DNA of 64,000 bases from Marivita sp. Lineage in GTDB: Bacteria; Pseudomonadota; Alphaproteobacteria; Rhodobacterales; Rhodobacteraceae. A program made the translations under genes and the position numbers. The notes under the pieces were generated by a model, which saw only the letters and a program-made list of their open reading frames with translations, was not told where the DNA came from and did not search any database. Position 1 is the first letter of the stretch. Each line of letters starts with the position of its first letter. Of this stretch, positions 1 through 64,000 are shown one piece after another. Location: assembly GCF_022763305.1 (NCBI RefSeq), contig NZ_JALEGT010000072.1, forward strand, positions 1-64,000, written 5' to 3'.

Positions 1-83
1 AAGGCGGCGGTTGTATCGGGAATGGCGCCGTTGAGGGATTTCAACTGCGCCTTCATGTCCTTGAGTTTGTCTTTCCAGCTCAT
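1..83 (-). CDS. N-terminal fragment of an unidentified protein (possibly carboxymuconolactone decarboxylase-like)
   Basis: The gene runs off the left edge of the window, so only the first 27 or so codons are visible. The reverse-strand ATG at 81-83 is preceded by AGGAG at a good distance, which supports a real start. The peptide begins MSWKDKLKDMKAQLKSLNG. A short charged helix followed by a proline resembles the beginning of AhpD/carboxymuconolactone decarboxylase-type proteins of this family of bacteria, but that is an impression from a few residues and not an assignment. Confidence 0.55.
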   Translation of the reverse strand, partial: MSWKDKLKDMKAQLKSLNGAIPDTTAA

Positions 84-148
84 ATCGTGCTCCTGAGATG
101 TGTTTGGCCTGCAAGAGCATTCTGTCGCGCGACGGTCTTTGATGCAGA

Positions 149-628
149 TCAGGTGGCCCCTGTTGCGGTGCGCATCACGCGAAGCGCGCGACCGAAGAAG
201 ATGCCGGACAGTCCTCCTGCCAGCGTGCCGAAGGCGGCTGCATAGAGCGGAGTTGCCGCAAGCGACGGGGCCATGGCGTTGATCGTGCCGGTCGCGAAGT
301 TCAGAAAGAACACCCCCATGACGGTGATCATGGTCATCCATTCGCCCCGCAAGCTGACATGAGAGCGGGTTGATGAGATGGTCCATTTGCCCTGGGCGCG
401 AAATCCCAGAGCGGTTCCGGCCGCGTAGGCCAGTGTAAAGGCACCGATGGCGATCCACTGGGCGTCAAAAAAGATAACCGTTCTGAGTGTGAGAAGGCCA
501 AGACAGGGCAGGGCGTAGATCACCGCTTTCGGAACCGTCCGCGACCGGGTCGCGCGCAGGCTGATGTAGAGAAGGCCCAGAAAGAGGGGCAGAACCCAGA
601 CGGGGATATTGGTGAGAACGTGCGGCAT
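149..628 (-). CDS. Multi-pass membrane protein, DUF6622-like
   Basis: The 159-residue product is strongly hydrophobic. Roughly four to five membrane segments can be drawn, at about residues 5-25, 35-55, 58-78, 95-118 and 125-148, with short basic loops such as RATRSR between the first two. There is no signal peptide or enzymatic motif. Length and pattern resemble the uncharacterised DUF6622 family of inner-membrane proteins. It lies alone between a truncated gene and mcd, all on the reverse strand but separated by spacers. Function is unknown. Confidence 0.7.
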   Translation of the reverse strand: MPHVLTNIPVWVLPLFLGLLYISLRATRSRTVPKAVIYALPCLGLLTLRTVIFFDAQWIAIGAFTLAYAAGTALGFRAQGKWTISSTRSHVSLRGEWMTMITVMGVFFLNFATGTINAMAPSLAATPLYAAAFGTLAGGLSGIFFGRALRVMRTATGAT

Positions 629-776
629 GTGGTGTCTCCGAATTGCGGTGTCGCCACTTCCGCAATCAGAGGGTCTTCCTGCCAGAGCGCCTTCGTGAAA
701 GGCTGAATTTCTGCGTCAAAAGCGGGATACGCCGTTCACGATGCGCCGATGACGGAGAGTGCACACGGCGAAACGA

Positions 777-805
777 TGAAGGCCCCGCAGTTCTGCGAGG
801 CCTTG
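777..805 (-). terminator. Hairpin downstream of mcd
   Basis: AAGGCC..CGCAG, a short loop, then CTGCG..GGCCTT forms a stem with one internal mismatch. It lies about 30 nt past the mcd stop codon. On the forward strand it is followed by a T-rich run, while the reverse strand has only a weak T tract, so its efficiency for mcd is a guess. Confidence 0.5.
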
Positions 806-832
806 TTCGGTTTTTCGCTGTCCGGGCGGAGG

Positions 833-2521
833 TTATCCGAGCAGACGACGCGCGATGACCTGCGCCTGAATTTCTGCGGCACCTTCAAAGATGTTCAGGA
901 TGCGCGCGTCACACAGGATGCGGCTGATCTTGTATTCCAGCGCAAAGCCGTTGCCGCCGTGGATCTGCAGCGCATTGTCGGCTGCAGCCCAAGCCACACG
1001 GGCACCGAGCAGTTTCGCCATACCCGCTTCGAGGTCGCAGCGGCGGCCTTCGTCTTTTTCACGGGCCGAGAAATAGGTGAGCTGACGTGCGATCATCAAC
1101 TCGACCGCCATCATCGCCAGCTTCGACGCCACGCGCGGGAAGTGGATCAGCGCCTTGCCGAACTGCTTGCGGTCCTGCGAGTATTTCATGCCTTCGTCGA
1201 GGGCCGATTGCGCGACGCCGATGGCGCGGGCAGCGGTCTGGATACGGGCCGATTCAAACGTCTCCATCAGCTGTTTGAAGCCTTTGCCTTCTTCCATGCC
1301 GAGCAGGTTTTCGCCCTTCACTTTGAAGTCGTCGAAGTTGAGCGTGTATTCCTTCATGCCGCGATAGCCGAGCACTTCGATTTCACCGCCCGAAATGCCG
1401 GGATCCTGCCAGGGTTGCTCGTCGGTGCCGGGCGTCTTTTCAGCGAGAAACATCGACAGACCACGGTAATCGGTGGTGTCGGGAACTGTCCGTGCCAGCA
1501 CGGTCATCACATGGGTGCGCGCGGCGTGGGTGATCCATGTTTTGTTGCCGTTGATGATCCAGTCGCCGTTTTCATCTTTCACGGCGCGGGTCCGCAGCGA
1601 GCCGAGGTCGGAGCCGGTGTTCGGTTCGGTGAAGACAGCGGTGGGCAGGATTTCACCTGAGGCAAGGCCCGGCAACCATTTGGCTTTCTGTTCGTCGGTC
1701 CCGCCTGCGATCACCAATTCGGCCGCGATCTCGGACCGTGTGCCGAGTGAGCCGACGCCGATGTAACCACGCGACAGTTCTTCGGACACAACGCACATGG
1801 AGTTCTTGGAAAGACCAAAGCCGCCGTGCTCTTCCGGGATCGTCAGGCCGAACACGCCCATCTCGGCCAGCTCTTCGATGATCTCCATCGGGATGAGTTC
1901 GTCCTTGAGGTGCCATTCGTGGGCGTAGGGCTCCACCTTGTCGAGCGAGAAACGGCGGAACTGTTCGCGGATCATGTCGAGTTCATCGTCAAGGCCACAG
2001 GCCCCGACCGTGAGTTCAGCGCTGCGCTCTTGCATCAGTTCGACAAGGCGAACGCGGGCTGCTTGCGTGTTGGCCTCTTGTGTGAGGCGCATGACCTCCG
2101 GTGTCATCAGAGCACGCATGTCATCCTGAGACAGGCCGATGTCCTGAAGGCGCACGATCTCGCCCTGGTTCATCTGGATGCCGCCGTAGATCTGCCAGAG
2201 ATACTCACCGAAGGCGATCTGATGGATCAGGTGTTCCACCTCGCCAAACTTGCCATCGGCTGTCAGACGTTCGGCCCAGCCCTGCATCTGACGCAGCGAT
2301 TCCGCATAGGTGGCCAGCCATGCAAGCCCGTGCGCTGCCGTCTGGTGCTCTTCGATCAGGGCCCCGGACACGCGGCCATCTGCCTCGACCATATCGCGCA
2401 CGCGGGCTGTTGCCGTCTCGAGAATGGCCGTGACTGGTGCAACTGCGGCAGCCGTCAATGACAGCAGGTCGGGCAGGATCGTTTCGGTGGTCAGGGTCAG
2501 GTCTTGTCCGTCATGGGCCAT
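833..2521 (-). CDS. mcd: (2S)-methylsuccinyl-CoA dehydrogenase
   Basis: FAD enzyme oxidising methylsuccinyl-CoA to mesaconyl-CoA in the ethylmalonyl-CoA pathway, which assimilates acetyl-CoA in bacteria without isocitrate lyase; electrons pass to ETF. The 562-residue protein has about 170 extra N-terminal residues ahead of a normal acyl-CoA dehydrogenase core (about 175-562). That extension distinguishes Mcd from ordinary 380-residue acyl-CoA dehydrogenases. The core carries the FAD-loop motif TEPNTGSD (about 298-305), an IHGGNGF segment, and the catalytic-glutamate region FEGAAEIQ near the C terminus. The ATG is preceded by AAGGA at about 9 nt. pckA lies next to it on the same strand; I recall the same pairing in Rhodobacter sphaeroides. 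The etfAB genes at 12-13.7 kb would supply the electron acceptor. The identification rests on length and motifs, not a database search. Confidence 0.9.
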   Translation of the reverse strand: MAHDGQDLTLTTETILPDLLSLTAAAVAPVTAILETATARVRDMVEADGRVSGALIEEHQTAAHGLAWLATYAESLRQMQGWAERLTADGKFGEVEHLIHQIAFGEYLWQIYGGIQMNQGEIVRLQDIGLSQDDMRALMTPEVMRLTQEANTQAARVRLVELMQERSAELTVGACGLDDELDMIREQFRRFSLDKVEPYAHEWHLKDELIPMEIIEELAEMGVFGLTIPEEHGGFGLSKNSMCVVSEELSRGYIGVGSLGTRSEIAAELVIAGGTDEQKAKWLPGLASGEILPTAVFTEPNTGSDLGSLRTRAVKDENGDWIINGNKTWITHAARTHVMTVLARTVPDTTDYRGLSMFLAEKTPGTDEQPWQDPGISGGEIEVLGYRGMKEYTLNFDDFKVKGENLLGMEEGKGFKQLMETFESARIQTAARAIGVAQSALDEGMKYSQDRKQFGKALIHFPRVASKLAMMAVELMIARQLTYFSAREKDEGRRCDLEAGMAKLLGARVAWAAADNALQIHGGNGFALEYKISRILCDARILNIFEGAAEIQAQVIARRLLG

Positions 2522-2667
2522 GAATCACGTCCTTTTCAGCTTTGGGGCTGGATATCTATTTTGCAGGTGCAGCGCAACAAAAATACCCAACCAGACCTAA
2601 ATTTGTTCCAATCTTTCGCTCTGAATCGCTGCCGTGCGGCGCCGGGCGGATGCACGTGCAGAAACAA

Positions 2668-2712
2668 TAAAGGGCGAGTGCACCAGAATATGGTGCGCTC
2701 GCCCCTTTATTT
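2668..2712 (-). terminator. Rho-independent terminator after pckA
   Basis: A long stem, AAAGGGCGAG.GCACCA pairing with TGGTGC.CTCGCCCTTT around a GAATA loop, lies 26 nt beyond the pckA stop. On the reverse strand it is followed by a TTTATTGTTT stretch. It should insulate pckA from mcd, so the two are probably not one operon. Confidence 0.85.
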
Positions 2713-2737
2713 CCAAGCGCCTTTCGACGCAGCTGCC

Positions 2738-4336
2738 TTAGCCGATGGCCGCGGCTTTGACGTCTTCGTCGATATACGGAACGTATTGCGCGAAATTGTC
2801 GGCGAACATCTGCACCAGCTTTTCCGCCTGCGCGTCATAGGCCGCCTTGTCATTCCAGGTACGGCGCGGATCGAGCAGCATGTCCGGCACACCTTCGACC
2901 TGGACCGGCACTTCGAAGCCGAAGTTGGGATCCTTGCGGAACTCGGCCTCGGCAAGGCTGCCATCGAGGGCGGCTGTCAGCAGGGCGCGGGTTGCCTTGA
3001 TCGGCATCCGCTGGCCCGAGCCATAGGCTCCGCCGGTCCAGCCGGTGTTCACCAGCCAGCACGTTGCGCCATGTGACGCGATCTTCTCGCGCAGCAGATT
3101 GCCATAGACCTCGGGACGGCGCGGCATGAACGGTGCGCCAAAGCAGGTCGAGAAAGTGGGCTCGGGTTCGGTCACGCCACGCTCTGTCCCGGCAACCTTG
3201 GAGGTGAAGCCGGACAGGAAGTGGTACATCGCCTGCGCTGGTGTCAGGCGCGCGATCGGAGGCAGCACACCGAAGGCATCGCAGGTCAACATGATGATGT
3301 TCTTGGGATGCCCGCCCAGGGCCGTCGAAGACGCGTTCGAAATATATTCGAGCGGGTAGGCGCAGCGCATGTTCGCGGTCAGGCTGTCGTCCTTGAAATC
3401 CAGCTCGAACGTTTCGGGATCGAAGACCATGTTTTCGATGACCGTACCGAATTTTGTGGTGGTCGCGTAGATTTCCGGCTCGGCCTCGGCAGAAAGGTTG
3501 ATCGTCTTGGCATAGCAGCCGCCTTCAAAGTTGAAGGTGCCGCGGTCGGACCAGCCGTGTTCGTCATCACCGATCAGAACGCGGTTCGGGTCTGCCGACA
3601 GCGTGGTCTTGCCGGTGCCGGACAGGCCAAAGAAGATTGCCGTATCCACCGGGTTGCCGACCGCGTGGTTGGCCGAGCAGTGCATCGGCATGATGCCTTT
3701 CTCGGGCAACAGGTAGTTCAGCAGCGAGAAGATGGATTTCTTGTTCTCGCCCGCGTATTCGGTGCCACCGATCAGGATGAGCTTCTTGTCGAAATTCATC
3801 GCGATCACGGTTTCCGAACGGCAGTTGTGTTTCTTGGGGTCTGCCTGGAAGGACGGGCAGTTGATGACCGTGAAATCGGCGGTGAACGTGTCGAGGTCGT
3901 CACGTTCCGGACGGCGCATCATGTGGCGGATGAAGAGGTTGTGCCACGCCAGTTCCTGAACGAAGCGCACGTCAATGGAGTGCTTGGGGTCTGCACCGCC
4001 GACAAGATCCTGAACGAAGTATTCGCGGCCCTTCATGTGCTCGAGCATGTCGGCGTAGAGCGCATCGAAGCCTTCGGGCGACATCGGTGCGTTGTTTTCC
4101 CACCAGATCGTGTCGGCCACGCTGTCGGTCTTGACGACGTGCTTGTCCTTGGGCGACCGGCCGGTGAACTTGCCGGTGGTCACAAGGAACGCCCCGCCAT
4201 TGCCCAGAGTGCCTTCGCCGCGTTTCAAGGCCGCTTCGATCAGAGCGGGCTCTGTGAGGTTGTAATAGACATTGCCAAGCCCGGTGATCTGTTGATCCTC
4301 AAGCCGGAATTCCGGGTTCACCCGTCCAAATGTCAT
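2738..4336 (-). CDS. pckA: Phosphoenolpyruvate carboxykinase (ATP)
   Basis: Cytosolic enzyme converting oxaloacetate and ATP to PEP, CO2 and ADP, the committed step of gluconeogenesis from C4 acids. The 532-residue length is typical of the ATP-dependent class. The kinase P-loop [10 protein letters not shown] sits at about 237-246 and the metal-binding DDEHGW segment at about 257-262; the substrate-binding region near TGRSPKDKH is at 58-66. The start was set at the ATG at 4336 ([10 protein letters not shown]), preceded by AGGAG; the ORF track's longer version adds an unlikely basic leader. It is divergent from chvI across a 343-bp regulatory region that contains two copies of a GTTAGCG-type sequence, and it ends in a strong hairpin. 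Confidence 0.97.
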
Positions 4337-4679
4337 TTGCCAAGCTCCTGTAGCCGCGCTCGTAGCGGCAGTATTGAAGAGGGACGAAGAGTACGCGTCC
4401 CACCCGAAGCGGTGCGCCAAGGGTGATCGCCTCTTAGCATGTCGCTTCCAAATCTGAACAGGACGCAATCGCGCAGTTAGCGCAACCAAAACGGGTTTAG
4501 CGCAACCATGGCTGCTCTCCGCCGACCGTGGTGATGCAATTTAGCCATCCGTAAGGATTTTTAGGTCTCAATATTGCTGGCGTGGCGGAGTGATTCGCAG
4601 AATTGAGTTGGCGCAAACGGAAAAAAGACACATAATGGCGAAAAAAACATAATTGAGAGCAGTACAAGGAACACACTTC
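4337..4679. promoter_or_regulatory. Divergent pckA/chvI regulatory region
   Basis: This is the only gene-free stretch longer than 300 bp in the window. It contains the leader and promoter of pckA (leftward) and of chvI (rightward). Near its middle are two near-identical 12-mers, GTTAGCGCAACC and TTTAGCGCAACC, exactly 20 bp apart. The chvI-proximal part is AT-rich for this genome (GGAAAAAAGACACATAATGG, then a run of A), suitable for a promoter, but no confident -35/-10 pair could be picked. No small ORF or RNA gene was recognised here. Confidence 0.6.
4476..4507. promoter_or_regulatory. Tandem GTTAGCGCAACC boxes upstream of pckA
   Basis: Two 12-bp elements (4476-4487 and 4496-4507) differ by one base and begin 20 bp apart, about two helical turns, placing them on the same DNA face. 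Each is an imperfect palindrome around a central GCGC, the usual layout of LacI-family operators. A related and more symmetric box lies upstream of pyk at 22048. Binding by a carbon-metabolism regulator such as CceR is an inference. Confidence 0.55.
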
Positions 4680-5384
4680 ATGTCGAAAATCGCCCTTGTG
4701 GACGATGACAGGAATATCCTGACATCGGTCGCGATCACCCTCGAGGCCGAAGGTTTCGAAGTCGAGACCTATAACGACGGACAGGCCGCGCTGGACGCGT
4801 TCAACAAGAAGATGCCGGACATGGCTGTCTTCGACATCAAGATGCCGCGCATGGATGGCATGGACCTGCTTCAGCGGGTGCGCCAGAAATCCAAGATGCC
4901 CGTCATTTTCCTGACGTCCAAAGATGACGAGATTGACGAGGTGCTCGGTCTGCGCATGGGGGCGGACGACTACGTCAAGAAGCCGTTCTCGCAGCGTCTT
5001 CTGGTCGAGCGCATCCGTGCCCTACTGCGGCGGCAGGATGCCATTTCCGGCGATGCGGCCGGTGGCGAGGTCGAAGAGACCAAGCTGATGGTGCGGGGCA
5101 ACCTGACAATGGACCCGCTGCGCCATTCCGTGTCCTGGAAAGGGCAGGATGTGTCGCTCACGGTTACGGAATTCCTGTTGCTGCAGGCGCTGGCACAGCG
5201 CCCCGGCTTCGTCAAATCCCGCGATCAGCTGATGGATGTGGCCTATGACGATCAGGTCTATGTCGACGACCGCACCATCGACAGCCACATCAAGCGTCTT
5301 CGCAAGAAAATGCGCTCGGTCGACAATGATTTCTCGGCGATCGAAACGCTTTACGGGATCGGGTACCGTTACAACGAAGAGTGA
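4680..5384 (+). CDS. chvI: Two-component response regulator ChvI
   Basis: OmpR/PhoB-type DNA-binding response regulator of 234 residues. The N-terminal receiver domain (about 1-120) has the acidic cluster DDD at 8-10, phospho-acceptor Asp52 ([11 protein letters not shown]) and the conserved lysine in DDYVKKPF. The C-terminal winged helix (about 140-232) has the typical [10 protein letters not shown] and [11 protein letters not shown] segments. The start is the ATG at 4680 with AAGGA about 10 nt upstream; the upstream start in the ORF track has no ribosome site. chvG follows with its start codons on or just after the stop. In alphaproteobacteria ChvI/ChvG respond to envelope or acid stress and host or surface conditions; here they head the regulatory PTS cluster. 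Confidence 0.95.
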
Positions 5385-5386
5385 CC

Positions 5387-7102
5387 ATGGCACTGGTTGA
5401 AGGTGTGACCCACGGCAAGGACGGCGGGCGCAAGGATGCGGATGTTGTGCTCGGGGACGATTGGGTCGCCCCCGACAAAACAGTCGAGTCCGAAGTGCGC
5501 AGCATCCGTGAAAAGCGCGGATTGTTTTCTCTCAACAAATCGCCGCTGACCCGCAAGATCATCACCTTCAACCTGGTCGCCCTCAACTTTCTGGTCGCGG
5601 GTATTCTGTTTCTCAATTCCTCGCGGGACACACTTGCCGAACAAAAGGCCACGTCCGTCCGTATCGAGGCGGAACTGATCGCGAATGTATTCGAGGCGCA
5701 GGCGCTGGAGGCGCAGTCCGTCAACCTTGGCGTCGGCGAAGGCATCGACGTTGCACGGACCCTCGACACGCTCGACATGCGCCCAGGACGCGAAGTTTTC
5801 GTGTTCGACGCGGCCCGGTTTCTTGTCGGGAATGTCGGATCGACAGCCGGTCTTGGTGCTGGTGTGTCAGCTGCCGAAAAACCGACGGTGATCTCGGATT
5901 TTCTACTGTCTGTCTGGAGCAGCGTGTCGTCCGTGTTTCAGACGGATGCCGGCCTGCAACCCCTGACACTGGAAGACATTCTGCGCCGCCAGATCGAAGA
6001 GACCGATCCGACGGTCACACGGATCGAGCGGTCCGAAGGCCCCAACGGTGAAACGATCTTTACCGCGCTGAGCCCGATCCAGGTGGAAAGCGGCGTTGCA
6101 GGGACCATTGCTCTTGTCAGCTATGCGCCGGAAATCGACGCGGCGGTGAGGCTGGAACGCGAAAACGTGCTGCAGATGTTCGTGATCGCCACACTGGTGT
6201 CGATTGGTCTGAGCCTCGTTCTGGCCTCGACCATTTCGAACCCCATCTCGAACCTCGCGGATGCCGCCGAGGTCGGGCGTGACCGCAATCGCCGGAACGT
6301 GTCGTCGGGCCGTATCCGAATTCCGGACCTGACGGCCCGCCCTGACGAAATCGGGCGTCTGTCCGGGGCGCTGCGCGGCATGGTCGCCGCGCTCTATGAC
6401 CGGATCGACGCCAACGAACAGTTCGCTGCTGACGTTGCGCATGAGATCAAGAACCCGCTTGCCTCGCTGCGGTCAGCCGTGGGCACGTTGCGCCTTGCCA
6501 AACGCCCGGATCAGGTCGAACGCCTGCTTGATGTCATCGACCATGATGTCCGCCGGCTGGACCGGCTGGTCAGCGACATCTCGAACGCATCGCGGCTGGA
6601 CAGCGAACTGGTCAAGGAAGAAGAGGCCGAGTTCAATCTTCTCGACATGCTGCGCAATATTGCGCAGTTCCTGGGTGAAGATGCGAAACGTCAGGGGATC
6701 GAATTCATTTCGGACCTGCCGGATCGGCCCATCCTTGTGCATGGGCTCGAGGCACGGCTGGCGCAGGTTTTCGTCAATCTCATCACCAACGCGATCAGCT
6801 TCTGTGAAGACGGCGACGCCATTCGCATCTGGGCGCGCCGCCGCGAGAACCGTGTGCTGATCGTGGTCGAGGATACAGGTCCAGGTATCCCGGACGAGGC
6901 ATTGACCAAGATCTTCAAACGCTTCTACTCGCAACGGCCTGAAACGGATTTCGGCAACAATTCCGGCTTGGGCCTCGCGATCTCCAAGCAGATCGTCGAA
7001 GCGCATGGTGGTGTGATCTGGGCGGAGAATATCCGCCCGACCGAAGCGGACGCCACATCCGAACCGCTTGGCGCGCGCTTTGTCGTGGGCCTGCCGCTTT
7101 AG
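5387..7102 (+). CDS. chvG: Sensor histidine kinase ChvG
   Basis: Inner-membrane histidine kinase partner of ChvI, about 571 residues. After a polar cytosolic leader there is a first membrane helix (about 59-76), a periplasmic sensor region of about 190 residues, a second helix (about 265-282) and a HAMP linker. The HisKA box FAADVAHEIKNP (His352) and a HATPase domain with DTGPGIP and GLGLAIS motifs follow. The GTG at 5381 overlaps the chvI stop and the ATG at 5387 lies just after it; the ATG was chosen. Both starts imply translational coupling with chvI. It is followed after 8 nt by hprK, suggesting one transcript for sensor, kinase and PTS proteins. Confidence 0.95.
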   Translation: MALVEGVTHGKDGGRKDADVVLGDDWVAPDKTVESEVRSIREKRGLFSLNKSPLTRKIITFNLVALNFLVAGILFLNSSRDTLAEQKATSVRIEAELIANVFEAQALEAQSVNLGVGEGIDVARTLDTLDMRPGREVFVFDAARFLVGNVGSTAGLGAGVSAAEKPTVISDFLLSVWSSVSSVFQTDAGLQPLTLEDILRRQIEETDPTVTRIERSEGPNGETIFTALSPIQVESGVAGTIALVSYAPEIDAAVRLERENVLQMFVIATLVSIGLSLVLASTISNPISNLADAAEVGRDRNRRNVSSGRIRIPDLTARPDEIGRLSGALRGMVAALYDRIDANEQFAADVAHEIKNPLASLRSAVGTLRLAKRPDQVERLLDVIDHDVRRLDRLVSDISNASRLDSELVKEEEAEFNLLDMLRNIAQFLGEDAKRQGIEFISDLPDRPILVHGLEARLAQVFVNLITNAISFCEDGDAIRIWARRRENRVLIVVEDTGPGIPDEALTKIFKRFYSQRPETDFGNNSGLGLAISKQIVEAHGGVIWAENIRPTEADATSEPLGARFVVGLPL

Positions 7103-7110
7103 GGCGCGCC

Positions 7111-7551
7111 ATGCCCGATCCGGCCCCGCAGATCCTGCATGCTACTGCGGTCGCTTTGGGGGACAGGGCGGTTCTCATCACAGGCGCATCTGGCAGCGGA
7201 AAATCAGCACTGGCGCTTGAGATGATGGCCCGAGGAGCAATGCTTGTCGCCGATGATCGGGTGATCCTGTCGACGATGGGAGCAAAGGTCATGCTGGATT
7301 GTCCAGAGCCATTGCGCGGCATGATCGAGGCGCGTGGCGTGGGCCTTTTGCATGCGGAGTACAGGTCTCCGGTCGCACTGGCGCTGGCCGTCGACATGGA
7401 CCAGACGGAGACAGAGCGATTGCCGCCCCATCGCGGCATCACATACCTTTCACAAACATTTCCGTTGCTTCACAATGTGGCATCGCGGCATTTCCCTTCT
7501 GCCGTTTTGCAATATCTACGAAGCAACGGACGGGCCGACACAGCGCCCTGA
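7111..7551 (+). CDS. hprK: HPr kinase/phosphorylase, short alphaproteobacterial form
   Basis: ATP-dependent kinase/phosphorylase acting on the regulatory serine of HPr. At 146 residues it is only the C-terminal catalytic half of the roughly 310-residue Gram-positive enzyme, which is normal in alphaproteobacteria. The Walker A motif GASGSGKS is at 25-32, followed by LVADDRV, and the HPrK signature region GMIEARGVG is at about 70-78. It lies between chvG and rapZ, with HPr itself 1.4 kb downstream, so enzyme and substrate are co-encoded. Identification is firm from motif, length and context. Confidence 0.93.
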   Translation: MPDPAPQILHATAVALGDRAVLITGASGSGKSALALEMMARGAMLVADDRVILSTMGAKVMLDCPEPLRGMIEARGVGLLHAEYRSPVALALAVDMDQTETERLPPHRGITYLSQTFPLLHNVASRHFPSAVLQYLRSNGRADTAP

Positions 7552-7567
7552 GCGACGAAGCAGAGAC

Positions 7568-8491
7568 ATGGCGACCCAGCCCAATCCGACCCGCGTTGTT
7601 CTGGTCACCGGCCCTTCGGGCGCCGGGCGCAGCACTGCAATCAACGTGCTCGAGGATCTCGGGTTCGAAGCGATCGACAACATCCCGCTGCGCATGATCA
7701 GCCGACTGTTCGAGGAAGACCCGCCCGGGCATCCTCTGGCCCTTGGCATCGACGTGCGCAACCGCGACTTCTCGCTCGATCGGTTGCTGGACTTGCACAC
7801 CGATATGGTGAGCCAGACCGAAGGCAATGCCACGCTGCTTTATCTCGACTGTCGGCCCGACGTCCTGTTGCGGCGCTATTCCGAGACGCGGCGCCGCCAT
7901 CCTCTGGCGCAAAGCGAAACGCCCGAGATCGGAATCGCCCGCGAGATCGAGCTACTTCAACCGATCGAGGAACGGGCTGATATCCTGATCGACACATCCA
8001 ACTTGTCGCCGCACGATCTCAAGGCTCAGCTCCATCAATGGTTTGCGGATGCGTCGTCGCAGAAACTGTCGGTCGCTGTTCAGTCGTTTTCCTTCAAGCG
8101 CGGGATCCCGCATGGTGCGGACATGGTGTTCGATTGCCGATTCCTCGCCAACCCGCATTGGGAGCCGTCGCTGCGCGAGTTGACGGGCCTTGACGAGTCC
8201 GTCCGCACATTTGTGGCGGCCGATGGCCGGGCGCAACCATTCCTTGAGAAGATCGGCGATATGTTGGGATTTCTGTTGCCCGAGGTGGACCGGGAAGGGA
8301 AAACCCATCTCTCGGTTGCCATTGGGTGCACGGGAGGGCAACACAGGTCGGTTGTCGTAGCGGAACATGTGGCGCGGACCCTTGCAGAGCAGGGCTGGCG
8401 GGTGTCAATTGGCCATAAGGAATTGGCGCGCCGGGGGATCGCGCCCGCGGGCGGCGTTGTGCTGTCCGATCTTGGAGGGACGGGAGAGTGA
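7568..8491 (+). CDS. rapZ: RapZ-family nucleotide-binding protein
   Basis: RapZ is an RNA- and nucleotide-binding regulator in enterobacteria; its targets in alphaproteobacteria are not settled. The 307-residue product has a P-loop at 15-22, GPSGAGRS, in which the usual Walker lysine is arginine. The family C-terminal domain contains VAIGCTGGQHRSV and ends near ISIGHKE-type residues. The true start is the ATG at 7568, the beginning of the conserved domain; the ORF track's start lies 234 nt earlier inside hprK. Its stop overlaps the GTG start of the EIIA gene by 4 nt, so the two are translationally coupled. Confidence 0.93.
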   Translation: MATQPNPTRVVLVTGPSGAGRSTAINVLEDLGFEAIDNIPLRMISRLFEEDPPGHPLALGIDVRNRDFSLDRLLDLHTDMVSQTEGNATLLYLDCRPDVLLRRYSETRRRHPLAQSETPEIGIAREIELLQPIEERADILIDTSNLSPHDLKAQLHQWFADASSQKLSVAVQSFSFKRGIPHGADMVFDCRFLANPHWEPSLRELTGLDESVRTFVAADGRAQPFLEKIGDMLGFLLPEVDREGKTHLSVAIGCTGGQHRSVVVAEHVARTLAEQGWRVSIGHKELARRGIAPAGGVVLSDLGGTGE

Positions 8492-8889
8492 TCGGGATCG
8501 TGATCGTGGCCCATGGCGGTCTGGCGCATGAATACCTGTCCGCGGTGGAGCATGTTGTCGGCCATCAACCCGGCATGGCCGCCGTGTCGATCGACGCCGA
8601 TCACAACCGGGATGCCAAGCAGAAAGAGATTTGCGCGTTGGCTGACGAGGTCGATACCGGCGATGGCGTCGTAATCGTGACCGACATGTTCGGTGGATCG
8701 CCCTCGAACCTCAGCTTGCGCGCCTGCCAGCCCGAGAACCGCAGGATCGTGTACGGCGCAAACCTGCCCATGTTGATCAAACTGGCGAAAAGCCGCGACA
8801 AGTCCGTGCCCGAAGCCGTACGTGCGGCATTGGATGCCGGTCGGAAATACATTGACAGTCAGGACGTAACGCTGGATCAGGGCGCCTGA
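8488..8889 (+). CDS. PTS EIIA component, mannose family (regulatory)
   Basis: Cytosolic phosphocarrier of 133 residues. It begins at a GTG overlapping the rapZ stop by 4 nt. The sequence IGIVIVAHGGLA places the phosphorylatable histidine at His9, matching EIIA-Man/DhaM-type domains, and VTDMFGGSPSNL is the second conserved block. No EIIB or EIIC permease is encoded nearby. It therefore probably serves as a signalling phosphate acceptor downstream of HPr instead of a sugar transporter subunit, as reported for other alphaproteobacterial PTS clusters. Confidence 0.93.
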   Translation: MIGIVIVAHGGLAHEYLSAVEHVVGHQPGMAAVSIDADHNRDAKQKEICALADEVDTGDGVVIVTDMFGGSPSNLSLRACQPENRRIVYGANLPMLIKLAKSRDKSVPEAVRAALDAGRKYIDSQDVTLDQGA

Positions 8890-8917
8890 TCAGGTGGGTT
8901 GAGGGAGGCCCGGCATC

Positions 8918-9196
8918 ATGTCCGCCACGGCGCAGCGCGTTTTGAAAATCGTGAACGAGAAGGGTTTGCACGCTCGGGCGTCTGCAAAGCTGGTCGAAGT
9001 CGTCGAAGGCTTTGATGCAACCGCTGAGGTGCGCAAGGACGGCATGAGCGCGTCGGGGGACAGCATCATGGGGCTTTTGATGTTGGCAGCTTCCAAAGGA
9101 ACCTCTATTGAGGTAGTCACATCCGGGCCAGACGCAGAGGCCCTGGCCACCGCCATCGAAACCCTGGTGGCCGATCGCTTTGGAGAAGGCTGCTGA
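8918..9196 (+). CDS. ptsH: Phosphocarrier protein HPr (NPr-type)
   Basis: Small phosphocarrier of 92 residues. The active-site motif GLHARASAK places the EI-phosphorylated histidine at His18. The segment GDSIMGLLML places the HprK-phosphorylated serine at Ser49. Both sites being intact, with hprK in the same cluster, implies dual control of HPr. It accepts phosphate from an EI encoded elsewhere and passes it to the EIIA protein encoded 28 nt upstream. A Shine-Dalgarno-like GAGGGAGG lies upstream of the ATG. It could equally be labelled ptsO/NPr. Confidence 0.93.
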   Translation: MSATAQRVLKIVNEKGLHARASAKLVEVVEGFDATAEVRKDGMSASGDSIMGLLMLAASKGTSIEVVTSGPDAEALATAIETLVADRFGEGC

Positions 9197-9244
9197 TCTT
9201 TGTGATCGGCCGTGCCAACCGGACACAGGACGTCACGCTGCCAT

Positions 9245-10126
9245 ATGGTTGAAAGCTATCAGCACACATCGACGGACGCGCGCCCAGTGGGGCAGGTCGA
9301 TGTGCCGTATGACAAGCGCAAGCTGAGCTACGCCAACACCTTTACCAATCCGTGGAAAGCCAACACGATCCGTGCGATGGAGTGGATGACGGGCAAGATC
9401 CCGCTGCTGCGGCTGGTGCGACGCTTTGAACGTATGGGCCCGGCCGAAGGTCAGGCGTTCTGGGGACAGGCGCTCGGGTTGATGGACATCCGTCTCGAAA
9501 CGCCGCCCGAGCAAATCGCGCGTATCCCGAAAGACGGTCCGGTGATCGTTGTGGCGAACCATCCGCACGGGCTGGTCGACGGGATGATCCTGGCCGAGCT
9601 GATCGGACGGGTGCGCACGGATTACAAGATCCTGACGCGATCCCTGCTGACAGGGGTCACCGAGATCGAGGAATTCATGATTCCCGTCCCGTTTCCGCAT
9701 GAAGCGGATGCCCGGGAACAAAGCCTCGAGATGCGCAGCCGCGCGATGGCACATCTCAAGAAGGGTGGGGTGATCGCGCTTTTCCCATCCGGCGTTGTTG
9801 CATCGAGCGACAGTTTCTTCGGTCCTGCGATCGAACGGACATGGAATCCGTTTACTGCGAACCTGATCCAGCGGTCCGGCGCGACGGTAGTACCGATCTT
9901 TTTCCCGGGACAGAATTCACGCGCCTATCAGATCGCAAATCAGCTGTCGGCGACGCTGCGGCAGGGCTTGCTGATCCACGAGGTCATTCATGCCTGCGGC
10001 AAACCGCAGGCGCCCATTGTAGGTGAGCCGATCCTGCCCGACGCGATCGAGGCTTTCGCAGGGCGCAGTCGCGATTTCGTGGCCTCCCTGCGTGAGACGA
10101 CGATGGGGTTGGGCTCGGCGGATTAA
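9245..10126 (+). CDS. Lysophospholipid acyltransferase-family protein
   Basis: Likely membrane-associated acyltransferase of the PlsC/LPLAT superfamily, about 293 residues from the ATG at 9245; a GTG at 9212 is an alternative and neither has an ideal ribosome site. The catalytic block is VVANHPHGLVDG, with five residues between the first His and the Asp instead of the classical four, as in the NHPxGxLDG branch. It is followed by an FPSGV motif for phosphate binding, and PIFFPGQNSR further on. The acyl acceptor is unknown. Its stop shares the sequence TTAA with the stop of the convergent gene, so the two overlap by 4 nt. Confidence 0.8.
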   Translation: MVESYQHTSTDARPVGQVDVPYDKRKLSYANTFTNPWKANTIRAMEWMTGKIPLLRLVRRFERMGPAEGQAFWGQALGLMDIRLETPPEQIARIPKDGPVIVVANHPHGLVDGMILAELIGRVRTDYKILTRSLLTGVTEIEEFMIPVPFPHEADAREQSLEMRSRAMAHLKKGGVIALFPSGVVASSDSFFGPAIERTWNPFTANLIQRSGATVVPIFFPGQNSRAYQIANQLSATLRQGLLIHEVIHACGKPQAPIVGEPILPDAIEAFAGRSRDFVASLRETTMGLGSAD

Positions 10127-10998
10127 CGCGTCGGCACCGGGGTTTCACCGCGATAATCGTAGAATCCGCGCTGCGTCTTGCGCCCCAGCCACCCCGCCTC
10201 GACATACTTGGTCAGAAGGGGGCAGGGGCGATACTTGGTGTCCGCAAGCCCATCATGCAGAACGTTCATGATCGCGAGGCAGGTGTCGAGACCGATGAAA
10301 TCCGCGAGTTCCAGTGGCCCCATCGGGTGGTTCGCGCCCAACTTCATCGACTGGTCGATGGAATTGACGTTACCGACGCCCTCGTAGAGCGTGTACACCG
10401 CTTCGTTGATCATCGGCATCAGGATGCGGTTGACGATGAAGGCGGGAAAATCCTCGGCCGAGGCGGCGGTCTTGCCCAGTTTCTCGACGACACCGAGGCA
10501 GGTTTCGTACGTTTCCTTGTCGGTTGCGATGCCGCGGATCAGTTCGACCAGCTGCATCACGGGCACGGGGTTCATGAAGTGGAACCCCATGAATTTCTCG
10601 GGGCGGTCCGTGCGACTGGCCAGGCGCGTGATCGAGATCGACGAGGTGTTCGAGGTCAGGATCGTATGCGGGTCGAGATGTGGCAGGAGGCTGTCAAAGA
10701 TCTTCTGCTTGATGGCTTCCTGTTCGGTCGCGGCCTCGATGATGAGGTCGGTCTTTGCCACCTGCGGCAGGTCCTGCGTGGTGGTGATCCGGCTCATGGC
10801 CGCGTCACGTTCGGCCTGCGTGATTTTTTCACGACTGACCTGCCGGTCCATGTTGCGTTCGATCAGCGTGATGGCGCGTGTCAGGGCGTCTTCGCTGATG
10901 TCATTCAGGACAACATCATAACCGGCAAGAGCCATCACATGGGCGATCCCGTTGCCCATCTGTCCAGCCCCGACCACGCCGATTGAATTGACCGTCAT
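10123..10998 (-). CDS. 3-hydroxybutyryl-CoA dehydrogenase
   Basis: NAD(P)-dependent 3-hydroxyacyl-CoA dehydrogenase acting on short chains (acetoacetyl-CoA/3-hydroxybutyryl-CoA), 291 residues, the usual length for the single-domain hbd/paaH type. The N-terminal Rossmann motif is GVVGAGQMGNGIA. The SNTSSISIT segment, the catalytic histidine region FMGFHFMNPVPVM and the glutamate-containing NRILMPMINEA helix are all present. The ATG at 10998 was chosen because GGAG precedes it; the track's upstream start is unsupported. It could feed butyryl/PHB-type metabolism upstream of the ethylmalonyl-CoA pathway represented by mcd. Confidence 0.93.
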   Translation of the reverse strand: MTVNSIGVVGAGQMGNGIAHVMALAGYDVVLNDISEDALTRAITLIERNMDRQVSREKITQAERDAAMSRITTTQDLPQVAKTDLIIEAATEQEAIKQKIFDSLLPHLDPHTILTSNTSSISITRLASRTDRPEKFMGFHFMNPVPVMQLVELIRGIATDKETYETCLGVVEKLGKTAASAEDFPAFIVNRILMPMINEAVYTLYEGVGNVNSIDQSMKLGANHPMGPLELADFIGLDTCLAIMNVLHDGLADTKYRPCPLLTKYVEAGWLGRKTQRGFYDYRGETPVPTR

Positions 10999-11138
10999 GC
11001 AATTGCTCCATTCGTTTCGACGCAACAATGACTTGTGGACCGGGACGCTGCAAGGCGGATCGGTCGATTTTTAGCATTAGGCATTTGGGAACCGAATCGC
11101 GGCACTTTTCCTGTCGGGTGAAGAAAAGGGTTGGGTGT

Positions 11139-11957
11139 ATGGATGTATCCTCCACGCACGATCAAGCGATTGATTATGCGCCCTGTCGCTATGGCGGGTC
11201 GCGTCTTTGGTTCCGGGGGCCGCGACGCGCGCTGCGGTCGCCTTACGTGGCCTGTCTTGGCGGGTCCAACGTCTACGGGCGGTTCGTGGCTGAACCTTGG
11301 ACGCAGTTGTTGGAAACCCGGTGTGCCGCACCGGTGGTGAATCTCGGGGTCGAGAATGCCGGTATCGACGCCTACCTGAACGACCCGGGGGCGCTGTCCA
11401 CCGCGGCACAGGCCAAGGTGGTTCTGATCCAGCTCACAGGGGTGCACAACACGTCCAACCGGTTCTACGCCACGCACCCCCGTCGCAATGACCGGTTTCT
11501 CAAGGCGTCGCAGGCGCTGATCTCGTTATATCCCGAAATGGACTTTACCGAGGTGCATTTCACCCGGCATCTGCTTGCGCGGCTGAACGGGATATGTCCT
11601 GACCGCTTTGCCATGATTGCCCGAGAAGCGCGCATGGCCTGGCAGGCGCGGATGAAGACGGTGATTGCCCAAATGAAGGGCAAGGTCATTCTGTTGTGGT
11701 TTGCGCAAAGCGGAATGGGTGACGATGCGGACTGCAAGATCGGGGAAGAGCCGTTCCTGACACGTAAGACGGTGCTGGGGCTTCTGCCGCATGTGCATCA
11801 GCTGATCGAAGTCGTCCCCCCAGAGTGGCGCGGCCCTGAAGAAAGCCTTGACGTTCCACCGTTCGAATTGACGCGGGCGGCGCATTTGCCCGGACCGGCG
11901 GCACATCGTACGGTGGCACAAACGCTGGCACCAGTGGTGCGCGACTTGCTGACATAG
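11139..11957 (+). CDS. DUF6473 family protein
   Basis: Uncharacterised 272-residue protein of a family that appears common in Rhodobacteraceae. It opens with a conserved IDYAPCRYGGSRLWFRGPRR block, then ACLGGSNVYGRF, which resembles the first block of SGNH/GDSL-type hydrolase folds, and NLGVENAGIDAYL. No signal peptide or membrane helix is seen. The start at 11139 follows an AAGGG ribosome site; the track's start lies 111 nt upstream without support. It is divergent from the hydroxybutyryl-CoA dehydrogenase and ends in a GC hairpin. A polysaccharide-related role has been suggested for similar folds but is not shown here. Confidence 0.75.
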   Translation: MDVSSTHDQAIDYAPCRYGGSRLWFRGPRRALRSPYVACLGGSNVYGRFVAEPWTQLLETRCAAPVVNLGVENAGIDAYLNDPGALSTAAQAKVVLIQLTGVHNTSNRFYATHPRRNDRFLKASQALISLYPEMDFTEVHFTRHLLARLNGICPDRFAMIAREARMAWQARMKTVIAQMKGKVILLWFAQSGMGDDADCKIGEEPFLTRKTVLGLLPHVHQLIEVVPPEWRGPEESLDVPPFELTRAAHLPGPAAHRTVAQTLAPVVRDLLT

Positions 11958-11959
11958 AA

Positions 11960-11992
11960 AACGGCGCGCCGGGTCTGGCGCGCCGTTCTTTC
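11960..11992. terminator. Bidirectional terminator, DUF6473 gene / etfA
   Basis: AACGGCGCGCC-GGGTCT-GGCGCGCCGTT forms a perfect 11-bp stem followed by TCTTTCGTTC on the forward strand and TTTTCTATG on the reverse strand. It lies between the convergent DUF6473 and etfA genes and can serve both. Confidence 0.85.
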
Positions 11993-12005
11993 GTTCAAAC
12001 CAGTC

Positions 12006-12935
12006 TCAGCCGAGCTTTTCGGTGAGTTCCGGGACCGCCTGGAAGAGGTCTGCAACAAGGCCATAATCCGCGACCTGGAAGATCGGGGCTTCTTCGTCCT
12101 TGTTGATGGCGACGATGATCTTGCTGTCCTTCATACCCGCAAGGTGCTGGATCGCACCCGAGATGCCAACGGCGATATAGAGATCCGGCGCGACAACCTT
12201 GCCGGTCTGGCCCACCTGCCAGTCGTTCGGGGCAAAGCCCGAGTCGACGGCTGCGCGGGATGCGCCCACGGCCGCGCCCAGCGTGTCGGCCAACTTTTCG
12301 ATCATGGCGAAGTCGCTTTCCGACCCAACGCCACGACCGCCGGAAACCACGATGCCCGCAGAGGTCAGTTCGGGACGGTCGCTTGCGGCGACCTTGTCTT
12401 CGACCCATTCGCTGAGGCCCGGATTGTCGCCGGCTGCGATGGCTTCGACGGATGCCGAGCCGCCGGTCGGTGCGGCGTCAAAGGTCGAGGTGCGGAACGA
12501 GATCACCTTGGTCGCGTCCGAGGATTTGACAGTCTGGATCGCGTTGCCCGCGTAGATCGGGCGCTCGAACGTGTCGGCATCCACAACGGCGGTCACGTCG
12601 GTGATCACCATCACATCCAGAAGCGCTGCAACGCGCGGCAGAATGTTCTTGGCGTCCGTCGTCGCAGGGGCGACGATGTGGCTGTAATCGCCCGCAATCG
12701 ATGCGATCAGGCCCGCGACAGGCTCGGCCAGGCGATGCCCGTAAAGCGCGTCCTCCGCCAGCAGAACCTTGGAGACACCTTCGATCGTGGCAGCTTCGTC
12801 AGCGGCGGCCTTGGCGGACGCGCCAGCAGCCAGAACGGTCACATCGCCCAGTGCCTTTGCAGCGGTCACGGTCTTGGCGGTGGCGTCCATGGCCAGTGCG
12901 CCATCGGTGATTTCGGCAATCAGAAGAACGGCCAT
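12006..12935 (-). CDS. etfA: Electron transfer flavoprotein subunit alpha
   Basis: FAD-binding subunit of the ETF heterodimer, which collects electrons from acyl-CoA and related dehydrogenases (including Mcd) and passes them to ETF-ubiquinone oxidoreductase. The 309-residue length is normal. The C-terminal FAD domain shows [21 protein letters not shown] and the [25 protein letters not shown] region. Its ATG overlaps the etfB stop by one base (TAATG), giving tight coupling. Confidence 0.97.
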
Positions 12936-13693
12936 TACACAGCTCCCACTTCTTTGAGTTTCGCAACCAGCTCGTCGACCGAGCCCACCTTGATACCTGC
13001 GGCGCGCTCTTCGGGTTCCGAGGTTTTCACGATCTCGAGGCGCGGTGTGACATCCACGCCGTAATCGGCGGCTGTCTTTTCATCCAGCGGCTTTTTCTTG
13101 GCCTTCATGATGTTCGGCAGCGATGCGTAACGCGGCTCGTTCAGGCGCAGGTCGGTCGAGATGATGGTCGGCATCTTGACCTTGATGGTCTGCAGGCCGC
13201 CGTCGACTTCGCGGGTCACGACAGCATGATCGCCGTCGATATCGACCTTGTTGGCGTACATTGCCTGCGACCAGCCCAGCAGCGCCGACAGCATCTGGCC
13301 GGTGGCGTTCATGTCATTGTCGATGGCCTGCTTGCCGCAGAGGACCAGCCCCGGCTCTTCTTCCTTGACGATAGCGGCCAGGATCTTGGCAACCGCGAGC
13401 GGCTCGATGTCGGTGTGGACGTCTTCGGCTGCAACCACGAGGATCGCGCGGTCGGCGCCCATGGCGAGTGCCGTCCGCAGGGTTTCCTGGCTCTGCTTGA
13501 CGCCGATGCTGACGGCGACGATCTCGTCGGCTTTGCCTGCCTCTTTCAGACGAATGGCCTCTTCCACGGCGATCTCGTCAAAGGGGTTCATCGACATTTT
13601 CACGTTGGCGAGATCGACACCGGAACCATCCGCTTTGACGCGGACCTTCACGTTGTAGTCGATCACGCGTTTGACAGGTACCAGGACCTTCAT
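12935..13693 (-). CDS. etfB: Electron transfer flavoprotein subunit beta
   Basis: AMP-binding subunit of ETF, 252 residues, starting [16 protein letters not shown] as in most EtfB proteins. The ETF-beta signature region falls around [40 protein letters not shown]. The ATG at 13693 is preceded by GAGAGGAA; the track's longer start adds 21 residues without conservation. It is the first gene of etfBA. A 7-bp inverted repeat lies just upstream of the ribosome site and may be an operator or leader hairpin. Confidence 0.97.
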
Positions 13694-13714
13694 GGGCGCG
13701 TTCCTCTCGTTGGG

Positions 13715-13734
13715 ATCGCAGGGAAATCTGCGAT
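13715..13734. promoter_or_regulatory. Inverted repeat upstream of etfB
   Basis: ATCGCAG-GGAAAT-CTGCGAT is a perfect 7-bp inverted repeat centred about 31 nt before the etfB start codon, just upstream of its ribosome site. It could be a repressor operator or a small leader hairpin. No regulator gene is adjacent. Confidence 0.4.
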
Positions 13735-13845
13735 TCTGATATTTCGTTCCGGGCAAGGGATACCCAACCCGAACCGGGGGAAACAGGGCAAAATCGTCAC
13801 GTTAGCGCCATCGGACGTCGCGTTTCCGGGATAAAGACTGCTCCG

Positions 13846-13860
13846 GCTGCCTTTGGCAGC
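13846..13860 (-). terminator. Short hairpin after the M48 peptidase gene
   Basis: GCTGCC-AAA-GGCAGC on the reverse strand begins two bases past the peptidase stop codon. There is no immediate T tract, so it may be a weak terminator or a 3' stabilising stem for the parC-DUF898-M48 transcript. Confidence 0.45.
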
Positions 13861-13861
13861 T

Positions 13862-14983
13862 TCAGTTGCAGATGTTCCGAAGCGCGCGCCATTCCTGTGC
13901 GGTCAGAAGCGGCACCGCCTCAAAGCCGGGAGGGGTAGCATCGCGCGCCGCTTGAATCCGGTCGCCCAATGCAGGGTGGCTCAGGAAATGCGCCACAAAC
14001 GGGCCCGCCTCGCCGCCGAGGTCCCGGAACCGTTCGAACATCGTGGCCAAGGCTGCGGGGGCAATCCGGGCTTGGATGATAACGGCATGGGCAAAGACAT
14101 CCGCCTCTGCCTCGGCCTCCTGGCTGTATTGGGCCTCGATCAGGCGTTCGGCCAGAAGCAGCACCGCAGCACCACCTGCGAAATCGCCGAAGATCAGGCC
14201 CAGCACACCTAGGGATCCTGCCGAACGAAGGGCGTGGCGCGTGGGGTCGCGACTGACGACATGGCCGATTTCGTGGGCAAAGACGGCGGCAACCTCGTCC
14301 GGAGTTTGCGCTTTTTCGATCAGACCACGGAAAAACACGATATAATTGCCGGGCAGGGCAAAGGCATTGATCATCTCGTGATCCAACACCGAGACGGTCA
14401 GCGGCTGTTCCTCGGGCAACGCGTCTTGCAGACGCGCTTCCATTTTCGCGAGGGCGGCCAACCCTTCGGGATTGTCGCAGACGGGCACCGGGTTCAGTCC
14501 GGTCTGGTCCAGGGCGGTCCGGATTTGGGTCAGCGTCACTTCGCCCAGCGCCCGCTCGCCTTCGGGGGGAATGAAGCGCGCGAGCTGGTTCGCCATCGTC
14601 GGCACAAGCACGAAGATGATGAGCGCAACGGAGGCGACAGCCGCAATCGCCCAGCCGATCAGAGGGCCACGCCGTGTGAGCTTTGGGCGTTTATGGCGGT
14701 TGGGCAGACGTGGGGCCAGAGTGTGATCGGGCAGGATGATGCGCCGAACCGGATCCTGGGACAGTTGCAGCACCATCTGGTCGCGCCCGGCCTGATCCGG
14801 CACTTCGCGGATCTCTGACAGGCGCCAGTGGATTGGAGGATGCGCGCCGGTGTCGGCAACCAGCGTCCCCGCGGATTCGTCGATGCTCAGCGACACTGTC
14901 CGTGGTGCGGACAGTGCCCCGTCGAAATAGATGCCAGTGGCGCGGAAGGCTTCGGGCACTCGACCCACTCGCAGCACGGTCAT
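13862..14983 (-). CDS. M48 family zinc metallopeptidase (membrane-anchored)
   Basis: Predicted 373-residue membrane metallopeptidase. An N-terminal beta-rich cytosolic region of about 100 residues precedes a single membrane helix (about 108-130, GWAIAAVASVALIIFVLV). The catalytic domain carries the zinc motif FAHEIGHVVS (HEXXH), and the third ligand is expected in EAEADVFA. An SHPALGDRI block lies near the end. This arrangement resembles LoiP/YcaL-like quality-control peptidases. Its ATG overlaps the DUF898 stop by 4 nt, so it is the last gene of a coupled parC-DUF898-M48 set. The substrate is unknown. Confidence 0.85.
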   Translation of the reverse strand: MTVLRVGRVPEAFRATGIYFDGALSAPRTVSLSIDESAGTLVADTGAHPPIHWRLSEIREVPDQAGRDQMVLQLSQDPVRRIILPDHTLAPRLPNRHKRPKLTRRGPLIGWAIAAVASVALIIFVLVPTMANQLARFIPPEGERALGEVTLTQIRTALDQTGLNPVPVCDNPEGLAALAKMEARLQDALPEEQPLTVSVLDHEMINAFALPGNYIVFFRGLIEKAQTPDEVAAVFAHEIGHVVSRDPTRHALRSAGSLGVLGLIFGDFAGGAAVLLLAERLIEAQYSQEAEAEADVFAHAVIIQARIAPAALATMFERFRDLGGEAGPFVAHFLSHPALGDRIQAARDATPPGFEAVPLLTAQEWRALRNICN

Positions 14984-16320
14984 AGCGAAGCTCCCACGTC
15001 GAGCGCGTCGGCAAAGCCTTCTGCTTCTGCAAATTCATCGCGCGGGCGCTGGCGGATGGCGGACACGGTCGCGTCGGGCGACAGGGTCAGGGTCGAGAAA
15101 TAGTGCCGGATGACGGGAAGGGTGATGAAGACATTGGTCAACGCGGACCACAACAGGAAGATCGTGAAATAGATCATGACGCTCAGCACGATGATGGCAT
15201 AGCGGCCCATTCCGGCAATCGGCGCGACCATGTCGTCAAGACCCATTTCGGCCAGCATGTCTGCGGACTGGATCAACAAGAGAAGTATGCCGAGAACCAT
15301 GAAGGGCAGGAACACCGCTGCGGCGGCAAGGAGTGTTCCCAGCACATAGATCATCATCACCCGGAAGCCACTGGGCGCCAGGGTGAAGCGGACGCCATCG
15401 ATCGTCTTGGTTTCGGTTAGGCGACGCAGGCTGTCGACCCGAAAGTGGAAAAGCCCGTAAAATCCGGCCAACCCGGCCAGAAAGAAAATGCCCACACCCA
15501 GCGGGATGTTTTCAAACAGAAGAGCCAGACCACCCGTGATCGCCATCGCAAGCGCGACGAACATTGGTTTCATCGACGGATAGAGCATCGTCCATGTGCC
15601 GCCCTGATCCATCCGCGCCGTGCCGTAGAAGGTGCGGTCGGTCTTGTATTTTTCGAGCCAGAAGGTCATGCGCGGCAGCAGCAGACCAAGGCTCAGGATC
15701 GTGACGATCCAATGCAGAACCGCGCGCCAGGCATAGCCCCAGGCTCCGGGTTCGAGGCCAAACCGCAGGCCACGCCAGCGAGTGCGGGCCAAAATATAGC
15801 GACGGGCCCGGTATTGGGCGAAGAACCAGAGCGGAATGACGCCAACAAGGCTGACCGCATAGGCCGCGAAGTTGTCTTGAAACAAAGAAAAGCTCGCGAA
15901 CATGAGGATCAGGTTCACGATGCCAATGTAAAAGGCCAAGACCACTACGGCGAACAGAAACCCGAGCAGCTTTTCCACCGGGTCTCCCACATATTCCAGA
16001 GGGTGGCCACCGGGGCGGATCGACGACCAGTACCAGCGGCGCAGGCGTGTGCGCATCCAGAAGCGGTAAAAGCCCAGCGTGAGCACAGTCAGCAGGCCGG
16101 TTTTCAGGGCCAGCCAGAACAGGGTGCCCCGCGTGCCGACAACCTCGGTGCGCAGGGAGTCCGTGTCAGGTGAAGGTGTTGTCTCGGGGGAAGCCGCGCG
16201 GGGCCATGCGTCCGGAGCCGGCGCGCTTTCCGGTCCATTCGGCGAGGTCGGTTTCTGTTCTGGTGCGTCCGGCCGGGTCGCGCCAGGTGAGGCCTTCTGC
16301 CAAGGTGAAGGTGGTTGCAT
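14980..16320 (-). CDS. DUF898 (YjgN-like) multi-pass membrane protein; start uncertain
   Basis: Inner-membrane protein with about eight hydrophobic segments and repeated [17 protein letters not shown] / [10 protein letters not shown]-type motifs typical of DUF898/YjgN. Its function is unknown. The recognisable domain begins at about 16130 ([16 protein letters not shown]). No ATG, GTG or TTG lies between the parC stop and that domain, so the reading frame must start inside parC or at a rare codon. The nearest upstream ATG (16320) gives 446 residues with a proline-rich leader and a 155-nt out-of-frame overlap with parC. The C-terminal stop overlaps the M48 start by 4 nt. Confident in the domain, not in the start. 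Confidence 0.75.
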
Positions 16321-18481
16321 CCGACAGGCCCCCGTCCTTGTACTTCTGCAGCCGCACGCCCTTGCCGCGTCCCATTTCGGGCAATTCCTCAAGAGCAAAA
16401 ACCAGAACCTTGCGGTTTTCGCCCACGACCGCAACGGCATCGCCGGTCACAGGTTTGCACAGTTTCGCGCGTACGTCGCCCTTGACGTTGAGCACCTGCT
16501 TGCCTGCCCGCGTCTGCGCGACCACTTCGGTTTCGGGCACAATGAATCCATCTCCGGCGTTGGAAGCCACAAGCAGCTTGCGTTCGGGCTGATGGATGAA
16601 GAGCGACACGATTGCCGCCTCGTTCGGCAGGTCAACCATGAGGCGCAGCGGTTCGCCCATGCCGCGCCCGCCGGGCAGGTTGGCCGCCGGAATGGTGTAG
16701 AACCGGCCATTCGAGCCGAAAACCAGCAGCTTGTCCGTCGTTTCCGCGTGGAAAATGAAGCGCGGCCCATCCCCGTCCTTGAACTTCAATTCGCGGTTAA
16801 GGTCGATATGACCCGTCATCGCGCGGATCCAGCCCATTTCCGAACAGACGACGGTGATCGGTTCACGCTCGATCATGGCTTCGATCGGGACGTCCTCGAC
16901 CTCGCCGGCCTCTGCAAAGGTGGTGCGGCGTTCGCCACCGGCGTAATTCTTGCCAAAGGTTTTCCTGGTCTCGCGGAGCTGATCCGCAATCGCGTCCCAT
17001 TGCAGATCGCCGCTTTCGAGCAGGTCTTCGAGACCGGCGCGTTCCTCCATCAGGCGGTCGCGTTCGGCCACAAGCTCCATCTCTTCAAGCTTGCGCAACG
17101 ACCGCAGACGCATGTTGAGGATCGCTTCGGTCTGCACCTCGGTGAGGCCCAGTTCGTCATCGCCCGACACCATCGGCGGCGAGACATAATCCCGCTCGTT
17201 AATGGCGCGGGGATGGTCCTTGCCCCAATCCTCGCGCATCAGGGCGGCCTTGGGATCGTCGTCATAGCGGATGATGTCGATCACGCGGTCGAGGTTGAGA
17301 AAGGCGACGATCAGGCCTTCCAGCACTTCGAGCCGGTGGTCGATCTTGTCCATCCGATGCTGGCTGCGGCGGATCAGAACCTCGCGCCGGAAGTCGAGGA
17401 AGGCGCGCAGAACCTCCTTCATCGAACAAACCTTGGGGGTCAGCCCGTCGATGAGCACGTTCATGTTCAGGCTGAACCGCGTTTCCAGATCGGAGTTGCG
17501 GAACAGCATGTTCATCAGAACATCCGGGTCCACGTTCTTGGTGCGCGGTTCCAGCACCATGCGAATGTCGTCAGCCGATTCATCGCGGATGTCTGCGAGG
17601 ATCGGCACCTTCTTGGTCTGAATCAGTTCGGCCAACCGTTCGACAAGCTTGGATTTCTGCACCTGGTAGGGGATCTCGGTGACGACAATCTGCCATTGCC
17701 CGCGCCCCAGATCCTCGACCTCCCATCGGCAGCGCAAACGGATTGATCCGCGGCCTGTGCGATACGCCTGCGCGATGGACGCGCGATCCTCGACGATCAC
17801 CCCGCCGGTCGGGAAATCCGGGCCCGGCACGTAGTTGAGCAGCGTATCGTCGCGCGCATCGGGCACCTTGATCAGGTGAAGACAGGCGTCGATCAGTTCT
17901 GATATGTTGTGCGGCGGAATGTTCGTCGCCATGCCGACCGCGATGCCGGATGCGCCATTGGCCAGCAGGTTCGGAAACTGCGCAGGGAGGACAACAGGTT
18001 CTTCCAGCGTGCCATCGTAGTTCGCGCGGAAGTCGACTGCGTTCTCGTTCAGACCGTCCAGCAGCGCTTCGGCCACGCTGGTCAACCGCGCTTCGGTGTA
18101 ACGCGCAGCCGCCGGGTTGTCGCCGTCGATATTGCCGAAATTGCCCTGACCATCGACCAGCGGGTAGCGGACGTTGAAATCCTGCGCGAGGCGCGCCATC
18201 GCGTCGTAGATCGCGGCATCGCCATGCGGGTGGTAGTTGCCCATCACGTCGCCGCTGATCTTGGCCGATTTTCGGAAGCCGCCCGTGGAACTCAGACGCA
18301 GTTCGCGCATTGCGTACAGGATGCGGCGGTGAACGGGCTTCAACCCGTCCCGGGCATCGGGCAGGGCCCGGTGCATGATCGTCGACAGCGCATAGGTCAG
18401 GTACCGTTCCCCGATGGCTCGGCGGAGCGGTTCCGCAAAGTCGCGGGGGGTCATCTTGGGGTCGTCGACATCATCAGCCAT
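16166..18481 (-). CDS. parC: DNA topoisomerase IV subunit A
   Basis: Type IIA topoisomerase subunit that cleaves and rejoins DNA to decatenate daughter chromosomes; partner ParE is encoded elsewhere. About 771 residues from the ATG at 18481; a GTG at 18499 gives 777. The N-terminal block [28 protein letters not shown] and the quinolone-region [12 protein letters not shown] are present. The catalytic tyrosine lies in [10 protein letters not shown] at about residue 120. The C-terminal beta-pinwheel is shorter than in GyrA and lacks a GyrA box, supporting ParC over GyrA. It probably leads a three-gene transcript with the DUF898 and M48 genes. Confidence 0.95.
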
Positions 18482-18618
18482 AGATGATGTGATACTCACC
18501 CCCTCTGAGGCCGTAAAGCAATTGCGGGAATATTTTTTCTCTTTCCCCTTCGGAGGGAGCGGAGAATCGCGGTATTCCTCTGGAAGTGGTGGGCGAACAG
18601 TCTTCCGTGGGGGTTGTT

Positions 18619-19164
18619 ATGAACAAGTACATTTTGATCGCATTCGCGGTCATGGGGTTTGGATTCTATGAATTGTCCGGTGGCGCCGATTTTGAGCCGG
18701 GCACGCAGTCGCTTGTCATCTTTGCGGAACCCAGACCTTCGGAACCTGCCCCCAAACCGCGTCCTGAATTCGTGGCACGGGCCGATACCGGATCGGCCAG
18801 CCTGACGGATATCGCCCCCGTGCGCGCGGTGATCGAGCCTGTCGTGGCTGCGGCCCCTGCTTCCCTCGACAGCGACCCGACCCCTGATGCCGCGACTGCC
18901 GCGACTGCCGCGACCGAAGCTGCCACCGTCTCCGAGCCTGAACCCGGACTGCCGGACATCCTGCCCGATCTGCGATTTGTCGATGGAGACCGGGTGAACC
19001 TGCGCGGTGGTCCGGGCACCGATTATGCTGTCGTGGGCAAGCTCTACCGCAATGACATGGTCGAAATCCTTGCCGATGAAGGCAATGGCTGGCTGCATCT
19101 GCGCGATACGGCAACAGGCGATGAAGGCTGGATCGCCGATTGGCTGGTGACGGCTGCCAATTGA
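18619..19164 (+). CDS. Membrane-anchored SH3b-domain protein
   Basis: 181-residue protein with a short N-terminal hydrophobic anchor or signal (NKYILIAFAVMGFGFYEL), an acidic, Pro/Ala-rich linker (about 35-120), and a C-terminal bacterial SH3 domain (about 121-178: DRVNLRGGPGTDYAVVGKL ... GEGW-like GDEGWIADWLV). Such proteins usually bind cell wall or mediate envelope protein contacts. The start at 18619 was chosen for the GGGGG ribosome site and signal sequence. It is divergent from parC, and the SDR gene follows 1 nt after its stop. Confidence 0.8.
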   Translation: MNKYILIAFAVMGFGFYELSGGADFEPGTQSLVIFAEPRPSEPAPKPRPEFVARADTGSASLTDIAPVRAVIEPVVAAAPASLDSDPTPDAATAATAATEAATVSEPEPGLPDILPDLRFVDGDRVNLRGGPGTDYAVVGKLYRNDMVEILADEGNGWLHLRDTATGDEGWIADWLVTAAN

Positions 19165-19165
19165 C

Positions 19166-19993
19166 GTGACATCGAAGACCGTTCTCATCACCGGATGTTC
19201 GTCCGGAATTGGGCTCGACACCGCGCGGCGGTTGAAGGCGCGGGGGTGGACTGTCTTCGCCTCCTGTCGGGCAGAGGCCGATTGCGCAGCCCGCACCGCC
19301 GAAGGGTTCTTGGCGCCGCAACTGGATTACGAAGACCCCGCCAGCATCGCTCGCTGCGCCGAAGATGTGCTGACGCAAACCGGCGGCACGCTGGACGCGG
19401 TCTTTCATAACGGCGCTTACGCCTTGCCCGGACCAATCGAGGATATTCCTGCTGCAGGTATGCGCGCGCAGTTCGAGGCGAATTTTCTTGGCTGGCACGA
19501 TCTCAACCGCCATGTGATCCCGGCAATGCGCCGCGCCGGTCGGGGGCGTATCCTTTTCAATTCGTCGGTGCTGGGCCTTGTCGGGATGAAGTATCGGGGG
19601 CCCTACGTGGCGACCAAGTTCGCACTGGAAGGCTATGCCGACGTCCTGCGTATGGAGATGGCCGGCACGGGCATTCATGTCGTGCTGATCGAACCCGGCC
19701 CGATCGAAACCGATTTCCGCAAAAACGCGATCAAGCAGTTCGACAAATGGGTGGACTGGCAAAGCTCACCACGGCGGGCGCAGTACGAATCCAGTCTTCT
19801 CGACATGCTCAAGAAGGGGGGCAGTTCCCGCGCGCAATGGCCGGCATCTGCCGTGACGGATGCGGTTCTGGCAGCGCTTACGGCCCCACGTCCCAAGGCA
19901 CGCTACCGGGTCACGACACCCACGCACGCGATGGCCATCGCCCGCCGCCTGTTGCCGACGCGGGCGCTGGACTGGCTTTTGTCCAAAGGCTGA
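19166..19993 (+). CDS. Short-chain dehydrogenase/reductase
   Basis: Classical SDR oxidoreductase of 275 residues, starting at GTG one base after the SH3 gene stop. The cofactor motif TGCSSGIG is near the N terminus, followed by the HNGAY block (NNAG variant), catalytic serine in NSSVLG and the YVATK active-site pair. ASCR after the second strand hints at NADP preference, since an arginine is present. The PGPIETDF tail block is typical of SDRs related to retinol/oxidoreductase subfamilies. The substrate is unknown. Confidence 0.9.
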   Translation: MTSKTVLITGCSSGIGLDTARRLKARGWTVFASCRAEADCAARTAEGFLAPQLDYEDPASIARCAEDVLTQTGGTLDAVFHNGAYALPGPIEDIPAAGMRAQFEANFLGWHDLNRHVIPAMRRAGRGRILFNSSVLGLVGMKYRGPYVATKFALEGYADVLRMEMAGTGIHVVLIEPGPIETDFRKNAIKQFDKWVDWQSSPRRAQYESSLLDMLKKGGSSRAQWPASAVTDAVLAALTAPRPKARYRVTTPTHAMAIARRLLPTRALDWLLSKG

Positions 19994-20061
19994 CTTTTCA
20001 TTCGCCTTGTGGCGCGCTACGGCTACATCCCCGGAAACACCCACCAAGGAAAGACCCTGCC

Positions 20062-20262
20062 ATGTTGCAAGATCCCCTCTTCATCATTGCGGCCATTGCC
20101 TGTCTGGCCGTGGTCGCCGTTCTTCTGTTCGGCATCGGCAGTTTCGCCAAGGGAGGGGAATTCAACAAGAAATACGCCAACAAGGCGATGCGCTGGCGGA
20201 TCATTGCACAATTCGTTGCTGTCATGCTGATCCTGCTGTTCGTCTGGCTGCGAGGAGAGTGA
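20062..20262 (+). CDS. Twin transmembrane helix small protein (HIG1-like)
   Basis: 66-residue protein with two membrane helices (about 6-25 and 45-63) joined by a basic loop (AKGGEFNKKYANKAMRWR). This matches the alphaproteobacterial twin-TM/HIG1-like small proteins, relatives of respiratory supercomplex factors. The correct start is the ATG at 20062 with AAGGA upstream; the track shows a longer 171-residue frame that starts inside the SDR gene. The cobalamin adenosyltransferase starts 3 nt after its stop. Confidence 0.8.
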   Translation: MLQDPLFIIAAIACLAVVAVLLFGIGSFAKGGEFNKKYANKAMRWRIIAQFVAVMLILLFVWLRGE

Positions 20263-20265
20263 AGC

Positions 20266-20838
20266 ATGGTCGTTCTGAACAAGATCTACACGAAGACAGG
20301 CGATGACGGGGAAACCGCGCTGGGCAACGGGGCGCGGGTCGCCAAGCATTCGATGCGGGTGACGGCCTATGGCACCGTGGACGAACTCAACTCGATCGTC
20401 GGTCTTGCCCGGCTGCATGCCGACGGCGACATCGACCAGAGCCTGTCGCGCATCCAGAATGACCTGTTCGATCTCGGGGCGGACCTGTGCCGGCCGGACA
20501 TGGAAAAAGATGTAGAGGCCGAATACACGCCGCTGCGCATCGTTGCATCCCAGGTAAAACGGCTTGAGGCCGAAATCGACGCGATGAATGGCAAGTTGGC
20601 GCCGCTGCGCAGCTTCATTCTGCCCGGAGGATCAGCGCTGTCGGCCCATCTGCACCAGTGCCGCACCGTGGCGCGAAGGGCTGAACGGCTGACGGTGGAG
20701 CTGGCCACGATGGAAAGCGCCAATCCGGATGCGGTCAAGTATCTCAACCGGCTGAGCGATTGGTTCTTTGTGGCTGCCCGCATTGCCAATGATGATGGTA
20801 AGGCGGATGTGCTCTGGGTTCCCGGGGCAAACCGCTAG
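20266..20838 (+). CDS. Cob(I)yrinic acid a,c-diamide adenosyltransferase, PduO type
   Basis: Transfers the adenosyl group of ATP to cob(I)alamin to make coenzyme B12. The 190-residue protein has the N-terminal KIYTKTGDDGETALGNG ATP-binding block, the AYGTVDELNS motif and the C-terminal YLNRLSDWFFVAAR motif of the PduO/MMAB family. A strong AGGAGAG ribosome site precedes the ATG. Adenosylcobalamin is the cofactor of ethylmalonyl-CoA and methylmalonyl-CoA mutases, so this gene is functionally linked to the pathway of mcd although not in its operon. Confidence 0.93.
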   Translation: MVVLNKIYTKTGDDGETALGNGARVAKHSMRVTAYGTVDELNSIVGLARLHADGDIDQSLSRIQNDLFDLGADLCRPDMEKDVEAEYTPLRIVASQVKRLEAEIDAMNGKLAPLRSFILPGGSALSAHLHQCRTVARRAERLTVELATMESANPDAVKYLNRLSDWFFVAARIANDDGKADVLWVPGANR

Positions 20839-20864
20839 GACAGGCCGTTTTGGTCGGCCAATAC

Positions 20865-20888
20865 GGGCGATGCGTCGTCGCATCGCCC
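20865..20888. terminator. Bidirectional terminator between adenosyltransferase and DUF1244 genes
   Basis: GGGCGATGCG-TCGT-CGCATCGCCC is a perfect 10-bp stem with a 4-nt loop, situated between convergent genes. T tracts are poor on both sides, but position and strength suggest termination. Confidence 0.7.
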
Positions 20889-20899
20889 CGCCGCGGGGA

Positions 20900-21220
20900 T
20901 CACCCTTGCTTGTCGGTCACGTTTTCCTTGAACGCCACGTCGAACGCCGCTTTTTGCGCGTCTGACGCCTCGGTCTGGTAACGCGCTTTCCATTCCGACA
21001 TGGGCATCCCGTAGAACGCCTCGCGCCCCGCATCTTTGTCCATCTCGATGCCGCGCGCGTTGGCCGCTTCCTGATACCAGCGGCTCAGGCAATTGCGGCA
21101 GAATCCCGTCAGGTTCATCATGTCGATGTTCTGAACGTCCGGGCGATCCTCGATGAGGTGCTGCCGCAAGCGGCGGAATGCGGCGGCTTCGATCTCGATT
21201 TGGGTTTGTTCGTCCATCAT
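20900..21220 (-). CDS. DUF1244 domain protein
   Basis: 106-residue soluble protein with the conserved core LRQHLIEDRPDVQNIDMMNLTGFCRNCLSRWYQ and GMPMSEWKARYQ, which identifies the small alphaproteobacterial DUF1244 family. The CRNC cysteine pair could bind metal or be redox active, but no function is established. It starts 13 nt after the N-formylglutamate amidohydrolase stop with an AGGAG ribosome site, and is therefore likely co-transcribed with it. Confidence 0.88.
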   Translation of the reverse strand: MMDEQTQIEIEAAAFRRLRQHLIEDRPDVQNIDMMNLTGFCRNCLSRWYQEAANARGIEMDKDAGREAFYGMPMSEWKARYQTEASDAQKAAFDVAFKENVTDKQG

Positions 21221-21233
21221 TGGTCTCCTCGGG

Positions 21234-21971
21234 TCAGTCCGTCACCTGCGCCAGAGCTTTGGCCAGCAGCGGCGCCAGCCGTTGGCCCCAGGCCAGCTGC
21301 GTCGCGTCGGTGGCGATCAGGTCGTTGCGCAGTTCGATAAGTGTGTTCAACCGGCCGTGATGCAAGGCATGTCTATCGATCGCATCGCCGGGCAGGTGGC
21401 CAGGATAGGGCTCATTGCGCCCCACGACGAGGTCGGGTTCGGCCTCGAGCGCCGCAATGAACGGGTCCGACAGGCGCCGGTCGTAGGCATGCAGGATGCC
21501 GACATGCCACGGGCGGCTGGGCCGCCCCTTGAGTTGGCGGGTGAAGGAATGGACGGCCACAATCACCGTGTCGTCGCGCCGTGCCGCGAACTCGGCCAGC
21601 GCATCGTGGTAAGGCCGGTAGTAGGCGGTCATGCGACGTTCCCGTTCGGCTGCATCGACACAGCGGTTTCCCGGGATGACCGATCCGTCATAGAGCCGCA
21701 TCACCAGCGTCGGATCATCCTCGCCCCGGTTCGGGTCAATCACGAGGCGCGAGAAGTTGGACAGGAGCGCCGTGCCGCCCAAAGCATCGGCAAGCGCGCG
21801 CGTGACGCCGGCTGCGCCGGGGTCATAGGCGATGTGCCGCGTCATGTCCGACTCGGGCAGACCGAGAGTCCCGCCCAGATCGGGCGGCACGGTGTTGGTG
21901 GCATGGTCACAGGTGATCAACCAGCGCGAAGACCGGTTCTCTCCATGCACGGTGAATGGTACATATGTCAT
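21234..21971 (-). CDS. N-formylglutamate amidohydrolase-family enzyme
   Basis: Predicted zinc hydrolase that releases formate from N-formyl-L-glutamate (end of one histidine-degradation branch) or acts on related N-acyl amino acids. The 245-residue product shows ITCDHATNTVPPDLG near the N terminus, HIAYDPGAAGVTRALAD, LVIDPNRGEDDPTLV and VHSFTRQLKGRPRPW-like blocks of the FGase family. The start is the ATG at 21971, with AGGAG 11 nt upstream. No hut genes are nearby, so the physiological substrate is uncertain. Co-directional with the DUF1244 gene. Confidence 0.87.
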   Translation of the reverse strand: MTYVPFTVHGENRSSRWLITCDHATNTVPPDLGGTLGLPESDMTRHIAYDPGAAGVTRALADALGGTALLSNFSRLVIDPNRGEDDPTLVMRLYDGSVIPGNRCVDAAERERRMTAYYRPYHDALAEFAARRDDTVIVAVHSFTRQLKGRPSRPWHVGILHAYDRRLSDPFIAALEAEPDLVVGRNEPYPGHLPGDAIDRHALHHGRLNTLIELRNDLIATDATQLAWGQRLAPLLAKALAQVTD

Positions 21972-22047
21972 AGGTCTGTGATCTCCTGCGCGCATCAGAT
22001 AGTTGAGTTGCGCCGGAAAGGGAAATGGGCAATAACCCGAACCGGAA

Positions 22048-22059
22048 GTTAGCGGTAAC
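22048..22059. promoter_or_regulatory. GTTAGCGGTAAC operator-like palindrome upstream of pyk
   Basis: GTTA-GCGG-TAAC has perfect 4-bp outer arms around a GC-rich centre. It lies about 94 bp before the pyk start, in the divergent spacer shared with the N-formylglutamate amidohydrolase. It resembles the two boxes upstream of pckA, so one LacI-family regulator may act at both; CceR is the natural candidate. Confidence 0.55.
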
Positions 22060-22152
22060 ATGACCATGTCAGCCTGCCCGCGACCGGGCAGGGCAGAGTG
22101 CCCTGACAAGCTGGGGCGTCGCCCCGAACACAGGTGAAGGACGGAATTCCTG

Positions 22153-23598
22153 ATGAGACGTTTGCGGAGTGTGAAAATCGTGGCCACCCTTGGCCCCGCG
22201 TCAAGCAGCTACGAGATGATCCGGGCCCTGCACGAGGCCGGGGCAGATGTCTTTCGTCTGAACATGAGCCACGGCAGCCATGCCGAGATCGCCGAACGCC
22301 ACGCTACCATCCGAAAGGTCGAACAGGATCTCGACAGCACGATCGGCATTCTGGCCGATCTTCAGGGGCCGAAGCTGCGGGTCGGTGTCTTTGCAAATGG
22401 CGAGGAAGACCTTGTCGAAGGTGCCGCTTTCCGGCTCGACCTCGCGGACGAGGAGGGCAGCGCCTCGCGGGTCACGCTGCCCCACCCGGAGATCTTTGCC
22501 GCGCTCGAACCCGGTGCGCACCTGCTTGTGAATGATGGCAAAATCCGCCTTCGGGTCGAAGCCTGCGGTGCTGATTTCGCGGATTGCAAGGTCATCACCG
22601 GCGGTACGATTTCCAACCGCAAGGGCGTGAACGTGCCGGACGTGGTGTTGCCGCTCGCGGCACTGTCCGAAAAGGATCGCGACGATCTGGAATTCGTGGC
22701 CGATCTGGGTGTCGACTGGCTCGCGCTCAGTTTCGTGCAACGCGCGCAGGACGTGATCGAGGCGCGTGAGTTGTGCAAGGGCCGCGCGGCGATCCTGTCG
22801 AAGATCGAGAAGCCCGCAGGCGTCAAGGCTTTCGACGAAATCCTCGAGGTGTCCGACGGCATCATGGTGGCACGGGGCGATCTTGGTGTTGAACTTCCCG
22901 TTCAGAACGTGCCGCCGATTCAGAAGCGCCTGATCCGTCGCTGCCGTGCCGCTGCCAAGCCGGTGATCGTGGCGACGCAGATGCTCGAATCGATGATCGA
23001 GTCTCCCATGCCGACCCGGGCCGAGGTATCCGACGTGGCGACGGCGATCTACGAAGGGTCAGACGCAATCATGCTGTCCGCCGAATCCGCGGCCGGGGAT
23101 TACCCGGTCGAGGCTGTGACAACGATGAACAACGTCGCCGTCGAGGTGGAAAGCGATCCCACCTATACCGAGATCATCGAGGCGTCGCGTGCCGCGAAGC
23201 GCGCGACCGTGGCGGACGGCATTGTCGCCGCCGCCCGCGAGATTGCCGAGACAACGGATATCAAGGCGATCTGCTGTTATACATCTTCGGGAACAACCGC
23301 GCTTCTGACGGCGCGGGAACGTCCGCGTGTACCGATCATCGCCATGACCAATTCCGTACGCACCGCGCGCCGCCTTGCCCTGACTTGGGGAACGGAATGT
23401 GTCATCACGGGTGAACTCGAGCGCTTCAAGCAAGCGGTCGTGAACGCGGCCCGTGCCGCGCGGTCGGGCGGATATGCGGAGCCTGCGGATCAGATCCTCG
23501 TGACGGCCGGTGTGCCCTTCAACACGCCCGGCACGACGAACATTCTGCGCGTTGCGCCTTGTGACGAACGTTTGATCTACAACACCGATCCGGAGTAA
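22153..23598 (+). CDS. pyk: Pyruvate kinase
   Basis: Converts PEP and ADP to pyruvate and ATP. The 481-residue length is standard. The N-terminal VKIVATLGPASSS, substrate loop FRLNMSHGSH, catalytic-lysine region ILSKIEKPAGV (pyruvate kinase signature), MVARGDLGVE and VATQMLESMIESPMPTRAEVSDVA are all present. AAGGA lies about 12 nt before the ATG. It opposes PckA at the PEP node, and both genes have GTTAGCG-type boxes upstream. Confidence 0.97.
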   Translation: MRRLRSVKIVATLGPASSSYEMIRALHEAGADVFRLNMSHGSHAEIAERHATIRKVEQDLDSTIGILADLQGPKLRVGVFANGEEDLVEGAAFRLDLADEEGSASRVTLPHPEIFAALEPGAHLLVNDGKIRLRVEACGADFADCKVITGGTISNRKGVNVPDVVLPLAALSEKDRDDLEFVADLGVDWLALSFVQRAQDVIEARELCKGRAAILSKIEKPAGVKAFDEILEVSDGIMVARGDLGVELPVQNVPPIQKRLIRRCRAAAKPVIVATQMLESMIESPMPTRAEVSDVATAIYEGSDAIMLSAESAAGDYPVEAVTTMNNVAVEVESDPTYTEIIEASRAAKRATVADGIVAAAREIAETTDIKAICCYTSSGTTALLTARERPRVPIIAMTNSVRTARRLALTWGTECVITGELERFKQAVVNAARAARSGGYAEPADQILVTAGVPFNTPGTTNILRVAPCDERLIYNTDPE

Positions 23599-23633
23599 TC
23601 TGTCCCACGTGTAACCAGTGGGAGCAGGGTGCA

Positions 23634-23855
23634 ATGGATCCTGACACGCTTTTTGTTATCGGCCTCGGGCTTGGGGTTCTGTCCATTCCCGCGGTCGTGT
23701 CCTCCATATCCAAAGGTGACAGGCCCCGGATCGCCACGATCACGCTCATGATCGCGGGAACGATGATCGTCTGGGCCATCTCGAATAAACCGGGGGGATA
23801 TTCGATCGAGAACATCCCCGCAGTCGTCGCCCGAGTGCTGAAGGACTTTACCTAG
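23634..23855 (+). CDS. Small two-helix membrane protein
   Basis: 73-residue protein with hydrophobic segments at about 6-24 and 34-51 separated by a polar turn (SSISKGDRPR). It has no known motif. It starts 35 nt after pyk with GGGAG upstream, and that ribosome site overlaps the 3' arm of a 6-bp hairpin (TCCCAC...GTGGGA), which could modulate its translation. Probably co-transcribed with pyk. Function unknown. Confidence 0.65.
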   Translation: MDPDTLFVIGLGLGVLSIPAVVSSISKGDRPRIATITLMIAGTMIVWAISNKPGGYSIENIPAVVARVLKDFT

Positions 23856-23979
23856 ACCCCGTTTGTTTTTGTGACGTTCGATCACAGTAGATCCATCAGG
23901 AATATGCCTTTAGCTATTCTCTGACATGCAGCGCCCGGCCCGCACAGGCGGCCGGGCGGTGTTTTGGGAGGAGGATGGG

Positions 23980-25701
23980 ATGACAGAGGACATGCGTCCT
24001 TGGACGGCATTTTACGGGCCGGCGGTCCGGAAGGACATCGATACAGCGTCGTATCGGACACTTGCGGATCTGATCCGCTCGGTCTCGGGAAGTTACGGGC
24101 AGGCGCCCGCTTTCACGACATGTTTGCCGAACGGCATGAACGGCACGCTGAGCTTTCAGCAGGTGGACGAGATGTCCGATGCCTTCGCGGTCTACCTTCG
24201 CAAAGTCGCCGGCCTTCGGCAGGGCGACCGGGTCGCGCTGCAGATGCCGAATTGCCTTTCCTTCCCGGTTGCCGCCTTCGGCATCCTCAAGGCGGGCTGT
24301 ATCCTAGTAAACGTGAACCCGCTCTATACGGCCGAGGAAATGGCCAAGCAGTTCACGGATGCGGAACCGCATGCGCTGGTCATCGTGGACATGTTCGCCG
24401 ACAAGATCCCGGCAGCCACCCAAGGACATCCGATCCCAAACATCATTGTCACGCGGGTTGCCGAATTCCTGCCCTCCTTGCCACGCGGGATTGTCGGCCT
24501 GGTGCAGAAGCACTGGGACAAGTCCGTCAAGCCGGTCGAAGTGGCCCATATCCGCCTGCCCGATGCGTTGGCCGCTGGGCGTGATCACATGCAGCGTGAA
24601 CGCATTGCGCCGGATGTCTATTCTCAGAGCGTCGATGCGCATGACGTGGCCTGCCTTCAGTATACCGGCGGTACGACCGGCGTGGCCAAGGGCGCGATGC
24701 TGACCCATGCCAATCTCATCATGAACATGGAACAGACGATGGAGATGCTGGAGGGTGTCGAGAAGGGCAGGGAAACCGCCCTGACTGCGCTGCCGCTCTA
24801 TCACATCTTCGCCTTCACGGTGAACATGCTGGCGTTCTACTGGCTCGGTGCGCGCAACATCCTGATCCCGAACCCCCGGCCCTTGTCGAACCTCAAGCGG
24901 GCGTTCGAGAACTACAAGATCACCTGGATGAGCGGGGTGAACACGTTGTTCAACGGTCTGACGAACGAGGTTTGGTTCACCGACAGCCCGCCCAAGTATC
25001 TCAAGTTTTCCTCTGCCGGCGGCATGGCGCTTCAGGCCGCTGTGGCACAGAAATGGGAAGGGATCACCGGAAAACCTGTCCTGCAGGGCTACGGTCTCAC
25101 CGAAACCTCGCCGGTTCTGACGTTCAATCCTTTGGGAAAAACGCGGGATGGCTCCATCGGGATCCCGGTGCCCGGCACGATGGTGGCCTGTCTGGATGAG
25201 AGCGGCCAGCCCGTGGCACAGGGCGAAACCGGCGAGATCGCGGCCAAAGGCCCGCAGATCATGGCCGGGTACTGGAACAAGCCTGATGAAACCGCACATG
25301 CCCTACGTGATGGATGGTTCCTGACCGGCGACATCGGTGTCATGGACCCGGATGGGTATTTCCGTATTGTCGACCGCAAGAAGGACATGGTGGTTGTTTC
25401 CGGCTTCAACGTCTATCCGAACGAGGTCGAGGACTGCCTTGCCGGACATCCCGGCATCCTTGAGGCAGCGGTGATCGGCGTGCCAGACGATGCCACCGGC
25501 GAAGCGGTGAAGGCTTTTGTCGTAAAACGCGACAGCGGGTTGTCCGAGGCTGACATCCGCGCCCACTGCAAGGCGCATCTGACCGCCTACAAGGTGCCCA
25601 AGCGGGTCGAATTCCGCGATGAGTTGCCGAAATCGAACGTTGGTAAAATCCTCAGAAAAGACCTGCGCGCCGAGGAACTGGCCCGCATCGCGGCGGAGTA
25701 A
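23980..25701 (+). CDS. fadD: Long-chain-fatty-acid--CoA ligase
   Basis: ATP-dependent acyl-CoA synthetase of the AMP-forming (ANL) superfamily, 573 residues. The P-loop motif YTGGTTGVAKGA, the gate region PLYHIF, QGYGLTETSP, TGDIGVMDPDGYFRIVDRKKD and the C-terminal catalytic lysine in PKSNVGKILRKDL are all present. The start was set at the ATG at 23980, with GGAGGA just upstream; the track's frame adds 18 residues. A BASS-family transporter gene follows by 5 nt, so ligand uptake and activation may be coupled. Chain-length preference cannot be read from the sequence. Confidence 0.92.
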   Translation: MTEDMRPWTAFYGPAVRKDIDTASYRTLADLIRSVSGSYGQAPAFTTCLPNGMNGTLSFQQVDEMSDAFAVYLRKVAGLRQGDRVALQMPNCLSFPVAAFGILKAGCILVNVNPLYTAEEMAKQFTDAEPHALVIVDMFADKIPAATQGHPIPNIIVTRVAEFLPSLPRGIVGLVQKHWDKSVKPVEVAHIRLPDALAAGRDHMQRERIAPDVYSQSVDAHDVACLQYTGGTTGVAKGAMLTHANLIMNMEQTMEMLEGVEKGRETALTALPLYHIFAFTVNMLAFYWLGARNILIPNPRPLSNLKRAFENYKITWMSGVNTLFNGLTNEVWFTDSPPKYLKFSSAGGMALQAAVAQKWEGITGKPVLQGYGLTETSPVLTFNPLGKTRDGSIGIPVPGTMVACLDESGQPVAQGETGEIAAKGPQIMAGYWNKPDETAHALRDGWFLTGDIGVMDPDGYFRIVDRKKDMVVVSGFNVYPNEVEDCLAGHPGILEAAVIGVPDDATGEAVKAFVVKRDSGLSEADIRAHCKAHLTAYKVPKRVEFRDELPKSNVGKILRKDLRAEELARIAAE

Positions 25702-25706
25702 TCGGC

Positions 25707-26588
25707 ATGGTTGGAGCTTTCGAACAGGCGCTGCTGGCGCTGATGATCTTCGTCATCATGCTGGGCATGGGCGCATCCCTCACGCCGCGCGATTTCTATC
25801 TGGCCCTGCGGCGGCCCTATGGCCTCGCCATCGGCGTGATCTCGCAATACGGGTTTATGCCATTGATCGGGTTTCTTCTGGCGACCTTTCTGGTCGTTCC
25901 CGAAGCCATCGCGCTGGGCATTCTCATCATGGCCTGTATGCCGGGTGGGACGACCTCGAACATCTTTACCTACTTCTCCAAGGGCAATCTGGCGCTGTCG
26001 GTTCTGATGACGGTGACATCGACCGTGACCGGGGTCGTGATGATTCCGCTGGTGCTGCTGCTCTACGCGTCTGCGCTCGATCTCGAGATCCCGCGCGAGA
26101 ACATCATCGTCACGCTGGTTCTGCTGCTGGTTCCGGTGGCCATCGGGATGGTGCTGCGGAAACTGAGCGCAAATGTGGGCGCTGTGACGGAATTCTTCGG
26201 GTCTGCGCTGGCGCTTTTCTTCATCATCTTCCTGATGGTCAGCTGGATTCCGCGAAACTGGCAGTTCCTTCTGGAAACGACGTCCGCCACGTATGTTGCC
26301 TCGATTGGGCTGGGGCTGTTCGGGATCACCATCGGCTATCTGTTCGCCCGCGCGCTGCGGCTGCATCCCCGGAATGCGCGGACCGTGGCGCTTGAGACCG
26401 GTATCCAGAACGGGCCGCTGGCGATTGCCATCATCGTCTTCACCTTCGAGGGGGCCGAGGCGCAGGCGATCATGGCGGTTCCGGTGCTCTATTCGCTCTT
26501 CATCGTGATCGTTTCGACCTGCGTGACATTGGTGTTCCGCCGCGCCAATACGGCGGCTGAGCAGAAAATACCCGACAGCCTGCTTTGA
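25707..26588 (+). CDS. Bile acid:sodium symporter (BASS) family transporter
   Basis: Inner-membrane sodium-coupled transporter with about nine hydrophobic helices in 293 residues. Conserved family segments GMGASLTPRDF, ACMPGGTTSNIFTYFSKGNLALSV (the unwound helix and sodium site) and ETGIQNGPLAIAI are visible. Substrates of bacterial BASS proteins are organic acids, including keto acids and pantoate; the actual one is unknown. It sits 5 nt downstream of fadD on the same strand, suggesting uptake of an acid that the ligase activates. Confidence 0.88.
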   Translation: MVGAFEQALLALMIFVIMLGMGASLTPRDFYLALRRPYGLAIGVISQYGFMPLIGFLLATFLVVPEAIALGILIMACMPGGTTSNIFTYFSKGNLALSVLMTVTSTVTGVVMIPLVLLLYASALDLEIPRENIIVTLVLLLVPVAIGMVLRKLSANVGAVTEFFGSALALFFIIFLMVSWIPRNWQFLLETTSATYVASIGLGLFGITIGYLFARALRLHPRNARTVALETGIQNGPLAIAIIVFTFEGAEAQAIMAVPVLYSLFIVIVSTCVTLVFRRANTAAEQKIPDSLL

Positions 26589-26699
26589 AACAGTTGCATT
26601 GCCCTCAAACCCCGCCTATACGGCGCGCTCTACCCGCGGGACCGGTCGAGTTGGCATACCGAGTCGCGCGTTAAACCGACCCAAGTACAGGAGACGGAA

Positions 26700-26900
26700 A
26701 TGCCGAAGATGAAGACGAAGTCGAGCTGCAAAAAGCGGTTCAAGGTGACGGCCACGGGCCGCATCAAGGCGGGTCAGGCCGGCAAGCGCCATGGCATGAT
26801 CAAGCGCCACAAGAAGTTCATCCGCGATGCGCGCGGAACAACCACGCTGTCCAAGCCTGATGAAGGTATCATCAAGCCGATGATGCCCTACGCGCGCTAA
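26700..26900 (+). CDS. rpmI: 50S ribosomal protein L35
   Basis: 66-residue basic ribosomal protein, starting [20 protein letters not shown] and ending in MMPYAR, typical of L35. AGGAGA precedes the ATG. rplT follows by 12 nt. infC, often upstream in other bacteria, is not next to it here. Confidence 0.97.
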
Positions 26901-26912
26901 GGAGGAAGAACC

Positions 26913-27278
26913 ATGTCCCGAGTAAAAGGCGGAACCACCACACACGCCCGTCACAAGAAGGTCATCAAGGCCGCCAAAGGTTACTATGGCCGCCGCAAGA
27001 ACACCTTCAAGGTTGCACGTCAGGCCGTCGACAAGGCCAACCAGTACGCCACACGCGACCGCAAGAACCGCAAGCGCAATTTCCGTGCGCTGTGGATCCA
27101 GCGGATCAACGCGGCTGTGCGTCTGCATGACGAAGCGCTGACATATTCCCGCTTCATCAACGGCCTGAACCTAGCCGGCATCGAAGTGGACCGCAAAGTG
27201 CTGGCCGATCTGGCCGTGCACGAGCCCGAAGCCTTCGGCGCAATCGTCGCCCAGGCCAAAGGCGCGCTGGCCGCATAA
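26913..27278 (+). CDS. rplT: 50S ribosomal protein L20
   Basis: 121-residue basic ribosomal protein needed for early 50S assembly. It begins [16 protein letters not shown] and contains the [19 protein letters not shown] signature of L20. It has an AAGGAGG ribosome site and is co-transcribed with rpmI. A canonical terminator follows at 27304. Confidence 0.98.
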
Positions 27279-27301
27279 GCGACCCACAATAATAAGCTTT
27301 G

Positions 27302-27331
27302 AAAGCCCTGCCGGACTGGCGGGGCTTTTTT
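27302..27331 (+). terminator. Rho-independent terminator of rpmI-rplT
   Basis: AGCCCTGCC-GGACT-GGCGGGGCT followed by a run of six T: a classical intrinsic terminator 23 nt after the rplT stop. Confidence 0.92.
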
Positions 27332-27450
27332 GATTCTCCGGATGGCATACCGGATTTTGCCGAATTGATAACGCTACCAAAGTTTCCCTAGCGTCATGGG
27401 GGCGCTCTTGGCACTTTCGGATCAGAACAGCAAAAATCTGGGAGGAATTT

Positions 27451-29250
27451 ATGCTCGACTCGACACTGTCCGATACAACGCAGGCCTTTCTTGATGAATT
27501 CGGGAAAGCGCTGGAAGAGGGCGACATCGCCCGCGCGCGCGAGATGTTCGCGGATGATTGCTACTGGCGCGATCTCGTCACCTTCACCTGGAACATCAAG
27601 ACAGTCGAAGGCAAGGATCAGGTCGCGGACATGCTGAAACATCAGCTTGGCACGACCAAACCACACAACTGGTCCATCGCCGAAGGTGAAGTGGTGACCG
27701 AGGATGGTGGCATCGTGACCGCCTGGATCACCTTCGAGACCGAAGTTGCACGGGGCTATGGTCTGATCCGGCTGCGCGAAGGAAAGATTTGGACGCTGTT
27801 GACCACAATGGTCGAGTTGAAGGGTTACGAAGAACCCAAGGGATTTGCCCGTCCTCTGGGCGCCAATCATGGCGCGGGCAAGAACCGGACCACGTGGCTT
27901 GAAGAGCGGCAGCGCGAAGAGGCCGAGCTGGGCTACACCACCCAACCCTATTGCGTGATCATCGGCGGCGGACAGGGCGGCATCGCCTTGGGCGCGCGGC
28001 TGCGCCAGCTTGGGGTACCGACGATCATCGTCGAAAAGAACGACCGCCCCGGCGACAGTTGGCGCAACCGCTACAAGTCGCTCTGCCTGCACGACCCAGT
28101 CTGGTACGACCATCTGCCCTACATCAAGTTCCCCGAGAACTGGCCCATCTTCAGTCCCAAGGACAAGATCGGTGACTGGCTGGAAATGTACACCAAGGTG
28201 ATGGAGCTGAATTACTGGACCCGCACCACCGCCAAGTCCGCCAGCTTTGACGAAGCCAGCGGCGAATGGACCGTGGTCGTCGACCGCGACGGGCAAGAGG
28301 TTGTCCTTAGGCCCAAGCAACTTGTCATGGCAACCGGCATGTCCGGCAAGGCCCGGATGCCCGATTTCCCCGGCATGGACAAATTCAAGGGCGACCAGCA
28401 CCATTCGTCCAAACACCCCGGCCCTGATGCCTACAAGGGCAAGAAAGCGGTGGTCATCGGTTCGAACAATTCGGCGCACGACATTTGTGCCGCCCTTTGG
28501 GAAAACGACGTCGATGTCACGATGGTGCAGCGGTCCTCGACCCATATCGTGCGCTCGGACACGCTGATGGAGGTGGGGCTTGGGGCGCTCTATTCTGAAG
28601 AAGCGGTGGCAAACGGCGTGACCACGGAAAAGGCGGACCTGATCTTTGCCTCGTTGCCTTACGCGATCCTGCATGAATTCCAGATCCCCGCCTATGCCGA
28701 AATGAAAAAGCGGGATGCGGACTTTTACGAGGGGCTGGAAAAAGCGGGCTTCTGGCTTGACTGGGGCGACGACGACAGCGGTCTTTTCATGAAATACCTG
28801 CGCCGCGGGTCAGGCTATTACATCGACATCGGGGCCAGCCAGTTGATCATCGACGGAAAGATCAAGCTCAAGCGGGGACAGGTGGTCGAAGTCGACGAGA
28901 CCGGCGTGATCCTTGACGATGGCACCCATCTGGATGCGGATGTGATCGTCTATGCCACGGGTTACAACTCGATGAACGGCTGGGTGGCCGATCTGATGGG
29001 GCAGGACAAAGCCGACCAACTCGGCAAGGTCTGGGGCCTGGGGTCGGACACCACCAAGGATCCCGGCCCATGGGAAGGCGAACAGCGCAACATGTGGAAA
29101 CCCACGCAGGTTCCGAACCTTTGGATGCACGGCGGCAACCTGCATCAGTCGCGCCACTATTCACAGTTCCTCGCCCTGCAGATCAAAGCCCGGATGGAAG
29201 GCATTCCAACCCCGGTCTACGCGCTGCAAGAGGTGCATCACACGTCGTGA
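27451..29250 (+). CDS. SnoaL-like domain fused to flavin-dependent monooxygenase
   Basis: 599-residue two-domain protein. Residues about 8-135 look like a SnoaL/NTF2-like fold (FLDEFGKALEEGDIARAREMFADDCYWRD). From about 165 a flavin monooxygenase follows, with the FAD motif VIIGGGQGGIALG, an FxGxxxH element (FKGDQHH) similar to the Baeyer-Villiger/FMO fingerprint, a second dinucleotide motif VVIGSNNSAHD, and the ATGYNS C-terminal motif. The likely reaction is NADPH- and O2-dependent oxygenation of an organic substrate not identifiable here. A GGGAGG ribosome site precedes the ATG. It appears monocistronic, with terminators on both sides. Confidence 0.87.
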   Translation: MLDSTLSDTTQAFLDEFGKALEEGDIARAREMFADDCYWRDLVTFTWNIKTVEGKDQVADMLKHQLGTTKPHNWSIAEGEVVTEDGGIVTAWITFETEVARGYGLIRLREGKIWTLLTTMVELKGYEEPKGFARPLGANHGAGKNRTTWLEERQREEAELGYTTQPYCVIIGGGQGGIALGARLRQLGVPTIIVEKNDRPGDSWRNRYKSLCLHDPVWYDHLPYIKFPENWPIFSPKDKIGDWLEMYTKVMELNYWTRTTAKSASFDEASGEWTVVVDRDGQEVVLRPKQLVMATGMSGKARMPDFPGMDKFKGDQHHSSKHPGPDAYKGKKAVVIGSNNSAHDICAALWENDVDVTMVQRSSTHIVRSDTLMEVGLGALYSEEAVANGVTTEKADLIFASLPYAILHEFQIPAYAEMKKRDADFYEGLEKAGFWLDWGDDDSGLFMKYLRRGSGYYIDIGASQLIIDGKIKLKRGQVVEVDETGVILDDGTHLDADVIVYATGYNSMNGWVADLMGQDKADQLGKVWGLGSDTTKDPGPWEGEQRNMWKPTQVPNLWMHGGNLHQSRHYSQFLALQIKARMEGIPTPVYALQEVHHTS

Positions 29251-29258
29251 TATCGGCA

Positions 29259-29285
29259 TGGGGCGGGCCCGCTAAGTCCGCCCCA
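29259..29285 (+). terminator. Hairpin after the flavin monooxygenase gene
   Basis: TGGGGCGG and CCGCCCCA form a perfect 8-bp stem around an 11-nt loop, starting 8 nt past the stop. No T tract follows, so this may be a weak or Rho-assisted terminator. Confidence 0.6.
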
Positions 29286-29347
29286 CTGCACGGAGTCGTG
29301 ACAGCGGTCTTCTGGACACCCAGACGTGGGGCGTTACACCCAAATGC

Positions 29348-30325
29348 ATGATGCACCGACGTAGATTCCTGACAACGACAGCCGCCGCGCTGTCCACTCC
29401 CTACCTTGCGCGGGCGCAGACCGACGACCTGCGGAGTGCGATTGACGCCCTGCCGCAGCTGCATTCCATTCAGGTCAGCAAGGGCGACGAAACCTTATTG
29501 GCCGAGGCGCCTCGCGGGCCCGGACTTGACCGGCTTGCGAATATCAAATCCTGTTCCAAGAGCATCGTGGCGCTCTTGCTGGGGGCGGCCATCGACCGTG
29601 GCGAGGTGGGTTCGGTCCAAGCGCCGCTCTCCGAAGTTGCGCCGAACATCCTGCCTGCCAACGCAACGCCGGGGGTAGAGGCCATCACGCTTGAGGATCT
29701 TGTCACGCTGCGCGCCGGTCTGGAGCGCACCTCGGGCGGGAACTACGGTGCATGGGTCAGTTCCCGCAACTGGCTGGCCGATGCGCTGTCACGGCCAATG
29801 GTGGCCGAACCCGGTGGACAGATGCTCTATTCGACCGGATCGACCCATATCCTGGGCGCGGCCCTGACCGAGGCCACAGGGCAGAGCCTCTTGGCGCAGG
29901 CACGTGAGCGGATTGGACGGCCCTTGAGTATCGAAATCCCCCCTTGGACCCGCGACCCGCAGGGCTACTACATGGGCGGCAACGAAATGGCGCTGCGTCC
30001 GACGGCCATGCTGAAAATTGCAATGCTGATGCGGGACGGTGGGCAATACGAGGCTGCGCAGGTGATCACGGAAAGCTGGGTGGCTGCGTCCACCCGACCC
30101 TATGCCCGGTTGCCTTGGTCCGGCCTGTCCTACGGCTACGGCTGGTTCCTGTCGCCGTCGGGCTACACGCTGGCGCGCGGCTATGGCGGCCAGATCATCG
30201 CAGCGCACAAGTCGCGCAACCTTGCGGTGGCGATCACCTCCGATCCGACGCAACCCGCTCGCTCCGGAGGCTATTTCGGCGATCTCATGAGCCTTCTGGA
30301 TGGACCGGTCCTGGCCTTGGGCTGA
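29348..30325 (+). CDS. Serine hydrolase, class C beta-lactamase/PBP-like, Tat-exported
   Basis: 325-residue predicted periplasmic hydrolase. The N terminus MMHRRRFLTTTAAALS ending in ARAQ resembles a twin-arginine signal, although only a basic triplet precedes the F-L. The SxxK nucleophile motif is SCSK at about residues 66-69. YSTGSTHILG fits the second motif (YxN position as YST), and SYGYGWFL plus RGYGGQ near the C terminus fits the KTG-like region. It is more likely a peptidase or esterase of this superfamily than a true beta-lactamase. A membrane spermidine-synthase-like gene follows. Confidence 0.82.
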   Translation: MMHRRRFLTTTAAALSTPYLARAQTDDLRSAIDALPQLHSIQVSKGDETLLAEAPRGPGLDRLANIKSCSKSIVALLLGAAIDRGEVGSVQAPLSEVAPNILPANATPGVEAITLEDLVTLRAGLERTSGGNYGAWVSSRNWLADALSRPMVAEPGGQMLYSTGSTHILGAALTEATGQSLLAQARERIGRPLSIEIPPWTRDPQGYYMGGNEMALRPTAMLKIAMLMRDGGQYEAAQVITESWVAASTRPYARLPWSGLSYGYGWFLSPSGYTLARGYGGQIIAAHKSRNLAVAITSDPTQPARSGGYFGDLMSLLDGPVLALG

Positions 30326-30393
30326 CGCAAAGCCTGCTTGCTTTCGCCCCTGCGCTCCGCAAGATGCGCGGATACGAACCGTGCGGAGTCACC

Positions 30394-31878
30394 ATGCCCA
30401 CAGCCCCCCTCTGGCTGCTTGTTGCCCTTCAGGCCACCGTCTCCGCTGCGTCGATGGTGGTCGAAATCGTCGCCGGGCGCATGTTGGCACCCTATGTCGG
30501 GATGTCCCTTTACACGTGGACTTCGGTGATTGCCGTTGTGCTGGCGGGCTTTTCCGCCGGACATTGGTGGGGTGGTCGATTGGCAGACCGCCCCGGTATC
30601 AACCCGATGGTTGCCACAGGTTGGGCGCTGGTTGCGGCGGCGGTCACGACGGCGCTGGCGGGTGTTGCGTTGCGTGCTTCGGCTGAAACGGTGCTGTCCG
30701 CCTTCCCGCAACCGGTCTGGGGGATCACCGGGCTGACGCTGGCGGCGTTCTTTCTGCCTTCGCTGTTCGCGGGCATCCCTGCGCCCTTGCTGACGCAGGT
30801 GTCGCTTTCCGGGCCATCCCGGCAAGGGCAGGCCTTGGGGGCGATGTTCGCATCCGGTGCCATCGGGGCGATCCTGGGAACGCTGCTTGCGGGCTTCGTG
30901 TTTATCTCGTGGCTTGGCAGCCTCTGGACCCTGGCGACCGTGACCGTGGTTTATGCACTCGGCGCCGGGCTGTGTTTTGCTCTTGGACGGCGCTTGCGCA
31001 TGGTCCACGCGGCCGGTCTTGTGGCGCTGGTCGGCTTCGCGCTGACCGCTGCGCTGTCGAAGGGACCATGCACCATCGAGAGCCGCTATTTCTGTCTGCA
31101 ATCCGTCGATGTCTCGGCCGATCCGTCACACCCGACACGTGCCATGGTGATCGACCATCTCGTCCACGGGATTTCGGCCCAAGATGCGCCGGATGTCATG
31201 TTCACCGATCATGCCGCGATGCTGGACGCTTTGACCCGCCTTCGCGCCCCGACAGCGGACCCCGCCACGTTCCATATCGGCGGCGGCAATTACGCGCTGC
31301 CTCGGGCCTTCGCTCATCGCGGGTTTACGCAGACCACCGTTGCCGAAATTGATCCGGCGGTCACTGAGCTGGCTCAACGGGACTTCTGGCTCGATCCAAC
31401 GCAGCTGCGTGTCCTTCACATGGACGCGCGACGGGCGCTTCTGACCGAAGATCATCGATATGACGTGGTGATCGGGGACGCCTTCACCGACACAGCCGTG
31501 CCGCAGCACCTTGTCACGGCTGAATTCTTCCAACTGATCCGCGACCGCCTCACGTCTGACGGCACCTATCTGATGAACGTGATCGACTATTCGGATCGGA
31601 TGCAGGCGGTGGGCAGTCTTGTGCGGACCCTGCGTGACGTGTTCCCGGTAGTCGAAGTCTGGGCTGAAGCGCGGCGGCCTGTGCCAGGAGAGCGAGTGGT
31701 CATGGTGATTGCGGCGGGGAGAACCGAAACACCGACCAACAGCTTCACGGCACCGGCGCCGGAACAAACGACCTTTGCGGCGCTGGGGCCGGCTTTTGTG
31801 GATCAGCTTGCCGCAGCTGGCGTCTATCTGACAGACGACTATGCGCCGATAGATCGTCTGGTCGGACCGCGCGATTGA
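30394..31878 (+). CDS. Membrane-fused spermidine synthase-like methyltransferase-fold protein
   Basis: 494-residue fusion. The N-terminal half has about six to seven hydrophobic helices (MFS-like; MVVEIVAGRMLAPYVGMSLYTW is the conserved opening). The C-terminal half (about 220-480) is a SpeE-like Rossmann domain with FHIGGGNYALPR, VAEIDPAVTELAQ and YDVVIGDAFT. Soluble spermidine synthases are about 290 residues without helices, so true aminopropyltransferase activity is doubtful. The start at 30394 is supported by GGAG; the track's frame begins inside the upstream hydrolase. The gene ends just before a hairpin shared with ald. Confidence 0.85.
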   Translation: MPTAPLWLLVALQATVSAASMVVEIVAGRMLAPYVGMSLYTWTSVIAVVLAGFSAGHWWGGRLADRPGINPMVATGWALVAAAVTTALAGVALRASAETVLSAFPQPVWGITGLTLAAFFLPSLFAGIPAPLLTQVSLSGPSRQGQALGAMFASGAIGAILGTLLAGFVFISWLGSLWTLATVTVVYALGAGLCFALGRRLRMVHAAGLVALVGFALTAALSKGPCTIESRYFCLQSVDVSADPSHPTRAMVIDHLVHGISAQDAPDVMFTDHAAMLDALTRLRAPTADPATFHIGGGNYALPRAFAHRGFTQTTVAEIDPAVTELAQRDFWLDPTQLRVLHMDARRALLTEDHRYDVVIGDAFTDTAVPQHLVTAEFFQLIRDRLTSDGTYLMNVIDYSDRMQAVGSLVRTLRDVFPVVEVWAEARRPVPGERVVMVIAAGRTETPTNSFTAPAPEQTTFAALGPAFVDQLAAAGVYLTDDYAPIDRLVGPRD

Positions 31879-31899
31879 CGTGACCCGACCAGACCCATG

Positions 31900-31926
31900 C
31901 CAGCGCCCTCGCCGGAGAGGCGCTGG
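31900..31926. terminator. Bidirectional hairpin between spermidine-synthase-like gene and ald
   Basis: CCAGCGCC and GGCGCTGG form a perfect 8-bp stem, with an inner CTC/GAG extension, between two convergent genes. The forward side is followed by ATGTTTGTGTT. Confidence 0.7.
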
Positions 31927-31935
31927 ATGTTTGTG

Positions 31936-33057
31936 TTACGCCGCCTTGAGCAGCTTCTGAGGCTCGGTCACATCGAGGCCAAGCGCCTGACCCACTGCGC
32001 CGTAGGTCAACTGACCTGCGTGCACGTTGAGACCGGCCAGCAGATGCGGATCGTCTGCACAGGCCTGCTGCCAGCCCTTGTCCGCCAGTGCCAGCATGAA
32101 CGGCATCGTCGCATTGCCCAGCGCGATGGTCGACGTGCGGGCAACCGCGCCCGGCATGTTGGCCACGCAGTAATGCATGATGCCATCGACCTCGTAGATC
32201 GGGTTCTCATGCGTGGTGGCCTTCGAGGTCTCGAAGCATCCGCCCTGGTCGATGGCCACGTCCACAAGCGCGGAACCCGGCTTCATGAGGCCAAGGTCTG
32301 CACGGCTCACCAGTTTTGGGGCCGCGGCACCGGGGATCAGTACGGCACCGACAACCATGTCGGCGGTCGTGATCATCTCGGCAATATTCGCCTGGCTGGC
32401 ATAGCGTGTGCGGAAGGTGCCCCCGAACACGTCGTCCAGATAGCGCATGCGGGGCAGGGAGCGGTCAAGCACCGTCACATCCGCGCCCATGCCAGCCGCC
32501 ACTCGGGCTGCATGGGTGCCAACGACACCGCCGCCGATGACGACGACCTGTGCCGGGCCAACACCGGGCACGCCGCCCATCAGTACGCCACGGCCGCCAT
32601 TGGCCTTCTGCAAGGTCCACGCGCCCATTTGCGGCGCAAGCTTGCCGGCGACTTCCGACATCGGGGCCAGCAGGGGCAGGCCGCCATTGCGGTCGGTCAC
32701 GGTTTCATAGGCGATGGCGGTGCAGCCCGAGGCAAGCAGGTCTTTGGTCTGTTCGGGGTCCGGCGCAAGGTGCAGATAGGTGAACAGCAACTGGCCTTCG
32801 CGCAGCATCTTGCGCTCGACCGCCTGCGGTTCCTTGACCTTGACGATCATGTCTGCGGTCGCGAACACCTCTTCTGCGGTGTCGATGATCTGCGCACCAG
32901 CGGCGGTGTAGGCCGCGTCGTCAAAGCCTGCGCCAATGCCGGCACCTTTCTGGATCAGAACGGTGTGGCCATGTGCAACGGCTTCCTGTGCCGCGCTCGG
33001 AGTGATGCCGACGCGGAATTCCTGGGGTTTGATTTCGGTTGGGCATCCGATTTTCAT
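31936..33057 (-). CDS. ald: Alanine dehydrogenase
   Basis: NAD-dependent reversible oxidative deamination of L-alanine to pyruvate and ammonium. The 373-residue protein starts MKIGCPTEIKPQEFRVGITP, contains the VKVKEPQ block, the catalytic histidine region LLFTYLHLAPD, and the Rossmann motif VVIGGGVVGTHAA. The ATG at 33057 is preceded by GGAGG. It is divergent from an Lrp-type regulator gene across 137 bp, the usual arrangement for alanine-responsive control. Confidence 0.96.
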   Translation of the reverse strand: MKIGCPTEIKPQEFRVGITPSAAQEAVAHGHTVLIQKGAGIGAGFDDAAYTAAGAQIIDTAEEVFATADMIVKVKEPQAVERKMLREGQLLFTYLHLAPDPEQTKDLLASGCTAIAYETVTDRNGGLPLLAPMSEVAGKLAPQMGAWTLQKANGGRGVLMGGVPGVGPAQVVVIGGGVVGTHAARVAAGMGADVTVLDRSLPRMRYLDDVFGGTFRTRYASQANIAEMITTADMVVGAVLIPGAAAPKLVSRADLGLMKPGSALVDVAIDQGGCFETSKATTHENPIYEVDGIMHYCVANMPGAVARTSTIALGNATMPFMLALADKGWQQACADDPHLLAGLNVHAGQLTYGAVGQALGLDVTEPQKLLKAA

Positions 33058-33194
33058 GACTGTCGCCTCCGACTCTGTCTGATGACAGGATGACCCGGAT
33101 CCTGCGCAATTTCGTATGGATCTTTGGCGGCTGGCAGGCCATCTTGCGAAGACCCTTCGAAGAAAGGGGCAAATTTCGGGAGGAAACTGGCGCA

Positions 33195-33653
33195 ATGTCT
33201 CTGGATGACACGGATCGGCGGATTCTCCGCGTGCTTCAGCGCAAAGGGCGCATCTCCAACGCGGAACTGGCCGAGTCGGTCAATCTGTCGGCCTCGGCCT
33301 GTCATCGCCGGGTGCAGAGACTCGAAGCGGATGGGTACATCCGGGACTATGTCGCGCTCCTGAATGCGCGCAAGCTGGGCCTTCCGACAACCGTCTTTGT
33401 CGAGATCAAGCTGAGCAGTCAGGCCGACGAGTTGCTCGAGGCCTTCGAGAAGGCGGTCGCGCGCGTGCCGGATGTTCTGGAATGTCACCTGATGGCGGGA
33501 ACGGCGGATTACATCCTAAAGATCGTGGCAGAAAACACCGAGGACTTCGCCCGCATCCATCGGCAATACCTCACCCGGTTGCCCGGCGTGGCGCAGATGC
33601 AAAGCTCGTTTGCACTGCGTACGGTGTTCAAGACCACCGCGCTGCCCGTCTGA
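33195..33653 (+). CDS. Lrp/AsnC family transcriptional regulator (AldR-like)
   Basis: 152-residue feast/famine regulator. The N-terminal winged HTH (about 3-60, LDDTDRRILRVLQRKGRISNAELAESVNLSASACHRRVQRLE) is joined to a C-terminal RAM ligand-binding domain with the GTADYILKI loop. The start at 33195 has GGGAGG upstream; the track's start is 105 nt too early. Divergence from ald suggests it controls alanine dehydrogenase in response to an amino acid, probably alanine. The operator was not identified beyond an 8-bp palindrome CTTCGAAG at 33155-33162. Confidence 0.92.
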   Translation: MSLDDTDRRILRVLQRKGRISNAELAESVNLSASACHRRVQRLEADGYIRDYVALLNARKLGLPTTVFVEIKLSSQADELLEAFEKAVARVPDVLECHLMAGTADYILKIVAENTEDFARIHRQYLTRLPGVAQMQSSFALRTVFKTTALPV

Positions 33654-33763
33654 AGGCTCAGTCAGCAAGGCGGGCAAACATCGCCGGAGCAAAATGTTCT
33701 TAATTTGTTCTTTTTGTGATATGCTCCACTAGCGACTCACTCAAGAATTTAAGGATCAGAGCG

Positions 33764-34153
33764 ATGCAAACCCCACATGGCGCTGTCGCGTGGAGCGAAT
33801 TGATGACCAGAGACATCGATGCGGCCAAGGCGTTCTACACTGAAACCTGCGGCTGGTCCTATGATGCGATGACCATGGATGATGGCAGCGCCTATTTTGT
33901 GGCCATGGTCGGCGGAAAACCTGTGGCCGGGCTCATGGACATGAGCGGAACGCCCGGCATGACCGACATCCCGCCCCATTGGTTCACTTATTTCGCAGTC
34001 GATGATGTCGATCATGCAGTCGAACAGACCCGTGCCTGTGGCGGTGAGGTGATCCGGCCTCCTTTTGATGTCGAAGGGATCGGCCGCATCGCCATTCTGA
34101 AGGACAGCGCTGGTGCTGCAATGGGGATGATCACCGAAGCCTCACCGGGCTGA
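33764..34153 (+). CDS. VOC (glyoxalase/bleomycin-resistance) family protein
   Basis: 129-residue single-domain vicinal-oxygen-chelate protein. The opening GAVAWSELMTRDIDAAKAFYTETCGW and closing RIAILKDSAGAAMGMI are typical of the glyoxalase-like repeats. Possible metal ligands are few, so it may be a binding protein and not an enzyme. AAGGA lies upstream of the ATG at 33764. It stands alone between the Lrp regulator and the FKBP gene; substrate unknown. Confidence 0.85.
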   Translation: MQTPHGAVAWSELMTRDIDAAKAFYTETCGWSYDAMTMDDGSAYFVAMVGGKPVAGLMDMSGTPGMTDIPPHWFTYFAVDDVDHAVEQTRACGGEVIRPPFDVEGIGRIAILKDSAGAAMGMITEASPG

Positions 34154-34264
34154 AAGCCCCTGTTTGCGCCTTTGCGCCAAAGACGGTAGAGTTTGCCCAG
34201 TACGCTGGAGCACCCGCAGGGCATGCGGCCTCCCACATCAACCCCCCCGACATACGGAGTACTC

Positions 34265-34699
34265 ATGACCCAGGTAAAAACGGGCGATACCGTTTCGATT
34301 CATTATACCGGAACCTTGTCCGACGGTTCGACATTCGACAGTTCCGCAGGCCGCGATCCGCTCGAGTTCACGGTGGGTGCCGGACAGATCATTCCCGGTC
34401 TCGATCAGGCGATCCCCGGCATGTCCGTGGGTGACACCAAGACCGTGCAGGTGCCTGCCGATCAGGCCTATGGTCAGCGGGACCCGAACGCTCAGCAGGC
34501 CGTGCCGCGCGCGGAAATCCCCGCCGACATTCCGCTGGAGCCGGGCACGCAGCTGCAGATGCAGACGCCGAACGGTCAGGTTGTGCCGGTCATGGTCGCT
34601 CAGGTGACGGACACCGAAGTGACGCTCGATGCGAACCATCCATTGGCGGGCCAGGACCTGACCTTCGACGTGGAACTCGTCGAGATCAAAGCGGCCTGA
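34265..34699 (+). CDS. FKBP-type peptidyl-prolyl isomerase, SlyD-like
   Basis: 144-residue cytosolic PPIase/chaperone. The N-terminal FKBP half begins TGDTVSIHYTGTLSDGSTFDSS, and GAGQIIPGLDQAIPGMSVGD is the flap/active-site entry. An insert-in-flap domain (about 75-125) follows, as in SlyD, but the metal-binding His-rich tail of E. coli SlyD is absent. GGAG lies 6 nt before the ATG. It ends in a 14-bp hairpin facing the convergent LysR gene. Confidence 0.9.
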   Translation: MTQVKTGDTVSIHYTGTLSDGSTFDSSAGRDPLEFTVGAGQIIPGLDQAIPGMSVGDTKTVQVPADQAYGQRDPNAQQAVPRAEIPADIPLEPGTQLQMQTPNGQVVPVMVAQVTDTEVTLDANHPLAGQDLTFDVELVEIKAA

Positions 34700-34708
34700 T
34701 CCGATAAG

Positions 34709-34742
34709 GTCGGAGTGAGGGGATGATGCCTCTCGCTCCGAC
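34709..34742. terminator. Hairpin between the FKBP and LysR genes
   Basis: GTCGGAGTGAGGGG-ATGATG-CCTCTCGCTCCGAC pairs over 14 positions, two of them G-T wobbles, in the space between convergent genes. There is no clear T run. Confidence 0.65.
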
Positions 34743-34778
34743 AGCTCTGCTGTGATCCTCGCAGAGGCGCTGCGGACG

Positions 34779-35600
34779 TCAATTCGCGCGCAGGATGGCC
34801 GCAACCTCGTCCAGCGCGGCACGCACCGGCGGATCATGCCGGGCATCCTGATGCGCCACCAGCCAGGATTGATGACGTAGTTCCTCGATCGGATCGGATT
34901 GGCATGACAACGTGTTCAGCGCGTCACCGATGAACGTCGGAAGAACGATCTTGCCATGTCCGGCTTCAGCCAGATCGAGGCACAGTCTCGGGTCACTGGC
35001 ATAGGCGCGAATGTCGGCATGATGGTGGGCATGCAGCCATTTTTGCGATGGGACATCCGCGTTCGACGCGACGAAGCCTTCGACGCCCTGTTTGCCATAA
35101 ATCGCGAAGTGCACTTCGGCCAGTTGCTGGCGGGCAAGCCATGAATGAGCGGGCGGCGAGTTGCGGATGCCGATATCCGCCTCGCGCCGGGCCATATCGA
35201 GGACGGTGTTCGCAGGCACGAAGCGCAGCTGCCATGGGCGGGCGCTGTCTGCTGCAAGACCAATCGCGATGGCGCGGGAGGTCCAGAACCCGGCTGTGAT
35301 GCGCACCGGTGGCGCTGTTGTCTGTGATGCGGCCCAACGCGCGACACGGTGCCGTGTATCGGCAAGCCCGCCCAGTTCCTCGGCAAGCGCACGACCCTCG
35401 GCCGTCAAGGCATAGCCCTTGGGTCCACGCTGAAAAAGGGTGCGTCCAAGATCGCGCTCCAGGGCCGCCATACGCCGCGACAGCGTGGGCAGCGAAACTC
35501 CTGTGGCGCGCTGCGCCGCGCTCAGAGAGGCCTGATGTGCCACCGCCGCGAAGAGCGCGAGGTCGTCAAGAGAGGCTGGGCTTTCATTCATGAAACCCAT
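34779..35600 (-). CDS. LysR family transcriptional regulator
   Basis: 273-residue regulator, slightly short for LysR (about 300). The N-terminal HTH (DDLALFAAVAHQASLSAAQRATGVSLPTLSRRMAALERDLGRTLFQR) is clear and is followed by an effector-binding domain. Starts at 35600 and 35591 are both possible. Upstream, divergently, lies only a doubtful small ORF and the 3' end of metG, so the target is not obvious from position. Confidence 0.88.
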   Translation of the reverse strand: MGFMNESPASLDDLALFAAVAHQASLSAAQRATGVSLPTLSRRMAALERDLGRTLFQRGPKGYALTAEGRALAEELGGLADTRHRVARWAASQTTAPPVRITAGFWTSRAIAIGLAADSARPWQLRFVPANTVLDMARREADIGIRNSPPAHSWLARQQLAEVHFAIYGKQGVEGFVASNADVPSQKWLHAHHHADIRAYASDPRLCLDLAEAGHGKIVLPTFIGDALNTLSCQSDPIEELRHQSWLVAHQDARHDPPVRAALDEVAAILRAN

Positions 35601-35674
35601 GTTGCGGTTCTGGTTGGTCCCAAGTCAAGAAATCAGGCCTTAATTTCGCTCCTGAGTAACAGGAGTGAAAGCCG

Positions 35675-35911
35675 ATGACTGATATCCAGCAGGACTGGGG
35701 TTGCCACAATCATCCCTTGACGGAACGCGACATGATCCGTGCGCGGGTGCAAAGCTACAGAAAATGGTCCCGGAAGCGCAGGCTGCTACGCCTCCGGGCC
35801 GCGCTATTGGGTTGGACTCAGGTCCGCACGCCGGCGAAGCGGGATTGCCAATCCGCACGTTCATCATCGCTGATCTTGCGGAAGGTCACGTCCGGCACGG
35901 TGAAGGCGTGA
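35675..35911 (+). CDS. Possible small basic protein (uncertain)
   Basis: A 78-codon ORF with a good ribosome site (AGGAG 9 nt before the ATG), divergent from the LysR gene by 74 bp. Its first 48 residues lie outside any other gene and are rich in Arg/Lys ([21 protein letters not shown]). The remainder runs antisense through the end of metG and has shadow-like composition. It could be a real small protein with a long readthrough, or an artefact. No family was recognised. Confidence 0.3.
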
Positions 35912-37536
35912 CCGGCCGGAAGGGCCGTGATGGCCGAGGCCACGTCTGACGGCCAGTCCGCATCTTCGGAATGCATCGCGGTCAGCAATTGCGCCGAGGC
36001 GTCGGGGATGAACGGGCTCGACAGCACCGCATAAAACCGGATGAGGTTCAGCGCGATGCGGATCTGCATGGCGGCGGTATCCGTGTCCGCCTTGAAGGTG
36101 GTCCAAGGGGCGACATCCTGAAGGTATTCGTTGCCCAGCACCCAGAGCGCCCGCAGCGCGGCGGCGGATTTGCGCACCTCGATGGCGTCCATGTGCGCCT
36201 CGTATTCGCGCAGACCCTTTTCCAGATCGGCGATCAACTGGTCTTCGCGCGCGCCGGGTGTGCCTGCGGCAGGCACCTCTTCGTTGAACTTGGAGCGGCA
36301 GAACTTGGTGACGCGGCTGGCGAAGTTGCCAAGCACGTCGGCCAGATCCTTGTTGACCGAGCTTTGGAAATTCTCCCAGGTGAATTCACTGTCCGAACTT
36401 TCGGGCGCATGGCTCAAAAGCCACCAGCGCCAATAGTCGGCAGGCAGAATCTCAAGCGCCTGATCCATGAACACACCTCGCCCCTGCGAGGTACTGAACT
36501 GGCCGCCATCGTAATTCAGGTAGTTGAACGACTTGATGTAATCCACCAGCTTCCAGTCCTCGCCCGAACCAAGGATCGTTGCCGGGAAGCTGAGCGTGTG
36601 GAAGGGCACGTTGTCCTTGCCCATGAACTGCGTGTAGCGGACATCACCGGCACCCTTTTCGGTCCGCCACCAGCGTTCCCAATCGGCGTCGGTCTTGCCA
36701 TTGGCCTCGGCCCATTCACCGGCGCAGGCAATGTATTCGATGGGCGCATCGAACCAGACGTAGAACACCTTGCCTTCCATGCCTGGCCAATCTTGGTCGC
36801 CTTTCCTGACCGGGATGCCCCAGTCCAGATCGCGGGTGATGCCCCGGTCCTGCAACCCGTCGCCGTCGTTCAGCCATTTCTTGGCGATGGAGGTGGTCAG
36901 CACCGGCCAGTCCGTCTTGCTGTCGATCCAGTCCTGCAGCTTGCCGCGCATGTCGGACTGGCGCAGGTAGAGATGCTTGGTCTCGCGCACCTCCAGATCG
37001 GTCGACCCAGAAATGGCCGACCGCGGGTCGATCAGGTCGGTCGGGTCAAGCTGCTTGGTGCAGTTCTCGCACTGGTCGCCGCGCGCCTTGTCATAGCCGC
37101 AGTTCGGGCAGGTGCCTTCGATGTATCGGTCCGGCAGGAACCGTTTGTCCGCGTGGCTGTACATCTGTTTTTCGCTCACTTCGCGGATCAGCCCCGCTTC
37201 GGCCAAACGGCCTGCCAGATGCTGGGTCAGCCTGTGGTTCTGTGGGCTGGACGAGCGCCCGAAATGGTCAAAGGACAGACGGAAGCCCTGGGCGATCTCG
37301 GACTGAACGGCGTGCATTTCGGCGCAATACTCGGCCACCGGCTTGCCTGCTTTCGCGGCCGCCAGTTCGGCGGGTGTGCCGTGTTCGTCGGTGGCACATA
37401 GGAACATCACCTCGTGCCCGCGCGCCCGAAGGTAGCGGGCGTAAAGGTCGGCGGGCAATTGGCTGCCCACGAGGTTTCCAAGGTGCTTGATCCCGTTGAT
37501 ATAGGGGATTGCCGACGTGATGAGATGCCGTGCCAT
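35818..37536 (-). CDS. metG: Methionyl-tRNA synthetase
   Basis: Class I aminoacyl-tRNA synthetase charging tRNA-Met, 572 residues, without the C-terminal dimerisation domain seen in some MetRS. The HIGH-like motif is [11 protein letters not shown] at the N terminus. A zinc knuckle is present ([17 protein letters not shown]). The signature loop corresponding to KMSKS reads FSTSQGRG, lacking both usual lysines, which is a notable variant. The anticodon-binding helical domain follows ([14 protein letters not shown] ...). It overlaps antisense the end of the doubtful ORF at 35675. Confidence 0.95.
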
Positions 37537-37604
37537 GCTGTGCGTCCACGCTGTAACTGCGGTTTGGGCCGCTTTAGCGGATCATCGGTCCAAGTGCCAG
37601 AGGA

Positions 37605-38825
37605 TCAGTCCTTTTCACGGCTGGTGCGGAGGAGCCGTCCGATCAGGAAAGATGTGCGTGGAGCGTAGACATAGGGGGTTTTCGGCTGTGCCGGACGGAC
37701 CCGCATGCGGATCAGGCCGAAGACCACCAGCCCCGCATGCCCGACCGCAATCATCGCAAAAAGGGCCGGGGGGCCGTAGAGCCCCATGAGCACCGACGCG
37801 AGATAGGGCGCCGCGATGGCGCCGCAGGCATACCAGAACATCAGAGCGGCCGAGAGTTCGACCCGTTCGCTCGAGCTTGCGAAGTCATGGGCATGGGCCG
37901 CGGCGACGGAATAGATGGGAAAGGTGGTCAGGCCAAAGATCATGGCCGTGATGAACACGCCTTCCGTGGACAGATCTGTCAGGCTCGCCGTCATCACGCA
38001 CGAGGCAATGGCTGCAACCGAGAGCCAGATCAGCACCCAGCGCCGGTCATATTTGTCGGCGAGCCAACCCACGGGATATTGGGCCAAGGCCCCGCCTGCC
38101 ACGAAAGCCGCCATGAAAAGTGCGATCTGATCGAGGGCGAGGCCAACACCCTGCCCGTAGACCGGGCCCACCATGCGGAACGACGCCGACGAGATCGCGG
38201 CGACGATCACGCCCGCAACGGCAAGGGGCGACCGCGCCACCGCCATCTTGGGGCGCAGTCGTGGGGCATCTGGCGTTTCCGGCTGGGGCCGGGTGGTCAG
38301 CGCGAGTGGCAGCAGCGCGGCGCAGCAGAAGATCGCAAGCAGGTTGTAGCTGACATAAGCGGCTGGCGTCAGCACCCCGATCAGCAATTGCGCGACCAGT
38401 GATGCGCCCATATCCGCGATCCGGTAAAGGCCCATGGCCCGTCCCCGGGTCTCGTTTGTGACTTCGGCCTGAAGCCAGGCTTCGATCACCGTATAGCAGC
38501 CGGCCACGCACACCCCTGTCGCGATCCGCATCAGCGCCCAGGCGATGGGGTCTGCCAGCATCATGTGGCTGATCAGACCGATTGCGCCCAAAACGGTGAA
38601 GGCGGAAAAGGCCCGCGCATGGCCGACAGTGCCCATCAGGCGCGGTGCCCACCAGCAACCGATGAAGAACCCGACAAAATGCGCTGATCCCAGCATCCCG
38701 ATCTCGGCGGTGGTGAAACCCAGAGTGATGCCCGAGATGGCGTCGAGCGGTCCCACACCTCCGGAGGAGATCTGCAAAAGCGCGACCGAAAGAAACAGGG
38801 CAGCAAAGGACAGAGGCAGGCGCAT
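37605..38825 (-). CDS. MFS transporter
   Basis: About 406-residue major facilitator protein with twelve predicted helices. It has the GWLADKYDRRWVLI loop between helices (the classic GxLADrxGrr pattern) and a C-terminal cytosolic tail. The ATG at 38825 was preferred over a TTG upstream. It resembles YcaD/MFS_1-like efflux proteins; the substrate is unknown. It lies 48 nt after the ImuA-like gene on the same strand and 68 nt before metG. Confidence 0.87.
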   Translation of the reverse strand: MRLPLSFAALFLSVALLQISSGGVGPLDAISGITLGFTTAEIGMLGSAHFVGFFIGCWWAPRLMGTVGHARAFSAFTVLGAIGLISHMMLADPIAWALMRIATGVCVAGCYTVIEAWLQAEVTNETRGRAMGLYRIADMGASLVAQLLIGVLTPAAYVSYNLLAIFCCAALLPLALTTRPQPETPDAPRLRPKMAVARSPLAVAGVIVAAISSASFRMVGPVYGQGVGLALDQIALFMAAFVAGGALAQYPVGWLADKYDRRWVLIWLSVAAIASCVMTASLTDLSTEGVFITAMIFGLTTFPIYSVAAAHAHDFASSSERVELSAALMFWYACGAIAAPYLASVLMGLYGPPALFAMIAVGHAGLVVFGLIRMRVRPAQPKTPYVYAPRTSFLIGRLLRTSREKD

Positions 38826-38873
38826 GTCGGCCAGCCTACCCGACAAGGCCGGGGAAGGTCGCCCATATTCGAC

Positions 38874-39578
38874 TTAGGGTGTCGTTTCCCGAGTGCGGTC
38901 CAGGGAATTTCGCACGAAATTCCTTGGGCGTGCGGGCATTTCGTCCGAAATGTTAGGCTCCGGAGCCGCAGGCACCAGCCCTGCCGCCCCCCATGTCATC
39001 CGCCAGTCGCGGGGCGGGGCCATGCGGGCGCGCAGGCGGCTCAGGGTCCAGTGGCCTGTCCCGGTGTGATGGGCGGGTTCCAGCGACCAGCGCGTTTCGA
39101 TTCCCGCTGCTCCGCCCTGGCCCGGGGTCAGAAGCAGCGCAAGGGGACGGCAGGCTCCCACGCCACAGCCTGCCTCGGCCGCCAGATGCAGACGGCGGAT
39201 CGGAACCATTGCGGGGGGCGCTGTCAGATCGGCCACCACCACTGGGGCATGACCGTCGCGCAGCGCCTCTTCCATGGCCCAAAGCAGCATGTCCCGTTTG
39301 GAGGGTGTGACGAACAGGACGTGGCCGGGTTGCACATGCCGGGCCATCGCCTCGGGGCAGAGAAACTCGGGCGCCGCCTGTGGCGCGATCCAGACCACGG
39401 GTCCGCCCAACTGTCCTGCGATCGCCAACGCAAGCGTATGCCGCGCCTGACCGCAAAGTTCGTGTACGCGACCCAGCCGCAGCGCGATTTCGGGATCCCC
39501 CAGCGTGATCTGCGGCGCGGGGCGATGGGGACGGCGGGACAGGAGATCGGCGGCACTCTGCATGGTGCCATTCTGCAT
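38874..39578 (-). CDS. ImuA-like / RecA-fold protein, orphan
   Basis: 234-residue protein resembling ImuA/SulA-like proteins that accompany ImuB and DnaE2 in mutagenic repair. The block LRLGRVHELCGQARHTLALAIAGQLGGPVVWI aligns with the start of the RecA-like fold, but the P-loop glycine-lysine pattern is missing (CGQARHTLA). VLFVTPSKRDMLLWAMEEALR fits the second strand-helix. No imuB or dnaE2 is nearby. The C-terminal 20 codons contain two ATTTCG-nn-CGAAAT palindromes, suggesting a small repeat inserted into the coding end. The assignment is tentative. Confidence 0.65.
   Translation of the reverse strand: MQNGTMQSAADLLSRRPHRPAPQITLGDPEIALRLGRVHELCGQARHTLALAIAGQLGGPVVWIAPQAAPEFLCPEAMARHVQPGHVLFVTPSKRDMLLWAMEEALRDGHAPVVVADLTAPPAMVPIRRLHLAAEAGCGVGACRPLALLLTPGQGGAAGIETRWSLEPAHHTGTGHWTLSRLRARMAPPRDWRMTWGAAGLVPAAPEPNISDEMPARPRNFVRNSLDRTRETTP
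38904..38952. repeat. Paired ATTTCG-nn-CGAAAT palindromes
   Basis: Two palindromes lie 14 bp apart inside the 3' end of the ImuA-like gene: GGAATTTCG-CA-CGAAATTCC (9-bp arms, 38904-38923) and CATTTCG-TC-CGAAATG (7-bp arms, 38937-38952). They share the core ATTTCGNNCGAAAT. Such a motif could be a dispersed REP-like element or a protein-binding site; no third copy was noticed in the window. Confidence 0.6.
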
Positions 39579-39695
39579 GTTCCTGTTTTGTTCTCAAGAG
39601 ATTCGTCGCAGTCCGTGCGTCAACCCTTGCCTCGGATCGGTGCAATTGGTCAGGTACGCCAAAGCGTTGCCCCCAAACACAAGGACCTGCCTTCC

Positions 39696-40469
39696 GTGAT
39701 CCAGATTCTGCGCGCCACATTGGTTGCGATCTGCCTCGCCCTGCCGGCGAAAGCGGCGGACCTGACGGTGTTTGCAGCGGCCTCGCTGGGGGATGCGATG
39801 GCAGAGCTGGCAATGGCATGGGAAGCCGACACCGGGCACTCCGTGACGCTGGTGCTCGCGGGCAGTTCGACGCTGGCCCGCCAGATCGACGCAGGGGCCC
39901 CCGCCGATATTTTTGTTTCCGCCAACGAAAGCTGGATGGATTGGCTGGTCGAGCAGGGCCAGGTCAGCGCTGAAAGCCGGGTCGACATCGCGTCCAACCG
40001 TCTTGTGCTTGTGGCCCACGATCCCGCTGCCGCCTCCACCGCCGATATCACTAGCCAGACAGACATCCTTGGCGCTCTCGGAGCATCGGGACGTCTAGCC
40101 ATCGCCCTGCCCGAAGCGGTGCCCGCAGGCATCTACGCCAAGACCGCGCTTACCGATCTGGGGCTCTGGGACGGGCTGAGCACGCGGCTGGCGCCAACCG
40201 ACAATGTCCGCGCAGCGCTGGCTCTGGTGGCCTTGGGTGAAGCGCCCCTTGGCGTGGTCTATGCGACCGATGCCATGGCAGAGCTGCGCGTCGTGACTGC
40301 GGGTGTGTTTCCCCAAGACAGCCATCCGCCCATTCTCTATCCGGCGGCCGTAACCACGTATACGCCATCTCCCGAAGCCGCGCGCGCGTTTGCGGCCTGG
40401 CTGCCCAGCGATGCCGCGCAGGAGATCCTCGCACGCTACGGCTTCCTTCCGGTCGGGATGCAGGAATGA
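39696..40469 (+). CDS. modA: Molybdate ABC transporter, periplasmic binding protein
   Basis: Periplasmic molybdate/tungstate-binding protein, 257 residues from a GTG at 39696 with AAGGA 11 nt upstream. A signal peptide (IQILRATLVAICLALPAKAA) precedes the mature start ADLTVFAAASLGDAM. SSTLARQIDAGAPADIFVSA is the oxyanion-binding loop, and the C-terminal ArgP/ModA signature region APLGVVYATDA is present. It is followed with a 4-nt overlap by modB, then modC. The track's long frame reaches back into the ImuA-like gene and is not real. Confidence 0.95.
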   Translation: MIQILRATLVAICLALPAKAADLTVFAAASLGDAMAELAMAWEADTGHSVTLVLAGSSTLARQIDAGAPADIFVSANESWMDWLVEQGQVSAESRVDIASNRLVLVAHDPAAASTADITSQTDILGALGASGRLAIALPEAVPAGIYAKTALTDLGLWDGLSTRLAPTDNVRAALALVALGEAPLGVVYATDAMAELRVVTAGVFPQDSHPPILYPAAVTTYTPSPEAARAFAAWLPSDAAQEILARYGFLPVGMQE

Positions 40470-41164
40470 CCGGATGGCTTGGGCCAGAGGAATGGCAGGC
40501 GGTGGCCCTGTCGCTCAAGGTGTCGTTCTGGGCGACACTGGTCAGCCTGCCCTTCGGCCTGGTCTGCGCTCTGGCGCTGGCGCGGGGCCGGTTCTTCGGG
40601 CGTGACCTTCTCAATTGGCTGGTCCACCTGCCGCTGGTGCTGCCGCCGGTTGTCACGGGCTATCTGCTGCTTCTGGGGTTCGGGCGACAGGGGCCCATCG
40701 GGTCCGGTCTCGACACCCTGTTCGGCATCACTCTGGCGTTCCAGTGGACGGGCGCTGCCCTCGCGGCGGCGATCATGGCCTTTCCCCTCATGGTGCGCGC
40801 CATGCGCCTTGCGATCGAGGCCGTCGATCCCAAGCTGGAAGAGGCCGCTGCTACCTTGGGGGCAAGCCGGATCAAGGTGTTCAGCACCGTGACCCTGCCG
40901 CTCATCCTGCCCGGGATCATCGCGGGGGCCGTTCTGGCCTTCGCCAAGGCAATGGGCGAATTCGGTGCGACCATCACCTTCGTCTCGAACATCCCAGGTG
41001 AAACCCGCACTGTGCCGTCTGCGATCTACGCTTTCCTTCAGGTCCCCGGTGGCGAGACCAGCGCCATCCGGCTGGTCATTGTTGCGGTAGCCATCGCGAT
41101 TGGCGCGCTGATCCTGTCGGAATGGCTGTCCCGCCGGGTGGCCCAACGGATCGCGGGATCATGA
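40466..41164 (+). CDS. modB: Molybdate ABC transporter permease
   Basis: Inner-membrane permease of 232 residues with about five to six helices. The EAA loop region LEEAAATLGASRIKVFSTVTLPLILPGIIAG faces the ATPase. Its ATG overlaps the modA stop and its stop overlaps the modC ATG, each by 4 nt, so the three proteins are translationally coupled. Confidence 0.95.
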   Translation: MTGWLGPEEWQAVALSLKVSFWATLVSLPFGLVCALALARGRFFGRDLLNWLVHLPLVLPPVVTGYLLLLGFGRQGPIGSGLDTLFGITLAFQWTGAALAAAIMAFPLMVRAMRLAIEAVDPKLEEAAATLGASRIKVFSTVTLPLILPGIIAGAVLAFAKAMGEFGATITFVSNIPGETRTVPSAIYAFLQVPGGETSAIRLVIVAVAIAIGALILSEWLSRRVAQRIAGS

Positions 41165-42258
41165 GTCTTTCCGTTGACATTCGGCGCGCATTGGGCGGCT
41201 TTGACCTCGCCACGAGGTTCGATGCACCCGAAGGGGTGACGGTGCTGTTCGGCCGGTCTGGAAGCGGCAAGACCTCGGTGGTCAAATCCGTGGCAGGCCT
41301 TGTGACACCGGACAGCGGGCGGATCACGTTGAACGGACGCGTCCTGTTCGATGCATCGGACCGGACGAATGTGCCGGTTCATCAACGCCGACTGGGCTAT
41401 GTGTTTCAGGACAGTCGCCTGTTCCCCCATCTGAGCGTGCGCGAAAACCTGTGCTACGCCGCCCGCGTAAGTGGCCGCGGTGCCAAGGATCCCCGGCAGG
41501 TGGCCGAACTTCTGGGCATTTCCGATCTGCTCGCCCGACGCACCCATGCCCTGTCCGGGGGCGAGGCGCAGCGCGTGGCGATTGGCCGGGCACTGCTGTC
41601 GGAGCCCGATATGCTTTTGATGGACGAGCCTCTGGCGTCGCTCGACGGGCCGCGCAAGGCCGAGATCCTGCCCTATCTCGAAACGCTGCGGCGCGAGACC
41701 GGTCTGTCGATCCTCTATGTCACGCACAACATGGCCGAAGTGGCGCGCCTTGCCACGCATATCGTCCTGATCGACGACGGTCGCGTGATACGCTCGGGCG
41801 CGCCCGAAGAGGTGCTGACCGATCCCGACATGGTGCGTCTGCTGGGCATCCGGGATGCCGGTGCCGTGATCTCCGCCACCGTTGCCGCGCATCATCCTGA
41901 CGGGCTGAGCGCGCTGGCGATCTCTGCCGGGCAGCTCTTGCTTCCAACAGTCGATGCACCGACAGGGGCCAGAATTCGGGTCCGCATTCTCGCGCAGGAC
42001 GTCATCCTTGCCCGCGCGCGGCCCGAAGGGCTGTCCGCGCTCAACATTCTGCCGGTGCGCGTGCTGGCGGTGCGTCGGGGGGACGGCCCGGGTGTCATTG
42101 TGCAATTGCGGGCCGGAGAGGATCGTCTGCTCGCCCGTATCACGCGCCGCAGCGCCGATGCGCTGAACATCGTCGAAGGCGCGGAATGTTACGCGATCAT
42201 GAAATCGGTCGCTGTCTCGCAGACGGACATCGCTGTCGGCTTGCAGACCGGGCTCTAG
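41161..42258 (+). CDS. modC: Molybdate ABC transporter ATP-binding protein
   Basis: ABC ATPase of 365 residues. The Walker A GRSGSGKTS lies near residue 36, the signature LSGGEAQRVAIGRALL and Walker B LLMDEPLASLD follow. A C-terminal MOP/TOBE domain (about 290-360, LSALNILPVRVLAVRRGDGPG) can bind molybdate as a feedback sensor. No ModE gene or obvious ModE box was seen near modA, so regulation may depend on a distant regulator. Confidence 0.95.
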   Translation: MSLSVDIRRALGGFDLATRFDAPEGVTVLFGRSGSGKTSVVKSVAGLVTPDSGRITLNGRVLFDASDRTNVPVHQRRLGYVFQDSRLFPHLSVRENLCYAARVSGRGAKDPRQVAELLGISDLLARRTHALSGGEAQRVAIGRALLSEPDMLLMDEPLASLDGPRKAEILPYLETLRRETGLSILYVTHNMAEVARLATHIVLIDDGRVIRSGAPEEVLTDPDMVRLLGIRDAGAVISATVAAHHPDGLSALAISAGQLLLPTVDAPTGARIRVRILAQDVILARARPEGLSALNILPVRVLAVRRGDGPGVIVQLRAGEDRLLARITRRSADALNIVEGAECYAIMKSVAVSQTDIAVGLQTGL

Positions 42259-42297
42259 CCGCTAATTTGCGCGCAATCGAAGGTGAAGGAACGCGCG

Positions 42298-43341
42298 ATG
42301 AAGATGAACCGACTGGGCAAGACCGATCTGATGGTGTCCGAACTGTGCCTTGGCACGATGACTTACGGCAACCAGACACCCGAGGCGGATGCCCATACCC
42401 AGATGGACATGGCGCTGGATGCCGGGATCAACTTCATCGACGCGGCCGAAATGTATCCGGTGAACCCGGTTGCCAAGGAAACCATTGGTCTGACCGAAGA
42501 GATCCTTGGCAACTGGATGCAGAAAACCGGGCGCCGCAATGATTGGGTTCTGGCGACCAAACACTCCGGCGAAGGCATGGAGCATGTCCGCGACGGTGCG
42601 CCGATCTCGAGCGAAACCATTCCCGGTGCGGTTGAGGGTTCGCTGAAGCGGCTCAAGACCGATCATATCGACCTCTATCAACTGCACTGGCCCAATCGCG
42701 GCTCTTACATGTTCCGCAAGAACTGGACCTTTGACGCGACGACCCAGGACCGCACCGAAACGCTGCAGAACATGGCGGATGTGCTGGGTGCGCTGGGTCG
42801 CGAGATCGAAAAGGGCCGCATCCGGCACATCGGTCTGTCAAACGAAAGCGCGTGGGGCACGATGATGTGGCTGCAGGTGGCGCATGCGATGGCCGGGCCG
42901 CGCATGGAAAGCATCCAGAACGAATATTCCCTCATGTGCCGCATGGCTGACACCGATCTGGCCGAGGTCATGGTGCATGAAGAGGTGTCGCTCCTGCCGT
43001 TCTCGCCTTTGGCGGCGGGCTTGCTCACCGGCAAGTACCAGAACGGAGCCGTGCCCGAAGGATCGCGCATGGCGCTGAATGGTAACCTGGGGGGCCGCAA
43101 GACGGACCGGGCGTTCGGCGCTGTCGATGCCTATGCGAAGGTGGCCAAAGAGGCTGGTCTGGACCTGGCGCATATGGCGCTGGCGTGGTCGGCGCAGCGG
43201 CCTTTTGTGGCTTCGTCGATCTTTGGCGCAACGACGGCGGATCAGTTGACCCATCTGCTGAAGGCGGTCGGCATGACGCTGAGTGACGATGTCCTCAGGG
43301 CGCTCGACGCTACGCACAAGCAGCACCCGATGCCGTACTGA
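42298..43341 (+). CDS. Aldo/keto reductase (Tas-like)
   Basis: NADPH-dependent oxidoreductase with a TIM-barrel fold, 347 residues, about the length of E. coli Tas. The opening KMNRLGKTDLMVSELCLGTMTYG, the catalytic Asp/Tyr block INFIDAAEMYPVNP, and LYQLHWPNR are clear. The start at 42298 has AAGGA upstream. It lies 39 nt after modC, perhaps by chance, and converges on an MFS gene. Physiological substrate unknown. Confidence 0.9.
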   Translation: MKMNRLGKTDLMVSELCLGTMTYGNQTPEADAHTQMDMALDAGINFIDAAEMYPVNPVAKETIGLTEEILGNWMQKTGRRNDWVLATKHSGEGMEHVRDGAPISSETIPGAVEGSLKRLKTDHIDLYQLHWPNRGSYMFRKNWTFDATTQDRTETLQNMADVLGALGREIEKGRIRHIGLSNESAWGTMMWLQVAHAMAGPRMESIQNEYSLMCRMADTDLAEVMVHEEVSLLPFSPLAAGLLTGKYQNGAVPEGSRMALNGNLGGRKTDRAFGAVDAYAKVAKEAGLDLAHMALAWSAQRPFVASSIFGATTADQLTHLLKAVGMTLSDDVLRALDATHKQHPMPY

Positions 43342-43349
43342 GTTCCGCG

Positions 43350-43367
43350 CGGTGTCCGGTTACACCG
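43350..43367. terminator. Small hairpin between aldo/keto reductase and MFS genes
   Basis: CGGTGT-CCGGTT-ACACCG forms a 6-bp stem that overlaps the stop codon of the convergent MFS gene. It is weak, with no T tract. Confidence 0.4.
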
Positions 43368-44637
43368 AGCTTCGAATCTCGGCCCCGCCAGCCGCCGCCA
43401 TGTCAGGTTCAGGCGGCTCGGGGATTGGGGCAGGGCGGCTTCCCGTCTTGCCCAGTCGTGCGGGAAGCGTGCCGGACAACGCCCATGCGCCCAGCAGGGC
43501 GGTCGCCCCTGCGCCAAAGATCCCGGCCAAGGGGGCGACCAGCAGGACAAGCCACGCCACGCCGGGTGTCAGAATGCCCGACACGTCGCGGAAACTGGAA
43601 TACACGGCGGACATTTCGGTCCGTTCCGATGGTTTCACCGCCAGCAGGAAAGGCAGGCCTGCCGAGACATCGAGCAGGATCAGGAAGAACGACCCGCACA
43701 TCAGGCAGAGCACGGCGACCCAGGGCAGTCCCGACAGGATCCCTGCAACCGCGAACAGCAGTCCTGACATCAGGAACCCTGTTCGCACGGCGTGCCGGAT
43801 CGAATAGCGCTGCATGAACCGCAGCATGAAGGGTGTGACAAACAGGGCCGCGTTCGAGATCGACAACGCGATCCCGCCCAATTGTTCGCCCAGTCCCGAC
43901 TGGATGGCGAAGATCGGCAGATAGACGACATAGACCCACCACCCGCAGGACCGGATCACGGCAAAGAGCCAACCTGCCACAAGACGAGGCTGTGCAAAGA
44001 ACCTTGGCAGGAACCCAAGCGGATTGGTCGGCGCGCGGCGGCTTTTCGTGATCAGCTTGCCATTGCCCATGCGCATGGCGAGGAACATCAAGAGCATGGT
44101 GCACGATGCCGTCGCCGCCACAAGAAACGGGGCCGGCTCCCACCATTTGAGCAGCGTCACGCCCAGCACGGGCCCGACCGTCCAGCCCGCAGCACTGTAG
44201 AACATGCGCGAGGTTTCGCAGCGCCCAAGCTCGATCTTGGCGATGTAGTCCAGCACGTAGGCGTTGAAGCAGACAAAGGTCGTGACCGTCGCCATGGATG
44301 TCAGCGACAGGCCGATGATGGTTGTCATGGCCGACCCGTCGATGGCCAGAAGCGATCCGGCGATGAAACAGGACGCGCCGGTCATGTAGACCCAGCGCCG
44401 GGGCAAGAACCGTGCGAGGAAAGGCACAAGCAGCCCGGTCAAGAGCGACACGATCCCGATCAGGAAATAGACCTGCGAAACCAATGCGGCGTCCTGCAGG
44501 GCCTGATACATGCGCAGCGGAAAGACCGAGATCAGGATGCCCCGTGCCACGGCCTCGGCTCCCGCCAGCATGGCAAAGCCCCGCACGCTGGGGGCGGGGG
44601 CGTGGCGGAGCCACTCGGGTATGCGTCTTTCGTGCAT
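43360..44637 (-). CDS. MFS transporter
   Basis: 425-residue major facilitator protein with twelve hydrophobic segments and a Pro-rich C-terminal tail (PAPIPEPPEPD). RFLPRRWVYMTGAS follows the second helix, where the A motif is expected. It is divergent from the CoA transferase gene, with a perfect 8-bp inverted repeat between them. The 796-residue reverse ORF in the track spans this gene and the CoA transferase in another frame and is a shadow. Substrate unknown. Confidence 0.87.
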   Translation of the reverse strand: MHERRIPEWLRHAPAPSVRGFAMLAGAEAVARGILISVFPLRMYQALQDAALVSQVYFLIGIVSLLTGLLVPFLARFLPRRWVYMTGASCFIAGSLLAIDGSAMTTIIGLSLTSMATVTTFVCFNAYVLDYIAKIELGRCETSRMFYSAAGWTVGPVLGVTLLKWWEPAPFLVAATASCTMLLMFLAMRMGNGKLITKSRRAPTNPLGFLPRFFAQPRLVAGWLFAVIRSCGWWVYVVYLPIFAIQSGLGEQLGGIALSISNAALFVTPFMLRFMQRYSIRHAVRTGFLMSGLLFAVAGILSGLPWVAVLCLMCGSFFLILLDVSAGLPFLLAVKPSERTEMSAVYSSFRDVSGILTPGVAWLVLLVAPLAGIFGAGATALLGAWALSGTLPARLGKTGSRPAPIPEPPEPDMAAAGGAEIRSSV

Positions 44638-44707
44638 GACTGGCCTTCGAAGTCGTGGGCGACAGATACGCGCCTGTGCGGTTCATGCATTGCTGTCTGC
44701 GACCCGA

Positions 44708-44728
44708 TGTCGTTTTCTGGAAACGACA
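44708..44728. promoter_or_regulatory. Operator-like palindrome TGTCGTTT-N5-AAACGACA
   Basis: A perfect inverted repeat with 8-bp arms and a 5-bp spacer in the 133-bp divergent region, about 71 bp from the MFS start and 43 bp from the CoA-transferase start. This is the layout of a dimeric repressor or activator site controlling both genes. The binding protein is not known. Confidence 0.65.
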
Positions 44729-44770
44729 CAGAGGGTCGCTGGCGGCAGGTCTCATTTGGAAAGGGTTAAG

Positions 44771-45904
44771 ATGCTGAATGACAAACCCCTCAACGGCGTG
44801 CGCATCGTCGAGGTCGAAGGCATCGGTCCCGGTCCGTTTGCCGCGATGATGCTGGCCGATCTGGGCGCAGATGTGATTGTCGTGCACCGGCCGCGATCTG
44901 GTCCCGTGGTCGGGTTGAAGGATCGTCCCGTCACCGACCGGGGCAAACGGTCGCTTGTGCTGGATCTGAAATCGGATATCGACCGGGCTGTATGCCTTGA
45001 CCTTATTGCCCTTGCCGACGGTCTGATCGAAGGGTTCCGCCCCGGTGTCATGGAGCGGCTTGGCTTGGGTCCCGATGTCCGCCTCGGGCGCAACCCGCGC
45101 CTTGTCTATGGTCGGATGACCGGATGGGGGCAGGACGGGCCTTTGGCAAACCGCGCGGGGCATGACCTGAACTATATCGCGCTGTCGGGCGCCTTGTGGT
45201 CGTCCGCTCTGGAAGGTGAGCGCCAGAGCGTGCCACCGACGCTGGTCGGCGACATTGGTGGCGGGGCACTTTATCTGGTTGCCGGGATGCTGTCCGGCAT
45301 CATCGCTGCCGGGCGCACCGGGCGGGGGACCGTTGTCGATGCGGCGATCTATGACGGCGCGGCGCATATGCAGAACCTGCTCATGTCGATTGCGGGTGCC
45401 GTTGAGGAGGGACCATCCGCGCAGGCCAATCCGCTGGTCGGTGCACATTGGTCCCGCACCTATCGTTGCGCCGATGGCGGATTCATCAGCGTGCAATGTC
45501 TCGAGCCGAAATTCTATGCCGAGTTCCTGAGCAGACTTGGTCTGTCTGAAGACGCCGATTTTGCGATGCACCAATTCGACCGGGCGGCGTGGCCCCGGCT
45601 GTCTGCAAGACTGTCGGATATTTTCTCCGCACAGAGCCGGTCGCATTGGGAAAATGTCTTCGCTTGCAGCGATGCCTGCGTCGCGCCTGTCCTGTCGCCG
45701 CGCGAAGCGTTTGCCCATCCGCAGAATGCGGCACGTCAGACGTGGCACGAAGTTGATGGCACAGTGCAAGCTGCCGCCGCTCCACGCTTTGGCGGGCAAC
45801 CTCCCGCGCCGCCAGAAAAGGTTCGGGCACGCGGGCAGGACACCGAAACGATCCTCGCCGCGCTATCGGCGTCAAAAGGCTGGCCTGACCGGACCGAGCC
45901 GTGA
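44771..45904 (+). CDS. CaiB/BaiF family CoA transferase (alpha-methylacyl-CoA racemase-like)
   Basis: Class III CoA-transferase-fold enzyme of 377 residues. LLADLGADVI-type sequence MLADLGADVIVV near the N terminus, GRMTGWGQDGPLANRAGHDLNYIALSG (the active-site block of alpha-methylacyl-CoA racemases) and LVGDIGGGALYLVAGML are present. The GHD(L/I)NY motif favours racemase over transferase. The start at 44771 has GGAAAGG upstream; the track's frame starts inside the divergent MFS gene. It converges on the XRE regulator gene, whose stop adjoins. Confidence 0.88.
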   Translation: MLNDKPLNGVRIVEVEGIGPGPFAAMMLADLGADVIVVHRPRSGPVVGLKDRPVTDRGKRSLVLDLKSDIDRAVCLDLIALADGLIEGFRPGVMERLGLGPDVRLGRNPRLVYGRMTGWGQDGPLANRAGHDLNYIALSGALWSSALEGERQSVPPTLVGDIGGGALYLVAGMLSGIIAAGRTGRGTVVDAAIYDGAAHMQNLLMSIAGAVEEGPSAQANPLVGAHWSRTYRCADGGFISVQCLEPKFYAEFLSRLGLSEDADFAMHQFDRAAWPRLSARLSDIFSAQSRSHWENVFACSDACVAPVLSPREAFAHPQNAARQTWHEVDGTVQAAAAPRFGGQPPAPPEKVRARGQDTETILAALSASKGWPDRTEP

Positions 45905-46753
45905 TCACGGCAGCGCCTCGCGCAACTCATTCAGATGGTCCGGAAAGGACCGTGCAGTGATGCGGGCTTCGCGCACCAGATTGTCGAAATGGTCCGAGAA
46001 CGCCCGCACCCGCTGGGTGTCGCGGAAAGCGAGATAGTTGCTGCCCAGATAGATCACCGCCAGCAATGGTCCGAAGACGGTGATCGGCGCGGAATAGACC
46101 TGTCGTGCGTCAAACAGGTAAATGCGCATCCGGGGATAGAGCGCCTTTGTCAGGTCGAGCCAGTGATCGACCTGGCGCAGGCGCACGTCCTTCGGCAGAT
46201 CGGCGTAATATCCCGAGCCTTCGACAAAGCTGTGGAGTTCGAACAGGGGCATGGCGATTTCGTAATCCGACGCGGACTGACGCATCCAGGCAAGGCGATT
46301 GGCCGAGGCTGTGATCGCCTGCGCCGTGGTGCGGCCCAGATGCGGTTCGTATTCCCAGGTCAGCACGTCATTCGTCTTGAGCATGTCCGGCAGTGCGGCA
46401 GGCACGTAGCGGATCTTGTAACCTTCCGCCTCGCGGTGCCAGTCGAAGATTTGCTGGTCCACCAGGGCGCGCGGTGCATTTGTCAGCGTCAATGCGCTTG
46501 CCAGAAGGTCGGTCGCGTTTTCAGGATGTTCAGCCAGCCCCAGCAGCCAGTCGGCGGATACGCCGAGGGCACTGGCGCAAGCGCCGACCACATGGGCGTT
46601 GGGCAGCCGTGCTGCGTCGTCCCGCAAGAGCTGCGAGATGGTTGACCGGTCGATCCCGGTCCGCCGGGCCAGTTCGCTCTGGTTCGTGCCCGCCCGCCGG
46701 ATCGCGATAAGCAGGCGGGTGCGAAACAGATCGGCGCGTTGCAGCTTGTGCAT
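45905..46753 (-). CDS. XRE-family transcriptional regulator with C-terminal sensor-like region
   Basis: 282-residue protein. The N-terminal Cro/C1 HTH (about 8-68, TRLLIAIRRAGTNQSELARRTGIDRSTISQLLRDD) is followed by a roughly 200-residue C-terminal region of unknown fold (YKIRYVPAALPDMLKTNDVLTWEYEPHLGR ...). The start at 46753 was preferred because the homologous domain begins there; the track frame adds 24 residues. Two palindromes lie in its upstream region. It is divergent from a fatty acid desaturase gene and may control it. Confidence 0.85.
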   Translation of the reverse strand: MHKLQRADLFRTRLLIAIRRAGTNQSELARRTGIDRSTISQLLRDDAARLPNAHVVGACASALGVSADWLLGLAEHPENATDLLASALTLTNAPRALVDQQIFDWHREAEGYKIRYVPAALPDMLKTNDVLTWEYEPHLGRTTAQAITASANRLAWMRQSASDYEIAMPLFELHSFVEGSGYYADLPKDVRLRQVDHWLDLTKALYPRMRIYLFDARQVYSAPITVFGPLLAVIYLGSNYLAFRDTQRVRAFSDHFDNLVREARITARSFPDHLNELREALP

Positions 46754-46771
46754 GTTACGAAACACCCAATG

Positions 46772-46802
46772 CGTGACAAAAATCACGGTTATAGACAATT
46801 GT
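46772..46802. promoter_or_regulatory. Palindromes between XRE regulator and desaturase genes
   Basis: CGTGA-CAAAAA-TCACG (46772-46787) and ACAATTGT (46795-46802) lie in the 107-bp divergent spacer. They are candidate binding sites for the XRE protein, either autoregulatory or acting on the desaturase gene. Confidence 0.45.
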
Positions 46803-46860
46803 GCACCGTTCTCAGAATTCTGCAAGCCGCCTGAGCGGACTAGTCTGACCCCCGGAATTC

Positions 46861-47805
46861 ATGGGGTTTTTTATGACAGACATGCCTTTGCCGAGATTGG
46901 CAGAGCTGCGCCGCGTGGCCGAATGGCCGACGCTTCTGATGCTGGGCGTCACCTACGGGCTCTGGGGTCTTGCCACCGTCTGGATCACCGATATCTCCAT
47001 CTTCCTGGCCATTCTCATCTGCGCATGGACAGCCGCGCAGCACTCGTCCCTCACCCACGAGGCGCTGCATGGGCACCCTACGCGCAGCAAGCTGGTCAAT
47101 GCAGCACTTGTCTTTCCGCCCCTCACCGTGGTGGTGCCCTACCTTCGGTTCCGGGACACGCATCTTGCGCATCACAGGGATGAGCGTCTGACCGATCCCT
47201 ATGACGACCCCGAGTCCAATTACCTCGACCCGACGGTCTGGGATCGCCTGCCGCAATGGCGCAAGAAGCTGTGCCGGATCAACAACACGCTTGCAGGACG
47301 TTTGATCCTCGGGCCGATCCTTGGCCAGGTGTCCTTCATGGCGGCTGACTTCCGGCTCATCCGGACCGGTGACCGCCGCGTTCTGGCCGGGTGGCTTCTG
47401 CATATCCCTGCGGTCGCGAGCGTTGTCTGGTGGATGCTCTCGGTGGCGGAGATGCCCGTCTGGGCCTGGTTGCTGTCCGTCTACCTGTCGCTGTCCATCC
47501 TCAAACTGCGCACGTTCCTCGAACATCGCGCCCATGACCGCACCACCGCCCGTACCGCGATTGTCGAGGATCACGGGCCGTTCGGACTGCTGTTCCTCTA
47601 CAACAATCTGCATGTGGTGCATCACATGCATCCGGGCGTGCCATGGTACGCCCTGCCGGATCTTTACCGGGCCCGGCGCGCACAGTTTCTCGCGGCAAAC
47701 CAGGACTACCGCTATCGCACCTATGCCGAGGTTGCGCGCAAGTACCTGTTCCGCGCCAAGGATCCCGTGCCGCATCCTCTCTACCGGGATGGACAAGCGC
47801 GCTGA
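46861..47805 (+). CDS. Fatty acid desaturase-family membrane di-iron protein
   Basis: 314-residue membrane enzyme with four to five hydrophobic segments and the three histidine clusters of the desaturase/hydroxylase superfamily: HEALHGH, HLAHH and HVVHHMHP. It probably introduces a double bond or hydroxyl into a lipid acyl chain or related lipid. ATG at 46861 was used; an in-frame ATG at 46873 is also possible. The DMT transporter gene follows after 19 nt. Confidence 0.87.
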   Translation: MGFFMTDMPLPRLAELRRVAEWPTLLMLGVTYGLWGLATVWITDISIFLAILICAWTAAQHSSLTHEALHGHPTRSKLVNAALVFPPLTVVVPYLRFRDTHLAHHRDERLTDPYDDPESNYLDPTVWDRLPQWRKKLCRINNTLAGRLILGPILGQVSFMAADFRLIRTGDRRVLAGWLLHIPAVASVVWWMLSVAEMPVWAWLLSVYLSLSILKLRTFLEHRAHDRTTARTAIVEDHGPFGLLFLYNNLHVVHHMHPGVPWYALPDLYRARRAQFLAANQDYRYRTYAEVARKYLFRAKDPVPHPLYRDGQAR

Positions 47806-47824
47806 GCTGACGCCATAGAGGCGC

Positions 47825-48727
47825 ATGGAACTCTGGATCGTCGCCAGCGTCGCAGCCGCATTGTTTCAGACCATCCGGTTCATGCTGCAAAAAGTGCTGA
47901 GCATGGATGTGCTGAGCACCGCCGGCTCGACCTTTGCCCGTTTTGCCTATGCCGCGCCTGCCGCGCTGCTGGTCACTGTCGCCTATCTCTGGGGACAGGG
48001 GGCAGCGGTGCCCGTGCTCGACGGCTGGTTCTGGTTCTATGCACAGCTGGGGGGCGTGTCGCAGGTCCTGGCCACGGTCTGTGTTGTCGCGTTGTTCCGG
48101 CAGCGCAATTTCGCCGTGGGAATCACGTTCAAGAAAACCGAAGTGATCCAGACAGCCATTGTGGGTGTCGCGCTCTTTGGAGCCGAGGTGTCGCTGGCGG
48201 GGTGGGGTGCGATCCTGATCGGGCTGATCGGTGTTCTGCTTCTGTCGCGCACGCCTGGACTTGAGCAGGGTATCTGGGCCAGCCTGACAAGCCGGGCCAC
48301 GGTGCTGGGCCTGACCTCCGGGTTCTTCTTTGCCTTCTCGGGCACCAGCTACCGGGCGGCGTCCTTGCAGATCGACAGCAAGGATGCATTGCTGCGGGCC
48401 GCCGTCACCCTGACCTGCGTGACCGCGTCGCAATTCATCGGCATGGCACTTTGGCTGCGCTGGCGCGAACCGGGGCAGCTCAGCGCCGTGTGGCGGGCGC
48501 GCAGGGTGGCGGTCTGGGTCGGGTTGACCTCCATGGCGGGATCGATGGGGTGGTTCACCGCCTTCACGTTGCAGACGGCCGCCTATGTTCAGGCGGTGGG
48601 CCAGATCGAACTGATCTTCTCGCTCATGGCGTCGGTGCTGTTCTTCAAGGAACGCGTCACCGCGCGCGAACTGGTCGGGATCGGGTTTCTCGCCCTGTCG
48701 ATCCTGACCTTCATCCTCGTGATCTAG
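47825..48727 (+). CDS. DMT (EamA-like) family transporter
   Basis: 300-residue inner-membrane protein with ten hydrophobic helices in two EamA-like halves. The second half ends with GQIELIFSLMASVLFFKERVTARELVGIGFLALSI, a characteristic EamA block. Substrate unknown; such proteins often export amino acids or metabolites. It is close behind the desaturase and convergent with the Nudix gene. Confidence 0.88.
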   Translation: MELWIVASVAAALFQTIRFMLQKVLSMDVLSTAGSTFARFAYAAPAALLVTVAYLWGQGAAVPVLDGWFWFYAQLGGVSQVLATVCVVALFRQRNFAVGITFKKTEVIQTAIVGVALFGAEVSLAGWGAILIGLIGVLLLSRTPGLEQGIWASLTSRATVLGLTSGFFFAFSGTSYRAASLQIDSKDALLRAAVTLTCVTASQFIGMALWLRWREPGQLSAVWRARRVAVWVGLTSMAGSMGWFTAFTLQTAAYVQAVGQIELIFSLMASVLFFKERVTARELVGIGFLALSILTFILVI

Positions 48728-48739
48728 TCGGAGACGATC

Positions 48740-49444
48740 CTAGTCCGTCATGGGGTGGCCATGGATCCGCAGGAACAGGCTTTCCTCGTCATCGTTTCGA
48801 AAGAACGGGACAGAGGCGGGCGGATGCGGATCGGTCACGCGCGCGGCCACTTCGGCCAGCACAACTTCGGTGATGAAGGGCAGATCAAAGCTGCGCACCT
48901 TGTCGAGTGCGATCCACTGCAGATGCGCCAACTCGTCGGATGCGGCAGAAAAGTCATCCGGGTCGCTGGCAAGATCATCGGCATCAAGCAGGAAGAACCG
49001 CGCATCGAATCTCCGGGGACGGCCCGGGGGCGTGATGGCACGGAAGACGAATTGCAACGGTGCAGCCGTCGGCACATGGCCGCTGGACGCGAAGCCGCGC
49101 CATGCGTCCGGCGGGGTGTCCCATGTGCCGGGACGCCCGAGAATCTGCCCGGTCTCCTCCCACAATTCGCGGATCGCGGCGGCCGCCAGCATCGGGGCGC
49201 GGTCCGGGACCACGCCATCCGCAAGCCGTCCGTGACACAGCGGAGCGAGGGGTTCGGCAAAAGGCACATTGGCGTCCTCGGGATCCGCTGCGCCGCCGGG
49301 AAACACGAACTTGTTGGGCATGAACGCCGCCGTCGCACCGCGCTGGCCCATAAGCACGCTGGGTTGGTGGGAACGATCCCGCAGCACGATCACGGTGGCC
49401 GCGTCCCGGATGGCGGTCTTGTCAATCGGTCCCTGTTCGGTCAC
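48740..49444 (-). CDS. NUDIX hydrolase, NUDT19-like
   Basis: 234-residue Nudix protein. The Nudix helix AAIRELWEETGQILG is intact, but it is separated from the upstream VFPGGAADPED segment by a roughly 35-residue insert, as in the NUDT7/19-type enzymes that act on CoA derivatives. The start is a GTG at 49444. It begins 27 nt after the DUF983 stop and is probably co-transcribed with it. Confidence 0.87.
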   Translation of the reverse strand: MTEQGPIDKTAIRDAATVIVLRDRSHQPSVLMGQRGATAAFMPNKFVFPGGAADPEDANVPFAEPLAPLCHGRLADGVVPDRAPMLAAAAIRELWEETGQILGRPGTWDTPPDAWRGFASSGHVPTAAPLQFVFRAITPPGRPRRFDARFFLLDADDLASDPDDFSAASDELAHLQWIALDKVRSFDLPFITEVVLAEVAARVTDPHPPASVPFFRNDDEESLFLRIHGHPMTD

Positions 49445-49471
49445 GCCTGCCCCTTTTCTTTGGCCAAGGGA

Positions 49472-49867
49472 TCAGGACGCGCTGTCAGCGAACCCGTGCA
49501 TCTGTCGTGACCATTGAAACGCCACGATCGCCCCTTTCAGTCTGGGCAGAAGGTAGAGCGTCAGCGCGACGCAGCCAACTGCGAAGATCGTGAAAAGCAC
49601 CAGTGGCTCCGGGCGAAAATTCACGAACACGATATGCAGGAGAGGTGCCATAAGATGTCCGACGATCAGGATCGTCAGATAGGCCGGGCCGTCATCGGCA
49701 CGGTGATGGTGCAGCTCTTCGCGGCACACGGGACAGGTGTCGCGTACCTTGAGATAGCCGCTCAATAACGGACCGCTGCCGCATTTCGGGCACTTCCGCC
49801 GCCAGCCCTTGCGCAAGGCCGGCCATGTCGGACGCTCGTCCTGATCTGTCACGTGTGATGTGGTCAT
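49472..49867 (-). CDS. DUF983 family membrane protein with zinc-ribbon-like cysteines
   Basis: 131-residue protein. Two CxxC pairs (CPKC and CPVC) in the N-terminal 50 residues are followed by a His-rich stretch (EELHHHRADDGPAY) and two membrane helices (about 65-110). This matches DUF983. The ATG at 49867 has GGGAGAG upstream; the track's frame to 50788 is a long artefact. First gene of a pair with the Nudix hydrolase. Function unknown. Confidence 0.87.
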   Translation of the reverse strand: MTTSHVTDQDERPTWPALRKGWRRKCPKCGSGPLLSGYLKVRDTCPVCREELHHHRADDGPAYLTILIVGHLMAPLLHIVFVNFRPEPLVLFTIFAVGCVALTLYLLPRLKGAIVAFQWSRQMHGFADSAS

Positions 49868-50101
49868 GTTCGCTCTCCCACGCCCAAGATGGCGACGCCC
49901 GATAGGGATGAACAGTGACCAAACTGTCCTTGCGGCTGGATGTCGCAAATCACGCAGCCGTGACCCCGCATCTGCATTTTCTGCGACGGAAGTTTCGATC
50001 TGTCCCGTGAAACACAGTGGATGCCAGAGAGACAGGGTGTCGCTCTGGGCCAGTGTTGAAAGGATCCGGCAAGACCGCCGGACATGGAAAGGAAAAGAGA
50101 C

Positions 50102-50590
50102 ATGACCATGAAGAAGCAGGTTTCCGCACTCGTGATCGCAGCGCTTCTGGCCAGCACCGCCGGGATGGCCTTTGCCCAGGATGCGGATTCGCGGGCAGAG
50201 CGCCGGGCGCAGGCCTTTGCCGAGCTCGACACAAATGGGGATGGCAGCGTGTCCGCCGAGGAATTCGCCACGCGTCCCAACCGCTTTGCCCGCGCCGATA
50301 CGAATGGGGACGGCGTTCTGAGCGCGGAAGAGATCGTTGCCGCCGGTCAGCAGCGCGCCGCAGATCGCGCCGACCGCATGATCGCGCGACTGGATGCCAA
50401 TGGCGACGGGGCTCTGTCCGAGGACGAGCTGACCGCGCGCCGCGATCCCGCCCGCATGTTTGATCGGCTGGATGCCAATGACGATGGCGTGGTGAGCGCC
50501 GAGGAATTCGCCGAGCTGCGCATGGGCGACCATGGCGGCAAGCGCGGCGGGTTTTGGGGCGGCAAGCGTCACGGTGGCGACAACCGCTGA
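50102..50590 (+). CDS. Secreted EF-hand calcium-binding protein
   Basis: 162-residue protein with a cleavable signal peptide (KKQVSALVIAALLASTAGMAFA). Four EF-hand loops are visible: DTNGDGSVSAEE, DTNGDGVLSAEE, DANGDGALSEDE and DANDDGVVSAEE. All keep Asp at positions 1, 3 or 5 and Glu at 12, so calcium binding is likely in the periplasm or outside. The C terminus is Gly/Lys/His rich. It lies upstream of the ECF sigma module, from which a perfect hairpin separates it. AAGGA precedes the ATG. Confidence 0.87.
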   Translation: MTMKKQVSALVIAALLASTAGMAFAQDADSRAERRAQAFAELDTNGDGSVSAEEFATRPNRFARADTNGDGVLSAEEIVAAGQQRAADRADRMIARLDANGDGALSEDELTARRDPARMFDRLDANDDGVVSAEEFAELRMGDHGGKRGGFWGGKRHGGDNR

Positions 50591-50601
50591 CCCCGAACAG
50601 C

Positions 50602-50631
50602 GCCATGAGCGATATGTGCATCGCTCATGGC
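50602..50631. other. 12-bp perfect hairpin between EF-hand and sigma factor genes
   Basis: GCCATGAGCGAT-ATGTGC-ATCGCTCATGGC. No T tract follows, so it may be a weak terminator, an attenuator or a dyad operator. It contains the ATG that the ORF track uses as sigma-factor start, which makes the later ATG (50669) the likelier start. Confidence 0.7.
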
Positions 50632-50668
50632 ACCTGATAGGCTTGATCTGAACCTGACACGCGGTGGA

Positions 50669-51268
50669 ATGACCCAGAGCCAGACCGATCCTGCTGCAGA
50701 AGCAGCCTTGCTTCGGGCCTATGCCGCCGGGGATGCCGACGCGGCGCGCCGTCTTGCGTCGACCTACACGCCCTTGGTGTTTGCGCACGCGGTGCGCATG
50801 CTCAACGACCGCGCCGAGGCGGAAGATGTCGCGCAGGAAGCCATGCTGAAGCTGTGGCGACAGGCGCCGGGATGGGATGCACAGGGAGGCGCATCGGTGC
50901 GCACGTGGCTCTACCGGGTCACGGCCAACCTCTGCATCGACCGGCTGCGCAAGACGCGGCCTGACGCGATGCCCGAGGATCTGGACGTGGCCGATGACGG
51001 ACCGGGGGCCGAGGCACAGCTACAGGCGCAGGCCCGGCAGATGGCGCTGGAAGAGGCGCTCATGCAGTTGCCGGACCGTCAGCGACAGGCCGTCGTGCTG
51101 CGACATATCGAAGGTCTGGGCAATACCGAGATTGCCCAGATCATGGACATTGGGCCCCGTGCGGTGGAAAGTCTGACCGCACGCGGCAAACGGGCCCTGA
51201 CCGCGCTTTTGGCCGGTCAGCGCAAAGGCTTGGGGTACACAGATGACACAGTCGAAACCTCCGTTTGA
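50669..51268 (+). CDS. ECF-type RNA polymerase sigma factor
   Basis: 199-residue extracytoplasmic-function sigma factor. Region 2 (AHAVRMLNDRAEAEDVAQEAMLKLWRQ) and region 4 (LPDRQRQAVVLRHIEGLGNTEIAQIMDIGPRAVESLTARGKRAL) are both present, linked by an acidic region. The ATG at 50669 was preferred; the alternative at 50627 lies inside a hairpin stem. It overlaps the next gene by 26 nt. The following two membrane proteins look like its regulatory partners. Confidence 0.9.
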   Translation: MTQSQTDPAAEAALLRAYAAGDADAARRLASTYTPLVFAHAVRMLNDRAEAEDVAQEAMLKLWRQAPGWDAQGGASVRTWLYRVTANLCIDRLRKTRPDAMPEDLDVADDGPGAEAQLQAQARQMALEEALMQLPDRQRQAVVLRHIEGLGNTEIAQIMDIGPRAVESLTARGKRALTALLAGQRKGLGYTDDTVETSV

Positions 51269-51584
51269 CGATCCGCTCGAGGCGGCCTTCGCCACGGCGC
51301 GTCAGTCGCCGCCGCAGCTCCCCGACGGGCTTCTGGCGCGCGTGGTTGCGGATGCCGAGGCGCAGATGCCACGCCCGGATCGGCCACCGCTCTGGCGGCA
51401 GATTTTTGGCGCGCTGGGCGGCTGGCCCGCGATGGCGGGTCTGGCCATGACGGCCTGTGTCGGCGTGTGGGCGGGGGGTGCGCTGACGGACGACCTGATG
51501 TTTTCCCTGACCCCAGTCGATGGCGCAACGCTGGATATCGGCGCGGGTCTTGGCCCGTTCGACCTGCTGTTGGTGGATGGCTGA
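51243..51584 (+). CDS. Single-pass membrane protein, likely anti-sigma factor
   Basis: 113-residue protein with a cytosolic N-terminal region of about 60 residues, one membrane helix (about 62-82, GWPAMAGLAMTACVGVWAGG) and a short outside tail. It overlaps the sigma gene by 26 nt and the next gene starts 1 nt after its stop. Position and topology suggest an anti-sigma factor, but no ASD/zinc motif (HxxxCxxC) is present. No family recognised. Confidence 0.65.
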   Translation: MTQSKPPFDDPLEAAFATARQSPPQLPDGLLARVVADAEAQMPRPDRPPLWRQIFGALGGWPAMAGLAMTACVGVWAGGALTDDLMFSLTPVDGATLDIGAGLGPFDLLLVDG

Positions 51585-51585
51585 C

Positions 51586-52068
51586 ATGACCGAGATGACA
51601 CAGACAAAAACCCCGCTCTGGATGCGACTGACGCTTCTTGTGTCACTTGCACTGAACCTTCTGGTCATCGGGGCGGTTGTCGGCTTTGTCGCTATGGGCG
51701 GCCACGACCGGCGACCGGATCGGGATCGGTTTGACTATGGGTCATTCTTCATGCGGGCTCTGGGCGATGACGACCGACGCGCGCTGCGGCGGGATTTCGA
51801 AGAGGGTTTGCGGGGGCAGGGACGCGATCGCGGGGCATTTGTGGGTGAGTTGCAGTCCACGCTCGACACTCTGCGCACGACACCGTTCGACCGCGATGCC
51901 TTCGCCGCGGCCTTGGCTGCCCAGTCGCGGGCCCGTGCCGAGCGTGAAGACATGGGTCGGGAAGTGTTGGCCAATCGTGTTGCTGCCATGAGCGATGCCG
52001 ATCGCGCAGCCTATGCGGACCGTATCGAAGAGCGCCTGACCGAGTTGGCAAACCGGGTTCGTCGTTGA
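51586..52068 (+). CDS. Periplasmic heavy-metal-sensor/CpxP-like protein
   Basis: 160-residue protein with an N-terminal membrane anchor (about 15-37) and a helical periplasmic domain containing DDDRRALRRDFEEGL and many Arg/Glu pairs, in the style of the periplasmic heavy-metal-sensor (CnrR/ZraP/CpxP-like) family. Third gene of the sigma operon. It probably senses envelope or metal stress and passes the signal to the anti-sigma protein; that is inference from order. Confidence 0.75.
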   Translation: MTEMTQTKTPLWMRLTLLVSLALNLLVIGAVVGFVAMGGHDRRPDRDRFDYGSFFMRALGDDDRRALRRDFEEGLRGQGRDRGAFVGELQSTLDTLRTTPFDRDAFAAALAAQSRARAEREDMGREVLANRVAAMSDADRAAYADRIEERLTELANRVRR

Positions 52069-52083
52069 GGGGTGAGCCTGTGC

Positions 52084-53481
52084 TCAGAAGGCCGCGCGGG
52101 CAGAGGCGACAGGGATGCCATGTTGAGCGGACTGGGCCTGCGCAATCTCGATCCGGTTTCGACCGTTCCGCTTGGCCTCGTAAAGCGCAGTATCTGCGGC
52201 GCGCCTGAGATCCATCGTTGAAACGCGTTCGGATCGGGAACGGAGTGCAATCCCGATGCTGATCGTTGCACGCACATGAGTGCCGTTTTCGATGGCGGTT
52301 GCACCGCCTGCCACCGCGTCGCGCAGCCTTGATGCGACGGCGCGTGCCTGACCCGGTCGGACATCCGGCAACACGATCAGGAATTCTTCGCCGCCATACC
52401 GCGCGATGAAATCGCCGTCGCGCAGGCTCGATTTCATGATCTGGGCGATACGCGAAAGAACCATGTCGCCGGCTGAGTGACCATGGTTGTCGTTGATGGA
52501 CTTGAAGTGATCGATGTCCGCGATCAACACGGCCAGCGCGCGCGGTTCTTCGGCCAGTGCCCGATCCGTTCGCGCAAGGTACTCCTCCATTGCGGTGCGG
52601 TTGTTCAACCCGGTCAGTCCGTCCACATAGGCCTTCCGCTCAAGATCGGTGGTCGCCCGGCGCTCGCGGTCGGCATCACGCCTGCGACGGGCGAGGCGCT
52701 GGATCCGCAGGACAAGCTCGGTCGCGCTGACGGTTGTGGGGACCTGATCATGTGCACCGAGATCCAGCGGCGAGGCCCCGGTTGCCGCGCAGTCGGTGAC
52801 AAAAAGGATGCGGCTGTGCTGGCTGACGGGATGGGTCAGCAGGGCGGCAAGGGTTTCACGAGCCTCATCGGTTTGCTGCGTTTCCCACAGGACGAAGACA
52901 TCGGCGTCTGGATGGGGCTCGCGCCGTGCGACATGCGCCGCCACGCGCCGGATCTCGATCCCTGAGTCCGCAGGGTCCGGTGCCGACATCGGCGCGGACA
53001 GGGTGCCCGTCACGAAACAGGCCACGGTCTTTGGTGCAAAGTCCACAGTCGGTTCGGACAAACCCGAAGCAATATGCGCTCCGGATCGGGCGAGATACAG
53101 GCCGGAGCCTTGCTGCAACCGCATGAAGCTGCGCATCCGGGCCCTGAGGTCGGCTGACTCGGCCGACATCTCGATCACGTCATGCGCTCCGTCCACCAGC
53201 GCGCTGACCCGTGCGGACTGGTTTTCGCGTTGCACGGCGACGACAAGCGTCGTGCCCTGGGTGGAGGGCGTGCTGCGCATGAGCTTGCAGAACTGGCGCA
53301 ACCGAAGGCCGGGGAGGTCATGTGCAAGGATCACGACTTCGGGTGCTTCCTTGCGGATCAGGGTAAGCCCTTCTGCCAGCGACTCGGCCAAATCTACGGG
53401 ATAGGCGGTGGTGTCGAGCTTTGCGCGCATCTGGATGCGGCGATGGCTCATGGCGTCGATGATGAGAACGGACCTTGGCAC
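52084..53481 (-). CDS. PleD-like diguanylate cyclase with degenerate receiver domains
   Basis: 465-residue protein with a PleD layout: receiver-like domain 1 (about 1-120), a second receiver-like domain (about 145-275), then GGDEF (about 295-450). The cyclase site RYGGEEFLIV is intact, and an RxxD inhibitory site (RDGD) lies five residues upstream. In receiver 1 the phospho-acceptor position (53) is Ala, the acidic pair reads D9-A10, and the conserved Lys is Met. The second domain is also divergent. It could thus be phosphorylation-independent. It converges on the sigma module and is divergent from a DUF3572 gene. Confidence 0.88.
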   Translation of the reverse strand: MPRSVLIIDAMSHRRIQMRAKLDTTAYPVDLAESLAEGLTLIRKEAPEVVILAHDLPGLRLRQFCKLMRSTPSTQGTTLVVAVQRENQSARVSALVDGAHDVIEMSAESADLRARMRSFMRLQQGSGLYLARSGAHIASGLSEPTVDFAPKTVACFVTGTLSAPMSAPDPADSGIEIRRVAAHVARREPHPDADVFVLWETQQTDEARETLAALLTHPVSQHSRILFVTDCAATGASPLDLGAHDQVPTTVSATELVLRIQRLARRRRDADRERRATTDLERKAYVDGLTGLNNRTAMEEYLARTDRALAEEPRALAVLIADIDHFKSINDNHGHSAGDMVLSRIAQIMKSSLRDGDFIARYGGEEFLIVLPDVRPGQARAVASRLRDAVAGGATAIENGTHVRATISIGIALRSRSERVSTMDLRRAADTALYEAKRNGRNRIEIAQAQSAQHGIPVASARAAF

Positions 53482-53572
53482 GGCAGCTCCGACATGGTGG
53501 CTTCTGTTAAGACTTTGCTCACCAATTCATTGCCGCTATTTGGTTAAAAAAGTGTTTGGGAAATATCTCAAA

Positions 53573-53857
53573 ATGTCGATTTCTCGCGACCGCGCAGAAC
53601 AGATCGCCATCAAGGCCATCGTCTGGCTTGCAGGCAATGACGACTTGTTGCCGGTTTTCATGGGCTCTACCGGCGCGGACGAAGCGGTGTTCCGTGAGGG
53701 CCTCGCAAAGCCCGAATTTCAGGCCTCCGTTCTGGATTTTCTGCTAATGGACGATGCTTGGGTGATTTCCTTCTGCGACACGGAAGGCATCCCCTACGAT
53801 CACCTCATGCAAGCGCGGGCAGCGCTTCCCGGTGGTCAGCAGGTGCATTGGACATGA
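53573..53857 (+). CDS. DUF3572 domain protein
   Basis: 94-residue protein with the DUF3572 pattern AIVWLAGNDDLLPVFMGSTG and PEFQASVLDFLLMDDAWVISFCDTEGI. It is a small family found near pleD-type genes in several alphaproteobacteria. Function unknown. The HAD phosphatase ATG overlaps its stop by 4 nt. The ribosome site is weak. Confidence 0.85.
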   Translation: MSISRDRAEQIAIKAIVWLAGNDDLLPVFMGSTGADEAVFREGLAKPEFQASVLDFLLMDDAWVISFCDTEGIPYDHLMQARAALPGGQQVHWT

Positions 53858-54564
53858 CGCCAGCCGATCCGCAGACAATCGAGGCGATTCTCTTCGACAA
53901 GGATGGCACGCTTTTCGACTTTGGGGCGACGTGGAACGCCTGGGCCAAATCGCTTCTGCTGCGTCTTGCCGAGGGCAACGAGGCGCGTGCGGCAGCGCTG
54001 GGGCAGGTGATCGGTTTCGACTGGGCGGCAGGCGTGTTCAACGCGGACAGCCTGGTGATCGCAGGCACGCCCGACGAAGTGGTCGAAACATTGTCGCCCG
54101 CCTGTCCGACACTGTCGCGGGCAGAGCTTCTTGCCCTAATCAACGAAGAAGCGGCCGCCGCACCCATGGCTCCAGCTGTCCCCCTGGCGCCGTTGCTGGA
54201 TCGTTTGATCGCTGCCGGACTGCGTCTTGGTGTGGCCACGAATGATGCCGAAGCGCCCGCTTTCGCCCATCTCGATTCCGCCGGCGTGCGGGACCGATTC
54301 GCGTTCATCGCAGGATCGGACAGCGGTCACGGGGCAAAGCCCGAACCGGGTCAGCTGCTGGCCTTCTGTTCCGCCGTCGGTGTCACGCCGGACCGGGCGC
54401 TGATGGTCGGGGACAGCACGCACGACCTGATCGCGGGGCGCGCTGCCGGGATGCGGACCGTCGCGGTCCTGACCGGTCTTGCCGGACGCGCCGAGCTTGA
54501 GCCCTTTGCCGATCTGGTCTTTCCGAACATCGGTCATCTTGCAGACTGGCTTGGTCTGCACTGA
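53854..54564 (+). CDS. HAD-superfamily hydrolase, phosphoglycolate phosphatase-like
   Basis: 236-residue HAD phosphatase. Motif I is ILFDKDGTLFDFG, motif II VATNDAEAP, the Lys of motif III lies near GAKPEPGQL, and motif IV is MVGDSTHDLIAGRAAG. The cap is of the small helical type. Likely a 2-phosphoglycolate-type or general phosphatase. It is coupled to the DUF3572 gene by a 4-nt overlap. Confidence 0.87.
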   Translation: MTPADPQTIEAILFDKDGTLFDFGATWNAWAKSLLLRLAEGNEARAAALGQVIGFDWAAGVFNADSLVIAGTPDEVVETLSPACPTLSRAELLALINEEAAAAPMAPAVPLAPLLDRLIAAGLRLGVATNDAEAPAFAHLDSAGVRDRFAFIAGSDSGHGAKPEPGQLLAFCSAVGVTPDRALMVGDSTHDLIAGRAAGMRTVAVLTGLAGRAELEPFADLVFPNIGHLADWLGLH

Positions 54565-54663
54565 TCGCCGACGAAAAGACCAAAAGCGACCGCATGAGTC
54601 GTGTTCCGGCAGGATAACCCGTCTCTGCGATGCCTAGCTAAAGTGGCAACGCAGGAGAATGCC

Positions 54664-56223
54664 ATGACAGAGGCCATCACACGCAAACGCAGGAGCGGAG
54701 GGCGGTCTGGACATGCCGTGCGCCGCGGGTCGTCGGTGATCGAACAGCTGCCTTGGAGCCTGCCGATCAACATCGACCGCCCGACAGAGCCTCTCAGCGA
54801 AGAAGGTGTGGCGCGGGTTCACGATGCGGCCATGATCATTCTCGAAGAGATCGGGATCGAATTTCTGAATCCCGAGGCGGTGCGCGTTCTCAAGGACGCT
54901 GGCTGCACTGTTGACGGCGAAAACGTACGTATGGGACGCGATTTCGTGATGGAGTGGGTGGGCAAAGCGCCCCGCTCGTTCACTATCACCCCGCGCAATG
55001 TGGACCGGAAGATCGTTGTCGGAGACGGGCATATCCTCTTTGGCAACGTGTCGTCGCCGCCCAATTACTGGGACATGGAAATGGGCCGAAAGGTGCCCGG
55101 CACGCGCGAGATGTGCCGCAATTTCCTCAAGCTGTCGCAGTATTTCAACTGCATCCACTTCGTTGGCGGCTACCCTGTCGAACCGGTCGATATCCATGCC
55201 AGCGTCCGCCATCTGGATGTGCTCTATGACAAGCTCACTCTGACCGACAAGGTCGCGCACGCCTATTCGCTGGGCAAGGAGCGTGTCGAGGACGTGATGG
55301 AGATGGTGCGCATCGCCGGTGGTCTGTCGCACGAGGAATTCGACGCCAGCCCGCGCATGTACACCAACATCAACTCGACCTCGCCGCTCAAGCATGACCA
55401 TCCGATGATGGACGGCTGGATGCGCTGCGCCGCGCGCGGGCAGGGGTGCATCGTCACGCCCTTCACCCTTGCCGGGGCGATGGCGCCCGTCACGATGGCG
55501 GGGGCTGTCGCGCAATCGCTGGCGGAAGGTCTGAGCGCCATTGTTCTGGCCCAGATCATCAACCCCGGTGCGCCCTGCGCCATCGGCACCTTCACATCGA
55601 ACGTCGATATGAAATCCGGCGCGCCGGCCTTTGGCACACCGGAATACATCCGCGCCACGCAAATGACCGGCCAGATGGCCCGCTTTTACGGTCTGCCGCT
55701 GCGATCCTCGGGCGTCTGTGCGGCCAACGTGCCGGATGGGCAGGCGATGTGGGAAACCGAGCACAGCCTCTGGGCCGCCATCCAGTCGGGCACCAACCTT
55801 GTCTACCACGCCGCCGGGTGGCTCGAAGGCGGGCTGATCGCCAGCCCCGAGAAATTCGTCATGGATTGCGAGGTGATCCAGCAGTTGATCCGCTACATGG
55901 ATCCGGCGATCTGCGACGTCAGTGATGACGGTCTGGGCCTCGAGGCGATCCGCGAAGTGGGCAGCAACGGACATTTCTTCGGCACCAAACACACGCAGGA
56001 ACGCTACACGACGGCGTTCTATCAACCCTTCCTGTCCGACTGGAAGAACTACGAGGCCTGGGAAGCTGCGGGCAGCATCTGGACGCCGGAACGGGCCCAT
56101 GTGATGTACAAGGCCATTCTCGAGGAATTCGAGGCGCCGCCGATGGATGAAGCCATCCACGAAGAGCTGCTGGCCTTCGTCGAACGCCGCAAAGCCGAAG
56201 GCGGCGCGCCAACGGATTTCTGA
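54664..56223 (+). CDS. MttB superfamily corrinoid methyltransferase, non-pyrrolysine
   Basis: 519-residue member of the trimethylamine methyltransferase superfamily. The ORF is uninterrupted, so it lacks the amber-encoded pyrrolysine of archaeal MttB. Conserved blocks include LLEEIGIEFLNPEA-like EEIGIEFLNPEAVRVLKDAGC, NINSTSPLKHDHPMMDG, and TFTSNVDMKSGAPAFGTPEY. Non-Pyl members demethylate quaternary amines such as glycine betaine (MtgB). AGGAG precedes the ATG. No corrinoid protein or methyltransferase II gene is adjacent. The substrate is unknown. Confidence 0.85.
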   Translation: MTEAITRKRRSGGRSGHAVRRGSSVIEQLPWSLPINIDRPTEPLSEEGVARVHDAAMIILEEIGIEFLNPEAVRVLKDAGCTVDGENVRMGRDFVMEWVGKAPRSFTITPRNVDRKIVVGDGHILFGNVSSPPNYWDMEMGRKVPGTREMCRNFLKLSQYFNCIHFVGGYPVEPVDIHASVRHLDVLYDKLTLTDKVAHAYSLGKERVEDVMEMVRIAGGLSHEEFDASPRMYTNINSTSPLKHDHPMMDGWMRCAARGQGCIVTPFTLAGAMAPVTMAGAVAQSLAEGLSAIVLAQIINPGAPCAIGTFTSNVDMKSGAPAFGTPEYIRATQMTGQMARFYGLPLRSSGVCAANVPDGQAMWETEHSLWAAIQSGTNLVYHAAGWLEGGLIASPEKFVMDCEVIQQLIRYMDPAICDVSDDGLGLEAIREVGSNGHFFGTKHTQERYTTAFYQPFLSDWKNYEAWEAAGSIWTPERAHVMYKAILEEFEAPPMDEAIHEELLAFVERRKAEGGAPTDF

Positions 56224-56290
56224 CCGTCCGCAATTTGCCGTTTCTTAAGACCTGACTGCCATGGTGTGCCTCAAACAGAAGGCGCATCCC

Positions 56291-56887
56291 ATGCACGGTC
56301 TCATCTTTCGCACGCTCGAAGCCTTTGTCTCGGATGTTTTTGGTCCGGACCACTGGGTGCGGGCTGTGGCCCTGGCCGACCTGCCTGTCACCTCGTTCGA
56401 GGCGATGCTGCAATATGACGCCGGGTATTTCCCCAGCTTGCTTGAGGCATGTGTCACGGTGCTGGATCGACCCGGGTCCGTGATCCTCGAGGATCTGGGG
56501 GCCTATCTCATCATTCATCAGAACCATGCTTCGGTGCGGCGTCTGATGCGGTTCGGCGGCGATACATTCGCGGAACTTCTGCAGTCCCTTGGCGATCTGC
56601 CTGACCGGACCCGCCTCGCGGTTTCTGGTCTGGACCTGCCAAGCATCCTTGTGCAGGAAACCATACCGCAAAGCTTCACGATCCAATGTGCGGACAATCC
56701 GATGGGGTTTGGGCACATCATGGTGGGATTGCTGCGCGCGATGGCCGATGACTACGGAACGCTTGCCCTGCTTGACCATCGCGGCCTGCGGAACGGGGCC
56801 GAGATCATCGAGGTGCAAGTCATCGAAACCGCCTTTGCCGATGATCGCGGCTTTTCATTGTCGGTTGCCCATGGGGCACATCACTAA
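56291..56887 (+). CDS. H-NOX (heme-NO-binding) family protein lacking heme ligands
   Basis: 198-residue protein with the H-NOX N terminus MHGLIFRTLEAFVSDVFG and the fold pattern to about 180 residues. By alignment by eye to sGC-beta and Thermoanaerobacter H-NOX, the proximal His is Pro104 (LGDLPDR) and the YxSxR motif positions are Ile131, Cys133 and Asp135. So the classic heme ligand and propionate contacts are missing. The ATG at 56291 has GAAGG upstream. The GGDEF gene starts on its stop codon (TAATG). The pair likely forms a sensor/cyclase unit, but the ligand is not obviously NO. Confidence 0.85.
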   Translation: MHGLIFRTLEAFVSDVFGPDHWVRAVALADLPVTSFEAMLQYDAGYFPSLLEACVTVLDRPGSVILEDLGAYLIIHQNHASVRRLMRFGGDTFAELLQSLGDLPDRTRLAVSGLDLPSILVQETIPQSFTIQCADNPMGFGHIMVGLLRAMADDYGTLALLDHRGLRNGAEIIEVQVIETAFADDRGFSLSVAHGAHH

Positions 56888-57903
56888 TGATCGCCGCACC
56901 TGCCCTCTTGCACGCCATCCGTCCGCTCCATGTCTGCATCGGGCCAACCGGTCATATTCGGCAAGTCGGCAAAAGCTTCTCAAAGCTTGGCATAAACGAT
57001 CCAACCGGCTGCCGGTTTCTCGAAGTGTTCGAAATCCTGCGACCCGCCCGACCATCCTCCATGTCGGACCTGCGTCGCCTGACCGGAGAGGTCCTGCGCC
57101 TGCGCCTTCGGCAGGAACCCGAGATCGGCTTCCGGGGTCTGGTGATCGACGACGAGGCACAGGGCTTGATCCTCGATCTGTCGTTCGGCATCGCCGTGGT
57201 TGATGCGGTGCAGCGCTTTGGCCTCACGGCGCAGGATTTTGCGCCCGGCGATCTGGTGATGGAACTGTTGTTCCTGCAAGAGGCCAAATCCAGCGCAATC
57301 GCAGCCTCTTTCAGTCGCAACGCGCGGCTGAACGGGGCGCGGCTCGCCGCTGAAACCGATGCAATGACCGATGGTCTCACAGGGCTGCACAACAGGCGCG
57401 CGCTCGACGCGGCGCTGGCCCGGCTTGGACAATCAAATACCGAATATGCGATCCTCCACATGGATCTCGACCGCTTCAAGCAAGTCAACGACACGCTGGG
57501 TCATGGCATCGGGGACAGTGTTCTCAAACGGGTTGCCCTGATCCTGCGCAGCCACACGCGGCAGGACGATCTGCTGATCCGAGCGGGTGGGGACGAATTC
57601 GTCATCGTGTGCCCGGGCCTGACCGACCACCTGCGCCTGACAGAGCTGGCCATCCGTTTGATCGGTGACATCTCCGAACCGGCGCAGATCGACGGACAGG
57701 ACATCACGATCGGGGCCAGCATTGGCATCGCCGTGTCTGCCGCAACGGCGCGTTGTGATCCCGTGACCCATCTCTCTCGTGCCGACGTGGCGCTCTATGC
57801 CGCCAAGAGGTCAGGCCGGGGGCAATACCGCTTCTGGTCCACCGATATGGGCGAGTGCCTTGCATCGCTGGATCTCGAGGACGCTCAGCCAAAGGCCATG
57901 TGA
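56887..57903 (+). CDS. Diguanylate cyclase with N-terminal HNOBA domain
   Basis: 338-residue protein. The N-terminal region (about 8-130, LLHAIRPLHVCIGPTGHIRQVGKS) resembles the heme-NO-binding-associated (HNOBA) domain, then a coiled segment (FLQEAKSSAIAASFSRNARLNGARLAAETDAMTD) leads to GGDEF (about 160-325). The active site RAGGDEFVIV is intact, with an RxxD (RQDD) inhibitory site five residues upstream. It synthesises c-di-GMP, probably under control of the H-NOX-like partner encoded immediately upstream with a 1-nt overlap. Confidence 0.9.
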   Translation: MIAAPALLHAIRPLHVCIGPTGHIRQVGKSFSKLGINDPTGCRFLEVFEILRPARPSSMSDLRRLTGEVLRLRLRQEPEIGFRGLVIDDEAQGLILDLSFGIAVVDAVQRFGLTAQDFAPGDLVMELLFLQEAKSSAIAASFSRNARLNGARLAAETDAMTDGLTGLHNRRALDAALARLGQSNTEYAILHMDLDRFKQVNDTLGHGIGDSVLKRVALILRSHTRQDDLLIRAGGDEFVIVCPGLTDHLRLTELAIRLIGDISEPAQIDGQDITIGASIGIAVSAATARCDPVTHLSRADVALYAAKRSGRGQYRFWSTDMGECLASLDLEDAQPKAM

Positions 57904-57951
57904 CGGCACAGTGCGCTTGCAACCCTTTCCCACGTCGCGCATTGTTGCTGC

Positions 57952-59298
57952 ATGGGTCTGATTTTCCGCCTGATTTTTCTGAGCAGTCTTTTTGTCCTGA
58001 GCGTTCATGAGGCACCGCTTCAGGCGCAGACCGCAGATCAGCCCACAGGCACCATCACCGTCGAAGACAGCGCCGAACAGGACGCCGCCATCGCCAATCG
58101 CATCCGCGAAATCCTGATGGAACTCGACGGGTATGAAGACGTCACGGTCACCGTCAATTCCGGGATCGTCACGCTGCGGGGCACAGCCCTTGATGGTCCG
58201 GCAGTCACCCGGCTGAATGAAATCGCAGGCCGCGTCGAAGGGGTCGTGACCATCGAAAACCGGGTGCAGGAAACCACCGACGTGGTGCGCCGTCTTGACC
58301 CTGCGCTCGAACGGTTCCGCGCCCGGTCCAAGCAGTTCGTCAATTACCTGCCGCTTCTCGCCATCGCGGCCGCCGCGTTTGCGCTTGTCGTCGCGGTCGG
58401 CTTTCTGATCGCCCGCCTGAAACGGCCATGGGACCGGATCGCGCCAAATGCCTTCATTGCCGACATCTACCGGCAGGTGATCCGCATCGCCTTTATTCTG
58501 GGTGGTCTGGTGATCGCGCTCGACATCCTTGGGGCCACGGCCCTTCTTTCGACCATCTTGGGTGCTGCCGGGATCATCGGTCTGGCCATCGGGTTTGCCG
58601 TGCGCGACACGGTCGAGAATTTCATCGCGTCGATCATGCTGTCGATTCGCCAGCCCTTTCGCCCGAATGATCAGGTCGAGATCGAAGGCGACATCGGCAA
58701 GGTCATCCGCCTGACCAGCCGCGCCACGATTCTGCTCAGCTTTGACGGCAATCACATCCGCATTCCCAACGCGACGGTCTTCAAGAGCAGGATCGTGAAC
58801 TACACGCGGAATGACGAAAGACGGTTTCTCATCAGCCTCGGTGTCGCCTATGACACCGACCTCGCACGCGCGCAGGATCTTGCGCTGCAGACTGTCACGT
58901 CGCTGCCGTTCGTCATTGATGAACCTGCCCCCGCCGTCTGGATCGAAGAACTGGGGGACAGCGCGGTGATCCTCAACGTGGCCGGCTGGATTCGCCAGCA
59001 CGAAACCAGCTATCTCAAGGCCCGGAGCGAAGCATGGCGCCTCTGCCTTGCCGCATTCGACCACGCCGGAATCGTGATGCCGGAAACCACGCTGCGGATC
59101 GTCGGAGTGGGCGATGCGCCGGCGCCACAGTCAGCCCCCCGATCGCCCGGGTCGACAGCCGCCGCCGTGGCCGCCGCGACCGCCACGATCGGCGATGTCG
59201 AAGCCGCCATGGACAAGGAACTCGAACGGATCGTCGCCACCGAACGCGCCGAAAAGCGGGGGGACGATCTCCTCAAGAAAGACGCGCCGGAAGAGTAG
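57952..59298 (+). CDS. MscS-type mechanosensitive channel with BON domain
   Basis: 448-residue membrane protein. A signal peptide (ending near LQAQT) precedes a BON domain (about 40-105, VTVTVNSGIVTLRGTALDGPAVTRL). Three or so membrane helices follow (about 125-220) and then the MscS pore/beta domain (GAAGIIGLAIGFAVRDTVENFIASIMLSIRQPFRPNDQVEI, RIPNATVFKSRIVNY). The C-terminal tail is Ala- and Glu-rich. It gates ions under membrane tension. It is a standalone gene before tRNA-Gln. Confidence 0.92.
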   Translation: MGLIFRLIFLSSLFVLSVHEAPLQAQTADQPTGTITVEDSAEQDAAIANRIREILMELDGYEDVTVTVNSGIVTLRGTALDGPAVTRLNEIAGRVEGVVTIENRVQETTDVVRRLDPALERFRARSKQFVNYLPLLAIAAAAFALVVAVGFLIARLKRPWDRIAPNAFIADIYRQVIRIAFILGGLVIALDILGATALLSTILGAAGIIGLAIGFAVRDTVENFIASIMLSIRQPFRPNDQVEIEGDIGKVIRLTSRATILLSFDGNHIRIPNATVFKSRIVNYTRNDERRFLISLGVAYDTDLARAQDLALQTVTSLPFVIDEPAPAVWIEELGDSAVILNVAGWIRQHETSYLKARSEAWRLCLAAFDHAGIVMPETTLRIVGVGDAPAPQSAPRSPGSTAAAVAAATATIGDVEAAMDKELERIVATERAEKRGDDLLKKDAPEE

Positions 59299-59361
59299 GA
59301 AAATTTTCGGATTCCGGGTCTTGATCCCGCTCTCAGAGCGGCGTAAGTACGCCCGCACGGT

Positions 59362-59436
59362 TGGGGTGTAGCCAAGTGGTAAGGCAACGGTTTTTGGTAC
59401 CGCGTACCGTAGGTTCGAATCCTACCACCCCAGCCA
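59362..59436 (+). tRNA. tRNA-Gln (anticodon TTG)
   Basis: 75-nt cloverleaf: acceptor TGGGGTG pairing with CACCCCA, D arm GCCAAGTGGTAAGGC, anticodon loop TTTTGGT with anticodon TTG, T arm GTAGG-TTCGAAT-CCTAC, discriminator G and encoded CCA. The anticodon stem has an A-C mismatch at its outermost pair (27-43). It decodes CAA (and CAG by wobble). Confidence 0.95.
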
Positions 59437-59468
59437 GTTTGTCCTGACAACTCCCCGCTACACCCGTC

Positions 59469-60155
59469 TTAGACGCCGATATAGGTGGTCGAGACCTCGG
59501 GGGTGATGTCGCTGAATCCGCCGGACCACACGGTTTGTCCACGGGCGAGGATCACGGCGCGGTCTGACACCTGTGCCAGTTCCCGGACCGATTTGTCGAT
59601 CAGCAGAATCGCTGTCCCGGTCTCTTGCTTCAACCGAGCGATGGCGGCCCAGATTTCCTGACGGATGATCGGGGCAAGGCCTTCGGTCGCCTCATCGAGG
59701 ATCAGGAGTCGCGGGTTCGTCATCAGCGCACGCCCGATGGCCAGCATCTGTTGTTCCCCGCCCGACAGGGACGCGGCGCGCTGGTGGCTCCGTTCTCCGA
59801 GCCGCGGAAAGAGGTCCGCGATGCTGCGCAAGGTCCACTCACCCGGTTGTGCAGCCGCGATCAGGTTTTCCTCGACCGTCAGATCGCGGAAACAGCGACG
59901 TCCTTCGGGGGCCAGACCGATCCCCAGACGCGCGACCTTGTGGCTGGGCAGCCCGTGAAGCGGCTGCCCGGCAAAGCGCAACCCGCCCTCTGACGCGATC
60001 ATGCGGCAGATGGCCTTGACGGTAGTCGTCTTGCCCATGCCGTTACGGCCCATGAGCGCCACAACCTCGCCCTCGGCCACCTCCAGCGTCACACCGAACA
60101 GCACCTGTGCCACGCCATAGCGGGCGGTCAGATTCTCGACGGACAGCAGCGTCAC
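59469..60155 (-). CDS. livF: Branched-chain amino acid-type ABC transporter ATPase
   Basis: 228-residue ABC ATPase of the LivF subfamily. The Walker A is GRNGMGKTT, signature LSGGEQQMLAIGRALM and Walker B LLILDEATEGLAP. It starts at GTG overlapping the livG stop by 4 nt. Last gene of a five-gene Liv-type importer on the reverse strand, facing tRNA-Gln. Confidence 0.93.
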   Translation of the reverse strand: MTLLSVENLTARYGVAQVLFGVTLEVAEGEVVALMGRNGMGKTTTVKAICRMIASEGGLRFAGQPLHGLPSHKVARLGIGLAPEGRRCFRDLTVEENLIAAAQPGEWTLRSIADLFPRLGERSHQRAASLSGGEQQMLAIGRALMTNPRLLILDEATEGLAPIIRQEIWAAIARLKQETGTAILLIDKSVRELAQVSDRAVILARGQTVWSGGFSDITPEVSTTYIGV

Positions 60156-60901
60156 GCTTCTTCCCCCAGATAGGCCTCGCGTACGGCGCGGCTCTGACGG
60201 ATCTCGTCGACCGTGCCTGTGGCGATCACCTGACCATAGACCAGCACGCTGATCCGGTCGGCGAGGGCAAAGACGGCGTCCATGTCGTGTTCGACCAGCA
60301 GGATCGGAGCCTCTGTCCTGAGTTGGTCAAGGAACGCGGTCAAAAGTTTTGACCCTTCCGCCCCAAGCCCGGCCATCGGTTCGTCCATGACAAAGGCTTT
60401 GGGTGACAGGGTCAGCGCCACGGCGACTTCAAGCTGACGGCGTTGCCCGTGTGACAGCTCGGCACAGCGCGTGTGCCGGTGCTCGATCAGTCCAACACGT
60501 TCCAGCGCCGCTTCTGCCTTGGCGGTCAGGGATGCGTCCGACAGCGCCCGCGACCAGAAGCGCCATGGATTGCCCGATGCCCCCAAAGCGCCCAGCACGA
60601 CATTCTCAAGCACGCTGTCTTCCATCGCCAGCGCCGAGATTTGGAAGGTGCGCCCCAAACCAGCCCGCGCGCGGGCCTGCGTGCTGTCCAGCGTCACCTC
60701 GCGCCCCAACAGATGCACCGATCCTGCGTCCGGCCGCAAACCACCGCAGATCTGCGCGATCAAGGTCGACTTGCCTGCGCCGTTCGGGCCGATGATGGCG
60801 TGGATTTCCCCTGAGCGCAGGTCGATGGACACATCGTCGGTCGCGGTCAAAGCGCCGAAGCTCTTGCGCAGATTGCGCGTGGCAAGGATTGGCTCAGACA
60901 T
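60152..60901 (-). CDS. livG: Branched-chain amino acid-type ABC transporter ATPase
   Basis: 249-residue ABC ATPase of the LivG subfamily with Walker A GPNGAGKST, signature LSHGQRRQLEVAVAL and Walker B FVMDEPMAGLG. It pairs with LivF to energise LivHM. It overlaps livM by 8 nt. Confidence 0.93.
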   Translation of the reverse strand: MSEPILATRNLRKSFGALTATDDVSIDLRSGEIHAIIGPNGAGKSTLIAQICGGLRPDAGSVHLLGREVTLDSTQARARAGLGRTFQISALAMEDSVLENVVLGALGASGNPWRFWSRALSDASLTAKAEAALERVGLIEHRHTRCAELSHGQRRQLEVAVALTLSPKAFVMDEPMAGLGAEGSKLLTAFLDQLRTEAPILLVEHDMDAVFALADRISVLVYGQVIATGTVDEIRQSRAVREAYLGEEA

Positions 60902-61877
60902 GCGCGCCCTCCTTGCCGGTCAGAAGGCCAATGATCCCACCGCGCGCAAACAGCACGATCGCCAGCAGGATCAGGCCCAGATAAACGTGCCAGAACTCGG
61001 TCAGGGCACCCAGCCAATGCTCTAGCGCCACAAAGAGGCACGCCCCGATGACGGGGCCATAAAGCCGACTAACGCCGCCAATGATGATGAGCACGATCAA
61101 TTCGCCTGAAAGCTGCCAACTGAACATGGTGGGCGACACGAACCGGTTGAGATCGGCAAAAAGCGCCCCCGCGAGCCCGGTGATCGCGCCCGAGATCACA
61201 AATGCCACCAGCTTGAGCCGCATCGGGTTCAGGCCCACGGTCTCGACCCGCGTCGGCACCTGCCGGGCGGCGTTCAGTGCCAGACCGAACGGCGCGTTCT
61301 GAAGCTGGGCGTTCAGGAACAGGACAATGCAGAGCAGCACAAAGCACAGGCCGAAGAAATGGATCGGCACCAGCGTGTTCAGGCCGGGAAAGCCGTTGCG
61401 CACATAGATCGACAGCCCGTCTTCGCCGCCATAGGTGCTCCAGGAAATGGCGAAGTAGTAGAACATCTGCCCGAAAGCGAGGGTGATCATGATGAAATAG
61501 ACACCCGAGGTGCGCAGGCTCAGCAGACCAATGATCCACGCGGCAAGGGCGGACACGACGACCGCCGCCAGCCAGATGATCGGCATGGATTTCGTGCCGG
61601 CAAGGCTTAGCCCGAACAGATCGAGAGAGGTATAGGTCTGCGCGTGATAGGCGAGGATACCCATCGCATAACCGCCCAGACCAAAGAACACCGCGTGCCC
61701 AAGGCTCACCAGCCCGCCGATACCAAGCGCGATGTTCAGACCGACGGCGGCGATCGCAAGGATCACGGCGCGCGTCACAAGGGTGATCGTGAATGGCTCA
61801 TCGACGACAATGGCCCAAAGTGGCACCGCCAGAAGCCCCGCGAACACGATCCAGTTGACCAGCCGTTCCGGGATCAT
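60894..61877 (-). CDS. livM: Branched-chain amino acid-type ABC permease
   Basis: 327-residue inner-membrane permease with about eight to nine hydrophobic segments (AAVGLNIALGIGGLVSLGHAVFFGLGGYAMG is the typical opening; AITGLAGALFADLNRFVSPTMF near the end). It overlaps livH by 4 nt and livG by 8 nt. Confidence 0.93.
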   Translation of the reverse strand: MIPERLVNWIVFAGLLAVPLWAIVVDEPFTITLVTRAVILAIAAVGLNIALGIGGLVSLGHAVFFGLGGYAMGILAYHAQTYTSLDLFGLSLAGTKSMPIIWLAAVVVSALAAWIIGLLSLRTSGVYFIMITLAFGQMFYYFAISWSTYGGEDGLSIYVRNGFPGLNTLVPIHFFGLCFVLLCIVLFLNAQLQNAPFGLALNAARQVPTRVETVGLNPMRLKLVAFVISGAITGLAGALFADLNRFVSPTMFSWQLSGELIVLIIIGGVSRLYGPVIGACLFVALEHWLGALTEFWHVYLGLILLAIVLFARGGIIGLLTGKEGAHV

Positions 61878-62794
61878 GCGCGCGCTCCGAACAATCCGGT
61901 GGGTCGCCAGATCAGCACAAGGCTCATTAGGATGTAGATCGCCATGGAGGCCAGCGCCGATCCGGTCTGTGTGGCAGCCCCCGGCTCCATGAACAGTTTG
62001 AACAGTTCCGGCAGGAAGATGCCCCCCAGCGTGTCGGTCAGCCCCACCAGCAAAGCGCCGATGAAGGCGCCCTTGATCGACCCGATTCCGCCGATCACGA
62101 TCACGACGAAGGCCAGGATCAGAACGGGTTCGCCCATGCCCACCTGCACCGACTGGATCGCCCCAACCAATGCGCCCGCCAACCCGGCCAGCGCGGCACC
62201 AATGGCAAAGACCAGCGTGTAGAGCAGACGGATGTCTACGCCCAATGCGGCGATCATCTCGCGGTCATTCTCGCCCGCGCGGATCTGGATGCCGATGCGC
62301 GTGCGTTCGATCAGGGCCCACAGCCCAAGCCCCACCAGCAGTCCTACGGCAATCAGCGTCAGACGGTAGAGCGGATATTGAATGCCACCGGGCAGGGTGA
62401 CGGGGCCGGACAGGTAATCCGGAATGTCGAGGAACAGCGGGAAAGAGCCAAAGAGCCAACGTGTGCCTTCGGAAAAGATCAGGATGAGTGCGAAGGTCGC
62501 GAGCACTTGATCCAGATGCGCCTTTCCGTAAAGACGTCGGATCACCGTCATCTCGATCAATGCTCCGGCGATGGCGGCCACGGCCAAGGCGGCACCCAGA
62601 GCCAGCACAAACGATCCCGTCGCGCCCGCCACAGCGGCGGCGGCAAACGCGCCGATCATGTAGAGCGATCCGTGCGCGAGGTTGATCAGGCCCATCACGC
62701 CAAAGATCAGCGTCAGCCCCGCTGCCATGAGAAACAGCATGACGCCGAATTGCAGCCCGTTGAGGACCTGCTCGATGATCAGAAGTGTCGACAT
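61874..62794 (-). CDS. livH: Branched-chain amino acid-type ABC permease
   Basis: 306-residue LivH-type permease. The opening QVLNGLQFGVMLFLMAAGLTLIFGVMGLINLAHGSLYMIGA is typical. About eight helices are visible. It partners LivM in the membrane. It follows the binding-protein gene after a 54-nt spacer. Confidence 0.93.
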   Translation of the reverse strand: MSTLLIIEQVLNGLQFGVMLFLMAAGLTLIFGVMGLINLAHGSLYMIGAFAAAAVAGATGSFVLALGAALAVAAIAGALIEMTVIRRLYGKAHLDQVLATFALILIFSEGTRWLFGSFPLFLDIPDYLSGPVTLPGGIQYPLYRLTLIAVGLLVGLGLWALIERTRIGIQIRAGENDREMIAALGVDIRLLYTLVFAIGAALAGLAGALVGAIQSVQVGMGEPVLILAFVVIVIGGIGSIKGAFIGALLVGLTDTLGGIFLPELFKLFMEPGAATQTGSALASMAIYILMSLVLIWRPTGLFGARA

Positions 62795-62848
62795 GCCTGC
62801 CCGAAACCCGATGTGCCGGGGCAGGACCCCGGCACGCCGTGTGATGTC

Positions 62849-63979
62849 TTACATCTTGCAATCGGCAGCGTAGACGTCGCCGTGGTTCTCAAGGGCGGTG
62901 CCGATGATCTTGTTGGTGAAGACATCGCCTTCCTTGATGACCTCACGCGCATAGATCGTCTGGATCGGGTGATGGTTCGGCCCGAACTTGAACTCCCCGC
63001 GGGTGCTGTCGAAATCCGCCGCCCGCAGTGCCTCGCGGAAGGCATCGGCGTCGGATACGTCGGCTTTCTCAAGCGCCGACAGGATCAGATTCGCCGTGTC
63101 AAAGCCCTGGCTTGCATAAAGCGACGGCAGACGCCCGTATTCGGCCTGGAAGCTTTCGACAAAGGCCGCGTTGGTCGGGTTGTCGATGTCCTTGTTCCAC
63201 TGGCTGGTGTTCACCACGCCAAGCGCCGCGTCACCGACCGCTTGCAGGATGCCCTGATCAAAGCTGAAGGCCGGTCCCACGACGGGCAGATCGACACCGC
63301 TGTCGGCATATTGCTTGAGGAAGGAAATCCCCATCCCGCCGGGCAGGAAGAAGAACACGCTGTCGGCGCCAGAGGCGCGGATCTGCGCGATCTCGGCGGC
63401 ATAGTCCGTCTGGCCTAGCTGGGTGTAAACTTCACCCGCCAGTTCACCCTTGAACATGCGCTTAAATCCGGTCAGCGCGTCCTGACCCGCCGGGTAGTTC
63501 GGCGCGAGGATGAAGGTGTTGGAATAGCCAGCCGAGGTCGCATAGGCGCCCGCCGCTTCATGCAGGTTGTCGTTCTGCCATGCCACGTTGAAGTAATTCT
63601 GGTGGCAGCCCTGGCCGGCCAGCGCCGAGGGGCCTGCGTTCGGGGACAGGTAGAACTTGCCCTGCGCGGTGACGCTCGGGATCACGGCCATGGCAAGGTT
63701 CGACCAGATGATCCCGGTCAGGATGTCGACACGTTCTGACTGGACCATCTTGTCGGCCAGTTGCACGGCGATGTCCGGCTTCTGCTGGTCATCCTCGATC
63801 ACGACTTCGATGTCATCCCGGCCCGACTGACCGATGGCCAGCATGAAGCCATCGCGCACGTCGATGCCAAGGCCCGCGCCGCCGCCGGACAGGGTTGTGA
63901 TCATGCCGATCTTGGTTTCGGCAAAGGCGGATGTCGCGCCAATCGCCAAGGCCGCAGTGGCCATCAATAGCTTTTTCAT
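62849..63979 (-). CDS. Periplasmic substrate-binding protein of Liv-type ABC importer
   Basis: 376-residue binding protein with a signal peptide (KKLLMATAALAIGATSAFA) and mature start ETKIGMITTLSGGGAGLGIDVRDG, in the PBP1/LivK fold. A Cys near GCHQNYF and C-terminal CKM may form a disulfide. It belongs to the group that takes amino acids, amides, urea or aromatic acids, and the substrate cannot be fixed from sequence. GGGGAG lies upstream of the ATG. First gene of the livK-HMGF cluster. Confidence 0.92.
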   Translation of the reverse strand: MKKLLMATAALAIGATSAFAETKIGMITTLSGGGAGLGIDVRDGFMLAIGQSGRDDIEVVIEDDQQKPDIAVQLADKMVQSERVDILTGIIWSNLAMAVIPSVTAQGKFYLSPNAGPSALAGQGCHQNYFNVAWQNDNLHEAAGAYATSAGYSNTFILAPNYPAGQDALTGFKRMFKGELAGEVYTQLGQTDYAAEIAQIRASGADSVFFFLPGGMGISFLKQYADSGVDLPVVGPAFSFDQGILQAVGDAALGVVNTSQWNKDIDNPTNAAFVESFQAEYGRLPSLYASQGFDTANLILSALEKADVSDADAFREALRAADFDSTRGEFKFGPNHHPIQTIYAREVIKEGDVFTNKIIGTALENHGDVYAADCKM

Positions 63980-64000
63980 CTGGTTCTCCCCGTTGTGACT

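Follow-up and report, generated by a model that had tools for sequence, protein, structure and literature searches.

A histidine-less H-NOX protein coupled to a diguanylate cyclase in Marivita sp., and heme-ligand variation across its Rhodobacteraceae subfamily

Introduction

What does an H-NOX protein convey to its partner enzyme when the residues expected to hold heme are gone? The question is raised by a reading frame in a 64,000-nucleotide stretch of Marivita sp. DNA (NZ_JALEGT010000072.1, positions 1 to 64,000; hereafter the window). The product is an H-NOX protein in which two sequence elements expected of a heme-NO/O2 sensor, the proximal histidine and the YxSxR motif, are absent by alignment, and the next gene encodes a diguanylate cyclase.

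A sequence-only reading of this locus implied an unusual single protein. That implication is not supported: the His-less class has already been published, and the window protein is a new but unremarkable representative of "group 5", Rhodobacteraceae H-NOX proteins that were reported to be mostly His-less (PMC8738867; PMC5588039). Group 5 is described as a very large cluster in which fewer than 10% of members have the proximal His, most have Pro instead, and Cys is not conserved; the same study asks how group 5 senses anything (Lee-Lopez and Yukl, 2022; PMC8738867). Neither the P. denitrificans H-NOX nor its R. sphaeroides counterpart has the axial His. In P. denitrificans, the hnoX mutant is biofilm-deficient and a cyclase double mutant over-produces biofilm, and from these opposite phenotypes it was proposed that H-NOX inhibits the cyclase DgcA (Kumar and Spiro, mSphere 2017; PMC5588039). 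The sign of this regulation is genetic, and c-di-GMP quantitation could not confirm it (PMC12582929). For D. shibae, PMC7232146 and PMC8846402 report Hnox as a heme NO sensor that inhibits the cyclase Dgc1.

Results

The window encodes an intact H-NOX domain under purifying selection

The H-NOX frame starts with a Met codon at 56291 and ends with a stop codon at 56885–56887; a second in-frame ATG lies at 56261. Start, stop, and the position of the cyclase ATG agree with the coordinates first given for the gene (Table 1). The Pfam profile PF07700 matches the protein with 65.3 bits (E = 8e-18) over 156 of 163 profile positions (positions 1–156). The AlphaFold2 model has a pLDDT of 87.3, and its top PDB matches in Foldseek are the Nostoc H-NOX (2o09; TM 0.80/0.86, E = 3.8e-12) and human soluble guanylate cyclase (sGC) beta. 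The window protein is a true HNOB domain of the H-NOX fold family PF07700, and its gene is the sole HNOB gene detected in this genome.

Within the genus, the median pairwise dN/dS of H-NOX is 0.14 (77 usable pairs; 17 genomes sampled), and 25 alignment columns are invariant across 67 homologues. The initial proposal that the fold is kept and the gene has not decayed is borne out by the full-length PF07700 match and by this signature of purifying selection.

Table 1. Features of the H-NOX/cyclase locus in the window
Feature	Position	Strand	Evidence
MttB-like trimethylamine methyltransferase family protein, upstream neighbour, separate gene	54601..56223	+	PF06253, 717 bits
H-NOX (HNOB) protein, 198 aa; Pro104 in place of the proximal His, C133/D135/P137 in place of YxSxR	56291..56887	+	PF07700, profile alignment, AlphaFold2, dN/dS
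Codon of Pro104 (CCT), proximal-His position, within predicted helix 93–110	56600..56602	+	Alignments, model, congener codons
Partner diguanylate cyclase, 338 aa	56887..57903	+	PF00990, 139 bits; AlphaFold2, pLDDT 90.9; Foldseek
Parts of the cyclase: HNOBA-like/PAS N-terminal domain, about aa 1–110; signalling helix, aa 123–159; GGDEF domain, aa 159–312			
BON-MscS mechanosensitive channel, downstream neighbour	57952..59298	+	PF00924, PF04972, PF21082

The proximal histidine and the YxSxR motif are both replaced

Pro104 was originally placed at the proximal-His position by eye. Two alignments, a phmmer search against PDB chains and a 67-sequence subfamily profile, likewise set it opposite the proximal His105 of Nostoc Alr2278, and both are gap-free from about residue 37 onward. 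In the AlphaFold2 model, which matched H-NOX structures when this proposed check was made, Pro104 lies inside one continuous predicted helix. The Y, S, and R of the YxSxR motif correspond to C133, D135, and P137; of the 20 canonical H-NOX proteins aligned jointly with the subfamily, 19 have YxSxR in these columns and the other has YxHxR. Loss of the motif had therefore been recognized correctly, but the residues named for it (I131, C133, and D135) were two positions off. These and all later statements on the H-NOX pocket are based on sequence alignment.

A conserved His elsewhere in the proximal helix would have counted against the proposal that the usual heme chemistry is not used. No conserved replacement was found there in the subfamily alignment, congeners included. 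H98, common in the subfamily, was considered as a substitute ligand and rejected: it is Gln in the window protein, it is present in His104-bearing members as well, and it does not track the loss of the proximal His. With Pro104 and without YxSxR, the usual His-heme chemistry is unavailable to the window protein.

Ligand loss is the rule in the Rhodobacteraceae module

All 17 sampled congeners have Pro at the proximal position, encoded variously by CCT, CCC, CCG, and CCA; four different codons for the same residue in every congener indicate that Pro104 is not there by chance. Whether relatives share Pro104 had been left as a point to check, and the pattern extends well beyond the genus. Among 397 genomes drawn from Rhodobacteraceae, 299 had an HNOB match, with a second, canonical copy in a minority. 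Taking a profile score of at least 170 as the limit of the subfamily gave 211 distinct sequences; this is a non-random set, in which the top 80 matches from one scan were supplemented with genomes chosen across the score range. At the proximal position, 152 of them have Pro, 23 have His, and 36 have something else (Ser 10, Arg 7, Ala 5, Gln 5, Asn 3, Asp 2, and Tyr, Thr, Glu, and Gly 1 each), so the subfamily as a whole tolerates loss of the ligand. Outside Rhodobacteraceae the subfamily was not found: 385 genomes were drawn across the class, a few of them from Rhodobacteraceae, and those from elsewhere gave no match at subfamily scores, only canonical-type matches of at most 113 bits.

On a FastTree tree built without the ligand column, the state changes between His and non-His about 14 times among subfamily members; counting only branches supported at 95% or more, a minimum of five changes of the His label is required. 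Support is low at many forks of this tree and its root carries no inferred state, which leaves the direction of the individual changes unproven; all canonical outgroup rows have His. In one close pair, L245 (Arg) and L248 (His), the H-NOX proteins are 86% identical and the cyclases 84% identical, which indicates that the ligand changes while the partner does not. For the hnox-dgc module of Rhodobacteraceae, a lost ligand is the normal condition, and His-bearing and His-less siblings exist side by side.

Two further arrangements were seen in the survey. A canonical-type H-NOX with an intact YxSxR (L064, G103:C4) has Gln at the proximal-His position and represents a second kind of His-less H-NOX in Rhodobacteraceae. 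Two congeners (L003, G012:C40; L002, G016:C144) carry an extra canonical, His-bearing H-NOX beside the His-less copy, each followed by a long unrelated ORF of about 480 aa that, by eye, is a possible histidine kinase.

The partner cyclase has an intact active site and is coupled to H-NOX in all loci examined

The cyclase ATG at 56887 overlaps the H-NOX frame by 1 nt, as had been noticed at the outset. By its sequence the active site is intact: the GGDEF motif is present, preceded at a distance of five residues by an RxxD (RQDD), in line with the initial description and with the strong PF00990 match. The AlphaFold2 model consists of a PAS-like domain, a 37-residue helix (a coiled coil), and the GGDEF domain, and PAS-GGDEF structures are among its top Foldseek matches. 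The HNOBA label given to this protein is right for the family and weaker for the window copy: PF07701 (HNOBA) matches 46 of 47 cyclase homologues (best E = 3.4e-9), whereas the window cyclase scores 17.8 bits (E = 0.0024), under the Pfam cut-off of 23.4 bits. A search of the window's own genome returned no HNOBA match above threshold, so assignment of this cyclase to HNOBA rests on its homologues.

A cyclase lies immediately downstream on the same strand in 222 of the 223 loci examined, some of which overlap one another, and is fused to H-NOX in the remaining one. The overlap between the two genes is most often 4 nt (119 loci) or 1 nt (40 loci), and 221 of the 222 separate cyclases carry GGDEF. 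The fusion (L237; G889:C121, 1–3000) joins a His-bearing subfamily H-NOX and an HNOBA-GGDEF cyclase in one 549-aa frame, and it supports direct coupling between the two proteins.

At same-genus loci the cyclase again directly follows H-NOX, and the mechanosensitive channel comes next in several congeners; the channel is probably not part of the H-NOX/cyclase system. MTTB is among the H-NOX neighbours listed previously (PMC8738867). A second diguanylate cyclase, a PleD-like REC-GGDEF protein, is encoded on the minus strand at 52084–53481, approximately 3 kb upstream of the pair. The genome also encodes two FIST-domain proteins (L268, G000:C55:5729-6316; L269, G000:C8:53995-54552), one of which adjoins a REC-LuxR response regulator. 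FIST is a domain of NosP NO sensors, and these two proteins are candidate NO sensors, if NO is sensed in this genome.

Residues conserved by the subfamily

Several positions are fully retained in the subfamily alignment: Pro117, which lines up with the heme-contacting Pro, and G70 and G146, which line up with the hinge glycines, are 100% conserved. R83, R84, R87, and R106, located in helices around the pocket, are nearly invariant and are the subfamily's own arginines. Together with the ADDYG segment, these invariant or nearly invariant residues are candidate pocket or partner contacts.

His2 (in MHGL) is present in 198 of the 211 members, whereas the aligned canonical H-NOX proteins carry Tyr, Lys, or something else at this position. 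It occurs in 180 of 188 His-less members (96%) and in 18 of the 23 that retain the proximal His (Fisher p = 0.007, uncorrected for relatedness); eight His-less members have no His2, and three have none of the four common His residues. At the S position of YxSxR, an aromatic residue or His is found in 18 of 23 members with His104 versus 27 of 188 without it (p = 6e-10 on raw counts, with only five independent pairs on supported branches). The only Cys more than 50% conserved is C133, present in 76% of His-less members, and the window protein has just C54 and C133.

Discussion

Comparison with known systems

The closest known system is the group 5 prototype, P. denitrificans Pden_3719 with the cyclase DgcA (Pden_3720). 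As in the window, Pro replaces His, there is no Cys cluster, the GGDEF gene is overlapping or adjacent, and MTTB is a neighbour; no feature separates the two proteins, which are 33% identical (tblastn E = 2e-23). The P. denitrificans copy in our survey (L270, NZ_CP141053.1) is of the Pro type, reads ELPGR, scores 169 bits with the subfamily profile, and is followed by a GGDEF ORF. All of the group 5 traits, Pro at the proximal position, an adjacent GGDEF gene, no conserved Cys, and homology to the P. denitrificans protein, are found in the window. For the R. capsulatus pair rcc02630/rcc02629 we found no useful literature.

D. shibae Hnox/Dgc1 (Dshi_2815/Dshi_2814) shares subfamily, gene order, and GGDEF partner with the window pair, and its Hnox also lacks the Y and S of YxSxR, but unlike the window protein it keeps the proximal His (DDLHDR). 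It is locus L050 of genome G051, which was identified as D. shibae DFL 12 by its replicon sizes and a plasmid match to NC_009955. The primary paper on this system is reportedly Bedrunka 2018.

Two other systems can be compared. The pseudo-H-NOX domain of the sGC alpha subunit has an H-NOX fold without heme, as we think is the case for the window protein; the human alpha subunit lacks the His and the moth alpha subunit lacks YxSxR (PMC8196705). In sGC alpha, however, an N-terminal extension fills the pocket, whereas the window protein begins at a normal Met, and the alpha chain matches the window model far less well (TM 0.48 versus approximately 0.8 for Nostoc and human beta). In the heme-free V. 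cholerae H-NOX, as in our proposal, an H-NOX fold controls its signalling partner independently of heme; this protein differs from the window protein in having the His, a 3-Cys zinc site, and a histidine kinase partner (PMC7108781).

A proposed mechanism and its alternatives

Any explanation has to account for an intact fold, the loss of the heme-binding residues, purifying selection, and universal gene coupling. We lean, with some reserve, toward an H-NOX partner that works independently of heme and inhibits the cyclase by way of the HNOBA domain, perhaps constitutively, in a state like the one that NO produces. The protein would fold normally, most likely without a His-ligated heme given the loss of both His and YxSxR, and would bind the HNOBA/PAS domain of the co-translated cyclase. 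By analogy with P. denitrificans genetics and D. shibae biochemistry, its effect on c-di-GMP synthesis would most likely be inhibitory. NO acts on H-NOX proteins by breaking the Fe–His bond, and loss of the His probably leaves the domain near the activated state in a similar way. In sGC beta, the H105C variant carries no heme and looks like the activated form (PMC8196705); taken together with the effect of NO, this suggests that a His-less H-NOX may sit permanently near that state. In the cell, it would then inhibit independently of heme, perhaps constitutively, and a factor distinct from heme-bound NO would modulate it: a pocket ligand, protein level, or another protein. The locus was first described as a c-di-GMP sensor; the coupling to an intact cyclase stands, but the wording was loose, and candidate regulator of c-di-GMP synthesis is more accurate.

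Two observations sit uneasily with this inhibitor. The complete conservation of Pro117, G70, and G146 means that the pocket could still be used, and a purely passive partner does not explain His2 in 96% of His-less members. It is conceivable, although we doubt it, that the cyclase in truth receives its signal from some other small molecule held in the pocket (another tetrapyrrole, a lipid, or another amphiphile). The invariant fold, Pro, and glycines and the arginines around the pocket would suit such a ligand, and there is precedent in the Nostoc and sGC H-NOX pockets, which bind BAY 60-2770 and cinaciguat (PDB: 4iae, 5mnw, 7d9t); against this, the analysis turned up neither a candidate ligand nor a co-occurring pathway, and the conservation may reflect only the fold and partner contacts. 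Less likely still is that the protein senses NO with a heme bound either through another axial ligand, such as His2 on the opposite face, or with no ligand from the protein. The enrichment of His2 in His-less members fits this possibility, but His2 also occurs in the D. shibae homologue alongside the proximal His and is missing from eight His-less members, three of which have none of the common His residues, so His2 was rejected as an alternative ligand for all members. Nearly all members have lost YxSxR, the motif that holds the propionates, and the scarcity of an aromatic residue or His at the S position of this motif when His104 is absent is as expected if heme binding has been lost, bearing in mind the few independent pairs.

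The remaining explanations carry very little weight. Cys oxidation activates the heme-free V. cholerae H-NOX (PMC7108781), and a similar heme-independent redox sensor with cysteines and zinc might be imagined here; we consider it highly improbable, because a conserved Cys cluster is missing from the subfamily and from group 5 as published (PMC8738867), and absence of the 3-Cys zinc site effectively refutes a Cys/zinc switch from the sequence. We give even less credence to a decaying relic that has drifted since heme function was lost. The wide variation at the ligand position is what such a relic might show, but the low dN/dS and the use of four synonymous codons for Pro rule out a decayed gene, and the 25 invariant columns, together with a gene that is intact in all sampled congeners and always GGDEF-coupled, also speak against it.

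Significance

The P. denitrificans papers still treat its ligand-less H-NOX as an NO sensor (PMC5588039; PMC12582929). A broader possibility, which we hold only tentatively and think rather unlikely, is that most Rhodobacteraceae use an H-NOX scaffold in which the heme ligand has been swapped repeatedly, for Pro or for nearly any residue, while the fold and the cyclase were kept, yielding a heme-free switch for a new pocket ligand. If so, the change of input would be directly visible between closely related siblings with and without the His (L248/L245; L119 and relatives). Our survey points to sibling pairs that would make sensing by His-less H-NOX testable.
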